Source: Vanrija pseudolonga
Taxonomy: Eukaryota > Basidiomycota > Tremellomycetes > Trichosporonales > Trichosporonaceae
Assembly (NCBI RefSeq): GCF_020906515.1
Contig: NC_085853.1
Location: forward strand, 1,922,001-1,986,000
Direction of reading: 5' to 3'
Length of the DNA stretch: 64,000 bases
The notes under the pieces were generated by a model. The model was not told the DNA's origin. It did not search any database and saw nothing but the letters and a program-made list of their open reading frames with translations. Shown here piece after piece: positions 1-64,000 of this stretch. Made by a program: the position numbers and the translations under genes. Position 1 is the first letter of the stretch, and each line of letters starts with the position of its first letter.

Positions 1-1470
1 AACGGGCTCGGACTTGACCACGGGGAAAATAGGCTCGGTCTTGACCACTACCTCGTCTTCGTCCACCAGTGGGATGCGCGGAGGCGAGGCGGCCCGCGAG
101 CTGCTGGGCAGCGTGGGAGACGAGGCGGCGCTGCTGCTCCTCTCACGCTTGACCCCACAGGCGCGCTTGGGCAGGCGGTCGGCGATACGGCTCTGCATGG
201 CGGCCTCGCGGGCGATCTCCGCCTCGGCCGCGAAACGCTCCTGCTTCGCCTTGATCTCCCGGTCGCGGAGGGTGGCGGCCGACACGGCGGCCGAGAAGGT
301 TTCAACGACGCGGGCGCCGGAAGGCATCGCGTTCTGGTGCGGGCGGTTGGCAACGGGATAGTCGCGCACCGCACGCTCGGACGCGTCGTCCTCGTCCTCG
401 CTGCCGTCGTCGTACTTGCGCTTCGACGGGCGGGACGACGAACCGCCACCAAGGTCCTGTCGGGTGGAGGACGAGGCGTCGCTTGGACCGGGCATCACAC
501 GCGACGCGGCGGGTGTGGGGTCGCGCGACGCCGGGCGGCTGTTGCCCGTCCCGCCGTTCATGTACCCCGGAATGGTGATGCGCCTGGGTGTCGGCTCGCG
601 GGCAGCACGAGTGGCGAGGCGGCGTTCGGCGAGCCGGGAAGGGGGGTGGTCGCACTCGTGGGTGCGGCGGTTCGCCAGTGGCGAGATGGGCTCGGGGAGG
701 TTCAGCTTGGGCCTGCGGGCCGGAGGGACCTGGATGTCAGTGTGGCTGACGGCATTTGAACTCACGGTGTACGGCGCATGCCGGACGGCCCGGCTTCGAC
801 CTCTAGTGGGCGACTCGCGGTCCCTTGCCCAGTCGGGGTGCTCCGCCTCGGTGTTGGGAACTGGCGCGAGGCGCACGATGCGCTTGAGCGGCCAGTGGCG
901 CGCGTACAAGATCAGCTTCTCGATCTTGTGGGCGCTGTGGTGACCAATCTTTTCCACGAGCAAGTCGGCGACCTTCGTGACCTCGTAGTCGGAGGAGTAG
1001 ATGGCCTCGTTGGCGTGGAAGTCGTGGCCGATGTTGCGGAGCGTACTCGAGGTGGCATGATAGCCGAGGATCGAGTTGATGCGGTCCATGAGCTGGTTGT
1101 GCCACTCCTCGTCGAAGCTGGGGTCAGCGGTGCATGATGGGCAAGCAACTTACAGATCGTCGTGGCCGTCGGCGGGGTTCGGGGAGTCGACTGGTTCTGG
1201 GGAGCGGAGGGCGTGGGTCGGGTTGCGAAAGAGCTCTTTGGGAGAGATCCTGAGGGCAGCGGGCCAGCCGCCACCCGGCGCATAGGGGTTGGAGTTTGGG
1301 GGGCCTGGTCCGTACAGCACAGGCGGGTGGTTGGCGGGGATACCGTTGGTGGGGCTGCGGTTGGCGGGGCTATGGGGGTCTCGGCCGTCGCTCGCGGCCG
1401 AGGATATGGTCGGAGCAGAGGGACGCGCGGGGGTCTTGCCCTTCAACAAGGTGGTGATGAAACTGGCCAT
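1..1470 (-). CDS. Unknown protein, N-terminal 466 residues (gene continues past left edge)
   Basis: The gene starts at the ATG ending at 1470 (MASFITTLLKGKTP) and reads leftward to the window edge without a stop. Two introns of exactly 36 nt are inferred at 1118-1153 and 730-765; both have GT-AG ends and a CTGAC branch site, and joining the exons keeps one frame of 466 codons. Residues 1-100 are rich in Pro, Ser and Asn. Residues of about 105-200 look folded, with DEEWHNQLMDRIN, GYHATSSTLRNIG and KVADLLVEKIGHHS. The rest is low-complexity and charged with basic patches such as RPSKRKYDDG, which would suit a nuclear protein. I do not recognise the family. The coding call is strong because the antisense frames lack splice structure; the function is open. 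Confidence 0.8.
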
Positions 1471-1984
1471 TCTTGCAGGTCGTGGATGGTTGGAGAAGAC
1501 GAGTTGGGGCCGGAGGACAGACAGCTACCTTGATATACCTTTCGGCAGGTCACTTGCAAGGATACGTTGTGGGCGAGGTGACTCGTGAGGACGGACAATG
1601 GCACGACGGGATGGGACCGCGAGGCGTTGTTCCACCAGCGCACCCACATGCCGCATCATTGTGTGACGTGAGAGCGGCCCCCTTTGTCTGCGTCAGACAA
1701 TCACTGCGCACTGCCCTCTTGGTGGCGGGTGATTGTCATCTCGGGCGATCAAAGGACGTGTGGGTGCGAGGTTGCGTAAGTCGAACATGGGCCATTGTGC
1801 TATACAAGTGCCACGAACACACTTCGAGCACAACTGGTCCCACCACCAGCGTCAACAAGCAGATTCATCGTTAAATTATACGGAGCGCAGAGAAGCAGTG
1901 ACCAGCACCGCTGCAGTCAAAGCACAGTGTGAAAATTAGGGAGTCAAACAATAGCGTATCTATAAGCAAGCACAATGGGGTGGA
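1471..1984. other. Intergenic: promoter of the 1-1470 gene and 3' flank of the 1985-3345 gene
   Basis: Both flanking genes are on the minus strand, so this 514-bp gap holds the upstream region of the left gene. Short open frames here have no splice structure and look accidental. The only notable content is a 35-bp segment at 1736-1770 that has a close relative at 3730-3764. Confidence 0.6.
1736..1770. promoter_or_regulatory. Shared upstream element, copy A
   Basis: This 35-bp stretch (TCATCTCGGGCGATCAA followed by a GTGGGTGCGAG end) matches 3730-3764 at roughly 29 of 35 positions by eye. It lies about 270-300 bp upstream of the minus-strand ATG at 1470. The second copy lies about 390-420 bp upstream of the next minus-strand gene. 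A shared transcription-factor site cluster or an old local duplication are both possible. Confidence 0.35.
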
Positions 1985-3345
1985 TTACTCGTACTTCTTG
2001 GGCGCGACCGACTTGGGCGCGCTGCGGCGGACCGAGGAGCCAGCGGCGACGGGAGCAGAGTCGGTAGAGGTGGAGCCAGTGGCGGGGGTGGAGCCGGACG
2101 CCGAAGCGGACGCCGACGCCTCGGGGGTGCGCGAGCGCTTGGCCTCGGGCTCGGAAGATATGGGGTTGGCCTCGTCAGTGGAGGGGTCGTCGCGCTTGCG
2201 CTTCGAGCCGGTGCTGGACGCCGGGCTGGCAGGCTCGGCCTTGACCGCGACCTCGGGGGTGGGAGTGCGCTCGACGGCCACGGGGGTGGTGGCCCGCTCA
2301 GCCTTGACCTTGACCTCGGGCTCGGGGGTCGGGGTGCGGGCGTCGGCGACGGGGGTGGCAGCGCGAGCCGTGGTCACGCGGGTGGCGCTGCGCTCGGTCT
2401 TGACGGTGACGGGCGCAGGGGCGGCGGGCGGGGCAGAGTCCGACTCGGACTCGGCCTCAGTGGAGTCGTCGGCGTCGCGCTTGAGCTTGGCGGCAGCGGC
2501 CTTCTCAGCCTCGTAGAGGGACTTGTCCTTGCACTTAAGCAGGCCGCCTCCAGCCGGCAGGATCATAAGCTTGGGGATGCGGGAGTTGGTGGCGGGGATG
2601 GGGGCAGAGCCACTGGCGGGGGTGGGACCGGCAGCGTCCGCGGCGCGCTTGCCGGGGTAGCGGCCCTTGCCCTTGCCCTCGTAGGTGAGCTCGGGCAAGG
2701 CCTTCGCCTTGGGCTCGGGCTCAGCCTCGTCCTCGGACTCGAAGTTGAACTCGCGCAGGAACGCGGCCGTGGCCTCGTCACTGTCGACCTTCGCCGGGGA
2801 CGCACGGAGGGCCTTAGTGGCGAGGGGGGCACGCTGCGTGTCAGATCCGTGCGACGCAGACGGTGACTCACCTCCTCCTCGTCCTCCGAGTCAGTGATGT
2901 AAACGGCCTCGGGCTCCGAGAACATCTTGTGAGTGAGGCGGTCGATGAGGCCCATGACCTTGGGGGCAACGGCCGGACCGAAAGCGTCACCAAGGGCACG
3001 GTCCAGGTTGACAATAGTAGTCTTGCCGTTGCGCTGCGACTCCTGGAACGTGGCGGCGGTGGTCGCGGTGTTGAGCTGGTCAAGGGCGCGGTGGACCCCG
3101 CGGAGGGCACGGCGGGCCTTCTTCTCAGCCTTGGCCTTGGCCTTGCTTGATTGTCAGCGGGGCACAGGTGGTGGCACTTACCCAGTGGTGACAGTAGACT
3201 CAGCGGTGGAGTCGGCAGTGGAGTCGTCCTTGGGCTCGTCCGTGACAGTGGGGGGGGGCGAAGGGGAGGAGGCGGGTGACGAGTCTGGTGACGCGGACAC
3301 GAGGCGGGCAGGGACCTCGATACCAAAGTTCTTGGCGTACGACAT
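1985..3345 (-). CDS. Unknown acidic/basic low-complexity protein, 428 aa
   Basis: It starts MSYAKNFGIEVPARLV at 3345 and ends KSVAPKKYE at 1985. Introns at 3146-3181 (36 nt) and 2834-2871 (38 nt) have GTAAGT/GTGAGT donors and CTGAC branch sites; removing them gives 429 codons including the stop. Residues of about 56-140 form the most protein-like part, with KAEKKARRALRGVHRALDQ and a probable helix-rich segment GDAFGPAVAPKVMGLIDRL. The C-terminal 230 residues are strongly biased in Ala, Pro, Thr, Ser, Glu and Lys, with repeated RTPTPE and VKAE units and a basic KRKRDD stretch that could act as a nuclear localisation signal. No known domain is recognised. Third-position GC is high, as in neighbouring genes. 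Confidence 0.8.
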
Positions 3346-4019
3346 TGTAGGTGGATAGTATGGGGGTGGGAAGGGTTGAGTGAGCCAAAGTGGGCGAGCT
3401 ACGGTGGGTGAGGTGGGTTGCGAGTTGCGAGTTGGGGGTGAGAAGGATGTGAGAGTTGGAAGTTGGTGCAGAACTGAACGGGCGAGAGGGTGATGTTTAT
3501 GTATGCGTTCTGGCCTGCCCCGAGTTAGTATCAGCGGGCGTCAACTTCATGTCTGGCGACAGTGGTGACAGTCGACTGCTCGTGGCCTGATTGGAGACTT
3601 ACTTGGGCCATTGTACGGAACAATGAGAGACGGCCGCCTCGCATCACGCACCCCACCATCATGCCACTCACCCTTTGTCCGCGCCACAGCGCCACCAACA
3701 CGATGTCGCGTGTCGTACTAGTCCCTTTATCATATCGCGGCGATCAAGGCACGGTGGGTGCGAGATGTGGCGACCTGGTGTATGCTGACAGTCGATCCAT
3801 TGTCTCCAGAGGTGCGAGTGCCACACACCCACTACCCACTGCCACTCGCCCCCAGTCTGCCCTGGAACACACACCACAACAATCAGTGCCATCAACCCCC
3901 CCCCAACGGCCGTCTACCCCCACTGCATGCAACACTGCACGCTGCAACAAAGCCCAGCCTACACACTTTGATGCATCTCTAGACAAACAATGTGCCGCTG
4001 CAGCCAATCCGTCCCCACA
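3346..4019. other. Intergenic: promoter of the 1985-3345 gene and 3' flank of AIP1
   Basis: This 674-bp gap lies between two minus-strand genes. It contains the second copy of the 35-bp shared element at 3730-3764 and a pyrimidine-rich, C-run-containing stretch near 3890-3910. No gene is visible. Confidence 0.6.
3730..3764. promoter_or_regulatory. Shared upstream element, copy B
   Basis: This is the counterpart of 1736-1770, with TCATATCGCGGCGATCAA and the same GTGGGTGCGAG end. Its core differs by a few substitutions and one small indel. It sits upstream of the gene starting at 3345. Confidence 0.35.
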
Positions 4020-6180
4020 CTACGACGATTCTGGCACGTCCCACGTACGCGCGCAGGCGTCCGCACCCGCCGAGATCACCTTTGTCTCGCTCTCCCACGC
4101 GACGCCGCTCACACCACCAGGGTGCGCGTTCTTGATGGCCACGTTGCGCAGCACCTTGGACGGGTCCCAGATGTAGATGCTCTCGTCGGCACCGCCCGAG
4201 GCGAGGCGCTTGCCTGCAGGGGAGAAGGCGAGGCTCTCGATGCGACCAGTGTGGAACGTCCAGCGCGACGAGACGAGGACCGACTTGGCATTGACGTCGA
4301 TGAGGACGATTCTGCCGGCGGACTGAAGCACAACGTCAGCTGACATCCACAAAGCCTCAGCAGACTTACATCTCCGGCCGCGAGGAGACCTCCGTCAGCC
4401 GAGAAGGCAAGGGAGAGAACGTCGCCCTTGTTGTCATCAAACTCGGCGACGACGTTGAGCTTGCCGCCAGAGACGGTTGCAAGGGTGACCTTCTTGGGAC
4501 CAGTGCCGAGGGCGATCACGTCGCCGTTGGGGCCAGCGTGAGCAGCAACGGCGGTCAAGGCTCCGTCAATGTGGGTTGCCGAGCCACCAGAAGCAGGGAC
4601 GATCTCGAGGCCAGTGGCCGACGCAACGTAAACACCGCTAGGCGTAGCAGCGAGACCTGTGGGCTGACTCTTGGTGGGTAGCGACGACGAGGTGAACTCA
4701 TGGCCAGCAATGGTAGCGACCTTGTCGTCCCAGGCCGCAGTGAAGACCTTGTCCTGGCCGTTGGGCGCGATGCCGACGATGCGTGCCGAGTGACCCGAGC
4801 CGCCGACGTCTGAGCACTCGCCGTTGTTGACCGAGAACGCCTTGACGCTACCATCAAACGAGCCAGTGTAGAAGGTCTGCTCCTTGTCCAGCGCGGCAGC
4901 AGTGATGGCCTTGGTAGGGCCGTGGAGGACACGCCACTTGGCTGAGGGCTCGCGGACGTCGAAGACGTTGAGTTCGCCGGAGAGCGACACCGAGGCAACA
5001 GTGTTGGCGTTGGCGTAAACGACGCCGTTCTGCTGCGAGTTGACGTCGGAGCCGACAGCCCACTGCTGCGAGATCCTGGCAGTGGAAGCGTCCCCTGGGT
5101 ATCAGCGCTAATCTGCGACCGAGTGACGTACACAGGGCAACGACGCCGTCAGCGCCAGCAGTCGCAAGCTTGGTCGAGTCGGGGCTCCAAGAGAGGCCCA
5201 TCTGGTGGTGTCAGTTGATGTCTGCGACTGCTGGTAGGCCAACTCACCAAACTCCTCGTGGGGTCAACACCAGTAGCCTCAGCCTTAACCTCGGCAGTCT
5301 TGCCGTCGTAGAAGAAGAGCTTGCCATCCGAGCCGACGGACGCGAAGAGGTCACCGTTGGGCGAGAAGCCGACGTCGCGAACGAAGCGGGTGTGGGTGCT
5401 GATGATCTGGCGGTGAGCTACGTGCTGGACCTCGTTAAAGCTCACCTTGTCATACTTGAAGGGCACGGCAGTGTGGAACACGAGCGTGTTGTCGTCCGAG
5501 CCCGAGACGGCGCGGAAGGGGCGCTGCTGGCGGACGCTGAGCGCCGTGATGGGCTTGGAGTGGCCCGTGATTTCTCCGCACGACGAGCCCGAGTCGACAA
5601 AGAATGCCGCGCCAAACCTGCGCGGGTCGTCAGCTTGCACAGTCCATCGTCAGAAGCTTCGAAGTACCCACTTGTCCTTGCCCTCTCCACCAACAATGAT
5701 ACGCTTGCTCTCCGAGTCCCAGGCGAGGTCGTTGATCCTGCCGCTGATGGGGCGGATGCCGAGCTTGAGGATGTTCTCGGCGGGGTTGGTCACGTCCCAC
5801 ACGCGCACGTTGCCTGCGACGTCTCCAGATGCGACGTAGAAGCCCGAGGGGGAGAAGCGCGCGACGGTCGCGGTCTGGGTGTGCTCTGCGGCGTGTCAGG
5901 GGTGTGCTGGATGTCCAGTCACGGCTGCCCAACTCACGAGTGTACGCGTGCGCGACCGAGGGGTTGTTGATATCACGGATCTTTCATCAGCTCCCCGCCC
6001 ACCCGCAGTGTACTCACGACCACGGCGCGTCCGTTGGTGTAGATGATCTTCTCGCCCTTGGGGTCGACGCCGAGCTTTGTGCTCTCCGAGCGCGCGGTGG
6101 CCGGGTTGGCGGGGTAGATTGGGCCTGCGGGTGAGCTGGGGCCCGTGAGTTCCTGCTAGCTCACCTGGCTTGTACGACAT
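4020..6180 (-). CDS. AIP1: Actin-interacting protein 1 (WD-repeat cofilin cofactor), 615 aa
   Basis: Aip1/WDR1 helps cofilin disassemble and cap actin filaments in the cytoplasm. The protein begins MSYKPG, then carries hallmark family stretches: STKLGVDPKGEKIIYTNGR, ATVARFSPSGFYVASGD, GRINDLAWDSESKRI, GHSKPITALSVRQQRPFRAV and a C-terminal ASGGADESIYIWD repeat. These make up the two seven-bladed WD40 propellers expected of the family, and 615 residues is the usual length. Seven introns of 37-54 nt are inferred; their removal leaves 616 codons including the stop. The first exon encodes only about five residues, as is common in this window. The start at 6180 is the only ATG that joins in frame. 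Neighbouring genes give no pathway clue. The identification is firm. Confidence 0.95.
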
Positions 6181-6700
6181 GCTTGCTTGCGAGGAGTAGG
6201 AGGGATGCAGCAGAAGGTTGAAGGATGGCTGCTTGGAGGCAGTGCGATGCGTGTGCGGCAGGCAGCGGTTGTTGCGTCACTCGTCATCGCAGCGTGGCAC
6301 GAGACCACGTGGCAAAGGTGGAGGAGGACCAGTGGCTCTGGTTCTCCTCCGTGGCAGATTGTGACAGCTCCTCGACGCGACAGACGCCGTTCTCGGGATC
6401 CTGGCCATGCTCATGTCGACCCCGCAGCGCTGATCAATGCTGCCCAACGTCCCATGTACTCGATTAACACGCCGAAGCCGCACTGGCTTTGCAACCGCGG
6501 AACGGCCCACCACCCGCGGGACGCGTTTCAACCCCCACCGTCTCCAGGCACGCCGCAACGGCATTGCGGCTGGCAGCTTGTTGACAGCAGACTCTTTGCA
6601 AGGGGGTGGGTGGGTGGCCGGCCAGTGCAACCTAGATACGAAGCAGCTCCGCTCCCGCAATGCAATGTTGGAACTGCTCACTCCGCATCATCGCACACCC
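6181..6700. promoter_or_regulatory. Divergent promoter region between AIP1 and the glycosyltransferase-like gene
   Basis: This 520-bp gap separates the AIP1 start (minus strand) from the plus-strand start at 6701. An in-frame ATG at 6665 could add 12 residues to the right-hand gene. No clear TATA box or repeat is seen. Confidence 0.5.
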
Positions 6701-7774
6701 ATGAGCTCGACATACCCATACACGCGCGTCTTCGCGCCGACGCTCAGCGTGACCGAGACGCACCGGCGGCGGTGGGGCGTGCTCCTCTTCGTGCTCGTGC
6801 TGCTCGGCGTCGTGTCGCTCTTCAGCACCATGATCCCCGATAACCCGAGCTACGGCGCGCCGCTGACGGTCGTGATGGCCGACTCGCGCGCGCCACACGT
6901 CCCGAACGAGGGCGAGGACGTGCCGTACTGGACCATCACGGCGCTGTGAGTCGCACCAGAGAGAGGAAGCTGACGCGCAGGCTCAACTACCAATACGCGC
7001 GGGAGCACGGCGCCGACTTTGTGTACATCGTCTACCAGCCCGACCACCCGCCTACGAGCTCCAACAGCCCGGTGTGTACCCACCCCCGGCTGGGGGCGCG
7101 CGCCGCGTCGTGGTGCAAGCTGCCTGCGGTGTGGGAAGTGCTGCGGACCAGGTCGTCGCAGAATGTCATGTTCCTCGGTAGGTTGAGGAGGAGGAGCAGG
7201 AGGGAGGCTAACGCGCCAGACACCGACGCCATCTTCCGCTCCACGACAGTCGCGCCGAGCCGCCACCTCGACCACCTCACGCCGTTCCGGCCGATCGGGT
7301 TCGTGTCCAACCAGCCATGGAATGATGGGGTTTGCGCAGGCTACTTCTTCGTCCGGAGGGAAGCGGCGTCGTTCCTCAAGGCGTGGTGGGACCAAGAGGT
7401 GCCGCGCAAGAATCTCCACCGGCTATGGGAGCAGGAAGCGCTGGACAAGCTGCTGGCGACCAGCGTGCCGCGTGAGTTACTGGTTCAGAGTGAAGCTGAC
7501 GGTTGCAGACCACAACCAGTCGCTCGCCAACCCGCCATACGCCGACCAAATCGTCAAACTTGCCTCAGAGCGCCAGTTCAAGGTCGAAGACCCCCAGCAG
7601 CTCATCCTTCACATCACGTCCGAGGAGGCAAACCGCTATGCTCTGATTCGGGACCGTTGGGACCAGGTTACATCCCTCAAGGACCGCGATGGCTTGCGCG
7701 CGCTGCTCGACCAGGTGCCAATCGTGCGGATGAACGCCAGCGCAGTGGCAGTGATGATGGAAGAGGAGGTATAA
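6701..7774 (+). CDS. Putative type II membrane glycosyltransferase (GT-A fold, DxD), 319 aa
   Basis: The start at 6701 gives MSSTYPYTRVFAPTL, a short cytosolic tail followed by a membrane anchor at residues 26-42 (WGVLLFVLVLLGVVSLF), the layout of Golgi glycosyltransferases. Introns at 6946-6980, 7178-7219 and 7472-7508 (35, 42 and 37 nt) leave 320 codons including the stop. The luminal part has ASWCKLPAVWEVL followed by NVMFLDTDAIFRS, an Asp-x-Asp motif in the setting where GT-A enzymes bind nucleotide-sugar and metal, and later FVSNQPWNDGVCAGYFFVRR. These features resemble fungal nucleotide-diphospho-sugar transferases such as the GT34/GMA12 group, but I cannot fix donor, acceptor or family. 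An alternative start at 6665 is in frame. Confidence 0.75.
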
Positions 7775-7878
7775 GAGGACCCACCCGGTGTGCTTATTGC
7801 ATTATGCATGCCACGTCAAATGCTACAAAACTATGCGCCGGGACGCTGACTCGACCCTCTCTACAAGCTCGTTCATGT

Positions 7879-10665
7879 CTATGCCGTGATAGCGGTCTGA
7901 GCATCAACGACGATACCGTTTCCGTTGCTGCTCGAGGCTGGCTCTGGCAACTTGGACGCCACAAACTCCTGGATCTGCGGGAAGACGTCGTTGAGCACCG
8001 CGACAACTGGCGACTTTGGCGACGTGAAGATCTGGCCGCCCAGTCGGCGGTGGAGGCGCTCCTCTTGGAGCAATGGGTGGACGTCGGGGACGTAGATGCG
8101 GCTCGCCTGTCGGAACCACGCTCTCTTCGACTCGTTCGCTGGGTCGGGCCTGACAAAGGAGTGAAGGCCGCCAACCTGCACGACGGCGCGCACCTTGTGC
8201 TCCACATCTGATGGTCAGCCAACTCTAGGCTGCATTTGCTCACCTCGGTGATTGACCAGCTCCATGAGGGCACCGCACGCCGATCCGTGGCCAATGAAGA
8301 TGATGTCGGTGGCGTCTGTCAACTCAATGTAGTTGTCCCAGAGGTAGCGCATGAGCTTGCCCTCGAGCTTGTCGCCACTGTTGGAGACCATCTTTGGCTT
8401 ATCCTGAAGCCGTCAGCGACGTCGAGTGGAATGACACCTACCCTGACAAACGTTGTTGGCAACCGCTTCAAGACATTGACGTCGATTAGGTTATAGTTGT
8501 TCTGCTTGGTCGCCCAGTCGACTATCAAGTCGGTGGTGTCGATCTTCCTGTCAGCACAGCCGCGTTTCGTCCGCTTACCAAGTAGCTCTTTGCCAAGTTG
8601 ATATCCGTTGTCGTCACACCGTCCGTCTCCACTCGGAGGTTGCCAAAGTCGTGGGCAAAGACGACCAAGACTTTACTGCTATCAGGGCTGAAAATCCCCT
8701 CGGTGCAGATAACCTGGCTGGCGAACGCGTCGTTGAGTTCTTCACTCGCCAGGGGAATCTCAAACAGGCCGTACTGGGAGAACAAGTGGTGCGCCCGATA
8801 AATCTTCAGAATGTCTGGAGTTGTCAGCAAGAGCCCCAAAAAAGGATAGATACAACGTACCCGGGATGCCAGTAGTAGCCTGCGCACCGTTGGCCAGCGT
8901 CGTGACTGAAAAGTCAGCCCGATTTCCTCGCGACGATCGCCGCCACAAGTAACTCACCCTCTGGTTTCTCACACGACTTGACAGTGACATTCTTCCAGTA
9001 CTTGGACTGGACCTTTGCCGCCTGCAGCACGACCTCTGTACCAGCCTCGCTGGCCTCCACCTCGCCGATATCGTCGGGAGTCTCGCCCAGGAGCACCCGG
9101 CCAACGGCGAGCGATGAGTCGGCAATGGCCTTGAGGTTGTATCCTCCCTGGAAGGTCAGCACCAAGAATCAGTCATTGGCTCACCTCGAGAGCAACGACA
9201 AGCTTGCCCTTCGCCAGCGCAGAGAGCATATGTGTCATATGGCCATAGCCGGCAGGCGAGACCTTACACTCGCCGAGCTGGTCACCGTCCGCGGCATCAA
9301 ATCCTGCGGAGACTGGTGGGTTAGCCACAAGATACTGCGAGATAACCCACTGATGACAAGGTCTGGCGCAAACTCATATGCGATCGGCATGATGATCTTT
9401 TGGAACGCGTAGATGTAGTCACCGTCTCCAAATCCGCCAAAGGGCCAGGGAATGTTGACACAGCTGATGGGTTAGGCATTGATCATATCTGATACCCACT
9501 ATCCCTCGCCCGCGCCGACGCCAACCATGTCGAGGGCCCCAAAGTCGCTTCCAGGATAGAAGCGTCCACCGTCATGACGGTGGATAGACATGTACAGGAC
9601 GCTGGGATCGTCCCAGAACGCCCTCTGCGTTCCGTTACCATGATGCACATCCCTGCGCTGTCAGCCACTATCGCCCAGAGCACAACCTCACCAGTCGAGG
9701 ATGAGGACCTTCTTGGCCAGCCCCTTCTGCTGCATCTCCCTGGCTGCGACGGCCACATTGTTGTAGAAACAAAAGCCCATGTGCTCGTCAGGCTCGGCGT
9801 GGTGTCCTGGTGGGCGGACGATGGCAAAGGCATTCCTGACTTCCCCTGTGCACACGGCTGTGCAGGCCGAGATGACACCGCCACACGACAGACGCGCACA
9901 GTGAGCCGTCTCGCGACAGACGTAGAGTGACAAGTTGTCATAGTACCCCTTGGACTCAACAATGTACTCGTCCGTGAGGACTTTATGTCAGCCCTGCTCC
10001 ACTCTGCCAGACGTACGCTCCGTTCCCTGGACCTTGAGCCAGTGGTCCTCGTCGTGGACTAGTCTGACCTGGTCGTACGTGCACTCAATCGATGGCAGCT
10101 GCTTCATCTTCTTGATCAGGCCGTTGGACTTGAGGAGGTTGAAGATTCGCTTGATGCGCATCGGTTCCTCTGGGTGTCCGTTTCCAGCGTCTTGCACGTT
10201 GTCCGCCGTGGGGATATACCCGTCCTGGCAGTGCATCATCATGAGTGGGTCGTAGACGTATCCGGTGCGCGGGACCTTCCTGGCAACCACAGCCCCGCCA
10301 GTGGCAGCTACTCCGTTGTTTCCCAGGGCGAAGAGTGTGGCAGCACCGTTCGAGGCTCCCGCTGACGAATCGGTGAGGGAGATGATGGCCTGCCCATTCG
10401 GAGGTACTGAAGACGACGAGCTCGAAAGTCCCGTCAACCCTCCACTGCTCGCCTCGCCGTTGAGCTGGCCCAGAGCGAATCCGTTCGAAGAGGTGTCGAC
10501 ATCCATGACGGCGCTGTTGCCGAGGGCAGGGGAGGCAGTCTGGCCCTGGCTATCGATTGATTGAGACTGTCCCTCCCTCTGGAACTCCTCTACCAAGTTG
10601 GCAGCTGGAGCCAGCGAGTTTGAGCTCGAGGACGTGTCGACGTCCATGGCGTTTGGGTCGGACAT
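7879..10665 (-). CDS. HDA1: Class II histone deacetylase Hda1 with C-terminal Arb2 domain
   Basis: Hda1/Clr3 enzymes remove acetyl groups from histone tails and silence chromatin. The catalytic domain shows [33 protein letters not shown] split by an intron, [10 protein letters not shown] and the EGGYN glycine loop; the paired histidines and the Asp/His zinc ligands are present. The C-terminal third ([53 protein letters not shown]) matches the Arb2-like alpha/beta-hydrolase domain of fungal Hda1. The N-terminal 130 residues are Ser/Ala/Gly-rich and hold two copies of MDVDTSS. The start at 10665 is the first in-frame ATG. Many introns of about 36-40 nt split the gene; I joined most of them by eye but did not place every boundary. 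The stop is 104 bp from the convergent neighbour. Confidence 0.93.
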
Positions 10666-11068
10666 GGGGTTGAGGAGGGAAGTGGGCGTTGGGAAAGTTC
10701 AAGAGGTCGAGAGACGCACCCTCGGGGTTTTATGTTGGTCTCTATTGATCCGCTGAACGTCCTCTCCGTCTTTGTCTGTTCGATCGGCACCTTTGAGACC
10801 CGAGGGTGACCTGTTGAGACGTGTTGAAGGTGGAGGGAGTGGAGGTTTGATGTTGACGTTTGAGATTGAGCAGCACCGTGTCGCGGAGGTGGTTGATCGT
10901 CATGAAAGATTTGATCCCGCTAATAGATGGTGGTTTGATTTGAACCATACTTTGATTCAGTCACGTGATTGTAATAGGCTTATTTGAATCAGAACAGTGG
11001 TCGTAATCGTTACTCCCTCGCTGTCAGTATTGAGGTGATGCATACAACATGAGTGGATAAAATGCAGC
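10666..11068. other. Intergenic: HDA1 promoter and MTQ1 3' flank
   Basis: Both neighbours are minus-strand. The 403-bp gap is more AT-rich than the genes, particularly at 10900-11060. No gene or repeat is visible. Confidence 0.5.
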
Positions 11069-12093
11069 TTATAGTGTAGAAAGGACCATACGATCACGGC
11101 TGTACTGATCTTGCAGGACCTCAGTGCGGCCAGGGAGCATTCGCGACACGACCTCGCCCTGGTCGGCCCCAATCTCAACCGCGAGGCGGGGCACTCGAGC
11201 CAACTTGGGATCAGGCATGAGGATCTCCTGGGCCAGCTCGCCGATTCGATCATAGAAGGCAACCCCGTCACCAAACCCAGCCACTAGGCCACCTACGAGT
11301 GCCCGGCGGTCCTCGTACTCGCGCACCGAGTCGGGCAGGGCCTCCCATTCGGCCTGGGGGATGTATGGCGGGTTGGCCGTGATGATGTCGATAGGCTGGC
11401 CGCCTGTGGCTTCACGAACGGCGCGTGCAAAGTTCGCCAACATGACGTCGCCCTCAAATACGCTGACGCGCTCGTCACCAAGCAGCTTGATGTTGTCGCT
11501 GGCGAGGGAAATCGCCTCGGAGCTCAGGTCGACGCCGAAGCCTGCCGCAAACCGATCGCCGAGGAGGTGAGAGAGAAGCAGTGGGATGCAGCCTGAGCCA
11601 GTACACAGGTCGAGGATGCGGAGAGGACGGGAGACCCCAGCAAGTCGCTCAGCGTACGCCTCGACGACGAAGGCTGTCTCGGGTCGGGGTATGAGCGTCG
11701 GTGCGCGAGTGAGGAGGGTCAACGGCCCAAAGTCTGTGTTGCCTGCCGTGAGTGTGGCACAGAAGAGATCAACTCACCCAAGATGTACTGCAGAGGCTCG
11801 CCTTTTGATCGCCGTTCAACCATCTGCGCGATTGCCGACTCGGTGTCTTGCGGGCTGAGTCTCCGCTCACGGGCGGCGTCGCGGAGCCACCGAAGCTCAT
11901 TCTTCGCCTCATGCTCGTCGAGCTCGGGGTTGCGCAGCAGCTGGTCCAGCAGGCCTGTCCGTGTCGTATATCGCCTACATGTCGTGTGCAAGGCTCGTGC
12001 CGCCGTTCGCCGACCGAGCATATGCAGCATGCGGCTTGATATTTGTTGTTGTTGTTGTTGCATGCATCTCTCCCCCAGTTGTCGTCTCCCCAT
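11069..12093 (-). CDS. MTQ1: Mitochondrial class I release-factor glutamine methyltransferase
   Basis: HemK/PrmC-type enzymes methylate the glutamine of the GGQ motif in class I release factors; the fungal mitochondrial form is Mtq1. The single 35-nt intron at 11743-11777 joins YILGNTDFGPLTLLTRAP, giving up to 329 residues. Diagnostic parts are the helical N-domain (EPLQYILG), the SAM loop ILDLCTGSGCIPLLL, the acidic motif FGVDLSS and the catalytic NPPY in TANPPYIPQ. The N-terminus after Met22 or Met25 (GRRTAARALHTTCRRYTTR) is rich in Arg, Ala, Ser and Thr without acids, a classic mitochondrial presequence. The upstream ATG at 12093 would add a poly-Gln run, so the true start may be 12030 or 12021. 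It is transcribed divergently from BPL1. Confidence 0.9.
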
Positions 12094-12285
12094 AATCTCG
12101 GCGTTGACGGACTTTTTTGCTTCCGGCCGGCCGCGGACCCCACCGCCGGCTTGAAAGTGGGGATCCGATATGCGGTCGGCAGCCGGAGATCGAGCGGAAC
12201 ATGGACCTGGGGCTAAGTTGCTTTGTCGTCGACGCGCTCGACTTTCTCTCTACAACCTCCCACTCACTCACTCACTCCAACTCCA
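12094..12285. promoter_or_regulatory. Divergent promoter, MTQ1 / BPL1
   Basis: Only 192 bp separate the outermost MTQ1 ATG from the BPL1 ATG, so both genes must share control sequences. The BPL1 side carries a CACTCACTCACTCACT-type pyrimidine-rich leader just before its ATG. Confidence 0.5.
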
Positions 12286-14606
12286 ATGCCCGGCCCTGGA
12301 CCATCACCGCACCAGGTCTTCGTCTACTCGGGTCCTGGCGTGTCGCCGCTCTCGCTCTCGCACACGCTATTGACGCTCTCGCTCCAGCTACTCCCCCACT
12401 ACACGGTCCAGCCCATCACGGCGGCTGTCCTCGCAACCGAGCCTTGGGAGCCGACGTGCGCGCTCCTCGTTATCCCCGGTGGCAGAGACCTCCCGTTTGT
12501 CGAAGAGCTCTCAGTCAAGACGAAGGTCACTCGCCGCATCGCAGAGTTCGTTCAGGAGGGCGGCAGGTACCTCGGTATCTGTGCCGGCGCCTACTTTGGT
12601 GCGGCCGAGGTCAAGTTTGACGTTGGCGGGAACAAGGAGGTCGTCGGGAAGCGTGATCTCGTGAGTGAACTGCCCCGGCCGAATACTCACACCACCAGGC
12701 CTTCTTCCCCGGTGCAGCTGTCGGACCTACATTCCCTGGCTTTGACTATGGATCCGAGGCCGGCGCCCGAGCCGTCGGCATTGTGGTCGACGGCGGCAAG
12801 CGCGTGCTAGACAACCTCTACTACAACGGCGGCGGACACTTCATCCTCCCTGCTCAGCTCCCCTCCGACGTCGAGGTCGTGGCGCGGTACGCCGAGCCGC
12901 CAACACCCGAGGCCAATGTCGCGGCCGTGCAGATTTCAAAGGGCAAGGGCAAGGCCCTCCTCTGCGCGGTCCACTTCGAGTACCCACTCCAGGACCCGCC
13001 GTCGCGTGATGCCATTGCGAAGCTCGCCAACCCACCAGACGAGCTCGTGATTGAGCAGAACGAGAAGGACAGGAAGGCATGGGTCGGAACCCTCCTCTCG
13101 AACCTCGGCATTAGGCTGCCCTCTGAGCAGAAGACGGCGACCGGCGCTCAGCTCAAGGGCGAGGAGGATCCGCACCTCCTCCTTCACCCAACCCACCCGT
13201 CGCCAATTTTCGTCTTCTCCCACCCCAGCCTTCCCGAGCTAGCCACTAACGCTTTCGGCGCCTCGACCATCAACTCCAAGCTGAAGCTTGGCCCCGGCAA
13301 GTGGGAGACGTTGCAGGACGCCAACGACAAGCTCGAGATTGGACCAGTCGACCTCCTTGAGCCTGGTGTGCCGTCCAACCTTGCCAAGAGGCGACGAACG
13401 GAGCCCGAGTACCCCCCAGCGGTGCAGGAGCTTACTCTGGACGACGGCCCTGTCCCGCCGCAGCCACCAGACTTTCACGCTCTCACCAAGACCATCTTGC
13501 TTCCCGGAAAGGCGCAGTACTCGGCGGACTGGACACCCTTGTTCAACATTGACACCTATTGGGCGGAGCTGGACGCTGTGCGGAAGCGGGCCGGTCGCAA
13601 GACTGGCGTTCTGCGCCGTGACGAGCTCTCAAAGACTGGCGGACAGCGTCCTGCCGTCGGAGATCTCATCTTCTACGGCGAGACCGTGACCAGCACACAA
13701 ACAATGCTCGACCGCAACCCCATTCTGCTCAACGGCCTCCCCGCCCCTCTCACGTTCACCGCGTCCTTCCAGCTGAGCGGCCGTGGACGAGGGTCGAATG
13801 TCTGGCTGTCCCCGGCAGGCTGTCTGCAATACACCATCCTCCTCACCCTCCCCGCCAACATGGCCAACAAGATGATCTTCATCCAGTACCTGGCGGCATT
13901 GGCAATCTGCGAGGCCATCGACGACGATGGCCGCCTCGGTGTGCGCATCAAGTGGCCGAACGACATCTACGCCGAGGTGGAGGGTGTGGGCGGCACCAAG
14001 GTCGGCGGCGGGGTCAAGGGCCGTGCCAAGCTGGGCGGTATCCTCGTCAACACCAACTACGTCAATGGGCAGTGGAGGATTCTTGTCGGCTGCGGAGTCA
14101 ACGTCCTGAACGCGCTCCCGACCACCTCCGTCTCGACGCTGCACGACCTCCTGGCAACGCGCGCGGCTGCATCTGGCTCGTCGCGCGACCTCCCACCACC
14201 ACCATCGATGGAGGGCACGTTTGCGCGCATCATGCACTCGTTCGAGGTCAAGTGGGAGCAGTTCCTCGCCGACAAGGGTTTCGACGGCTTCATGGACGAG
14301 TACCACTCTCGCTGGCTCCACAGCGGGCAGGAGGTGACGCTCACGACGGTCACCCCGCACCAGCGCCTGCGCATCCAGTCCATCACCCCCGACCACGGCC
14401 TCCTGCGCTGCGTGCCTCTTGATGGCGGACGCGCGACGACATCGGGCCTCACGCCGCTGTATGACCGCGACACAGACGGGGGAGGCTACGACGACCGCTC
14501 GTCCAAGGGCTGGTCGTTTGGCTCGTCGGCGACACAGTACGTCGACCTGCAGCCCGACGGCAACAGCTTTGACCTCATGAGCGGCATGATCAAGAAGAAG
14601 GTGTAG
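12286..14606 (+). CDS. BPL1: Biotin-protein ligase (holocarboxylase synthetase), 760 aa
   Basis: Bpl1 activates biotin as biotinyl-AMP and attaches it to carboxylases such as acetyl-CoA and pyruvate carboxylase. The N-terminal part (FVYSGPGVSPLSL, VIPGGRDLPFVEEL, LGICAGAYFGAAEV) is the glutamine-amidotransferase-like BPL_N domain of eukaryotic ligases. The catalytic domain has the biotin-binding loop GRGRGSNVWLSP, RIKWPNDIYAEV, AKLGGILVNT and a C-terminal SH3-like barrel (HSGQEVTLTTV, PLYDRDTDGG). One intron at 12661-12698 (38 nt) gives 761 codons including the stop. The start at 12286 is preferred because an upstream in-frame reading lacks an ATG. The length fits the fungal family. The gene converges on the WSC protein gene, with 141 bp between their stops. 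Confidence 0.95.
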
Positions 14607-14747
14607 GGATCTGGTTTACATTGCATGCATTCATCAGTTGTAGGGGAGGGCGGGGCCGGTGACTGACGGCTGACCTCCTGGGCCTGTTCTGATGCTGCTG
14701 ACTTCGGAGCAATGCATTTCTAACTGTCCTAATACCCAAGAGAATAC

Positions 14748-17700
14748 TTAAAGTTTGACGTGACCCCTGCGGCGCTGGGCTTTGGCAGTGGTGGTGGTAG
14801 AAGCCGCCGACGCCAAGCTGGGAGTGGCGGACGTGGCTGTGGGAGGTGCAGTTGTTGGCGCCGCGGCTGTTGTAGTGGGCACCGCGGACGTCGGGGCTGC
14901 GGCTGTGGAAGACACAGGCTTTGAGCTGGCCGCAGCAGACGAGGCGGACGAAGCCGCACTGCTAGCGACGGAGGTGCTGCTCGAGGCTGCTGAACTCGAG
15001 CTAGCAGCCGAGCTGGACACCGCCGAGATCGACAGTGGCGCAGCCATCGCGGCAATGTTGGGCTGCCCTGGCGGGTTGACCCAGAAGGTCGACACTCTAC
15101 CGCTGAATCCGCAGAACTCGTCGGGGTTGCCACCGCAGCCCGAATTGCACAACTCGTCGGGGAGCATGACGCTGGTCGGGAGCGAGGGCGCGCAGTAGCA
15201 GTAGTAGAGGAAGACGGAGAAGACGGACGAGCCCTGGCCGGCACACGTGTTACGGCACATGTCTGTCGACATGGCGCGGGACACGAGGACCTGGGGACCG
15301 AGACTCGCGTCGTTGCCAAAGCATCCGACGTAGCCTGGCGCGAAGCCCACGCTCGTGTTGGTGCTGGGCTTGGTCGCGTCAAAGATGCTGACAAAGGTGC
15401 CGGACCCGCCGCAAATCTCGCTTGCGTTGTGCCTGCACGGAGTGGTGCACCCCGCCGCTGGCGCCGGCGCGCCGTAGACGCTTGTCGAGTTCGTGCAGGC
15501 GCAGTTGCCGCCGTAGTTGATCCCCGCGACGGAGTACCCGCGCACATTACACGTCCGCTTGCAGTACGTGATGTCGACGTAGGACGCGTTGACCTGGTAA
15601 CCTGCGTTGGCGAAGAGCGTCGCCGAGTTGGTGAAGCAGCCCTTGGAGGTCGGGTCGGTGGGCGTGTTGTTGCCGCCGCCGGGGGTGGCAGGGTTGGTGA
15701 TAGACGTGTCCCAGATGCTCATGGAGGCGCCGGTGCCACATGTGGCGGTCGAGTCACCGGGGCATACGGCGTTGCACTCGCTGTTGGCCACGGGGTACGC
15801 GAGCGTGTTGGACACGAGCGAGTTGCCGCAGAAGCAGATGCGGCCAGACGACGTACCCGCGTACTTGTAGCCGGCCTCGGCGCAGGTCTTGGCGCACACG
15901 GGATTGGAGATTGTAGCGGCGTTGAGCACCTGTGTCGTGAGGGGGAAGTCGGTGCCCTTGCGGAAACAGCCGACAAAGCCTTGCGCGTTGGGCTTGGGTA
16001 CGATTGAGGCCGAGACGCCCGTGAGCGAGATGTTGTACACTGCCGAGGCGGCGTTGGTGGACGAGCCACAGAACTGGGCCGAGTTGCCGTTACACGCGCC
16101 CGTCATGCACACGGCATCGGGGACCATCTGACTCGGCATGCCGCTGCCGCAGTTGCAGATGCCAGGAGTGCGCAGAGCCATGAGCGAGTAGCCAGCCGCG
16201 GCGCAGTACTGCGCGCAGTTCTCGATCGTCATGGCCGAAGTGGGTAGGTAGACCTTGTTAATGACGGCCGTGCCGTCGTAGTAGCATCCGATGAAGCCCT
16301 TGACGCCGTTGTTAGCGCTCAGGTACGGCGTGTAGACGTCCATGTAGGCCGCTCCGCCGCACGACTGCGAGGCGTCGCCGGTGCACGGAGTCGTGGTGCA
16401 CAGCGCGGATGGGGCACGAACGGCGCCAGTAAGCGCTGGGCCACAGTAGCAGTACCGCCCATTCAAGACGCCGGCGTATGTTGCCCCCAGGTTGAAGCAC
16501 TCGCTCTGGCACAGGGCGGGGGTAAGGTAGTTGTTTCCGTACAGCACCGTCGGGAGGATGTGGGTCGAGGTATCGGCGTAGCACCCGACCCAGCCCTTGG
16601 GCTTGACCGGCGCACCGACGCCGACCGTGCTGTAGACGCTCTGCGCCTGGGGTCCGCCACACTTCTGGGCTGAGTTGCCGTTGCAGGCCGACGAACATGA
16701 CGAGGCGGGGAGGGTGCCGCCGGTGCCAACCCACGCGTTGCCACAGTTGCACGTGTTTCCGGCGTAAAGGCCCGCGAGGGAGAAGCCGAGCTCCTTGCAG
16801 CCCGAGGTGCATGCCTCGACGGTGAGAGCGGTGAACTTCCACGTGCCACCGCTGAGGCCCTTGCCCGTCGCGTCCGAGTAGCAGCCGGTGAGCGCGCCAC
16901 TGGCAGACGCTGACGGCGCGGCAGACGAGGTAGATGAAGCTGGAATCGAGGCGGAGGCTGAGGTGGACGACGGCGTTGCAGACGTGGTAGTGGGCTTGGT
17001 CACGGGCCAGATGTCGACGTAGCCGGATCCGCCACACGTCAGAGTGCTGTTTCCCGGACACAACGCCTTGCAGAACGTGGGTGCTGGGTAGCGAGGCGTC
17101 GCAGGAGCCGCCTTGCCGCAGTAGCAGTTGCTGCCCTGGGTACCGGCGTACAAGTAGTTGAACTGGGCGCAACCGGCGATACACGTCGCCGGGGTCATCT
17201 TGGGGTCGGAGAAGGTGTAGTCGTTGAAGGGCAAAGCTGCTGCCGAACCGGAGTAGCACCCGATCCAGCCGGGGTAGTGGGACGCGTTGAGCTGGGCTAT
17301 GCTGAGGGTGCTCGCTGAGGACAGGTACAGGTCGACGGCGCCGGAAGAGCCACACCACTGGGTAGTGTTACCTGGGCACTTGACATTGCACTCCGAGTCG
17401 GGGAGGTCCTGGCCCAGGTTGAGCGTGCTTCCGCAGATACACGTCACAGTACCAGTCACAGCCGCGTACTTCGCGCCGAGCTCGTAGCAGCCGTCCTTGC
17501 ACAAGTTGGTGGTCATGACGTTGGACACGAACGAGACACCACCGGTGACGGCCAAGCCGCTCGACGGGCGGGCATAGCATCCCTGGAGGCCGGGATCGCG
17601 TGCAATGTCTCCCTTGCTCAAGTCGACACCGGTGATGTTGAAGAACTGGCCGTACCCTGACGAGCCGCACATCTCGGTCGTGTTCCCGCGGCAAGGGACG

Positions 17701-19434
17701 TTGCAATACGAGTCGGGCACGATACCGCCGTCGTACAGTGACGTGTCGTTGCCACACGAGCAGTACAGGCCAGCGCGAATCAATGCCCAGTTGGCCTTCT
17801 TGTCGTAGCAGGCCTGGGTGCACGTCGCGGTGGTCATACCGACCGAAGTGTAGCTGTATGTGGCGCGCGAGAGCAGGCCGTTGGGTGTCGTCACGAGGCA
17901 GCCGGCGTTGAACTGGTCCATCCGGGGTGCGGCAGGCTTGGAGCCAGCCCACCACACTTGAACCGCATTGTCGCCTCCACACAGTTGGGAGCTGTTGCCG
18001 GGACAAGGCAGCGTGCACATGCCTGGGTACACCAAGGCGGTGGGGAGGATGCCGTTTCCGCACGAGCACTTCCATGTACCGGCCGCGCCGCCACGACGGC
18101 TCACCGAAGCATACGTGTAGCCGTTCGCGACGCACGCCGTCTGGCATCGGTCGACAGTGAGGTTCTGGTCGACAAAGTCGAACCACTGGGTCTTGTCAAA
18201 CTCGGACTGCGAGATGAAGCACTCCACAGGGTACCATCCTGGCGCCGTCGGCGGGTTCCAGAGCCTTGGGTCGGGGGTTGGCGCCACAGTCGGGCCCATG
18301 GTCCCCAGCAGACTGGACTGGAGGGGGATGCCTGGAACTGGAGGGTTGCAGGTCGGCTTGGGTCCGGTTGCAGCCCAGATGGGGTTGCATCCAGGCAGGG
18401 CGGAGAGCGCGACGTAGTCTGCCTGGCCGGTCGGCTCCTTCAATTCTCCAGCGACGGGCGGAGTGCATGCCTTTCCTGTCGCGATGTTGTGCGAGGCACC
18501 GAAGATGGGGCAATCCTCGAATGGCAACTCGGCGCCAATGTCGACACAAGTGCCAGATGCGTTGAGCGCAGCGCTGAGGACATCCATGTCCCAGCCGTTG
18601 ACAAAGTCACCGTGGGCACCGTAGCCCGTCATGTCGCCAAACGACCAGATGAGGTGGTTGTCGACCGTGACACCCGGGGCCACATTGTTCGTGTCCCAGG
18701 TTCCCTCGAACATGATCTGGGGGATGCGGATCGGGTGTGTCCATGGGCAATTGCCGTCACGGGGGATGAAGGCACCAGCAGTGGCCGCAGGGTAGGTGAC
18801 GTGCGCGCTGTTCGGGAGCCAGAGGTTGATTCCATCCCAGCACTGGGGGAGGAAGACCTCGACTCGGAGGCCATACGGGCAGTCGCGGCCACACTTGAAG
18901 CCATCGCACTCGAGGGGGTTGTTCAAGTTCTTGTTGACCTGGCATGAGATTTTGACAATCTTGATGTCTTGGGCTGTACGAGTGTTGATTGAGCCACCCA
19001 GCATGCGCATGCCCTTGGGGAACGGGGTGACCTTTTGGACGGGTGAGTTGCGGGCGAGGTGGTAGTAGAACCGGAAGAAGGGCTTCATGGGGATGAAGGG
19101 CTTGGCCAGCTTGGAGTCGTACCAGTACAGCTCTGGCAACCAGTACGCCGACTTGTCGGCCTGGATGGAAACACTCGAACATGTGCCAGCGTTGTATAGG
19201 TCGTAGTTGTACGCTGCTCGGAAGTTGTTGCTGCCTATGTGTCAGCTGTGTATACCCTCGGTACGCACCAAAGATCTTGTGCATGTGCGCCGCCTGCGCG
19301 TTCGGGAAGAGGACTGGGTCCAGTTGTTGGGTGCTCAGCACTTGGATGTTGTCCATGTGCCACGCGTCGGGGGCACCGAACGCGGGCGCCACGAGCGCCG
19401 CGGCGAAGACGATGGCTGAGAGCGGGCTCCACAT
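14748..19434 (-). CDS. Secreted DUF1996 protein with ten tandem WSC domains, 1550 aa
   Basis: The signal peptide MWSPLSAIVFAAALVAPAFG is followed by a DUF1996 domain (residues about 22-300: AAHMHKIFG, CDGFKCGRDCPYGLRVEVF, GTCVDIGAELPFEDC). Ten WSC domains then run from about residue 385 to 1390. Each has the GCY/GCF start, paired internal cysteines (CxCG), a C-PGN or C-GN motif and the final CGG or CGS. WSC domains are eight-cysteine modules found in yeast wall-stress sensors and thought to bind glycans. The last 100 residues are Ala/Ser/Thr-rich and should be O-glycosylated. There is no transmembrane helix or hydrophobic GPI-signal tail: the protein ends AQRRRGHVKL. One 34-nt intron at 19235-19268 is inferred. 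A secreted or wall-bound carbohydrate-binding role is the best guess. Confidence 0.92.
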
Positions 19435-21386
19435 TGTGCCGGACAGTGTGGATGTTGTCGTCGTATCCAGTATCCAGCCTGGAGATGGGAGAGGAGGAGT
19501 GCTGCGCTCTGATCTCTGCTGTCTCTTTTATCGGCGGGGGGCAAGAGCGCGTCCTGGTCTGATGGGCCGCCAAACCCCAGGCCTCCGCAGGCCCTAACAG
19601 CCTGACCGTTGTGACCGTCCTTGCGGTTGGAGACGGCTCTTGTCCGCGCCCATGACCAGAGATAGCATAAGCTCAAGCCTAGAAAGCTTGAATGCCCACA
19701 GACGCCGCGGCGCACACGTTCAGCGGGTCACCCTTGAATCCGGCGTGAATGGGGCTCAGCGTCATGTGCTGGTAGGTGGAAAGAGATTATCGAGGGAAGG
19801 CTGCGAAACAGGCACCGTGCCGTGGTGGTGCGGTGAAGTGGCCGCGACTGTTGAGGCGCCGTTCGGCGCTGCGGATGCTGAGGTTCGAGATGCAGGTGAG
19901 ACATTTCGACGACCAGGGCCGGCGGCGCGATAGGACTGGAGCACGTTCTCTGCAGGGTGAGTGCACAGGACGAGAGAATGCGAGAGAGTCACTTACAATA
20001 GATAGCCTTGCTGTGGCGCGGCGGTTAACAAAGAGTTGTGAAAAGAAGTAAAGGAAGTCGCCGCTGAATGAAAGAATGGTCGGGACCGTCGGCAAGTGGT
20101 CAGGCGTTGGAGAAGGCTGGTGGAGGGTGGAGGGAGACTGACCTGGAGCCGTAATGGCGCATGCTGGGCGCCAGTGACGACGGGGGCGTGGGCCACAGGG
20201 TAGTCATGTCGAGTCTGACAAGGATAAGCGAAGCAAGCACAATGAAAGTAGTTGACAGAGGTGTCCTGGGCCAGAGGTCAGGAAAGCGCCACAGTCGCCG
20301 CGTCAGCGCCACCAGTGGCGCTTGGCTTCAGGACTAAAGTCGCCGTAGGTATCAAGAACACGCCGGCGCTGTCCGCACGGCGTAGAACGGCCAATGACAG
20401 CCAGCAACAGGGCATATGTAGGCAGTCCAGAACAACAGAGTTCGAAGCCGTGCCTTTGGCGCAGAGTCGCGTGTGCCCTCCAGTGTGCCCTCCACTTGGG
20501 TCGGTCGCAGAGGTGGAGAGAAGCCTCGGCTCAGGACGCTGGGTGCCGTGGTTCAACTTGGCCCAAGCCTTGGACGCGCCTCTCGAGTGCCTTGTAACGG
20601 CTCATTATCGGCAGCGGCAGCTGGATCCCATTGTCTGCCCGGGTAGGCAGAGAACCCAGCGCGCACGGCTTCCGGCGGTCCACCCGTCGGCCGAAGCGAA
20701 GCCGCCGCGGCGTGGGCGAACGGCGGCGAGTCTCGGCTGGAGACGGGTAGCCAGCCAGCGATGAAGTGACACTGTGTGGATCTCATAAATGAATCCGGGG
20801 TTACGTCTCGTGGTGTCGAATCCATCCGGGGCTGAGGCTGGGGCTGAAGCTTGCATCTGGGCTGTTCTCGTCAGCTGAATCGGATTGAGCGGAAGGTGGA
20901 AGGCGGCGGCGGGGTCGCAACAGGCTCAATGGGTGGCGCTGGGGCCCACGATTTTCGTCTGATTTGCAGGTACGTAGGAACAGAGTCGGTCGTCGTCGCG
21001 TCGTCGTGGCAGCCGATACCATGGGCGAGGCAGAAGCGGCAACAGCAACAGTGGCAGCACGCTTGGGCCGAGCTATCGCATCCTTGGCACCATCAGCGGC
21101 ACGCATCGTCGCATCGTCGCGGGGTCGGGTGAGCACATGCTAAAGCCGCCTCTCCGCCCCGCCGGGCGTTGGGGCTCGGCGTGGAGCGCGCTCGGGGCAG
21201 CCATCAGCGGGGTCCGTGCGTGAATAAGCTACGAGGGAGGGCGAGCGAGCGAGCGGGCCAGCAGCGGGCAACAGCGCGAACGAGCATCGCTGTTCATCTT
21301 GTCACCATGTCCACTGTCTGTTCTGTCTGTCGCTCTAGACTTGCTTGCCGTTCACCCAGGCCTTTGCTACCACCCCACCCCGCACC
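19435..21386. other. Long gene-poor divergent interval
   Basis: This 1.95-kb interval separates the WSC gene (minus) from the 21387 gene (plus). It contains one candidate short spliced gene on the minus strand (19787-20207), a small perfect hairpin-forming palindrome at 20305-20322, and an alanine-rich 40-codon open frame at 21021-21143 upstream of the next gene. The rest shows nothing I can support. Confidence 0.5.
19787..20207 (-). CDS. Candidate short spliced gene, about 97 aa, unknown
   Basis: Reading the minus strand from the ATG at 20207 gives MTTLWPTPPSSLAPSMRHYG. A GTCAGT...CAG intron (20064-20142, with CCTGAC inside) leads to GDFLYFFSQLFVNRRATARL. A second, well-formed 47-nt intron (19950-19996, GTAAGT to CTGCAG) leads to a basic tail that stops at 19787. 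The first two exons look protein-like and the splice sites are good, but the last exon has no codon bias and another reading of it is possible. It may instead be a non-coding transcript. No family is recognised. Confidence 0.3.
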
Positions 21387-22309
21387 ATGCCGCGCGACCT
21401 CGACCTCGGGATAAACCTGTTCGCGCCCGACCGGTCGCCCCTGCCCTCCCCCTTGCCGCGGACGCTCAACCTGCCGCCTACGCGACCAAACAGCCCGCTA
21501 CCCGATCTGGACATTGCGCACCTGGCGCCGGAGGAGGCCGCCGAGCTGCTGTCCGAGCGCGCCGCGGCGCTCGACGCGCGCGAGGCCGACCTCGCCGACC
21601 GCGAAGCCGACCTGGCCGACTTCAGCGCCGACGTCGACACGCACCATGCCGCGCTGGACGACTACGCCGCGAGCCTGAGCGAGCGCGCGCGCGAGCTCGA
21701 GGCGTACGAGCACAAGCTGTTCAAGTACCACCGCGCTGTGCGGCGGGAGCGCGTCGCGATGGCTGCTGCTGCCGCGGCGCGCGCCAGCGCGCCCCCGCCG
21801 CCGTTGGTCGTCATCTCCGAGCCCGTGTTCGAGGGGCACCAGTACGAGGCGCTCGCGGGCGGCGTGGGGGAGGGGGAGAAGGCCGGCGACCCTGCGCTCG
21901 CGGCAAAGAGCGCAGATGCGAACGAGGGCGAGGCGGACGCCGCGCGGAGGGAGGTGCTCTCGCACTCTGGGGGAGACGTGCGCTCGCTGCTGTCCCATGT
22001 CACTTCGCACATTGCCCTCCTGGACCGGCTGGAGCGCAGCAGTGCGCTAGAAGCGGGGGATGAGGCGGGACAGAATGCGTTGCGAGCGCTTGCGTTGTTG
22101 GATATGAGGATCCGCCAGGTCCTGAAGCGAGCAGTGAGTGTGGGTGTGCTGTTAGCCGTGCTGACCGACTGCAGGTCTGGGCAGAGGAGAGCCAGTCGGA
22201 TACCGAAGCAGAGGACACCGACGACAGCGACGACGAGTTTGTCGAGTACGGCCATTGCAGCGTCGTTGCCCATGTACGTCACAGTTCGCTGCCCGTAGAG
22301 CTAGATTAG
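21387..22309 (+). CDS. Unknown coiled-coil protein, 293 aa
   Basis: It starts MPRDLDLGINLFAPDRSP at 21387. The intron at 22135-22175 (41 nt, GTGAGT to TGCAG with GCTGAC) joins KRA to VWAEESQSDTE, ending SLPVELD at 22309. Residues of about 50-130 form a long amphipathic helix with repeated ALDAREADLADREADLADF and LSERARELEAYEHKLFKYH, a likely coiled coil. A second helical part (SHVTSHIALLDRLE, NALRALALLDMRIRQVL) precedes an acidic Asp/Glu/Ser tail. The coiled-coil style resembles the helix in the 31910-34129 protein. No named family is recognised. The alanine-rich coding sequence generates long open frames in other frames, which are ignored here. Confidence 0.75.
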
Positions 22310-22572
22310 AGGTACCCAGGGGGGTTGGTTAGAGAGTGAGGGAGGAGGGGACGTGAGTGTGGCACCATTTTTCGCTCATTTCACCAGCTTTTCATGTTGA
22401 CATGTGACAGAATGCATAGAGTACACGGCTGGGGCATTGGTTTGTGCGGTTTGAGGTGAAGGGGATGAGGCAATCACAGGGCCTCCGTCTACATGACTTG
22501 CGCGAGGCCCACCGCGATGCTGGTGTTGATGTTGGTGTTGGTGCCGAGAGCACTCGATGGTGCTCGGCCCTG

Positions 22573-24288
22573 TTACGTGATGTCGTTACTCCCCGCGGGA
22601 GACACGCTCTCCTCTGTATGACCTGTCTCATCTTGACTCATATCGCGGTGTTCGGTTGGGTCGTGGCTGACCCCACCAACTTGAGAGTGTGGGCCAAGGG
22701 AGGGGATTGCTGACGTGGAGTCGTCCTCGGTGTCGTCAAGCGTTATCGGCGCCTGCAGTACCGATTCGAGTTCCTCTACAGAGCATTGGAATCCAGACAT
22801 TTCGGTCGAAGGAGGTCTGCCTAGCGCACTGAGGCGTTGTTCCTCGACACCATCGATGTCCTTAAATCGGAGGAGGAGCCCGTCGGTTCGAATACGCTTC
22901 GGACGTGTCGTCGCCACCATCGATCCCGCATCGCCGCCGGTACTTGCTGACCGCCGCTCGTCTAGCGACTTTAGGAACGACCACGCTCCGGTACGATTAA
23001 GGATCCCAACTCCTTTTGAAACACATGTTTTGATTGACGGGGGAATGGAGGAGGGGTCCAACTCAGCGAGTGGAGTCCGTTCCTCGCCAGGCTCGGGCTT
23101 CACGAGACAGTTGGCAAACATCCGAGCCGCCCTCTGCTCCCTGTTCTGCGTGTCCCTCGTCGCCTTGCGGTTAAGTTGGTCGAACAGCTCCATGTCTGTG
23201 AGGGAGCCGAGGAGCCCGCGGAGTCGCGCCGCGTGTTGGTCGACCTCGGTGCGGCGGAAGTGGATCGAGCGCTGGCCGGGACTGGCGTTGAGGCCCATGG
23301 TACGGAACTCGTCGGCGGCGGGTGGCGGGGTGGCGGGTTGTAACCGAGGCCTCGGAGATGGGGGCGGAGTGGAGAATCGCTGAGGGTCGGGCTCGGCCTC
23401 GTGCGAGAGCGGCAGTGACACATTGACGTCCGACTCGTCGACCTTGGCCTCGGCGGGCTGTGGAGTCGGGGCGAGTAGGTCCGGGAGGATTGACGCTGTC
23501 CACTCCGCCACGATGTTGTGCGGGAGAAGGCGTTGCGGTACCTCGAGACTAGAGCTTTCGAGCTTGTTGCTTCTCCGAAGCCGCAGAATCCGAGCATCGT
23601 GCGTGTCTTCGTAGTTCTGAATCGAGGCGGTATAGTCGACAAACACTGCGCGACACTCGGCGAGGATTGCACCGCGGTCGTCGTGGCTGCTTATTGGAGG
23701 CTCTACCCACTGCTCCTCGCTCTCGGCCATATCCCCTAAGCCGTCGTCCACCACGTCGGCATCCCACTCTTCCTCGACCTCATCCAACACGCCCTCGATC
23801 TTCCCTCGGCGGTACTCCATATGGGAGATGACACTGCGTCCCGAGCGCTGTGCACCCGTGAAGCCGTCATACGAGCCCCATTTCAGGCGGGAGCCGAGGC
23901 GGTTAGCCATGGCCTTGTCCTTGTGGCCACTAGCCTCGGCGAACAAGGCTTTGAGTGGCATCTTGAAGCGGCGCTCGTTGTTGCGGTGTGTCTCGCGCTT
24001 CGGCTTGGGCGCGTCGTCTGGCTCGTCGCTCGGCTTGCGCTTGTTGCTACGCGGGGGCGGGGGCTGGCCGGGGAGCTGGAAGGCGAGGAGGGGTGCATCA
24101 GCTGAACGATGGCGGGTGCGGAGTGCGGACGGGAGGGGGTACGAGGAAGGCATGGTGGGCAGATAAGGTGTCACGCTCGACATGGTGGCGAGCGCTGGTG
24201 GAGGGGTGGCGACACGCTCGTCTGGTGGTGTTGGCGGCATGTGCTGTATAAGTGATAACGAGTCCATGATTGACCAGTAGAAGGACAT
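22573..24288 (-). CDS. Unknown intronless protein, 571 aa
   Basis: A single uninterrupted frame runs from the ATG at 24288 (MSFYWSIMDSLSLIQHMPPT) to PAGSNDIT at 22573; a start at 24267 (MDSLSLI) is also possible. The N-terminal 100 residues are Pro/Ser-rich with a basic NKRKPSDEPDDAPKPKRE stretch that could be a nuclear signal. Next come a more conserved-looking segment (RRFKMPLKALFAEASGHKDK, LKWGSYDGFTGAQR, KIEGVLDEVEEEWDADV), phospho-site-like Thr-Pro and Ser-Pro motifs, and a helix-rich region (RLRGLLGSLTDMELFDQLN). It is one of two intron-free long genes here. I do not recognise a domain; a nuclear or regulatory role is only a guess from composition. Confidence 0.75.
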   Translation of the reverse strand: MSFYWSIMDSLSLIQHMPPTPPDERVATPPPALATMSSVTPYLPTMPSSYPLPSALRTRHRSADAPLLAFQLPGQPPPPRSNKRKPSDEPDDAPKPKRETHRNNERRFKMPLKALFAEASGHKDKAMANRLGSRLKWGSYDGFTGAQRSGRSVISHMEYRRGKIEGVLDEVEEEWDADVVDDGLGDMAESEEQWVEPPISSHDDRGAILAECRAVFVDYTASIQNYEDTHDARILRLRRSNKLESSSLEVPQRLLPHNIVAEWTASILPDLLAPTPQPAEAKVDESDVNVSLPLSHEAEPDPQRFSTPPPSPRPRLQPATPPPAADEFRTMGLNASPGQRSIHFRRTEVDQHAARLRGLLGSLTDMELFDQLNRKATRDTQNREQRAARMFANCLVKPEPGEERTPLAELDPSSIPPSIKTCVSKGVGILNRTGAWSFLKSLDERRSASTGGDAGSMVATTRPKRIRTDGLLLRFKDIDGVEEQRLSALGRPPSTEMSGFQCSVEELESVLQAPITLDDTEDDSTSAIPSLGPHSQVGGVSHDPTEHRDMSQDETGHTEESVSPAGSNDIT

Positions 24289-24493
24289 CACGACTATGGA
24301 GTGGGAGTGAGGAAGGAAGGGTGCGAATGATGATGATGATGAGACAGTGAAGGGAAATCAATCAGTCAACAAAGTCGGTTGGTGGCGATCACGGCTGGAG
24401 CACAACCCACACCCGAACCCGCGCCTCCATCACTTTGCATACTTTGTTCTTTGTTCAATCATCACTCAACGGTAGTACACGTATGCCTGGTGT

Positions 24494-24624
24494 CTAGCAC
24501 TTGCACTCTCCCGGCTTGCACTTGCAGTTCTTGCACGAGCACGAGGTGCACTGGGCGTTGGTGGGGGCAGTCTGGCGCCAATGCCCGCGGTGGTAGGGTG
24601 GAGGCCTACCTGGGTGGCGATCAT
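24494..24624 (-). CDS. Metallothionein-like peptide 1 (7 Cys, 30 aa), CKC-rich
   Basis: Two short exons encode it: MIATQ (24610-24624), a 38-nt intron (24572-24609, GTAGGC to GCCAG), then 25 codons and a stop (24494-24571). Exon 2 reads TAPTNAQ followed by the cysteine block CTSCSCKNCKCKPGECKC. Seven cysteines in 18 residues, arranged as CxC and CxxC with interspersed lysines and no aromatic residues after exon 1, is the signature of a metallothionein. Such peptides bind Cu(I), Zn or Cd through thiolates in the cytosol and buffer or detoxify metal. The lysine-flanked CKC pattern differs from its neighbour and recalls animal-type or cadmium-binding peptides. A 36-nt intron-like sequence lies in the leader at 24644-24679. 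Confidence 0.8.
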
Positions 24625-24643
24625 GTTGTGTGTGTGTGTGTGT
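24625..24643. repeat. (TG)n microsatellite in the leader of metallothionein-like gene 1
   Basis: A short dinucleotide run lies directly before the ATG. On the coding strand it reads as a CACACA-type leader ending CAAC before the start codon. Confidence 0.8.
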
Positions 24644-24679
24644 CTGCAGTTAGCGTCGGTGGGTGGCAAGGCGACTCAC
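24644..24679 (-). other. Probable 5'-UTR intron of metallothionein-like gene 1
   Basis: On the minus strand the 36 nt begin GTGAGTCGCC and end GCTAACTGCAG, a textbook local intron of the commonest size. No ATG is present in the roughly 60 bases upstream of it, so it should lie in the untranslated leader. Confidence 0.6.
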
Positions 24680-25108
24680 TCGTAGGTAGATGGGTGGGAG
24701 TAGTGATGAGAAGCAGGCGGCGTCCTCGGGGCTTTAAGTATCCATCCGCATCTCCTCCCCAACCCAGGATCTAGCGTGCGCACGGCTCGTATCGTACCCG
24801 AGGCTTCGCACCCTCCCGAAGCGCGAGGCCAGAGGGAGGCTCAGTTGCTGGGTGGCAACGATGACAACGAGCGCACAGTAGCTCCGGGGCTTATCGCGAG
24901 CAGTCAAACGCCGCAACTGGTATATCGCTGACGGGCCTGACATTGCACTCTCAGGAGTAGCGCCTCTGATAACTAGCTGCATACTGGCGTCTCTCATAGC
25001 GTAATTCCTCGATAGTTTACCCGAGTCTAGGATACGGGCGATGATGATGTTGTGGGGCAGCCGGCTGGCTAGCCGGGGCGGCCGGGGCGGAGGCGGCCCG
25101 CTGCATCA

Positions 25109-25288
25109 CTACTTGGCGCTGCAGCACGAGCAGCCGGAAGCGCACTTGCAGCCGTCGCCGCCGGTGCAGCCCTGGGCGCAGCCGCAGTCGTCGCCGTCGT
25201 GGGCGGTGATTGGGGCCTGGGGTGGTGTTAGCGCCGTCGCTGGCGGGGTCGGGTCGGGTCGTCGTACGATGACGGTCTTGGTGAACAT
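25109..25288 (-). CDS. Metallothionein-like peptide 2 (8 Cys, 42 aa), Neurospora/Agaricus copper type
   Basis: Exon 1 (25268-25288) encodes MFTKTVI. A 51-nt intron (25217-25267, GTACGA to CCCCAG with GCTAAC) follows, then exon 2 (25109-25216) with 35 codons: APITAHDGDD followed by CGCAQGCTGGDGCKCASG and CSCCSAK. Eight cysteines and the DCGC...CxCxSGCSC arrangement closely follow the small fungal copper metallothioneins known from Neurospora and Agaricus, which bind Cu(I) and are induced by copper. The exon-1/phase-0-intron layout is the same as in the genes on either side. A second intron-like sequence sits in the leader at 25299-25340. Identification from the cysteine spacing is strong; the metal bound is inferred. 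Confidence 0.83.
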   Translation of the reverse strand: MFTKTVIVRRPDPTPPATALTPPQAPITAHDGDDCGCAQGCTGGDGCKCASGCSCCSAK

Positions 25289-25298
25289 TGTGTCGTTG

Positions 25299-25340
25299 CT
25301 GCCGTCAGCTGCGCACGAGGGGGGAAGGGAGAGAGCTCAC
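25299..25340 (-). other. Probable 5'-UTR intron of metallothionein-like gene 2
   Basis: The 42 nt read GTGAGCTCTC...GCTGACGGCAG on the minus strand, with donor, branch site and acceptor as in the coding introns. It lies ten bases before the ATG. Confidence 0.55.
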
Positions 25341-25789
25341 TGGTTGCTTGGGGTGGGTGTTGTTGGTGCGAGTCGTGGGGTGCGGTTTAGCGGCGGTGGG
25401 ATACCTAAGTATACCGCGGGTGCACGACTAGCGGCACTGTTTCGCCTCGAAAGCCGACAGTCCGAAAGCTGTCGTCAGGCTCAAGTCGTCGCGGCGCTGT
25501 CGAGTTGGTTCTCGCTCGTGCCATGGTCACGAGGTCATGATGCAGCCGGCCTGGTCTCCACCGCATCGTGTAGACAAGCTGAACACGAGGCCGCAACGAG
25601 GCCGCCCAACCTTCGGAGTGAGCGATTTAATCATGCCCCTCTGGGCAACGTGCCGGCGATCCCTCTACCCCGACATGACGCATCAGTGGAGTCAGTGGAA
25701 AGCCGACGAGAGGAGTAGTAGGTACATGCTGTCGGAGTACGGGTCGGTCTGGTTGTTGTCGTCGGGATGGTGGAGCGCACGCTCACACC

Positions 25790-25962
25790 CTACTTGGCGT
25801 CGGGCTTCGCAGTGCCGCAGCCGCATCCGCAGCCACCGCAGCCGTCGTCGTCGTCGTCATCATCGCCGTCGGCCGCGTTGACGGGGTAGGCAGGCTTGGG
25901 GGTCTGGTGGCGTCAGTGGGGCCGCGTCCTCAACCTACAGAGTAGTAGAAGGGCGCGAGCAT
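25790..25962 (-). CDS. Metallothionein-like peptide 3 (4 Cys, Asp-rich, 45 aa)
   Basis: Exon 1 (25939-25962) encodes MLAPFYYS. A 35-nt intron (25904-25938, GTAGGT to CACCAG with CTGAC) leads to exon 2 (25790-25903) with 37 codons: TPKPAYPVNAADG, a run of seven aspartates, then GCGGCGCGCGTAKPDAK. The four closely spaced cysteines in a Gly-only context plus the acidic run suggest a metal-binding peptide, though it has fewer cysteines than standard metallothioneins. The gene structure, strand and proximity match the two other members, which argues for common descent with divergence of the metal-binding block. An alternative is a small acidic peptide unrelated to metal. Confidence 0.6.
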
Positions 25963-27292
25963 TGTGCTTGTTGGTGGTTGTGGGGTTGTGGACGCGCAGA
26001 GGCTTGTTTTGTGTCGAACGAAAGGACACACCTCACCGGTCAAAGACGGCCCGTGCACGATGATTCAGCCCGGGGACAGTACCGTCGAGGTCGTCGTCGC
26101 TGTGGCTTCCTCGTCGTCGTCGTCGGTCAGACTCGCAGAAGGAAGGCAGGCGGCTCGGAACTGGTCGTCAATGTCGGTTGCGTGCGAGCACGCACAAGCC
26201 GGTGTGGGGCCCCGCGGAATGGGTTTGTTTGGTTCCAGGCGGTGTGAGTGGGTGCGTTTTGGGTTGAGTCGGCGGTGGGCGTGTGGGCAGTGAGTTGTGC
26301 ATGGCGAGTTGAGACAGCCGCAAGAGGGGCGAAGGGTAGGACACGTCGAGCACTTCCTACGTGTCCTGGTAGCCAGTCACAGCGATTGCGGTCGCGTATG
26401 GCTTGCGCCAGCCCACAGCGTCGAGGGCGTGGCGGCGTCGTCGCGGGCCGTGATGGACGCTGGGTGCTCGTGACGATGACGCCCTCGCACTCTCGGCAGC
26501 GACGGCGATGCTCATCCGTCCATTCGTGTTTGATCAGAGATCTGAGAGGCCGGCCAGATTGACAGTGCTTTCCGTCGTTCGTCACATTGGACGCCCTATT
26601 ACACCGGGCGCCGCCAGCAGGCGAGACAGACGCGCATGACGGACGAGGAGAAGAGATTGACCAAGCGGAGGGCCAACAGGCCGGGACGCTGACGTCTATC
26701 TGCGCCTCGCCGCTGCTTCCCAATCAGCCGTGCCGATGAGATGAGTGTTGAGTGAGACAGATGTCAGTGGGTGTTGAATCAACGCGTCCGCCCTGAGGGC
26801 GCAGCATGTGTTGTGCTCGGCACTCAGCGTCGCCGTACGCCCCGGCGGCTGCGCAGCAGGTCACACGTCGGCATCCCTGGGGGCACAGCTTGCAGCCAGA
26901 TCTTGGGCAGCGACGGCGCGCACGACGCGCACAACACGCCCAATCCGATCCGACGCGCCGACGCCCTCTGCACCTCGGGCCTCGGCCAGGCCGGCCCACA
27001 CGCCGCCGCCACACGCACCGACTCGCCAGTGCCAGTCGAGCAGTCGCGCCAGTCGAGCGTGGTCGACTTGCCCACCCAGGCCACCCATGTCACCCACCGG
27101 CCACGGCTCACACCAACAATCCACTCACCCGCCGCCTTCCCTTGCACTTTATAACTCGCCCTGTCTTCCTTTTCTCTCTCCTCAACCAACTCTCTCTCTT
27201 CTCAACCCACGCTCTCTCTCCTCCATCCCCCCTCTCTGCTAGACGCAGCCCTTACAGTCCAACGACACCCACCTACTACCCCCACACACAAA
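25963..27292. other. Divergent intergenic region between the Cys-peptide cluster and the secreted barrel gene
   Basis: This 1.33-kb gap lies between the minus-strand gene starting at 25962 and the plus-strand gene at 27293. Long open frames on the minus strand (about 26127-26723) lack an ATG start, splice signals and codon bias, and look accidental. The right end is a strongly pyrimidine-rich leader (27160-27240) downstream of a TATA box. Confidence 0.55.
27148..27154 (+). promoter_or_regulatory. TATA box of the 27293 gene
   Basis: TTTATAA lies 139 bp upstream of the ATG. It is followed by a long CT-rich leader, as is typical of highly expressed basidiomycete secreted-protein genes. Confidence 0.5.
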
Positions 27293-28000
27293 ATGAAGCC
27301 CACTACCTCTGTCCTGGCGTCCCTCTCCCTCCTCGCCCTCGCGGCCCTTGCGCCCGCCGCGCCGGTTCACCACGGCGTCGTCAAGCGCTGGTGGGGCCAG
27401 AACCTGGGCTACGATGCCATCGCGTCTGCCGGCGCCGACGACGGTGGCAGCGACGTCGGTTACTCCGACACGAGCGCCTCCGCTAGTGACTACGACGTCG
27501 TGACCGTCTCCTTCACTGCTGGCAGCGAAGCTAGCTCGAGCTCCGCCCCCGCGATCCCGCTCCCGTCCGCCGGTGACCTCGTCGCTGCGCCTGCCCCTGC
27601 TCCCTCGCCGTCGGCTTCGGCTGCCGTCAACGCCAGCGCTGGAGGCCACCCCACCCCTGTCGGCGAGACGTACACTGGCACGGCGACGTTCTACGATGTC
27701 TCGAACCCGTCCGACAATGGCGGCGCGGCAGCTGGCTCGGTCGCGTGCTCGGGCCACCTCTACTCGGACGGCGACAGCATTGTCGCGGTCAACATCCCGC
27801 AGTTTGCCGGCTCGTGCGGCCGCACCGTCTTCCTCATCGACACCGAGACGGGCAACACGGCCACGGCGACCGCCGTCGACGAGTGCGCGTCATGCCCCTC
27901 CGCTGGCGACCTCGACCTCGTCACCAACCTGTGGAGCCAGCTCCACAACGGTAACACGGACGCCGGCGTCTTCAAGCTCCAGTGGTACTTCACCTCGTAA
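27293..28000 (+). CDS. Secreted double-psi beta-barrel (RlpA-like) protein A, 235 aa
   Basis: This intronless gene starts at MKPTTSVLASLSLLALAALA, a clear signal peptide. A Kex2-type KR dipeptide at residues 30-31 (HHGVVKRWW) suggests a short propeptide. Residues of about 40-120 are Ser/Ala/Pro-rich. The C-terminal 115 residues form a DPBB domain: TGTATFYDVSN, AGSVACSGHLYS, FAGSCGRTVFLID, NTATATAVDECASC and VFKLQWYF. This family includes fungal papain-inhibitor and expansin-like proteins; several are wall-associated or effector-like, and no enzymatic activity can be assumed. It is a paralogue of the convergent gene at 29560-30249: the conserved NTATATAVDEC and LWxQLHNG blocks align well. Confidence 0.88.
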   Translation: MKPTTSVLASLSLLALAALAPAAPVHHGVVKRWWGQNLGYDAIASAGADDGGSDVGYSDTSASASDYDVVTVSFTAGSEASSSSAPAIPLPSAGDLVAAPAPAPSPSASAAVNASAGGHPTPVGETYTGTATFYDVSNPSDNGGAAAGSVACSGHLYSDGDSIVAVNIPQFAGSCGRTVFLIDTETGNTATATAVDECASCPSAGDLDLVTNLWSQLHNGNTDAGVFKLQWYFTS

Positions 28001-29559
28001 GGTGCGCAAGCTGGCCTCGCGGCCGCTCGAACGCCCGACCCGCAAGGGCGTGCCTACGCGCCTACGCCCTACGCCCTTTCCCTCCACCTACACAACGCCC
28101 CGACACGAACTCTCCCGCATGAACACTCACCAAGAACACTCAACACACCGGTTCCCTATCCGGCCTTGCTCTCGACGAGCGAGGCGGCGAAACGTTCAAC
28201 ACTCTCCGAGTGCCGGCGCAGGCGGCACTGGCTGGCACCTGCCCGTTGATCGATGCATTCTGTGATTGTTATGTCTGGATCGCTAAAGGAGGTCAGAGGT
28301 GTCTGGAGCGGCAGAGTGGCGTCAGAAGCATGAGTGAGCGTGACGGCGTCAGTGCAGAGTCACCCTCGCCGATCGCGATCGCCGACAGCAGTCAATGCGG
28401 CGGTCGTCACGGCCTCACCTCGCCAAGAGCAGTCAGTGCGGCTGTAGTCAAGCAAGTGCTTCGCGCACTGTAGCTAGGTACGCACAGCTGTCCAGTCAGT
28501 GCAGACATACATGAGTTATGACGCATGACCGCCCGGCCGACCCCCCACCGTCCGCCCACCCGTGCCAGGAGGCTGGGAACGAGGCCCGCGGGATCAGCAG
28601 GCACGTACATGACCTCGGAAGGACATTACACTGCTGCTGCGGCGGACATTACACTGCGCAAGCCGTGCAACCCGCTGCGCGCAAACTCAAGTCTGCGGAC
28701 GGACGGACGAAGCGAGGCACCACCCCCCGCGATGCACCCCGAAAACAGCGCTGCGTGTTCCTCGCTCATTCGCGAGTGTCGCCAAACGCCACACTCGACC
28801 GCGACCGCGGTTACTGTCGGGGGTGTGAGTCAGCGACGGCACGGCACACGGCACGCCGACGTCAGGCGCTTGTGCTTGTTTGTTTGGCGAGTCCTCTTTT
28901 CCTTGACATGCACCAGCAGGCCAGACGCGTGTTGCGCATCGCATGCAGGCGCAGGTGCGTCATGGATGGTCTGGACTCTGCGCTGAAACGCGCTTGCACT
29001 TCCCTTCTCGGAAGTATTTCGAGGGTTGTGGATGTTTGCGCCGCGTGTCGATTGGGTGGAGTATGCAGAATAGAGTTTTGCGAGATTTCGGCTCAGGGAG
29101 AGTAGTGGTGCACGCTTGACGCGCACCCCAGATCGTATGGATCATGTCGTCCCCTAGTTGGAAACGCACGGCACGGGGGTTTGCCTTTTGTCGAGGGAGA
29201 CGACGACGAGGGGAGGGCCAACCCACAGGCAGGAGGAGGGGGGGGGGGGAGGGGCTTTGGCATCAGAGCGAGGGGGTACGACGTGATCCGAGTAAGTTGC
29301 CCCTTGACGCGGCGGTCCAAACAGCTCCGTGGCGGCGCGCCCAACAATCACTGTGGCAACGGTGCATCAAGCTACAATGCCAGTTGACAGACGAATCCAG
29401 TCGAATGCCAACAAAGCGAGAGTACAATAGTGGTGATGTTTGTAGAGAGAGAGCGTGACGACCATCACAAGCACACTCTTCAAGAGCGTGTCGCGTCGCG
29501 TCGTCACCCGGTCGTCACGCCTCACAGAGGCGCGCTAGCCGCCGCGATCAATCCCAGAT
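28001..29559. other. Convergent 3' intergenic region between the two barrel paralogues
   Basis: This 1.56-kb region has no supportable gene. A 47-codon frame with ATG at 28963 is cysteine-containing but has no codon bias. A run of consecutive Gs lies near 29238-29250. Confidence 0.5.
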
Positions 29560-30249
29560 CTACTGGAACGACCAGGTGGCGGTGAAGATACCGTCCTCGG
29601 TGTGGCCGTTGTGGAGCTGCTGCCAGAGCGAGGGGGTGAGGTCGATGCCGTTCTTGCCGCACGACGTGCACTCGTCAACAGCGGTGGCAGTGGCAGTGTT
29701 GCCGGTGGTCGTGTCCTTGATGATGACAGTCTTGCCGCACGAGCCGGGGAACTGGGCCGAGTTGATGGCGATGATGGCGTCGCTGTTCGAGTACTTCTGG
29801 CTAGAGCACGCGACCGAGCCGGCAGAGTTGCCCTCGTTCTCGGCGGGGTTGGTGATGTCGTAGAAGGTGGCGTCGCCGGTGAAGGTCTCGCCCGAGGGCT
29901 GGGCACCCGAGTTGGAGCTCTGGGGCTGGGCAGCGAGGTTCTGGCCGGGGGCGGCCGAGCCCGAGTCCTGGCTCTGGTTGGCGGCCGAGTCGGAGCCGGC
30001 GTTGGAGCCAGAGTTGTCCGAGTTGTCCGAGTTGTCCGAGGGCGCGGCGGCGGCAGGGGTGGGCGAGGCGTCCGAGTTGTCGCCGTTGTCGGTGGGCGTG
30101 GCGACCTCGGACGACGAGCGCCAGCCGCCGTGGCGGTGGCCACCGTGGCCGTGGTGCTTGTGGCCGCCGTTGCCGTTCCAGTCGGGCATGGGGGCGGCGA
30201 CGGCGAGCGAGGCGGCAATGGCGAAGAGGGCAAGGGTCTTGGCGAGCAT
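29560..30249 (-). CDS. Secreted double-psi beta-barrel (RlpA-like) protein B with His/Gly-rich N-terminus, 229 aa
   Basis: This intronless gene has the signal peptide MLAKTLALFAIAASLAVAA. The mature start carries a histidine/glycine-rich stretch (GGHKHHGHGGHRHGG) able in principle to bind metal ions. A Ser/Asn/Asp/Gln-rich linker with repeated DNSDNS units follows. The DPBB domain (residues about 120-229) shows TGDATFYDITN, AGSVACSSQKYS, PGSCGKTVIIKDT, NTATATAVDECTSC and GIFTATWSFQ. The start at 30249 is chosen because the signal peptide begins there; an open stretch upstream is the leader. Its convergent paralogue lacks the His-rich block. A TATA box and a GA-repeat leader precede the gene. 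Confidence 0.88.
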   Translation of the reverse strand: MLAKTLALFAIAASLAVAAPMPDWNGNGGHKHHGHGGHRHGGWRSSSEVATPTDNGDNSDASPTPAAAAPSDNSDNSDNSGSNAGSDSAANQSQDSGSAAPGQNLAAQPQSSNSGAQPSGETFTGDATFYDITNPAENEGNSAGSVACSSQKYSNSDAIIAINSAQFPGSCGKTVIIKDTTTGNTATATAVDECTSCGKNGIDLTPSLWQQLHNGHTEDGIFTATWSFQ

Positions 30250-30340
30250 TTTGGTGATGCGTGTGATGTGGTGGGTTGTGCTGATGCAAAGAGCGAGTGA
30301 AGTACAAGGGACTGGTCCAGCCAGGTGTTGTTTAACAAGT

Positions 30341-30357
30341 AGAGAGAGAGAGAGAGA
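30341..30357. repeat. (AG)n run in the leader of barrel protein B
   Basis: About eight AG dinucleotides; on the transcribed strand they form a CT-rich 5' leader. Confidence 0.7.
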
Positions 30358-30412
30358 TGAAGATGAGATGGGGAGCAAGGAGCGTCGGTTGGGTTGTGCT
30401 TGTTTTATACGT

Positions 30413-30419
30413 GTCGGGG
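30413..30419 (-). promoter_or_regulatory. TATA box of the 29560-30249 gene
   Basis: The minus strand reads GTATAAAACA about 165 bp upstream of the ATG at 30249. The placement is similar to that in the paralogue. Confidence 0.5.
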
Positions 30420-31909
30420 GTGTGTGGGTTGTGTGGCCGTGGCCGTCGAGTGGGCCAGACACTGACTCAGATTGACAGTGTGCATCCTGCCGCCCTCGAC
30501 GATTTCTTTTTCCCTTTCCCAATTTCGGGGGTCAAAGGTCAATCGGGGCGCGCAGCGAGTCAGCCAAGAGGCGGGCCGTGCTTTTTTGGGCGTGCAACGG
30601 CGGCGCCCAGTCTCTTGGACAAAGCACAAAGAGGGTGTTGAGCTCACCAACAAGCCACAGGGCGCAGCGCGGGGTGGCAGGGTCGACTGCCCGATCTGCA
30701 CGCGCGGTCTGGAACGAGCCATGCCCGCACGCCCCCGCAGCAGCAGCACTCAACTAAACTACACCGACAACCCGCTGGGCACCCGCACAACGCCCCTTCT
30801 TCCACTCGCGGAGCCGCCTCCGACCACTTGCAGCAGCGTGCATGCCTGCCCCAAGCTCATTTCGCCCTCACTATGCATGCAATGTTGCCGTTGGTGCCGC
30901 GTCTAGCTGCTCACGGGGCCAGCCAGCCTCGCAGCAGCTCGCAGCCCTGCATATCGCCGTTCAATTTGGCGAAAGCCAGCCAGCCGCCAGCCAGCCAGCC
31001 GGGCACGGCCAAGCAAGGCAATAATTGCTGCTGCGCGCGCCGTCGCTAACCGGGGCGCGTGCGCCGTGTATGTCTCGTGATGATTTTCAGCCAGCTGGAT
31101 GCCGCAGCAGCTGCACCAGCGCGCGAGGATCCACCCGCCCGGGTATGGCACGTACGTACGACGCCGCGCCGTAGCGCATTTACAGGCAGGCAGGCTAGTG
31201 CGTACTGTGACGTGGGCGTGTCACCACCCGGGGTACCTTGCTTGCTTGTTGTGTGCATGCTGGTCTTGTGGCATGCAGCTACAGTTTTCCGGTGACTGCG
31301 GCGTCCGATGCTCTGCTCACTTGTGTCAGCCCTCTGCCAACAAAGAGGGCGCTGCACAATACATGTGGAGCATGGAGCAAGCTGTATTCAACCGCCCTCC
31401 CTAGGCCAGGAAACTGGTTGTGGGCCAGAACAATGCACCACACTGTGGTGGTCATGTCACTCGATCCACTGCACTCCTGAACGGAAAAGGCCAACAGACG
31501 TCGCCGGCGAGATGCCGAGTGTGGGGCCGCGGCGCTAGCGCATACTTTGGCATCCTGGGCGAGCCGGGAATAGCCCACCGTGGAACACTGGCACGCCGCC
31601 GCCGTCTGGCCGTGTCTGGGCTGTACGGTTTAGGGGGGTTTACACGACCCTGCGGTAATCTATTTGGCGAGGCGAGGGTGGGCACCACCCCCTCGTCTAA
31701 TCATTTACACTACTACAGCTCTAGCGCCGCGAGCCAAAACCTATTGCCACGGCCCCGTGTCCGCCGAAGCCTACTTGCCGCCGGCTAGGAACTATTAGGC
31801 AGAGAGGGCGGCGATACTACTCACAAGGCCGCACGCAGCACGGCATCCATCACATGCTATGTATGCTCAGGCATGATGCAGGCATCTAGCAACACCTCCG
31901 CAGCGCACA

Positions 31910-34129
31910 CTACACCCGCACCTTGCCGTCGTCTTCGGCCGCCACCCACTCGAGCGGCACGTCCTGCGGCGACACGAGCAGGTCAGAGATTGGGGTCGAG
32001 GACCTGTTCACCGCAGCGCTCTGGTGCCGCTCCCTCAGCTGCCGATTCCGCGCACGTTTGAGCGCGCTGTAATGTAGCGTCAGCGACAAGATGAATGAGA
32101 TCTGTGGAGCAAGCAAGCCACCAGCCAGCCCAACTCACGCCTCGCGTTCAGCCTCCTCGCGCTCCCACTCGCGCTCGGCCGCCCCTCTCGCATAGTCGCC
32201 GCTGGGGCCAGCCTCATCGTCTCCCACCCCAAAGCTGTCCCGGCGCACCACGTGTGCAATGGATGCCCGCCCTCCGGCGGCATTCGTATCGGTGCCGCTG
32301 GATCCTTCTTTCCGCTTGCCTTTGCCTTTGCCACCGCCCCAGTCTTGCACGTCGAGTACCCAGTTGCCCACGGTTCGGTGCTCTTGGACTAGCGGGTCGA
32401 GGGTGTACCCTTCTTCGTTGCTCGCGAGCCTTGCAGCGGGCTGGTAGGCGGGGCTGTCGGCGCTGGGCCGCCTTGCAGGTTGGTAGGCGGGCCTATCGGC
32501 GCTGGGTCGCCTTTCAGGCCGGTGATAACCGTCCTCGACGGGCCGCGCAGCTTCGCTTGGTCCGGGGTCCCCGCTTACCACCGGCTCCTTGTGCTCAAAG
32601 CCCAGCATCTGCTCGAGCACAACAACACGCGCCCTGAGCTCGTCCTCGACGGCGTCTCTCTGGCCCTCGAGCTCGGCCCAGCGCGCACGTTCCCCCTCGT
32701 ACGCGCCGAGCGCGTCGGCGTGTCTGCGCTCGAGGCGCTCGTAGTCGGCTTCGCGCTGCGCAATTTCGCCCTGTGCCACACTGAGGCTCTGCGTGAGCGT
32801 GTCGATTTCGGACAACAGCGTAGATATTAACGCCTCCGACTCGCTCGCCGTCGCCCCGGGCGTCGCGGTGCTGATTGTCGGCGTCTGTGTCGGCGAGGTG
32901 GCGCGAGGTAGTGGGCTTGTCCTCGACCTCCGGGACGGCAGCTGCGAGTACGACACTGCAGGCGCCTGCGAGAACGACCCGGCGCGCTTCTGCGCCGCCT
33001 CGTGAAGCAGGTTGGGCCGCGCGGGTGCCGATGACGCCGAGTCGCGGCGTGCGCCGCTGCCCACACTCGGGTCTCTCGGCGAGGGGATTCGAGCGAGCCG
33101 CACTGGCGTAGGTGCAGCCGGCACGGCCGGCGCTCGCGGGCTCATCTCGGTTGGCGTCGCCACGAGCGTGCTAGCAGCCGCGGCGGCGCTGGCAGCGCTC
33201 ACGTCCATACCGAGCCGCTGTAGTCCCTTTGCGTGGACCGCGGCGACAATCTCGCGCTGGTGCAGTGCGTCCTCACGGCGCGCGATCGCCTGCTCCTTGT
33301 CGCGGAGGGCGAGCTCGCGCGCCCTCAAATCAGCCGACCAGTCGGTCCATTCCTGGTGGTGCTGGTGGTCGTCGGCGCCAGGTGGCGGCACCTGCACAAA
33401 TCCCAGAGTTGACGCGCGGCGCGGGGGTGGCACCACTACGGGCGCCGCGCTGGTCGGGCTGGACAGAAAGGGGTTCGGCGCGTCGGCGCGCACCGAGCGC
33501 TCGTGCTGCTGCTGTGGGCTCGTGCGGGCCTGTTCTGTTGCCGCGGCGCTCGCGCTGCCGGGCATGTTTACCGGGCTGAGCGGCGAGCCCTTGGGCGAAA
33601 CCGAGCTCACGATCGGCGACAGGCGCGTGTCGAGAAACAGCCGCGGCATTGTATGCCTGCGTCCGAGCACGCGCCAGCTCGATGGCGGCGACGGCTCGGA
33701 TGGTGGTGGCGCCGCCCCCTCGGGCGGGGTGCTCGCTAGCTGGAGCGCGGGCGGCGGCGCGCGGTGTGGGACGGGCGCCGGTGCCGCCGGGAGGGGCGCT
33801 TTGGCCGGCACGGGCGGCGGGGTGTCGGTCGTGGCCGATATGGGTGGTGCTATTGCTTGTATTGTTGCCACTGGCGCCGGCCGCGGTGGTGCCGCCGTCG
33901 TCGGTGGTGGTGCCATGGCCACAGGCGCCCCGACGACCGATAACCTCGTCGTGCTGGACCGCCGCACGCTCCCCTTGCCGAGCATGGCGGATGTCGTCGA
34001 GCTCGATGACCGTCGACTGCCAGGCATCGGGACGGGGAGGCGCTCCTCTGCGTCGTCTTCCTTTGTCGCCGTGAGCGAGAGGCGCGTTGTGGACGCGCTG
34101 CGCCCCGCCTTGCTCTTGCGAGCGAACAT
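31910..34129 (-). CDS. Unknown Pro/Ser-rich coiled-coil protein, 715 aa
   Basis: It starts MFARKSKAGRSASTTRLS at 34129. One 72-nt intron (32067-32138, with GCTGACGCTACATTACAG at its 3' end) joins EAEREA to ALKRARNRQLRER, ending DDGKVRV at 31910. The N-terminal half is disordered, with many Pro and Ser and several RRSS/T phospho-like sites. Residues of about 265-310 form a helix (ARELALRDKEQAIARREDAL). A longer coiled coil lies around residues 440-515 (LISTLLSEIDTLTQSLSVAQ, YERLERRHADALGAYEGERA). A short repeat RRPSADxPAYQPA follows. No catalytic domain is recognised; a scaffold role at the cortex or cytoskeleton is conceivable but unsupported. Confidence 0.78.
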
Positions 34130-34952
34130 GTTGGATGGTGAAATGCCTGCCTGCCTAGGCCATGCGGTTAGATGGATGATGATGATGGGTCGTGCAGCAC
34201 GCAGGCAGCGCGCAACGACGCACTGCAGTTGTGTCTTGGTCGGTCGCGGCTCTGGCTAGTAGTTGTTGTGCGGAACAATGCGTCGGCGGCGACGGCACGC
34301 TACGCTCGCGTCCTTGTTAGCGCCGGCGTCGTCGTCGTCGTCGTCTTCGTCGTCGTGGTTGATGCTGTTCGTGTACGTTGTGCGGATGCATGCTAGACTG
34401 CCAGCTGTGCCGGCTGCATGCCTCGATAAGTCGTATCCGACGTGGACAGTGTCGGTGTGTGCACTGTGCCGGTGGCCGGTGTGGGTGGGGTGGGGTGGGT
34501 GGCCACTTGACAGTCAATGTGTGCGTGCGACCCGCCAGTGGCGCGCTAAGATCCCACAAACGACACCGCCTCTGCATCGCCTTATCGCGTCGGCAAAAAG
34601 GACAATTCCTTCTACTTTGAGGCTCCTCGACGACTACCGCGGAACGTCAAAAGCCTCCAAAACGAACACTCGTTGCCCACCGCGCGGAACGAGTACTGTG
34701 CAGCACAAAGTGGGCAACAAGCAGAAGGCAAGACACGTTTCTGTTTGGTTCCAGCCCTCTGGCCCTCAGCTTCTTTGCTCTCTTTGGCCACCAAAGTGCC
34801 TTGGTTCTCACGACAACCCGCGCCGACCTGCATCCTCGTGACTCGTTGTCTGCACCGCCCCGCCTCCTTCCCCACTCGAATCTCGGCTCATGTCTAAGCT
34901 TATACAGTGTGCATACAGACAATAAACTACTATGCCTCGCGTTGAGCCCACA
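34130..34952. other. Intergenic: promoter of the 31910-34129 gene and FAL1 3' flank
   Basis: This 823-bp gap lies between minus-strand genes. It contains a GTC trinucleotide repeat at 34327-34357 and a G/T-rich stretch at 34470-34505. No gene is supported. Confidence 0.5.
34327..34357. repeat. (GTC)n trinucleotide repeat
   Basis: About ten near-perfect GTC units, interrupted once by TTC, upstream of the coiled-coil protein gene. Confidence 0.7.
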
Positions 34953-36545
34953 TCACGCAAGGTCGGTAATGTTCATGGGCATCTCGTCAATCTCTGCGGC
35001 GGTGTCAGCCCAAGCCCTAGTGAAACGCCATGGTCGCGGTGTGAAACCCCCAGCCTGTCGCACTCACGAGTAGAGTAGTACTGCTCAATGTCACGCAGGA
35101 TGCGCACATCCTCGATCGTCACAAAGTTGATGGCAACACCCTTGCGACCGAAACGGCCAGAGCGACCTATCCTGTGCAGGTAGTTCTCACGCGACGATGG
35201 CAGGTCGTAGTTGATAACCAGCGAGACCTGCTGAACGTCGATACCACGTGCCCACACGTCGGTCGTGATTAGAACACGGCTCTGGCCGCCACGGAACTCG
35301 GCCATGATGGCGTCACGCTCCTTCTGCACCATCTCGCCGTGCATGCTGCTGACGGTGAAGTTGGCCTCGCGCATCTTCTCCGTCAACCAGTCGACCTTGC
35401 GGCGCGTGTTGCAGAAGATGACAGCCTGGGTGATGGTGAGGCTGGCGTCAGTTGCGGACACGGGAGTTCTAACTCACGTGTCATAGAGGTCACACAAAGT
35501 GTCAAACTTCCAGTCCTCCTTCTCAACGGCGACGAAGAACTGCTTAATGCCCTCGAGGGTCAGCTCGTCACGCTTGACGAGGATGCGGATGGGGTCGGTC
35601 ATGAACTTGGTCGTCATCTCGAGCACGTCGTGGGGGAGCGTAGCCGAGACGATGACGACCTGAGTGGCAGGAGGGAGGTAGCGGTAGATGTCGTAGATCT
35701 GGTCCTTGAAGCCCTTGTTGAGCAGCTCGTCAGACTCGTCGAGGATGAGCATCTTGATGTCCTTGGTGCGGAGGTTGCGGCGGCGGATCATGTCGAACAC
35801 ACGACCGGGGGTACCGCTGACAACCTGCTGTCCAGCCTCGAGCTTGCGAATGTCCTCCCCGACCGACGTGCCGCCGATACAGGCGTGGCACGACACGTTC
35901 ATGTAGTCGCCGAGCGCGAGCACGACCGTCTGAATCTGGACCGCCAACTCGCGAGTAGGCGACAGCACGAGAACCTGCGTCTCGCGGATGTTCAAGTCGA
36001 TCGACTGCAGCGCCGAGATGGCAAAGGTGGCAGTCTTACCGGTACCGGACTGCGCCTGAGCAATCACGTCGCGGCCGCGCATGATCGGGATGATGGCACG
36101 CTGCTGGATAGCCGAGGGCTTCTCAAAGTCTGGCGGGTTAGCGTGACTCGTGCAATCAGTACCCACTGTAGGCGTAGATGCCGCGGAGAAGGTCCTCCCT
36201 AAGGTTAAGTGCCTCGACTAGTGACGGATATCAGCGCGCGTCCACCAACAACAAGTGGTAAGCTACTCACACGTCGGAGCCTGTATTCGAGAGGAGCAAA
36301 AGCGCCCATGTCAATGACCGCTCCCACCCCTCTCGACGAAGCGCTGCCTTCTCCACTGTCGGGCAGCCTTGCGTCTTCATGTACGTACGACAGTGACCGC
36401 CTCGGACGACTCGAACACGAGCTTCTCATCTCCACTGCGGGGTTAGGAGCTGCGCTGCGGCTCTAAGACTCACGGGTTGAGCTGATGGGGAGGTCCTGGG
36501 TCAGTACACGGCGTCTGAGGTCCTGCTGTCAATGCTTACCGCCAT
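34953..36545 (-). CDS. FAL1: eIF4A-III-type DEAD-box helicase (exon-junction complex), 395 aa
   Basis: Fal1/eIF4A-III is the ATP-dependent RNA clamp of the exon-junction complex and also acts in rRNA processing. It shows [12 protein letters not shown] (Q motif), [10 protein letters not shown] (Walker A), [30 protein letters not shown] (DESD where most members have DEAD), [34 protein letters not shown] and [11 protein letters not shown], ending [15 protein letters not shown]. Seven introns are inferred; removing them leaves 396 codons including the stop. The 5' end is cut into a 6-nt first coding exon, an 8-nt exon (36474-36481) and, after a 46-nt exon, a 10-nt exon (36271-36280); the microexons are required to join [17 protein letters not shown] to [19 protein letters not shown]. 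It is divergent from PRP9. Confidence 0.94.
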
Positions 36546-36759
36546 TTTGGATGGATTGTTGTTGGAATCTAGAAGTCGAAACGAAAGTTGGAGAACAACA
36601 GCGTCAAGACTGGAGGTGATCGAGAAGGTGGCGATAACCCCGCAACTGCCGCCACGTGGTTCATGTGGCAGTCCTGACTTTGCCTCTTGGCCGCCTATCA
36701 ATTGTGGATTTCGAGCAACTCGATCGTTGTTGATCCACCTCCACACCTTGCCATCGACC
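36546..36759. promoter_or_regulatory. Divergent promoter, FAL1 / PRP9
   Basis: 214 bp separate the two start codons, so both leaders and control sites fit in this space. Both products act in pre-mRNA splicing or its exon-junction outcome. Confidence 0.6.
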
Positions 36760-38500
36760 ATGGACTCGATCATCGAAACGCAACGAGCGACCCACGAGGA
36801 GATCGAGCGGTATGAGCAGGCGCTCGCCGACGTTCTCATGCAGAACCCCACTGCTGTGAGTCACCTCTGCTCTGGCATCACCTCCACTTGCCTGACTGAC
36901 ACCTCCACAGCAACGCAACATTGTGCGGAGAGATCGCAAGGCGGGTGACATCCTCGACCGTATCGGCGAGCTGAGGAAGAACCTCGTGGAGACGTACGAG
37001 GACCTGCCAGGGTGAGTTGGTAGATTCCCGTGGCGGGCTGCAACTGACTCTTCAGACTTCGACCAACAGAGCTCGCGCTCCTCTCCGCCCCTCCCGCTGG
37101 CGAGGACGAGCTCGGCGAGTTCTACAGGCGCTTTGAGGCCATCAAGGCGTTCCACACGAGCAATACAAACATCAACGCTCGCCAGTTCTTGCACGAGATC
37201 GACGAGCTGGTGCGCAGTGACGGCTTGGAGACTGTGTACGTCGAGGACGAGGAAGAGCCCATCATCATTGATCGTGAGTGCAGCAGCGCGGTGTGGATGG
37301 ATCTAACGGCGCAGCCTTGGACAATGTTTTCTCTGGAGAAGAGGCGTACGGACGACAACTCGATCTGTATGAGTCACACGCGCAGTTCTTGAATCTCAAG
37401 GGCAGCACGCGTCTGTCGTACATTGCCTACATCGACATGCTGAGGCAGGGCCGAGTGGAGCGCACGCTGGACGTGAAGGAGAAGTCGACGGCGGCGTACC
37501 TCGCGTGAGTTGGCCTCATCCACGATGCGGTGTCAACTAACCCCACAGCTACGTCCAAACCCTCTACAACTACCTCGTGTCGTTCTTCCGCCGCGCGCTA
37601 CCCCTCATCAACGTTCAGAAGAAGCTGGACGCGTCAGAGGCCAGCTTTGAGTCGGCATGGGCGGCTGGAGAGGTGCCTGGATGGAGCGAGGGCAGCAGTG
37701 GGGGCAAGAAGGCCGAGGCCAACGGTGGCGCTGGCATTTGGTGCCCGTACTGCCAGAAGCACTACTCCAAGCAGACAGTCTACGACGCACACCTCAAGTC
37801 GGACAAGCACAAGAAGAAGGAGGCGGCTGGCAAGGCTGTTGCCGAGTCGGAGGCTAACGGTGCCGCCGCGGGCCCATCAACCTCGTCGCGCGACAAGCTC
37901 AAGCAGCCCGCACGACTCACCTACCTCATCGGAGAGCTGCTCGCCTTCCCTCCCTTGCCCGACCTTCTCTGGGCGTCGCGATCAGAAGTCGAGCGCCGCA
38001 GTGCGCTGACGGCGCGCGAGCGTGAGGCCGAGCTCGAGGAGCAGGAGGACGCGCAGCCCCCACCTGCCGAGACCAACATCACGGCCGATGACGATGACGA
38101 CGACGAAGACGAGGAGGGACGGACGTACAACCCGCTCAAGCTCCCGCTCGGCTGGGACGGCAAGCCCATCCCGTACTGGCTGTACAAGCTGCACGGTCTC
38201 GGCGTCGAGTTCAAGTGCGAGATCTGCTCCGACTTTGTGTACATGGGCCGCAAGGCGTTCGACCGTCACTTCCAGGAGTCGCGCCACGCGTTCGGCATGC
38301 GCGCGCTCGGCCTGCCCAACACGAGGCATTTCCACGAGATTACCAAGATCCAGGACGCGCTCGCGCTCGCTGACAAGCTCAAGCGCGAGGGACGGCAGGA
38401 GCTCGCGGCCATGGACCGCGCAGAGGAGTTTGAGGACGCAGACGGTAACGTGTACGACAAGAAGACGTACGAGGACCTCAAGCGCCAGGGATTGTTGTAG
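36760..38500 (+). CDS. PRP9: Splicing factor 3a subunit 3 (SF3a60/Prp9), 518 aa
   Basis: Prp9/SF3A3 is a U2 snRNP protein needed for pre-spliceosome assembly. It starts MDSIIETQRATHEEIERYEQ at 36760. Four introns of 41-55 nt leave 519 codons including the stop. The N-terminal helices (KAGDILDRIGELRKNL, GEFYRRFEAIKAFH) are followed by DPLDNVFSGEEAYGRQLDL and SYIAYIDMLRQ. A first C2H2 zinc finger lies in CPYCQKHYSKQTVYDAHLKS, then an acidic linker with a run of aspartates. The C-terminal matrin-type finger reads CEICSDFVYMGRKAFDRHF, followed by HAFGMRALGLPNTRHFHEIT. This is full family architecture. The gene ends 33 bp from the convergent APL6 stop. Confidence 0.95.
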
Positions 38501-38533
38501 AGCAATATGCATGGGTGGTAGATCTAATGCGGC

Positions 38534-41181
38534 TCAATGCCGCCGCAGCGCCTCGTTCTCGTCCACTTCGTACTCGTCGTATGAGCTCTCTTCCTCCTCT
38601 TCCTCGTCCTCTTCCTCTTCAGACGTCTCGTCATCCGTGTCGTACTCTGGCACAATTTCATGTGCCGGCGGCGCTGACACGGCCACGACGTGGTCCTCGC
38701 TTCTGCTGTCAGCGTCTACCCTCTTTAACCGGCACATCTCCCACCATCCCAAACTGTTGACGCTTGCGCCTTGACCCTTGCAACTTACCTCTCGTACTCT
38801 TCGTCGCTGTCTTCGTCGTCGGTCTCCTCCTCGCTCTCTTCCGAGTTGAGGAAGTCGTCCAGGTCGCGGAACTTGGACTTGGTCGTGTGCGGGACGCTCG
38901 ACGCCGGGGACGCGGTGCGCGGAGTGGCGGCGTTCGACGTGGACAAATTGCGCACAACTGGCGGCGGGATGGGCGACGGCGCTGACGACACAAACGTCGG
39001 CACGGGCGGCTTCTCGGCCTCCTTCTCCAGCTCTGACTCGCGCAGAGACGGGTCCGTCGGGTCGTCCGTCCAGTCGGGCAGCGACTCGTACGTCCCCAGC
39101 TTGCGGTGCGTGATGCGGGACATCGAACCGACGTCGTAGGCGCTCTCTGCGCGGGTTAGCGTGACGACGGCAATTACGAACCCACGCTCTGCAGCGACAG
39201 CCTTGGGAGGCTCGCGCTTGCCCAGAAGAACGACCTTGACCTGCTCGCGGCGGAGGGTGACACCGCCGGCATCCTGCTCCTCGTCCTCGATGCCCTCCTC
39301 CACCTGCTTCTCCTCGCGGACGCCTCTCAGCAGGGCACTGAGGAAGCGAGCGCGGTCGCGCACGTCAAAGTTGTGGTCGTAGCGTGCAAGGGTGAACAGA
39401 TACTGGCTGAATTGGGCGAGTGCGGGGGTACCAGGCGACAGCACGAGCAGCTTGCTGGCCAGGGTGATGATCTGGAGCTTGGCCGGCGCCTCCTCCGTGA
39501 TGAAGCTCTTGACGCCTTTCCTGAGCACGTCGGGGACCCACGGCGCGAGGCCAGGCCACTTGAGCCCGAAGGTCGTGTCTGGCGAGTCGTCGGCGGCAAA
39601 CTGGCCCGCGAGCCAGAAGACGCTGGCCCGGGCAGATGGGTTGGTGATATTGTCCAGCTGCTTTGCGAGCCGGGCGACCAAGTGCTGCGGGGTAGACGAG
39701 TACACTGCCGCCTGGGAGAGGATAACACCCTTGAGCTCGATGACGGCCTGCGCGACGAGAACGCCGCGGGTGCTCTTGAGCAGGCGCATGAGGGTCTTGA
39801 GGCCCGAGTCCACGACAGAAGGCTGGGTCCGCACACAGTGACCGATTGCGCGCACTGCCTCCTCGGCGACAGCATCGTCGGGGAAGTTGACGTACGCCTT
39901 TAGCTCGCGGAGGCAGGTCGCGGCGTTATCGGCATCCGCGAGGGCGACAAAGCCACGGAGCTTGGCCTTCTTGACGGCCTTGCAGTCGCGCGAGTGCAGG
40001 AAGAAGGTCGTGAAGCGGGGTGCGAAGAGCCACGGGCGCTCCTCAGCCATGGACGCGATGACCTCCCATGTGAGGGTCTCGATGGCCTCCGAGTGGTGCT
40101 TGTCGGCACTGGCACTTCCAGCGAGCCGGAGGAGCGGGTCGACAAGCTGCTCCTGGCCGACGGAGCTATGGCCAGCTGGAGCGAGGTTGTAGTACAGCTT
40201 GGCGGTGGCCAGGACGACTGTCGGGTTGCGCGAGTGGAACAGCGACTTGGCGTAGTGGAGCAACATGGCGAGGTCAATGTCCAGGCCTTCAAACTCGTCG
40301 TCCGAGTCGACCTTGTCCGCGCCATTCTCGCCGTTCGTGGCCTTTGGCTTGGCCTGCACAGCGCCTGCCGTGTCGGGCTTCTCGAGGAAGGCGCGCGCGT
40401 AGCGTGTCAGCACGTCGAGGATGACCGACTGTCCCCACTCGTCGGCGTCGACGAGAAGCTTGCAGATGTGTCGGTAGTACGGGTGCAGGAGGTCGAGGCG
40501 GTCGGGGCAGATCTCGGTGAAGGCCGTCAGAGTCGGGCCGAGAGTGAGGGGCGAGTTGGACGCAAGGAGGGTTCGCAGGAGCTGCAAGAGCTCTGGGAGC
40601 GCCGTCGAGTCCATGCTGCGTGGGTCAGACTCGCACTCTCACGTTACCCACTCATAGACCTTGGAGAGGCCGCCGGCGACCGTCTTGCGGACATAGGGGT
40701 TGCGATCGTTCACAAGCTTCTTCAAGCCCAGCATCACGATACCTTGGATCACGGGCACACGGATCGACGTGAGCACACGTAACGACATGGACCGGATGAG
40801 AGGGTTCAAATCTGACAAGTCCTTCTGGAATGTGTTGATAGACAGCAACAGCAGGTCCGAGTTGTTGTTGGCGAAGCGGAGGAGGTAGATGTAGACGAGT
40901 TTGCGGATCTCGATCGAGTTGGCGACGACGTTCTTGACGACCTGGGCAAAGAAGCCCTCCATGTTCCTCCCCTTGGACATGGCGGCAATGATGCGCTTCA
41001 TGCCCTCGAGGCGCTCGCTCTCGGCGCGCGACTCGAGCAGCTTGGTGATCTCGAACATCTTGTCCTCTGAAGCGTCAAAGTAGGCCGCCGACGCCGACGC
41101 GCCGCCCCCCGCCAGGAGGTTGAGGTCGCGCGTCGTCTCCTGGAAGTTCTCCTTGAGGCGCTGGCCCAGGCGGTTGATCAT
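38534..41181 (-). CDS. APL6: AP-3 adaptor complex beta subunit, 828 aa
   Basis: The AP-3 beta subunit forms half of the adaptor core that carries cargo from the Golgi to vacuole or lysosome-like compartments. It starts MINRLGQRLKENFQETTRDL. The adaptin alpha-solenoid shows MKRIIAAMSKGRNMEGFFAQ, VVKNVVANSIEIRKLVYIYL, SLRVLTSIRVPVIQGIVML, CPDRLDLLHPYYRHICKLL and EWGQSVILDVLTRYARAFL. The C-terminal hinge is extremely acidic and serine-rich (SEEETDDEDSDEEY, then a Glu/Asp run), as is typical of AP-3 beta. Three introns are inferred: 36 nt after KVY, 39 nt before SAYDVGSM (multiple of three, so read-through is also open; the branch and acceptor favour splicing), and 86 nt near the C-terminus. The ear domain appears short or absent. 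Confidence 0.9.
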
Positions 41182-41401
41182 GCTGGGCGAGTGCAGCGGC
41201 GCTGCGTTGGAGGAAGTGTAGAGCCAAATCGATAGATTGTAGTCGAGGCCGACCTTGGACTTGGCCGACTTGTCGTCAGCGGGCCGGAGTCAAATCCGAC
41301 CCACCGAGACGCTCGCTCATGACGTCGGTTTCGTCCACTCACATCCATCCTCGATAACACATCCTACGACAGACAGCACACACCCCGGCCCGCGTGATGG
41401 A
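41182..41401. promoter_or_regulatory. Divergent promoter, APL6 / IML1
   Basis: 220 bp lie between the two start codons; both products work at the vacuole or lysosome. No distinctive motif is seen. Confidence 0.5.
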
Positions 41402-44400
41402 ATGAGCGGTAAGCTGGACACAGGGACCAGCTGACGCAGCAGGGATATCTCCCGACAACTCTTCGGGCCGGCCGACGGCGTCGACGTCCGCCGGCGCCAG
41501 TCGCGCGCGGTCATCGACCATCGTCAATGTCGGCCCCCCGCGCACGAAGGAGGGAGATGCTGGCCCGCCCCAGGTCGACGTCGCGTCTGGAGTTGCGTCT
41601 ACATCGGCGCGTGAGATCCCTCAGGGCGAGCGCAAGCGGTCCAAGGATGGCGACTCGCACGCCGGATCACACCACTCCCGCCGGCATGCCCATGGACACG
41701 GCCACGGGCGGCACGGCAGCGGCGCAAGCGGCCATACCGACGACACAGCGACCAGCATCCCTCGCTCGTCTCGTGGACTGAGGCTAGAGGGCTTCACGAC
41801 CATGCCGGACGCCGATGCCAACCCCGACGTCTCGCCCCCTATGCCCGACCTTCACACCTTCCAGTCGATGCCCGCCGTCCCAACTGTCGCCTCGGGCGGG
41901 TCAAATGCGACCCCTGGACCAACGATTCATGCACTACCACACATCCCAGGGCCAGAGGATGTGCCGCCGCGATTCTCGACTCCAGCGAACAACGTGAGGC
42001 TGTCGCTGTACACGTACTCGCCGAGCCAGAGCCACAACCAGACCATGACCCAGCGCGAACCGCCGTCGCTCCTGCCCGCACCGGCGTCAAACGCAAGCAC
42101 CAGAGTGCTTCTCAGCTATGCTTCGCTGCCGTGGAACGCCAAGGCCGGTGACTACCTTGAAATTCGGCGCGTGCCAGTCCCCGCACAGGAGACACGGAGA
42201 AACTTGACCCACCACCAGCTCGTATCCAAGGACAAGTACGAGGTCGACGCGACGGAAGGTGTAAAGCCGGGCAAGGGACGCGACGGGTACATCTTTCGAC
42301 TTGGGGAAGACGTCCCCTCTGTGCCTACGAATCAGATCCAAGTCCCCAATGCCATCGCCAACGCGTTCAAGCTTCAGCACCGCCAAGACGTCGAGGTGAT
42401 TCGCATCGATGACCCGCAGACCGCGTTTATCGACTTTATCGAGCTCAACTTCTCCCAGTACGTCGGTCGTGCGGATATGTGGCGACTTGGTATGAGTCTC
42501 GAGAACACGACGGTGCACGTCGGTGAGAAGGTCACGCTAGCTGGCGGCGCTGTGCGAGCCGACGTCCAGGGCGTCTGGCGAGGACGGCATCAGTACTCCA
42601 GTGGTATTCTCACATCCAAGACCAAGACAATCTTCAGGTCCAAGTCGGCGCAGACGTACATCTTCATTCAGCTCTGCGAGGAAACCTGGGAGTTTGACGA
42701 GGACGGAGAGCGGTACTATGAGAAGGTGTTGCATGGTGAGTGCCAGGGATGGACTTGGCTGACTAGACAGGTTTCCTCCCAGACCTCTTCCAGAGGTGGA
42801 CAGCCATCGGCGCATCACATCTCGTGACGATCATCCTCTTCGCAAGGGTCTACTACAGCGACGACGAGGTGGACTACCTCGAGTCTCTGGACTTGACGCT
42901 GGGTCTCATGAAGGACTATCATGGACGATGGTGCAAGGACTTCTTCCACGTGCTCTACGACTTTGAACGAAAAGGCGATTGGATGCCGGCGCTGGCAGAG
43001 ATCAAGAAGCGCTTGGAGCGGAGTGAACGCGAGATTCTGCTCGACTTTCAGCTTTCCCAGCTCCACGGACAGGACCACCCGCATGTCAATGCCAAGAAGC
43101 GTATCGTCGGCCGCTGGAGTTTTGCCTACGAGGGCAATGTGCTGGAGGCGGTCAACCTCGCCCTCAACCCCTTCGACGAGCACTACATTGACCGTGACTT
43201 GTCCCGAACTGGTCTCAGCATGACGGTCCTGACACCTGGAACGGGCCACTTTGCAGTCGACAAGAACCTGCTACGATTGACAACGGAGCGCATGATCGAT
43301 CACGGTATTGGACTAGACCTCGTGTGTCTAACCAAGATGCCCCTGCACTCGGTCCCACTATTCAGCTATCTGTCGGAACGACCAACACGCAAGGCTGGTG
43401 ACGACCTCAACCCCGCCGCGACGAAACCAGCCACCCCAGACCCCTTGTATCACGACTCTCACCCCTCGCGTGGCGATCGCGAGCTTACAGATTGCTACTC
43501 GCTTGCCTTTTGGGTGTACTGCTCCTTCTACTCCAAGACCCACGACAAGCACTTCCGCCGCGACCGCTTCGTTCCCCGTTGCAAGATGTACGAGATTCAA
43601 ATGCTCGGCATCTTGGATCACAACCTCACGACTGTTGTCGTGCCGATGCTCGACGTCGAAGATATGGACCAGACGAAGAAGCTCACCGTGGACGACCGCA
43701 AGATGATCCACGACGCGTATGACGAGCAGCTGTTTGGTGGCGGGCCAAAGGCCGCCCCCGCCGCCGCGGGCAAGGAGAACCTGGCCGTGTCGCCGACAAG
43801 CACATCGCGGTTAAGTAACTCTGCTGGTACAAGTTATCAGTCGGCAAGGCTGCTGGCCCACCGCATGGAGGAGGAGCGTCGCACGAAACCCGAACCCGTA
43901 TCGCCTCGGGTGATCAACCGCGGCGACCGCAATCGACAGTCTGTGGCCACACAGGCCAGCATCACCGAAGAGTCCATGTCCAACCCGTCGTTACCAGACG
44001 TCTACCCACTCTCATCTGGTGCCTTTATGCCAGATATTCCCACATCCTCGGCCACACCTTCCCCGCTGCCAATCATCAAGGCATCTGAACACCGCCGCCC
44101 GTCCCTCATGGAAAACGTGCTTGAGCAGCGAACACCATCATCCCGCATCACGAGCACAACGTCAATAGCGGTCTCACCGTCGCAGTCAATCCTCTCAAAC
44201 GATCAGATCCCATCCGGCGCGTCAACACCCAAGCGAACTCCATCATCTTCGGTCAAGAAGCTGAAGAGCCAATCGAGCAGGGGCTCCTTCGCGAGCCGGT
44301 TCGCTAGTACCTGGTTGTTTGGCTCACTTGCCACTCGCGCCCAGCCATCAGTCGCGACGGCAGCGGTAGAGAACATCGGGCGACGTGATGTCTCGATACA

Positions 44401-47168
44401 TCTTAATGATGGCAACAAGGTCCCTTCACCCATTGCACCGAAGGATGACCTCCCTCCGCCGTCTATCCCGCAAACCGTCCCCGGCATCGGCATCACAAGG
44501 ACGTCTCCAGGACCGGCAGTATCGCCTACAAAGCCGAGAGCCGTCCCCAGAACGTTGAAATCACAACCCATGCCCATCGCTTCGCAAGGGACGCGCGGTC
44601 TTAACGACGAGCTGACTATCGCCCGGTCGATGCCCCGGTCAATCCCTCGAAGCCTGCACAACTCGTTCAAGGGAGCTAGGTCAATGGACGACTCGTGGCG
44701 GAACAAGACACAGGCAGCGTTTGGACGAACGGCCCAGCATAGGACTGTTAACCCTTGTAATCCGAACGAGGGCCCGCAGGATGGTGGCATTGGGGGCCAC
44801 GGCCGTAGATGGCAACACGTCAGACCCCGCCTCGCTTCGGGCAAGCAGCACGTCGTCAAGTGGAAGAGCTTGTGCGCACCCGCATGTTTGCCTCTCACTA
44901 CCGACTTTATGCCAACGGCAGAGGAGATTGCGACCCACTACGAGGCGCACAGTTACGACATTGCGTGCTTCCCAGACCAGGTGTCGTTCCTCGTACGGCC
45001 TGATGCCGCCCAGATCAACCTGCCCTTGGCCGTCATGCGCGAAATGGCCAGTCAGAGGCTGTCCCAGAACTTCCAGTTTATTGTGTTACCGCACAACTCG
45101 AACCTTCACGACGACCCCGTCGCAGCGGCCGATATTGCCCGACACGCGCCCCGCAACCTCCTGCTCGGCGACTCGACCAAAAGCGGGCTGCGCGTCGGCG
45201 GTGCCAGCGAAGTCCTCAAGGACGCCTCGGGTGCCATCTACCTCTCTTGGTCCAACCACATTCACCGCCTCACATTTGACCCGTCTAAACAGAGTGTCAC
45301 GGTCCAGCGATTTGTCCGCAAGACGCACTACTCGACCCAGCCGCACGCGTATAAGTGCCTCGTCTGGCCATACCAGATGCACGGGTTCCAAGAAGCCACG
45401 GCACTCTTCAAATACCCCAACATCGACGCCAAGCTCAACTTCAACTACCTTGACCGTCTCATCGCTGGTGAAGAGGACAGGTTCCAGAGCAACCTACGTT
45501 TCTGGCGCACCCGGTACCTCCTCATCCCGTCCGGCAAGGACCCGAACCAAGTCGGACTGATGCCCAAGGGCGAGCAGTACCAAACGAGTGAAATTCTCAT
45601 CACTGGCGCCGTCAAGGTGCTCGAGCTACTGGGCAAGAACCAGTGGAAGCGGCCCGGAGAGGCGCCCAAGCCTCTTCGACTCCTGGCCACGACCTTTGAC
45701 CCCTCTGCCTGCGTCCTTGACGAGGGCTTGGTTGAGGAACTCGAGCGGCTGACGAGCGGACGCGAGAAGATTGAGGGCAAGCATACCCTCGAGGGCATGA
45801 CCCTGCAGCAGGTCGCCGACATGATGAACAAGCCGAACAACGGTCTCATTATTCGTGACCGCTGGTGGAACTGTAAGCCTACGTCAACCTACCCTGCTAA
45901 CACTGCCAGTCAATGTCCACGAGGACTCGTTCACGGGCGAGCAGTTCTGCGAGTGGCTCAAAGCCACGTTCACAGACGTGACGACTCGAGAGCAGGCTGC
46001 GGATTGGGGCCAGTCGCTGTTCGAGAAGGGCCTGATCGAGCACGTCACTGGCCAGCACAACTTCCAGGACACATACTTCTTCTACCGTATGCGCGCACAG
46101 TACGACATCCACCAGGCCAACAAGCCCAAGGGCGCCAGAAGCTGGTTCGGAGGCAAGGCCGCGGCGCCGGCGCGCCTTACGCTCGAGACGGACAACACCG
46201 CAAACGCGGCTGATAGCAAGAGCGGTACTCCTGCTCGCCCTCTCCGCCTCACTGAGAGGCCGGCCAAGAAGCGCAAGGTGAAGATGAGTCAGAGCATCGT
46301 CATCGATTTGGATCCGACCAGGAAGAGTGATCGCGCCGAGGTGGCCATGCTGCATGCGGATATCATCCACAATACGCGGAACGCGTGAGTTAGGTGGCAC
46401 GAACTTGTTGGAGCAATCTGACCCCCCAGGTTCCACTTTGAACTCAACTGGCTCGGTGTCACTGCTGGTTTGCTCGAGGAGCTGCGAGGCAAGTGCTCGA
46501 CCCTGGCGGAGCGCTACGGCCTCAAGTTTGTCGAAGCGCCTGTCGAGCAGATCAAGGACGTCAACCTCAAGTGCGCCTACCGTTCGGCCATCCCCATTCG
46601 TCTGGCACTCGCCCCGCCCGTCATCCCCGACCTCGGCCTGCGCCTGGCAGAGAGCGCCTCGTCGGGTCAAGCGGTCAACTATTTCGAGTACGCAATCTTG
46701 ACTCACGAGTTTGACTTTGTGCTCGACTTTGAGGCGAGCGACCGATACCCGGACAACATTGAGGTCGAGTACGCGTATCGCTCAAAAGTCAAGTTTGAGT
46801 ACTCTCAGTTCTGCCACAAGGGCGGGCTTGCACTTGTGCAGTGCGTTGGCGGCGAGGCGGGATACCTGTGGTGTGACAACCGTCCCTTCCTGTCGACACC
46901 TGTCAAGGGACGTCAAACGAGCGCCGACGACCACCGAGGGCACCATGGGCATGAGAGTGACAAGCCGGTGCAGCAGACGCGGGCGGAGCAGCTCGAGGCG
47001 CTCCGGCGCAAGTTTGAGGCGTTCTGTGCCGATCCTGTTCGCCTCGCCGAGTTCTATGAGCGGGTTACGCCTCCACCTGTTGGGGCCAACGACGAGTCAA
47101 CAGACGACCGGGCACCAAAGGAGGAGGGTGAGTTGACTATTATTACGGAAACGGAGAAGCTGGATTAG
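41402..47168 (+). CDS. IML1: SEACIT/GATOR1 subunit Iml1 (DEPDC5 homologue), 1871 aa
   Basis: Iml1 is the GTPase-activating subunit of the vacuolar SEACIT/GATOR1 complex that represses TORC1 on amino-acid starvation. The start at 41402 gives M-S, then a 31- or 34-nt intron with a tandem CAGCAG acceptor. The frame then continues through a disordered, His/Gly-containing N-terminus to the Iml1 N-terminal domain ([40 protein letters not shown]). Further blocks are [40 protein letters not shown], a long Ser/Pro-rich linker, and a DEP domain ([39 protein letters not shown]). The C-terminal domain ([38 protein letters not shown]) closes the protein. Four introns (34, 35, 37, 45 nt) leave 1872 codons including the stop. 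Length and domain order fit the family. Confidence 0.93.
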
Positions 47169-47286
47169 GAGATTGGTATTATGGTAGCTGCTACCTGCAT
47201 GTATACTGTACAACGGGATTGTGCTGGTGTGAGGAGTGTACTTTTGAGGGGGGCGTGGGTGGCAACTGCCACTTTTGTGCAGAAGG

Positions 47287-47302
47287 GTGTGTGTGTGTGT
47301 GT
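47287..47302. repeat. (GT)n microsatellite between convergent genes
   Basis: Eight GT units lie in the short 3' gap between IML1 and the zinc-knuckle gene. Confidence 0.75.
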
Positions 47303-47324
47303 CGGGTCGAGTCACGCCGAGTCA

Positions 47325-48076
47325 CTAAGGCGTCCGTCGTGGGCTAAGACTCCGGCTGTCAGACGGGCTCCGTCGTCCCCTCGGCTCGGGGGACGAGTCG
47401 TACCGCTTCGGCGTGGCGCCCTCGCGCTCGATACGTTCCCGCCGACTCCCGGGGCTGGGCGAGCGCGTGCGCGACGGAGACGCGGTGCGGATCTGGCTGC
47501 TCTCGCGGTGTCGGCTGCGCCCGCGGTCGGAGTCAGGCGAGGACGAGTATCGCCTGCGGTTGCGGGGCGGCGGGCTGCGGGACGCCGACGAGTCGGAATC
47601 AGAGCTCGACGTCGAGTCGCGTCTATGTACGGTGTAAGCGACTTCCTCGGGACACGTTTATTTTACTCACCTGCGCCGCGGGCTGGCACTCCTATCTCGC
47701 CCACCATATCCGCCGCCCCGGCCGCGCGTGGCCGCCTGCCGCTCGGCCTCCTTCGCCTTGAGGATCTTGTCGGCCAGGCCGACGCCGTAGCCCGTCTTGA
47801 ACTCGTCCGGCGTGACCACCGAGGGCGTGTCGCGCGCCTTTGCGCCCGATGCGAGCTGCTTTGTGCGGCTCGGGCGCGGGACGTACGGGCGCGGGTTCTT
47901 GCACTCGTATGTGTGGTGGCCTAGCTTCAGGCATTTCTGCGCGTGGCGTGTCAGCGGGGCGTGGTGGAGGTGGGTGGTGGAGGAGGTGAGACGAGGTAGG
48001 AGCTCACCTGGCACCGCGTGCTGCCCGACGCCTTGTTCCCCTGTAACTGTTTGGGGAGGTTTGACCTGCTGAACAT
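47325..48076 (-). CDS. CCHC zinc-knuckle protein with RS-rich tail (ZCCHC10-like), 210 aa
   Basis: It starts MFSRSNLPKQLQGNKASGST at 48076. The first intron (47937-48007, 71 nt) falls within the zinc knuckle, joining RCQ to KCLKLGHHTYEC, so the knuckle reads C-x2-C-x4-H-x4-C. Next is the conserved NPRPYVPRPSRTKQL, as in the ZCCHC10 family. The second intron (47623-47670, 48 nt) leads to an arginine/serine/proline-rich C-terminus with many RS, SR and SP pairs (RSPPPRNRRRYSSS, SPSRTRSPSPGSRR), typical of SR-type nuclear RNA-binding proteins. Removal of both introns gives 211 codons including the stop. A role in mRNA processing is likely but not established. It converges on IML1, with 156 bp between stops and a GT-repeat in the gap. 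Confidence 0.85.
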
Positions 48077-49746
48077 GATGTCGTGTGATGGGTGTTGTCG
48101 AGTCGACAGTCAGCTGTTTTCTTGTTGTGTCGTTTTAGTCGTGGCCTCGTCCTTCCGATACTTCTGGCTGCGTCGTGCAGCGTGTTGCCGCTCAGCTCGA
48201 AAGAATTGACCAAGTCGCGTCATTCTAAGTTCCGAGAAGAGGGGGAGCTAATAAGTGAAGGAAGCATTACATAAAAGTTAAGACTACGTACACATCACTC
48301 TGTACATAAGGGAGGCTCAATTAAACGGAACCGGATAGTGTTAAGCAGGGTAAAATTTAAATGATTAGAGGCCAAGTGAACCCTGAAGTCATTGTTTGTG
48401 TCTGCACGTGATTGCCGATCGTCACAACTCTGACCTCCACAAACTGGTCCAGCAACGTCAACAATGGCAGGGGTTTGAAAGCTTCTACTAGGAATTATGG
48501 GACAGCGGGGCAGATCAGTGCCAAACAAAGCATGCCAATAAGATGGTGACTTATAGAGGAGCTCTATGGTACCAAATTTGTGCTTGTAAGCTCACTACTT
48601 CCCGAGATATGCGCGCCGGAAAATCTCACGAGGGTCACCGCCTCGCCACATCTTCGGCCTGCAACAGTGATCTCAATTCTTTCTCACCATAACGTCCTGC
48701 TGCGGTCACCAAACTTGGCACAGAGCCGTTTGGGCACGATATAGAGCACCCAGGCCCTTAAAACACGATGCATAGAGAACTCATATACCTCCCATCTGCC
48801 TGCGGCCCAGCTGCGGCGCAGGGGCTGCCAGAGCCACACATCTAGGTAATGTACGAGATCGTTGGACCAGAAGCGCGTCAACCGCCCAGAACACGTCAGA
48901 ATGTCATGGGACAGGCACTTGGGCACCAGGATCGCACGCGTCGGCACCGTGTTACCGTCCATGGTTGGGCAGTACCACCCCGGTGAAGCCGCGGCGGCGA
49001 TCAGACTCGGCTCGGGAGCCACGCCGACACCGTTGGGCGACGGACCGTGACCTGTGCGAGATGGTGGCGCACGGAGACGGTTTGATGGCCTCGGGGAGGT
49101 ACCTCCCACCCCCTCGAGCACATCTGCGATGGCAAAACCGCCGTTCGTGACTCTTGGCCGTCTCGTGGACGCTTCGGCGACATGGCATGGGGCATCCGGC
49201 GTTTTCAAAGGATCAGTGGGTCGAGATCACGGTCACGTGACCACCTCCTCGTTTTTCGTCCTTTTGCCATTGTTACCCAGTGTGCATGCATGTATTTTTT
49301 GGGCTCAGGCGATGCATATCATGCGCATCCATGCACATGCAGAGTTTGAACGGCTTAAAACGAGTTTGAGATGGAGAAATCAGAGGGAATGCAAAGAGGT
49401 GTTTATTTCAAACTTGGGTCGAGCGGTCGACGGGGTCCAGTCATAGGCCGCGCCACATAAACCCGGGTGCTTCTCCCCCATGTCGTCTCTTCCCCCCTCT
49501 TCCACCCACTCCACATCAACTCGATTCCATCCACCTCAACTCGTGAGTTGGACTCGCTCTGGGGGCTCGCATGGCCTCGCAAACCACCACAGCGACCGCC
49601 CCCATCGCACACGCCGCAGAACAGCAGCTAACCAGTGCCCCTTTTGCCATCGCTACCGATTTCACCTCGTTCTCACCGTCGGTGCCCACCCCTTCCCACC
49701 CAACCCAACCACAACAGCCTTACCCAACTTCAACCAACACTTCACA
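48077..49746. other. Divergent intergenic region with an AT-richer block
   Basis: This 1.67-kb interval lies between the zinc-knuckle gene (minus) and histone H1 (plus). The part at about 48200-48700 is visibly less GC-rich than the genes around it. A 92-codon minus-strand frame at 48684-48962 looks protein-like but is isolated. The right end carries the H1 leader, with a likely 5'-UTR intron at 49543-49635. Confidence 0.5.
48684..48962 (-). other. Isolated protein-like open frame, 92 codons, possible gene remnant
   Basis: The frame from the ATG at 48962 contains SHDILTCSGRLTRFWSNDLV and HYLDVWLWQPLRRSWAAGRW, rich in Trp and Leu and unlike the accidental frames elsewhere. The frame stays open upstream to about 49208 but without an ATG. 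Codon third positions are not GC-biased and no good splice partners were found. It could be the worn end of a former gene or chance; no family is recognised. Confidence 0.2.
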
Positions 49747-50980
49747 ATGCCCGCTGCTGCCGCCGCTGCTGGAACCGCCAAGAAGGCCTCGGCGCCCAAG
49801 AAGCCGTCTGCCCACCCCACCTTCCTCGCCATGATTCAGGTAGGTTGAACCGTCGGGCACCTCTCCCGCCACCCTGTTGGGACACCTGGTCGACTCGGGT
49901 TGAGTGTACCGCCACTTGCCTTGCCTTGAGCGCATAGATCGGCCCTCTGGAGCGCTGCTAGGCGATGGAGATGCTCCTACTCGCCTGGTGAACGCTCAGA
50001 GCTGCCCCTCTCGCCGCTCGGCCCATCGCCCCACGGGTTTGGGCACACGGCTCTCACGGCCTCGTGACCAGCCGCTCTGTTTGGGCCTTCCGCCCCCTCC
50101 CCCATCCATCAACCATTTCTCCACCACTGCGGCCTCGGCGCTCGCGAGACTCGGCGAATCGGTGCATCCACGCCCCATCCACACGTATGCGTGGTGAAAA
50201 GCACCCAACGCATCATGCATGGCCCGCAACGAGCCCCGCCAGTGTTTTGCCTGTTCCGGAGATTTTCACATCGCCGTCCCTTCCCCGAGCTTGCCATCCA
50301 ACCTTCCCTCTCCACCGATGGCAATGGCGATGCTGACACACATGACAGGAGGCCATCAAGGCTCACCCCGAGGACGCCCGTGCTGGTGTTTCGCGCCCCA
50401 CCATCAAGAAGTGAGTGTGGCTACACCATCTCCCACGGTCCCAGAGTTGACACGTCGTCAGGTACCTTGCCAACACCTACAAGCTTGACCTCTCGGCTGC
50501 CGCCAACGTCAACAACCTTTCCAACGCCATCAAGCGTGGCCAGGAGACTGGTGTTCTTGTCCTCCCCAAGGGCATTGGTGGCAAGGTCAAGCTTGCTCCC
50601 AAGGTACGTGGCTTATCAACATTGAAGTACAACACTGACAGACTAACAGAAGGCTGCCGCTGGCAAGGAGAACCAGGCCCCTAAGAAGGCGGCTAAGCCT
50701 GCAGCCAAGAAGGCTGCCGCGAAGCCCGCGGCGAAGAAGACGGACGCCAAGCCCGCGGCTAAAAAGGTGACTGCCGCGAAGAAGACGGCCGCCGCCAAGA
50801 CCGCTGCCCCCAAGAAGAAGACCGCGACCAAGAAGGCCCCGGCTGGTGAGTCCGACGCCGACGCCGAGTCCGAGCTTTCGCTGATTCTGCCCAGCCAAGG
50901 CCGCTGCTGCCAAGCCCAAGGCTGCCGCTAAGGCGGCGGCGCCCAAGAAGGCGAAGGCTGCTGCCCCGGCCAAGAAGTAA
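49747..50980 (+). CDS. HHO1: Linker histone H1, 192 aa
   Basis: Histone H1 binds linker DNA and compacts chromatin. The short N-tail MPAAAAAAGTAKKASAPKKP is followed by the winged-helix globular domain: HPTFLAMIQEAIKAHPEDAR, GVSRPTIKKYLANTYKLDL, NVNNLSNAIKRGQETGVLV, PKGIGGKVKLAPK. A tail made almost only of Lys, Ala and Pro, with repeated AAKKP-type units, completes the protein. Introns lie at 49840-50348 (509 nt, by far the longest I placed in this window), 50411-50461, 50604-50649 and 50846-50894; their removal leaves 193 codons including the stop. Ending KAAAPAKK is typical of the family. The start at 49747 is set by the conserved N-tail; an out-of-frame ATG at 49571 lies upstream. Confidence 0.95.
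49840..50348 (+). other. Long first intron of histone H1 (509 nt)
   Basis: It begins GTAGGTTGAAC directly after the MIQ codons and ends ACACACATGACAG before EAIKAH. At about ten times the usual local intron length it could house a regulatory element or small RNA, but I see no box C/D or H/ACA pattern I would trust. Confidence 0.7.
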
Positions 50981-52043
50981 GAGCAGCCCAGAGCGACTCT
51001 TCCATCTCTGGACGGCTTTTGGGAACCACTGTGACCTGTCTGTAACTGTGGCAATCTTGTGACACCCCCTCCCTGTCTTATCCCGGCCTTCGTAGTTACC
51101 CCCGTTATTCGCTTTCGATCCTTCTTTAGTATGATGCGACCCCGCGATGCATGTCGCTTTGGCGCTCTCGTATGAACCAAACATTTGTGACGCGCACGAC
51201 ACGAGTTGGATGTGTTCGAGTGGGCGGGAATGAATCGAACGCGCTTAATTAGCGGGGTATATTGGTTGTAGGAGAGGCTGGTCGGCTGCGTGTGGCGGGG
51301 CCAACTCGCCAAGTAAACAGATGGTAAGGGGGGGCATGGAGAATTGCCAAATACGGGCAAGGTGGGGGTTATGTGCAAAACAGTGTAAACACGGATTTGG
51401 GTGGCGGCGAGTCACGAGACTGCCAGACAGGCTGACGACTGCCTCTCGACCGACCCTCGACCCTCGGCTATGCAGTGTTGGTGGTTTGTGGCACGCACGG
51501 CGAATCCCAGTGAGTGGCGGGGGCGGGCTGTGCGGACGTCGTGCGCGCCAGATCGTGATCGATCGTGGCCGAGACACGACGAAGCGGATGCAGTGCAGAG
51601 CGCCAGATCGTAAACACGCCGCCTCGCTCGATCGAAACGGCCACTAAGTGCTGCAAGCCACTCTCCCACGGTCGCCTCGCCAGTTGCGACCTCGCAGGCA
51701 GACTGCCAACCCCCCAAACTTGCGCCGTGTCTCTCTTTCATTTCGCCCATCCGAGCTCAGACACGTTTACAGCCCCCCCTCGAGGAGTCACCGCTGTCGA
51801 TGTCGCAGCCATCGGAAGAGCGAGCACTAGCAACCGCATCGCCCAGCCTGTCCACTGCTTGCGGTGGGTGGTGTGCGCTGGCCACGTTTTCATGGGCCAG
51901 AGCCGCTGGGCGGTGCGGGACATCCCGACCTCCCGTCGTCCGCTGTGGGCGCGATGCGATAGCCGTATCGCGATCATTGTGGACGACCCGAGGCGCGCGA
52001 TGCGCCATGCAGCTATTGGATAATTATACATCTGCTCGCTACT
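50981..52043. other. Convergent 3' intergenic region, H1 / SPC98
   Basis: 1.06 kb lies between two stop codons. Open frames on both strands lack splice signals and codon bias. A GATCGTGATCGATCG-type stretch near 51551-51565 is the only local oddity. Confidence 0.5.
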
Positions 52044-55000
52044 CTACTTCTTGCCCTTTGAGCTTCGCCGCAGTGCGTAGTGCCCGTTAAAGGCGATACG
52101 CAGCGCAAGGAACCGCACGTCCAGGTCGGCATGGGAGCCTGCCTCCTTGCAGATGGTCACCACGGCGTCTTGGAACCGGTTCGAGCAGCCCCGAATACGG
52201 TCTCGGATGCCCTCGAGTTGGAGAAGCGACGCCTCCTTTTCGGCCGCTGCTGCCTCCTCGTCGGTGCTTAAGCCCTGGGTGCGAGTCAGAGCAAATCTTG
52301 GGCGTTGCGTGGCGTGGCACTTCGGCCGACTCACCCTCTCTCCATCACGCTCTCGGTCTACCCGTGTAGCTTCTCCCAATGACCACGAGTACAGGTCGTC
52401 TGTCGCGCCACGGAACTGCAGGATATTGTCTAATGCCTCTTGCACGAGGTTTAGGAGGGTAGTCTGTACCGTCAGTGGTGTGACCCACCGCATCACTTAC
52501 GTCTGTTCGGTCGCGGCGGTTGCCCAGCAGAAGGACCTTCTGGACGACGCGGTCGAGATAAGTGCGATGAGCCGTGATCAATGCGTCGAGGTCGCCCTCG
52601 CGTTTGGCCACAAACTCCTGCAGAACCTGCCAGCTGCACTCGATGACCTCGAGCTGACAGAACGACTGGAATTGACGCAAGAAGTGCACCATCTCGGCCT
52701 GTACGATGCGACAGTGGTGCCAGTCGTTGTCGAGGTCTGCTGGGTTAGCTTTCCTATGGCCGCCACTCAGCTGGACCCACTTTCAAGAAGCTCAAACGCC
52801 CGTGACGCACTCGTCACTCGCATCCAGCCTTGTGTGACTGCCGTCTCGACGCGTTTCAATCTCCAGAGGTGGTGGAAAAGACGGTCGTAGCCGACCATTG
52901 AGCGCTCGTCAAGCACCGCATTCAAAGGCGCCTCGACCTTGTACTCGAGGGCAAAGCAGTCCCAGCCCAGCTCGCCGTGCGAGTACTCGAGGATGCGAGC
53001 GTCCAGGCGGCGGAGCACATCTGGCGGGTCATATTGCGCGTTTGATCCCCGGATGGCCGACTCGAGGTCCGAGGTCAAGTGATGCCTGTACAGGCTTATC
53101 GCAGGTTTGGATAGGCGTGGTCTGGGCGAGGAGGTCAGCTCAAGCTGCCGAGCTGTCAGGGCCACTCACGCCAAAGACTCCATGAGTAACTCTGCAAAAT
53201 CGCCAGCACCGAGCATCAAATACGCCTTGAGCGCCTGGAGATGATCTTGCAGCTTGTACTTGTCAAAGAAGATCTCTAACAAATGTCGGCTTGCAGACGA
53301 GTAGGCGTCGTCAATGGAGCGCTCCAAGCCAGGCAGGTCGCTGTACTTGAGGGCTGGGATGTCAGACGCCATCGACACAATACACATACCTTCTCCTGAT
53401 CTCGCCTGGTTAGCCTGGGCTGCAATCCAGTCCGAATCGTAACAGTTGTATCTGATGAAATTCAAACTGCGGCCCGTGGAGAAGATCTGCTGTCAGCTCT
53501 ATCCCTACAGCACAACCTACCTTCTTTGCAAAGTCCTCGCTAATGAACCCGGGCACCATGGCCTTGACAAAGACGTATTTCTTCTCCCACACGTAGTGCG
53601 AGTCAGTCACACCGCCGGCAGAGTCAAGTCCCTCCTCGAAGCCTGCGTCGCCGTACGACAGCGGGTCGTCGCCCTTGCCCACGTCGGGGTTGAGCTGGAC
53701 GAAGAACTCGTTGAAAGGGTCGTGCAGCTCGCCTGAGAGCATCCAGCGCTGGAGAGTGAGGAAGAAGGGCTGGGAGACCTTCTCGAGGATCTGGTCGGTA
53801 AACTTGCGTGTGAGAGGGTCGCCATGGGATGTGTGTGAGTGGATTTTGGAGACGAGGGCGCCGCCGTGTGCCGCTGAGGCGTTAGCGTTCCGTCAACAAA
53901 AAGGCAACGCACAATTTGCGTCATCCACGACCGCTTCCATCAGCTGAAGTTTGAGCTTCATGTCCTCGGTCCAGACGCCTAGGCGGAGAAGCGTCAACGC
54001 TGAGCCTTCAGCAGCCGACCCTGTCGCTGGGGAAGTGAGGGCGAGCTGCGACTCGAGGACCGCGAGCAGGCGGTGGTACTCTGACAACTCGTGGTGCAAG
54101 AAGTGACAAAGGCTCTGAAGTAGATGTCAGACTCGAGACTCCATTCCATCTACTCACCTGGATGACCATTCCGCTCTTGGAGCTCGGTCCAGCCGCCTGG
54201 TGGAGGTTGATAAATCTCGTGATCTTGCGATACAGCACGCCCATTTCTGATAGCTGTGCCATGATGCTTCGCGTGGGCTGGGAGATGTACCCGCTCTGTT
54301 TGTCAGCTACCACACACACACTCAAAAGCTCACCTTGGCCTCGTCGGCGACGATATCGATCCCCACCACCTCCTGGGCGGCCTCGGCCTTGGCGTCGAGC
54401 ATGCGCGTGCCCTCGGCGCCCAGAGGAAACCCGGTACCATCACCAGCGCGTCCCCTTTCCGAGAGGTACGGGTTGTTCTGGGGTGCAGGCGCTACCGCAA
54501 AGCGGACATATCTGCCGTTGATCCCTTGGAGGAGGTAGAGGGCGTCGCGGAGAAGTAGGGCTTCTGGGAACGGGGGGCGGTGGCGCGCTGTGCGCCACTC
54601 GGCCAGGAGCGCTGCCTTGCTCCTCGCTGTTGACGGGCCAGCAGACACGGGGCTCGGGGGACCAGAGTCGAGGTTGATGGTCCTGCTCTCGCCGAGCACG
54701 GCGGCGGGGGACACGCCGGGCCGGGGAGGGGTGCCCAGGCTGCTGGGTGCGCGCGAGTGCCTCTGCCTGGAGCTGGCGCTGGCTGGTGGGAACACGCTCT
54801 CCTGGGTATTCGGGTTGAGTTGGGAGAGGGCGAGGAGGAACTGGAGGTGCCGGTGGGGCACGGAGAGTGTGCGCTGGGGTCATCAGTTGGGGAGAGCAAG
54901 AGTGAACTCACGCCGCGCTCAAGCGATGTCCACAGCGAGGTAAACCGCAACGCGTCGTCGGGGGACGGGAGGACGCGCCGCGCGTGATCAGGCAGTGTCG

Positions 55001-55208
55001 CCGACCCGAACGGCACGGACGACGGCAGCCGGCTTCCGTCAGCGCGCGCACCCACGGGCCGTACCCACCTCGCGAGGATGTCCTCGCAGAACTCGACGAG
55101 CTCGTCGACGCGCTCCTGGCGCGCGCGGTCGGGGAGCTTGCCGAGCTCTGGGAGCACGGAGAATATGAGCGTCTCGAGCGGCGAGCTGGTCCTGCCGCTG
55201 CGGGACAT
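52044..55208 (-). CDS. SPC98: Gamma-tubulin complex component 3 (Spc98/GCP3)
   Basis: Spc98/GCP3 is part of the gamma-tubulin small complex that nucleates microtubules at the spindle pole body. It starts MSRSGRTSSPLETLIFSVLP at 55208. The Spc97/Spc98 family grip-1 motif LLRDALYLLQGINGRYVRF is intact, followed by QPFFLTLQRWMLSGELHDPF, EFFVQLNPD and YVWEKKYVFVKAMVPGFI. The C-terminal grip-2 region has LKYSDLPGLERSIDDAYSSA, KAYLMLGAGDFAELLMESLA, YDRLFHHLWRLKRVE, MVHFLRQFQSFCQLEVIECS and a final LRIAFNGHYALRRSSKGKK. Numerous introns of about 36-50 nt interrupt it, and I did not place every junction exactly. The product should be roughly 850-900 residues, the normal length for fungal GCP3. It is divergent from TSR3. 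Confidence 0.92.
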
Positions 55209-55421
55209 TGTGGTGTGGTTGGGCAGAGTGGAAGTCGAACTGGACTTGGATGCACTCGACGCGTTCGGGGTCAGTGCTTGCGGTTGTTTTGGTGACGAGC
55301 GGCTCACGTGGCGCCAGGCACGACCCACCAGCGACAACCTGCTGCAACCTGCTGACGGCGTCAAAATACCAAAGTTCAGTCCGCCCCACCTTGATAACGC
55401 ATATTCACCGACAAGACAACA
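55209..55421. promoter_or_regulatory. Divergent promoter, SPC98 / TSR3
   Basis: 213 bp lie between the two start codons. No clear TATA box is present. Confidence 0.5.
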
Positions 55422-56572
55422 ATGGGCAAGCCTGGAAAACCGAACAAGGCGGGCGGTGCGTCGCGCGGCGCACCGAGGGGAAGGGGCCGCGGTACATCGC
55501 GCGGGAGGGGGCGCGGCGGCGGCGGACGGGGCGGCTCCCGGCGAACGTTTGAGGACGACGGCGTGCCCGTCGTCGTAGCTGGTACGTTTGCTGGGCCAGC
55601 AGCGTGTCCCTCGCTAATGGCAGACTCTGACGGCGACGACGAGTCGGACACGACCGAGGACTCGGACGCCGAGGGCTCGAGTGCGTCCGGGTCATCCCAC
55701 TCCGGGGACGAGGAGGGCGAGGAGGAGGACGAGGACACCGACATCCGCATCGCGGTCCCCGTCGCCATGTGGGACTTTGACCACTGCGACCCGCGCCGCT
55801 GCTCGGGCAAGAAGCTGTCCCGGCACGGCCTGGCGACGCAGATGCGCGTCGGGCAGCGCTTCCGCGGCGTTGTCTTGACGTGGGTGTTATATTGTGTACA
55901 GAGCTCACCCGCCAGGCCAAAGGGCAAGAAGCCCATCGCGCCGTGCGACGACGAGGTCATCATGCTCTCGGGCCTCGCCGTCGTCGAGTGCTCGTGGGCG
56001 CGGCTCGACGAGGTGCCCTTCAACAAGATCAAGGGCCCGCACGAGCGCCTGCTGCCATACCTCATCGCGACCAACCCCGTCAACTACGGCAAGCCGTGGC
56101 GGCTCAACTGTGTCGAGGCACTCGCTGCCGGCTTCTACATCACGGGACATGCCGACTGGGCCGAGATTCTGTAAGTCACGCACCTTGGGAGGAGCAACCG
56201 TACTGACATCTCGCAGCCTGTCAAAGTTCTCGTGGGGCCACGCATTCTACAAGATGAACGGGCCGCTCATCGAGCGCTACCGTACCTGCCACACACATGA
56301 GGAGGTCGAGGCGATGCAGGAGCTCATCCAGCAGGAGCGACAGGACGAGTACGACCGCGCCAAGGCTGAGAAGGGTGGGTTCGGGTTCTGTGAGACGAAG
56401 CTGACGACCAGCGGCCAACGAGGGAGGTGACCTCCTGAGGGCAAACCCCAACCATGTGGGTGAGGGCTGGGACGATGAGGAGGACGAGGACGAGGAGGAG
56501 AGCGAAGCCGAGGTCGAGGCCCTCGTGTCGGGCGTCGCGGCCACATCACTCAGCGACAAGCCAGCGGAATGA
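55422..56572 (+). CDS. TSR3: 18S rRNA aminocarboxypropyltransferase Tsr3, 329 aa
   Basis: Tsr3 transfers the aminocarboxypropyl group of SAM to a hypermodified uridine of 18S rRNA, a late step of 40S maturation. An Arg/Gly-rich start (MGKPGKPNKAGGASRGAPRG) and an acidic Ser/Glu/Asp stretch precede the catalytic domain. Conserved parts are AMWDFDHCDPRRCSGKKLSR, FRGVVLTPKGKKPIAPCD, GLAVVECSWARLDEVPF, RLLPYLIATNPVNYGKPW, LNCVEALAAGFYITGH and FSWGHAFYKMNGPLIERYR. Four introns (55582-55623, 55880-55915, 56171-56216, 56375-56411) leave 330 codons including the stop. The tail is acidic, ending LSDKPAE. The gene converges with the CAF-1 subunit, stops 119 bp apart. Confidence 0.94.
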
Positions 56573-56691
56573 GTACAGTACATGTACATGCATCTACATT
56601 GACCACGGTGAAACGTGGAGGGTTCCGAGACAAGTGAACACAAGACCGGGAACGCAGCAAGGCCCAAAATATATACAGGAAAAGGAGCCTA

Positions 56692-59586
56692 CTATGACGA
56701 GCCGGCCAGCGCTGCTGCAATGCCACGAACAGGTGGGGTGAGGCCTTCGGCCACCCAGGCTTCCGCCTTGACGCGCCACTGGCTGTCCTTGCCCTTGCCG
56801 TCGCGGACAGCCACCTCACGAACCTTGGCCTCAATCGCTGCCTTGGTCGTCGAGTCAAAGTGCGACTTGAGGCTTGAAATAAGGTCGGACAGAATCTTGG
56901 AGCTGCCGTCCACGAGGTTGAGCAGCTCGGCGACGTGCGCAGCTGGGAAGGCAATCTTCGGCACGCGGCCAGCCTTGCCGCCAGCATTGGCCGTAGACGA
57001 GCCGTCACCAAGTGGTGTGGCGGCTGCCGGGGCCGGCTTGGGAGCGGCCGGCTTGGGTGGTGCCACCTCCTCCGCGGAGAGAAGGCAGCGCACCTTGGTG
57101 TGCATGCCAATCGCCGTGTCGGAAAAGGTTGTTTTGAAGAACTGAGCTGGGTCGCTCGACTCGTACGTGAAAGGATCGATGGATTCTGGTGTGTCTGGTG
57201 GGTCAGCAGAGTCAGTTGCAATCACCCACCATTGAGAAGCTGGATTCGGTATGACTCTGTCGCCTCCACGGGCTCTGCGATCTGCTGCTCCCACACTGGG
57301 CCAACCCAAGTAGGCTGGAGCTTGGCGACACGCTTCGGCACTAATGTCCTTGGACGCTTCGGTTGCAAGACGTTCAGAGTCGGGGAGGCGGCACGCTTGG
57401 GCGAGGCGGTGGCGGGGGCCTCGGCCTCTGTGTCTTGGAACAGAATGTCGTCCTCGTCGTCGAGCCAGTCGTCGAACTCGCCGTCGTCCTCATCAGACGA
57501 CATCTCCACATCGTCCTGTGCTCCCTCCCCAGCGTCATCCACGTCATCTCCGCCCTCGTCGTCCTGCCAGTCGTCCCCAGAATCATACGAGTAGTCGAAG
57601 ATTGGGTCCTGAGCAAACGGCGTACGGGGTCCAACAACGAGTGATGGTTTGGTGAAGGTCCCAGAGTATGGTGGCCGGACCTGCTGGTCAAAGGCCAGTG
57701 TCTTCCAAGGGAAGCGGTCCTGGTTCTTGAGCTGCGCAACTACACTGCGGGGATCTGATGCCTCCTCCTTGGCGGCCCAAAGGTCACCAACTGACCCGAA
57801 CGGAGCGGCAGTGCGGAGGCCGCGAGGCACGTTTGCTCGTGGTGTCGTACGCTTGAGCTTGTGGCGCGCGAGGTGGTCATCGAGGAAGTCTACGGCGTCA
57901 GCCTTGTAGAGAAAGGTTCAACTGACCTCGAGCAGACCACTTGCTAACAGACGCTCCTGCAGCGCTACTCGACGCAGATGCCTGTTTGAAGGGGTTGATG
58001 GGAGCCCACTCCACGTTTGGTCGCTGAACAAACGGCTTGAAGGTTCGGTGAAAGTCACTCTCCGACTTGGAGGCTGGAAAGTTAGCTTCGCCTCGTCTCA
58101 TAAGGCTCACAAGAAGCACCCTCGCTGACGTTACGAGTTGCAGGTGACGCGGGTTTCGAAACCTTCTGCTTGAAGAAGCCACCAAACATCTGGGCCTGCT
58201 TGGCCTTGATCTCCTGCTTCTTTTCCTCCTCGCGTTCCTTCTGACTGTTGATGTTAGCTTACTCCGAGCCACAGGGTGTCAACTCACGCCTTCTTCTCCT
58301 CGAGCTCCAACCGCTTCGCCTCCTTTTGAGCCTCGCGCTCCTTCTTCTCCGCCTCGCGCTCCTGCTTCTTCTCCTCGCGCTCGGCGTCGCGCTTCTTCTT
58401 CTCTTCATCGCGCTTCTTCTTCTCCTCCTCACGCTCAGCCTTCTTGGCCTCCTTCTCGGCATCGCGTTCCTTCTTGGCCTCCTTTTCGGCCTCGCGTTCC
58501 TCCTTGGTCTTCTTCGTCTACACCGTCAGCATAGCTCTGTCCTAGCGAGACTCACCTCCTCGGCAACAGTCTTCATCTTCTTCGTTGGAGACCCGGTGGA
58601 GGGAGCGGAACTCAGCACCGAACCGCTGCGCTCACGGGACTTTCGCCCTTCGACGGCCTTGACTGGCGACGTAAAGTCGGACGAGTTTCGTGGCGCACTT
58701 GTCCTGTCCATCTTGTCGACGATCTCACCCTTGAGGATCTCTGCCCTTCCTGCCTCGTCCACTGTTGCAATGAAGCGATCACACTGCTCGCGCGCCCGTT
58801 GGCGGACCTCCTGCCGAGAACGAAGGTCGGCGAGACGGTCCTCGGGAAAGTACTTGTCGAGATCCTTGGCCTCCCAGCACCGAATCTGAAGACCAACAGC
58901 GAACTTGGACGGCGTCACGCCAAAGTCTTCTGGCTGGAATCCATAATTTGTGAGTTTGAACAGCTTGGTAACCAAGGGCGTCAACAGCTCGGGGTCCAGA
59001 AGGTCTAGCGTTAGTGATCGGCATCGGCCAACACACGTACCATCATCCCCCTTTGTGAGCTCAGTCGCAAGGTGCTTGATGAACAAGGCGTCGGAGCTCG
59101 AGGTGAGCTCGTGGCCGGCCATCACCACGGCATCGTAGAGCTCCTCTGGAATCTCCTTGAGCGCCTTCCCTCCGTCTTTGGCGTCCATGATCTCTTCCTC
59201 AAAGTTGTTGCGTTCTGGGGCGTCAGATTGAATTGCTCGGATGTGCAGCCACCCACTTCGTCGAAAGACGTTGTTATTCCTCTGATATGGCTCCTGGTGG
59301 AAGACGAGCTTGCGGCCATTGAGCTCTACAAGGCCTGTAGTGGTGTGGTCAGCCCTGTGCCGTGTCTCCTGACGCGGTCGTACTCACTCTCTGCGCGCGC
59401 CTTCTTGTCCGAGCTGCTCCCGGTCGCACCATGGTCGGCTGTCGGGGTCAGCAATGGCAACGCGAGGCAACGCGAAGCACACCACCCACCATTTGACTTG
59501 CGCTTGACTGCGCTCGAAGGTGCAGAGCTCCCCGCTCGAGGGGGAGGGCTCGAGAATGACAGGTCAATGACCTCGCGTTGCGCCAT
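56692..59586 (-). CDS. RLF2: Chromatin assembly factor 1 large subunit (p150/Cac1)
   Basis: CAF-1 deposits H3-H4 onto newly replicated DNA; the large subunit binds PCNA and histones. It starts MAQREVIDLSFSSPPPRAGS at 59586. An N-terminal domain (GLVELNGRKLVFHQEPYQRN, LLTPLVTKLFKLTNYGFQPE) precedes a long KER region of alternating Lys/Glu/Arg (TKKTKEEREAEKEAKKERD onward). QAQMFGGFFKQ resembles a PIP box that would bind PCNA. After FHRTFKPFVQRPNVEWAPIN comes WKTLAFDQQVRPPYSGTFTK, the conserved core of the ED region, followed by its acidic run (DSGDDWQDDEGGDD), which contacts histones. The C-terminus contains a winged-helix-like part (FPAAHVAELLNLVDGSSKIL). Several introns of 36-60 nt are inferred; not all boundaries were placed. 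The long KER run also makes an opposite-strand leucine-rich frame, which is an artefact. Confidence 0.9.
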
Positions 59587-61101
59587 GATGAGTCGAGGGT
59601 GTACCGCGCGCGCAGGTATTTGTTTTCCTTCTGGGCGTCGTCTTGTTTCAAGAGTAGTGGGTATCGCGTGCAATGAAGGGGGGCGGGCGTGGCTCTAACG
59701 CTCTAAATGAGCGATGCTGTGAGGAGAATTGAACGAATCTAAGGTTGTTGGTTGTTGTTGAGTGACCGACAATACAGAGGGGTTGGAGTCGCGTCAACTT
59801 GTGTCGAGCGAGCAGGCAAGGGCACAGCTGCACATTGTTCCCCCCCCCCCGCCCTGCCCGACGCGTCCTTCGTGGCGCGCAACGCTGCAGGCAGGCGCGA
59901 CTTGACACCGCCGCCTCGGAAGAAAACAAATCAGGCTGGTCAGGGAAACCCACGTGGGAAATTAGAAGGAAGTGGAGGTCCGTGGCGGGCGGGTGAGCCG
60001 ACCTTGTAAGACATTTGCCACCCTCTGTCCAGTCATGACTGGGGCAGGGGTCTTTGCGACCACAGTGGCTGGCACAAACGAGCTGAACGTTGTGGTCACC
60101 ATGAGGAAGCGTGTAAGAGCGATATGGTACATGGAGAGAGGCGAATTCGTGAGAATCATAGTGGCAAGAATATAGATCGCCACGGCGCCACCTAGATGGG
60201 GGGTTGGATTAAGCCGAGTTAAGCCCACTGAAGCTGGCGGGGCAGTCTCCTGGCCGTGGTACTCGGCTGGCTGGCTGACTGGCTGGGCAGACGACGAGCC
60301 CCGCCCCTGGGCCACACTCAACGTCACGGGCGGGCGGGCCGCTTCAACCACAACCACCACCCACCACCCCGACTTGTCTCTGAGCGAAGGAGCACGACAA
60401 CCCTCGGTGCCATCTTGTCATCTCGAGCACTCGATCCCAACCCAAGCCACTTTACACCCAATCTACACACTCATCTAGCAACTTCATCAGCACAATCAAG
60501 CCAACGAGTCGGCAAGGCGCGGCGCCCTCCTTGACCCCGCCCCCGCACCCACATCCCCCCCCTACTCACCTCCGACCCGGCCGCACTGGCGCACCCACCC
60601 ACCGACCAGCTGCGACACCCCTCTGTCCGTGGCCCTACCTCGTCCGACCAGAGCTAGGGGAGGGTCAAGAGCGACCCCCAATCCCCACCACGTCTACCCC
60701 TCTCGCCACCCCTCTATCGAGTCGCCCAGTGCCGACCATCGAGACTTGTCCACGCGATACTCTGACCCCGCGCGCTCCACAGTCGCCCCCGCTGCTGAAC
60801 GCGGTTGCCACTGAGCAGCTAGACACCAAGGGGCCCGAGACGGCCACCACGACTGACCCTTCACCTGTGAGTCCTCATTCCTGATCGTCACTTGTCGACA
60901 TCTTCCTTTTGCATTCAATCTCTTCGCCACCTGCCCCCTTCTGTACTCCACTACCCGCGCATCACACCCACCCCCACTTCCTAGCCACCAACTTTCTTCT
61001 GCTGGCGCGCAGACGGCCCATGACAAGACGCTGACTGAACCCCTTCCTCGGCGGCGACGCCTCCACATTCGATACTGTCTCCTCTCTCCTCTCTTCTCGC
61101 C
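59587..61101. other. Divergent intergenic region, CAF-1 subunit / GID7
   Basis: This 1.5-kb interval holds a C-homopolymer at about 59841-59850, a hydrophobic short frame on the minus strand at about 60010-60190, and a very C-rich leader for GID7. A possible 5'-UTR intron of GID7 runs from a GTGAGT at about 60867 to a GCGCAG at about 61012. No gene is firmly supported. Confidence 0.45.
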
Positions 61102-63495
61102 ATGCAGCGTGGGACTATCCGCCGACGCTCGTCATCAGACACGGACCGCACCCTCGACGGCACTGACCGACCTCCCTCGCGAAAGCACCTACGGCTAGCG
61201 CTCGGCGACCCCACTCCTACCTCCTCGGCCTCGTCGTCGACAATACCATCATCACCAGAACCGCCAGGCGCAACTGGCTCCAACTCCATTCTCCCTACCA
61301 TGCGCAATTCCACCGGCAATGGCACAACCAACGGGGCTAGTCAGGCCACTGCGTCGTCATCTACTACACAGACAGGACCTTTCAACATCCCGGACAGTGT
61401 CTTGGAGCTGATTCAGCCTTATCGCCCGTCGGGCGCGCTCATGTATGAGGACGACACCGACTGGGCACCAGACTACGATACCGATGTCATTATGGGCTCG
61501 GCATCGCAGCCAGATGGCTCGTCGACCTTGCCCCTTAGACAGCGGTTTGGCAAGCGCATGCCGATTGACAGGGAAGAGATTGTGCGCCTGATGATGCAGG
61601 GCCTTCGCGACATTGGCTATCAGTGCGTCTTGCGACAAGTGGGCCAAGCTGACAACCACCAGACAAACTGCAGATGTCCTTGCAAAGGAATCTGGATACA
61701 CTTTGGCTTCCCAAGCGGCCCTCGACTTTCAAGCGGCGGTACTCGGTGCGAGGTGGGCGGAAGCCATTGCACTGCTCCCCGAACTCGGAATAGCCCCAAA
61801 CCCAGGTTCTGGCCTTGCGTCATCACAAAGCAGTATCCGGTCGGGCAAGGTCAAGGCCCAGGGCTCAACGAGCGCGAGCGACCACGCAAAGTTCTTGATT
61901 GCGCAGCAAAAGTACCTAGAGTACCTAGAAGCAGGCCAGCAGAAGAAGGCCCTCGCTATCCTCCGCAACGAGCTGGCAACGTCGGCAACAGACTCGGACG
62001 CCCTCCATGATCTATCAGGGTACATGATGTGTCTGGACCGCGACGATCTCTATCAGCGGGCCAAATGGGACGGAGCGGCGGGCATCTCGCGACGACAGCT
62101 CTTGGAGCGTCTTCAAGGTGGGTTAAGCCTAGCCGGATCTCGTGCTAAAGCCTTGCAGAGCACATCTCGCCCAACATTATGGTGCCCTCTCGACGACTTG
62201 CAACTCTTCTTGACCAAGCCCGGCAAACCCAGCAGCTGTCGTGCCCTTATCATGATGACAATGATCCAGTGTCACTTTACACTGATCACCAGTGTGTAAG
62301 CGGCTCGTTCCCATCAGTCACGACGCATATTCTTGCCGATCACACCGATGAGGTTTGGAGAATCGAGTGGAGCCCTAACGGCAACTACCTGGCTTCAGCT
62401 AGCAAGGACAAGACTGTGGTCATCTGGGCGCTCAAGGTGGGCTTGCTGTTCCAAGACGACGCTAACCTTACCAGACCCAACCTGGCGAAGGCCACCAATA
62501 CAGCGTTGAGCCCTTGCACCACTTGAAGGGCCACCGCGGTGACGTCGACGCACTCGCCTGGTCTCCGGACGGTGAGACCCTGGTCACCGCATCGGACAAG
62601 CAAATCTACATCTGGCAGGCCAAGTCTGGCACTCAAAGCTCTGTCAATGTAGAAACCTCCCAGCATACCGACACCATCAGCGCCATCCAATTCATGCCCA
62701 ATGGCACGCAGTTTGTTGTCGCCTCGCTCGACTGCCGTGTCGTGTTCTACAACCTCAATGGTACTGTGGCCCGCAACTGGTCGATCCCCAACATCCAGGT
62801 CATCGACTTTGCAATCACTCCTGATGCTTCCCGCATCATTGCTCTCACCACATTCCTAGGCCGCGTGGCGGTGGACAACAAGTTCCACCCGAGCATTTCC
62901 GCACGCTGCCTGGACCCACCACCACCAACCCGTGCCGACTCCGACATCTACAGCTGGATGGCGCACGGCTTGCTCATCATCCGCGTCGCCGACAAGGAGA
63001 TAATCGAATCCAACACCGAGATCCAGGCGGCGTCCGTGACGTGCCTCAAGCTGTCGAGCGACAGCAAGCATGTTCTCGTCAACTGTAGCCCCGACGAGGT
63101 GCAGCTCTTCTCCATCGACCCAACCATTCAGTTGGTTCGCAAGTTTGGGGGGCATGTGCAGGACCGCTTCGTCCTGAGATCGTGCTTTGGTGCGCCAAAG
63201 GACCGGTTCGTACTCAGTGGAAGCGAAGACGGCCACGTCTATGTTTGGCAGAGTAACGGCACCACTCCGCTCGAGGTTCTCTCTGGCCACTCTGAAAGCG
63301 TCAACGCTGTGGCCTGGAACCCGATTCTCTCTCGCAAGCTCTTTGCCTCGTGCAGCGACGACGCGACCATGTGAGTGGCCATGAGCGAGTAGAGTTTTGT
63401 TGCAACACTGACCCCACCTCAGCCGCATCTGGCAGCCCCCTGCTAGACTTGACGAAGGCGACGCTGGCGACGACGCCGACGGCCTGGAGTTGTAG
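61102..63495 (+). CDS. GID7: GID/CTLH ubiquitin-ligase subunit Gid7 (WDR26 homologue), 740 aa
   Basis: Gid7/WDR26 is a scaffold subunit of the GID (CTLH) E3 ligase that degrades gluconeogenic and other targets. The N-terminal 100 residues are Ser/Thr-rich. A LisH/CTLH-like helical part follows: DREEIVRLMMQGLRDIGYQ, VLAKESGYTLASQAALDFQA, KFLIAQQKYLEYLEAGQQKK, ALAILRNELA. Then EHISPNIMVPSRRLATLLDQ, with the typical family linker, and a WD40 propeller (DEVWRIEWSPNGNYLASASK, GHRGDVDALAWSPDGETLV, GSEDGHVYVWQ, HSESVNAVAWNPILSRKLFA) ending RIWQPPARLDEGDAGDDADG. Four introns (40, 41, 38 and 52 nt) leave 741 codons including the stop. The start at 61102 is the first ATG of the frame. Confidence 0.93.
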
Positions 63496-63717
63496 GCATT
63501 ATTACCCCAGCTCATGATGTACTAGCTCAAGTTGTATATATAACCCCCAAAGTTGCCACCGAGAAGACTGTTTACGTAAAATGTACCCGCGCCCCTAAAG
63601 GCAATGACGCGCATTCGTCTGAGCCACTCGAGCTGGACGATTCATCGCCTCGTCAGTGCTGCCAATTACAATTACAATCACAATCACAATCACTTTCTCC
63701 TCCAAACACCCAACACA

Positions 63718-64000
63718 ATGGAGGAAGACGGGTTCCAGTCCATCTCGTGGGACGACGCGACACAACGCACAAACCCAGGGTTCGCAGACATGTCGGGTGT
63801 GGGCGGGCACGACGACCTCGACGACGACGATGACGGCTTTGACAAGATCAGCGCGACCTCGCCGCCGGCGCTCGACTCGTTTGCCTCGAGCTCGACAGCG
63901 ACAGTGCGCGGAGGAGACAGTGCCAGCCGAGGAGGTATCAGCACGGGCGGCCTCGGCCCAGACGGGACGTACACGTGGGACGGCAAGTCGATGACGATCG
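63718..64000 (+). CDS. N-terminus of a possible sorting nexin (Snx4-like), truncated by right edge
   Basis: The ATG at 63718 gives MEEDGFQSISWDDATQRTNP, an acidic stretch with an Asp run, a Ser/Thr/Gly-rich linker, and finally GPDGTYTWDGKSMTI at the window end. The acidic start and the tryptophan-containing strand at the end of the linker recall the beginning of fungal Snx4/Atg24 proteins just ahead of the PX domain, but the PX domain itself is outside the window, so this is only a suggestion. The leader just upstream (63664-63693) is a run of ATTACA/ATCACA-type repeats. A pair of convergent or tandem genes could not be judged beyond the edge. Confidence 0.55.
   Translation, partial: MEEDGFQSISWDDATQRTNPGFADMSGVGGHDDLDDDDDGFDKISATSPPALDSFASSSTATVRGGDSASRGGISTGGLGPDGTYTWDGKSMTI

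Follow-up and report, generated by a model that had tools for sequence, protein, structure and literature searches.

The fungi Cryptococcus neoformans and Tremella mesenterica are related to Vanrija pseudolonga and belong to the same class. The metallothioneins (MTs) CnMT1, CnMT2 and TmMT are single long proteins of 122, 183 and 257 aa that consist of several fused boxes (PMC4755600). The same study points out, naming genes of Cryptococcus, that annotation easily misses Cys-rich genes when they are small and split (PMC4755600). Thus, basidiomycete yeasts may have larger metal-tolerance repertoires than current counts indicate. Moreover, the Agaricomycete MTs AcMT1/2, LbMT, HcMT, PiMT and their kin carry the heptaCys motif C-x4-C-x-C-x2,3-C-x-C-x4-C-x-C (PMC12508003). 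For the Family 8 copper MTs of N. crassa and A. bisporus (1t2y), we used the pattern [CXC]-X5-[CXC]-X3-[CXC]-X2-C. Here, we describe an array of three predicted mini-genes, MT1, MT2 and MT3, which lie in head-to-tail order within 1.5 kb of the minus strand of a 64-kb stretch of the V. pseudolonga genome (the window). In our view, the genes are of a known sort and it is their arrangement that is new.

Gene models and annotation status of the array

On re-splicing, the coordinates, the strand, the peptide lengths (30, 42 and 45 aa) and the Cys numbers (7, 8 and 4) given for the three genes in the initial annotation were recovered exactly to the base (Table 1). The common layout that it had claimed was likewise reproduced, with first exons of 5, 7 and 8 codons in MT1, MT2 and MT3, respectively, each followed by a phase-0 intron (38, 51 and 35 nt). 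The Cys exons comprise 78, 108 and 114 nt including the stop codon, and a Thr/Ala-Pro segment comes right after the intron in all three genes. The sequence thus supports the view that MT1, MT2 and MT3 are three real-looking miniature genes sharing one layout.

Table 1 Coordinates of the array and of the surrounding features (positions in the window unless C1 is given)
Feature	Position	Strand	Description
MT1 gene	24494..24624	-	CDS 24624-24610 + 24571-24494; 30 aa, 7 Cys; C-x2-C-x-C-x2-C-x-C-x4-C-x-C
MT1 intron	24572..24609	-	38 nt, phase 0, without CTRAY branch site
ATACTTA	24735..24741	-	-117 of MT1 start; TATA-like, suggestive only
MT2 gene	25109..25288	-	CDS 25288-25268 + 25216-25109; 42 aa, 8 Cys; CxC-x3-C-x5-CxC-x3-CxCC
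MT2 intron	25217..25267	-	51 nt, phase 0, CTAAC branch site
ATACTTA	25406..25412	-	-124 of MT2 start
MT3 gene	25790..25962	-	CDS 25962-25939 + 25903-25790; 45 aa, 4 Cys; Asp run, then CGGCGCGC
MT3 intron	25904..25938	-	35 nt, phase 0, CTGAC branch site
237-aa frame	25005-25715	+	lies over MT2
564-aa frame	22576-24267	-	downstream of MT1; no Pfam match
First kiwellin/barwin-like protein	27293-28000	+	secreted-looking; tail-to-tail pair (PF24300 and PF00967)
Second kiwellin/barwin-like protein	29560-30249	-	secreted-looking; tail-to-tail pair (PF24300 and PF00967)
DUF1996/WSC frame	14751-19241	-	1497 codons
Copper-fist match (L011)	C1:813177-813290		82 bits

When all splice models with an ATG within the 400 nt before exon 2 and a GT[AG]...AG intron of 30-90 nt were enumerated, a single model was left for MT2 and two models each for MT1 and MT3, the two models of a gene sharing the donor. 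The MT1 intron measures 38 or 59 nt, the alternative in-frame acceptor lying 21 nt further on and yielding a 23-aa peptide, and the MT3 intron measures 35 or 44 nt, with the alternative in-frame acceptor 9 nt further on. The CTRAY branch site ends 10 nt before the end of the intron in MT2 and 8 nt before it in MT3, and a search of the MT1 intron for this site found none. No Met lies upstream in the unspliced Cys frames of MT1 and MT3 and therefore, any ATG-started reading of these two genes requires splicing. MT2 could also be read unspliced, as no stop codon interrupts the frame within its 51-nt intron, and retention would give a 59-aa reading.

Introns of 35-39 nt are short for a basidiomycete. 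In the window, this length is the most frequent one among intron-like stretches, with 36 occurrences compared with a simulated mean of 1.8 (5 windows), and 200 kb of control DNA from the genome likewise have their highest count in this bin (57 occurrences, a count made without simulation). Since this bin is the commonest, 35 nt for MT3 and 38 nt for MT1 are ordinary intron lengths here.

The suggestion of the initial annotation that the genes may be unannotated holds up. The protein database that was searched includes the neighbour proteins P0001 and P0006 of the same contig (2,724,646 bases, as C5, which carries the window), both of which are single-exon. A search of this database with MT2 yielded no entry sharing three words, and an alignment of all three peptides to it gave four word-sharing candidates, none of them at E <= 10. 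MT1-MT3 thus appear to be absent from a gene set in which their same-contig neighbours are present, and they are probably unannotated. Searches of the own genome with exon 2 of each gene recovered only the respective query, one candidate each having passed the first look. The own-genome search with the N. crassa MT came back empty, missing MT2 as well, and is uninformative. Among the matches listed in a literature search for metallothionein and Trichosporon or Trichosporonales, judged by title or abstract opening, there was no description of Trichosporonales metallothioneins.

Tests against chance and probable metallothionein identity

Two-exon mini-ORFs were collected in the window by a scan that ignores position, but whose limits (4-10 codons for the exon with the ATG, 33-65 nt for the intron and 25-60 aa for the whole peptide) were chosen after the genes had been seen; exactly MT1, MT2 and MT3, i.e. 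3/56, passed a loose bar of at least 4 Cys and at least 2 CxC. Order-2 Markov windows gave a mean of 0.11 candidates at this bar, with one candidate in 22/200 windows and more than one in 0/200. At a strict bar of at least 6 Cys and at least 3 CxC, MT1 and MT2 remained in the window and the 200 Markov windows held one candidate in total. As a real-sequence control, 200 kb of the same genome were taken at regular steps (loci L013-L032, 10 stretches of C1 and 10 of C5). Among the 209 two-exon candidates found there, three passed the loose bar and none the strict one. MT1 and MT2 thus exceed chance and stand out clearly. By its Cys count alone, MT3 does not, since 3/209 control candidates pass the loose bar. 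When a CTNA branch site was required, 16 candidates were left in the window, of which MT2 and MT3 passed the loose bar and MT1 was lost, a result that counts against MT1.

The GC3 values of the genes are 0.93 (MT1), 0.95 (MT2) and 0.84 (MT3), as compared with 0.79 in three neighbouring frames (1025 codons), and TGC is used for 19/19 Cys codons. When codon choice was tested against the usage of the neighbouring frames, 0/5000 background resamplings reached the score of each gene. The synonymous codon choice of all three genes is gene-like. Together with the mini-ORF scan, the codon tests argue against the view that the Cys frames are ORFs that arose by chance in a GC-rich sequence or lie antisense to a plus-strand gene, which we consider very improbable. 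It is true that the GC content of the window is 0.617, that long plus-strand open frames overlap the genes and that MT1 and MT3 depend on predicted introns. Cys-run single-exon frames do occur in the control DNA as well: four single-exon mini-ORFs with at least 6 Cys and at least 3 CxC were found in the 200 kb, 4/4 of which contain CCC or CxC repeats, and two were found in the window, one of them being the unspliced MT2. However, the 237-aa plus-strand frame that lies over MT2 has no Pfam match.

With respect to composition, MT1 (7/30 Cys, no F, Y, W or H) and MT2 (8/42 Cys, one F and one H) fall within the metallothioneins in the broad sense, i.e. very small proteins that are rich in Cys arranged in CxC or CC pairs and have few aromatic residues. 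Both are most likely short single-box MTs. Metallothioneins bind Cu, Zn or Cd by means of their Cys thiolates, and metal often induces them. MT3, with 4/45 Cys, 3 Tyr, 1 Phe and 9 Asp, makes a weaker case, and a metallothionein function can be assigned to it only weakly. Thus, the label "metallothionein-like" that had been given to all three peptides suits the first two well and the third less well. Family models did not help in this respect: none of the NCBIfam models matched MT1, MT2 or MT3 (0/3), and Pfam gave no match for MT1 and MT2 and solely DUF6587 at E 4.2 for MT3. As the MTs of N. crassa and A. bisporus likewise match no Pfam model, the silence of Pfam for MT1-MT3 is uninformative.

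We propose with fair confidence that the array consists of three very short intron-split genes in head-to-tail order, two of which would encode single-box MTs. The CxC-rich thiolates of MT1 and MT2 may enclose a single cluster of several Cu(I) (or Zn/Cd) ions, thereby buffering and detoxifying excess metal. MT3 would probably be a diverged relative of MT2, and the four Cys packed behind its acidic stretch could accommodate a single metal ion or a small cluster of Cu. The gene structures, the excess of MT1 and MT2 over chance, the codon choice, the Cys spacings and the copper-fist gene are what the analysis shows, and transcription, splicing and location of MT1-MT3, the binding and choice of metal and the regulation are what we infer for this model.

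Relatedness, regulation and neighbourhood

The initial annotation had suggested that the three genes arose by local duplication and became specialised for different metals, a specialisation that is plausible as a hypothesis. In peptide shuffle tests, which overstate significance for clustered, low-complexity peptides such as these, the score was reached by 0/2000 shuffles for MT2-MT3, 23/2000 for MT1-MT2 and 46/2000 for MT1-MT3. Local duplication is thus plausible for MT2 and MT3 and unproven for MT1, and a non-overlapping comparison of the upstream DNA gave no pair above the shuffles (MT2-MT3 16/200, MT1-MT2 138/200, MT1-MT3 15/200). High scores of 292 and 258 for whole "units" were discarded as an artefact because the compared units overlapped each other. 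The direct repeats in the stretch form short families only (15-24 nt). Residual tandem-repeat DNA was also considered and rejected, the upstream DNA not being above the shuffles and the repeats measuring merely 15-24 nt.

The null result for the upstream DNA, the marginal peptide similarity of MT1 to the other two, the shortness of the repeats and the fact that the Cys spacing differs in each of the three peptides are what would be expected if the genes did not descend from one another. In that case, a short-exon, phase-0 layout would be common in the genome and the Cys boxes would have arisen or arrived separately. We regard such separate origins as rather unlikely, since a phase-0 intron lies 5-8 codons from the start and before the Thr/Ala-Pro segment in 3/3 genes, the start-to-start distances along the array are nearly equal (664 and 674 nt) and no shuffle reached the MT2-MT3 score. 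Among the arguments for common descent, that of the shared layout is the strongest.

It has also to be considered that only MT1 and MT2 are metallothioneins and that the cluster is really a pair, MT3 being either a small acidic peptide without relation to them or a copy of MT2 in decay. To this alternative we assign somewhat less than an even chance. It would agree with the low Cys content and the aromatic residues of MT3, with the control mini-ORFs that reach its Cys bar, with its GC3, which is the lowest of the three, and with the upstream sequences. ATACTTA, a TATA-like element, precedes MT1 and MT2 at nearly the same distance from the start codon and is missing from the 501 nt that precede MT3. 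However, MT3 passed the codon test as clearly as the other genes, its branch site is good, its intron falls into the commonest length class, and its likeness to MT2 lies above all 2000 shuffles, though both peptides are of low complexity. Moreover, MT3 is located on the same strand and is separated from MT2 by 501 nt, which is close to the length of the MT2-MT1 spacer (484 nt).

Each gene of the array probably has its own promoter. An upstream scan with Ace1-, Cuf1- and MRE-like patterns gave scattered matches without clear meaning and no copper-box motif that stands out. A copper-fist search of the genome yielded one match (82 bits; Table 1). The matching frame contains KGRP, and Cys clusters occur both in the matching segment and in the next open segment of the same frame, the latter with CTCGDGCECPGC among them. 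By eye and unaligned, these clusters recall those described for CnCuf1; Cryptococcus has a single, dual-role Cuf1, which occupies the CMT1 promoter when copper is high (PMC13343922). By analogy with Cuf1 of Cryptococcus, the copper-fist factor of this genome would be a likely regulator of the array. A search of the genome for phytochelatin synthase gave no match, but is uninformative because none was obtained in the control genomes either.

The window contains 34 long frames (at least 200 codons), and a Pfam scan of 23 of them revealed no metal transporter or other recognised metal-handling family, the one exception being a ribosome-biogenesis protein with an iron-sulphur-like Fer4_RLI domain. 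Further features include the 564-aa frame next to MT1 and the pair of kiwellin/barwin-like proteins (Table 1), the second of which contains a segment rich in His close to the N-terminus. Relatives of this pair were observed on contigs of 23,999 bases, which are probably one contig: P0004 is 77% identical to the first protein and P0007 looks, on visual inspection, almost identical to the second. The best named matches of the neighbour protein P0001 are from Vanrija albida (55%) and V. humicola (46%), the latter being a barwin-type protein and thus perhaps a match to the paralogue. Moreover, a 1497-codon open frame in the window encodes a DUF1996 domain and, after it, 10 stretches of WSC domain.

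Comparison with known metallothioneins

The Cys spacings of MT1-MT3 match none of the three tested known fungal classes exactly, and MT3 fits none of the tested fungal Cys-spacing patterns. A PDB search with MT2 (E up to 10) gave three matches with weak scores, namely the Ec protein I/II entries 2l61 (E 0.037) and 2mfp (E 0.27) and the cadmium-metallothionein 6qk5 (E 1.2). MT2 shares an identical Cys spacing with 2l61, the Ec protein of wheat, over its first five Cys and with 6qk5, a cadmium-metallothionein domain of a snail, over its first seven Cys. This likeness to proteins from other kingdoms is probably convergent. No PDB match was obtained with MT1, and MT3 gave one acidic, low-complexity match at E 5.8.

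MT2 had been described in the initial annotation as the Neurospora/Agaricus copper type. This label has to be dropped in its exact form because the full Family 8 pattern is matched by 0/3 peptides. What MT2 has in common with the MTs of N. crassa and A. bisporus is the inner C-x5-CxC-x3-CxC, whereas it differs by an additional N-terminal CxC-x3, the CxCC end and a total of 8 Cys. In alignments to the N. crassa MT, the score was reached by 3/2000 shuffles of MT2, 330/2000 of MT3 and 772/2000 of MT1, and the respective numbers for the A. bisporus MT are 86/2000 for MT2, 126/2000 for MT1 and 1101/2000 for MT3. As whole peptides, MT1 and MT3 are thus not close to either of these MTs.

The full heptaCys motif is likewise matched by 0/3 peptides, and an exact heptaCys label for MT1 was rejected since its first spacing is 2 and not 4. 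The last six Cys of MT1 (C-x-C-x2-C-x-C-x4-C-x-C) do fit the motif of the Agaricomycete MTs (PMC12508003), a likeness that is absent from the initial annotation. MT1 also resembles these MTs in being a small Cys-rich peptide encoded by a gene with a short intron in a genome with more than one MT gene, and it differs from them by its first spacing, which is C-x2-C instead of C-x4-C, and by its two exons, as AcMT2 has three and AcMT1 four (PMC12508003).

With respect to the long MTs of the Tremellales, the full TmMT unit spacing is matched by 0/3 peptides, but CKCKPGECKC of MT1 recalls CSCPPGXCXC of the TmMT unit, and the TmMT exons of 63-105 bp have about the size of the Cys exons of the array (PMC4755600). 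Several 7-Cys boxes are fused in each CnMT or TmMT protein (PMC4755600), whereas in the array there is one box per gene. Three Cys boxes within one gene plan and 1.5 kb of DNA make it possible to test box spacing against metal preference within one genome. Moreover, the array could show how long fused MTs arose from short ones. It is conceivable, although improbable in our opinion, that the array corresponds, in unfused form, to the long Tremellales MTs. One ancestral module consisting of a short intron and a Cys exon of about 80-110 nt would have been copied locally and its copies would have persisted as separate genes while their Cys chemistry diverged, the boxes would serve different metals or metal loads, and MT3 would represent a new acidic tetra-Cys type, the same module having been fused into multi-box proteins in Tremella and Cryptococcus.
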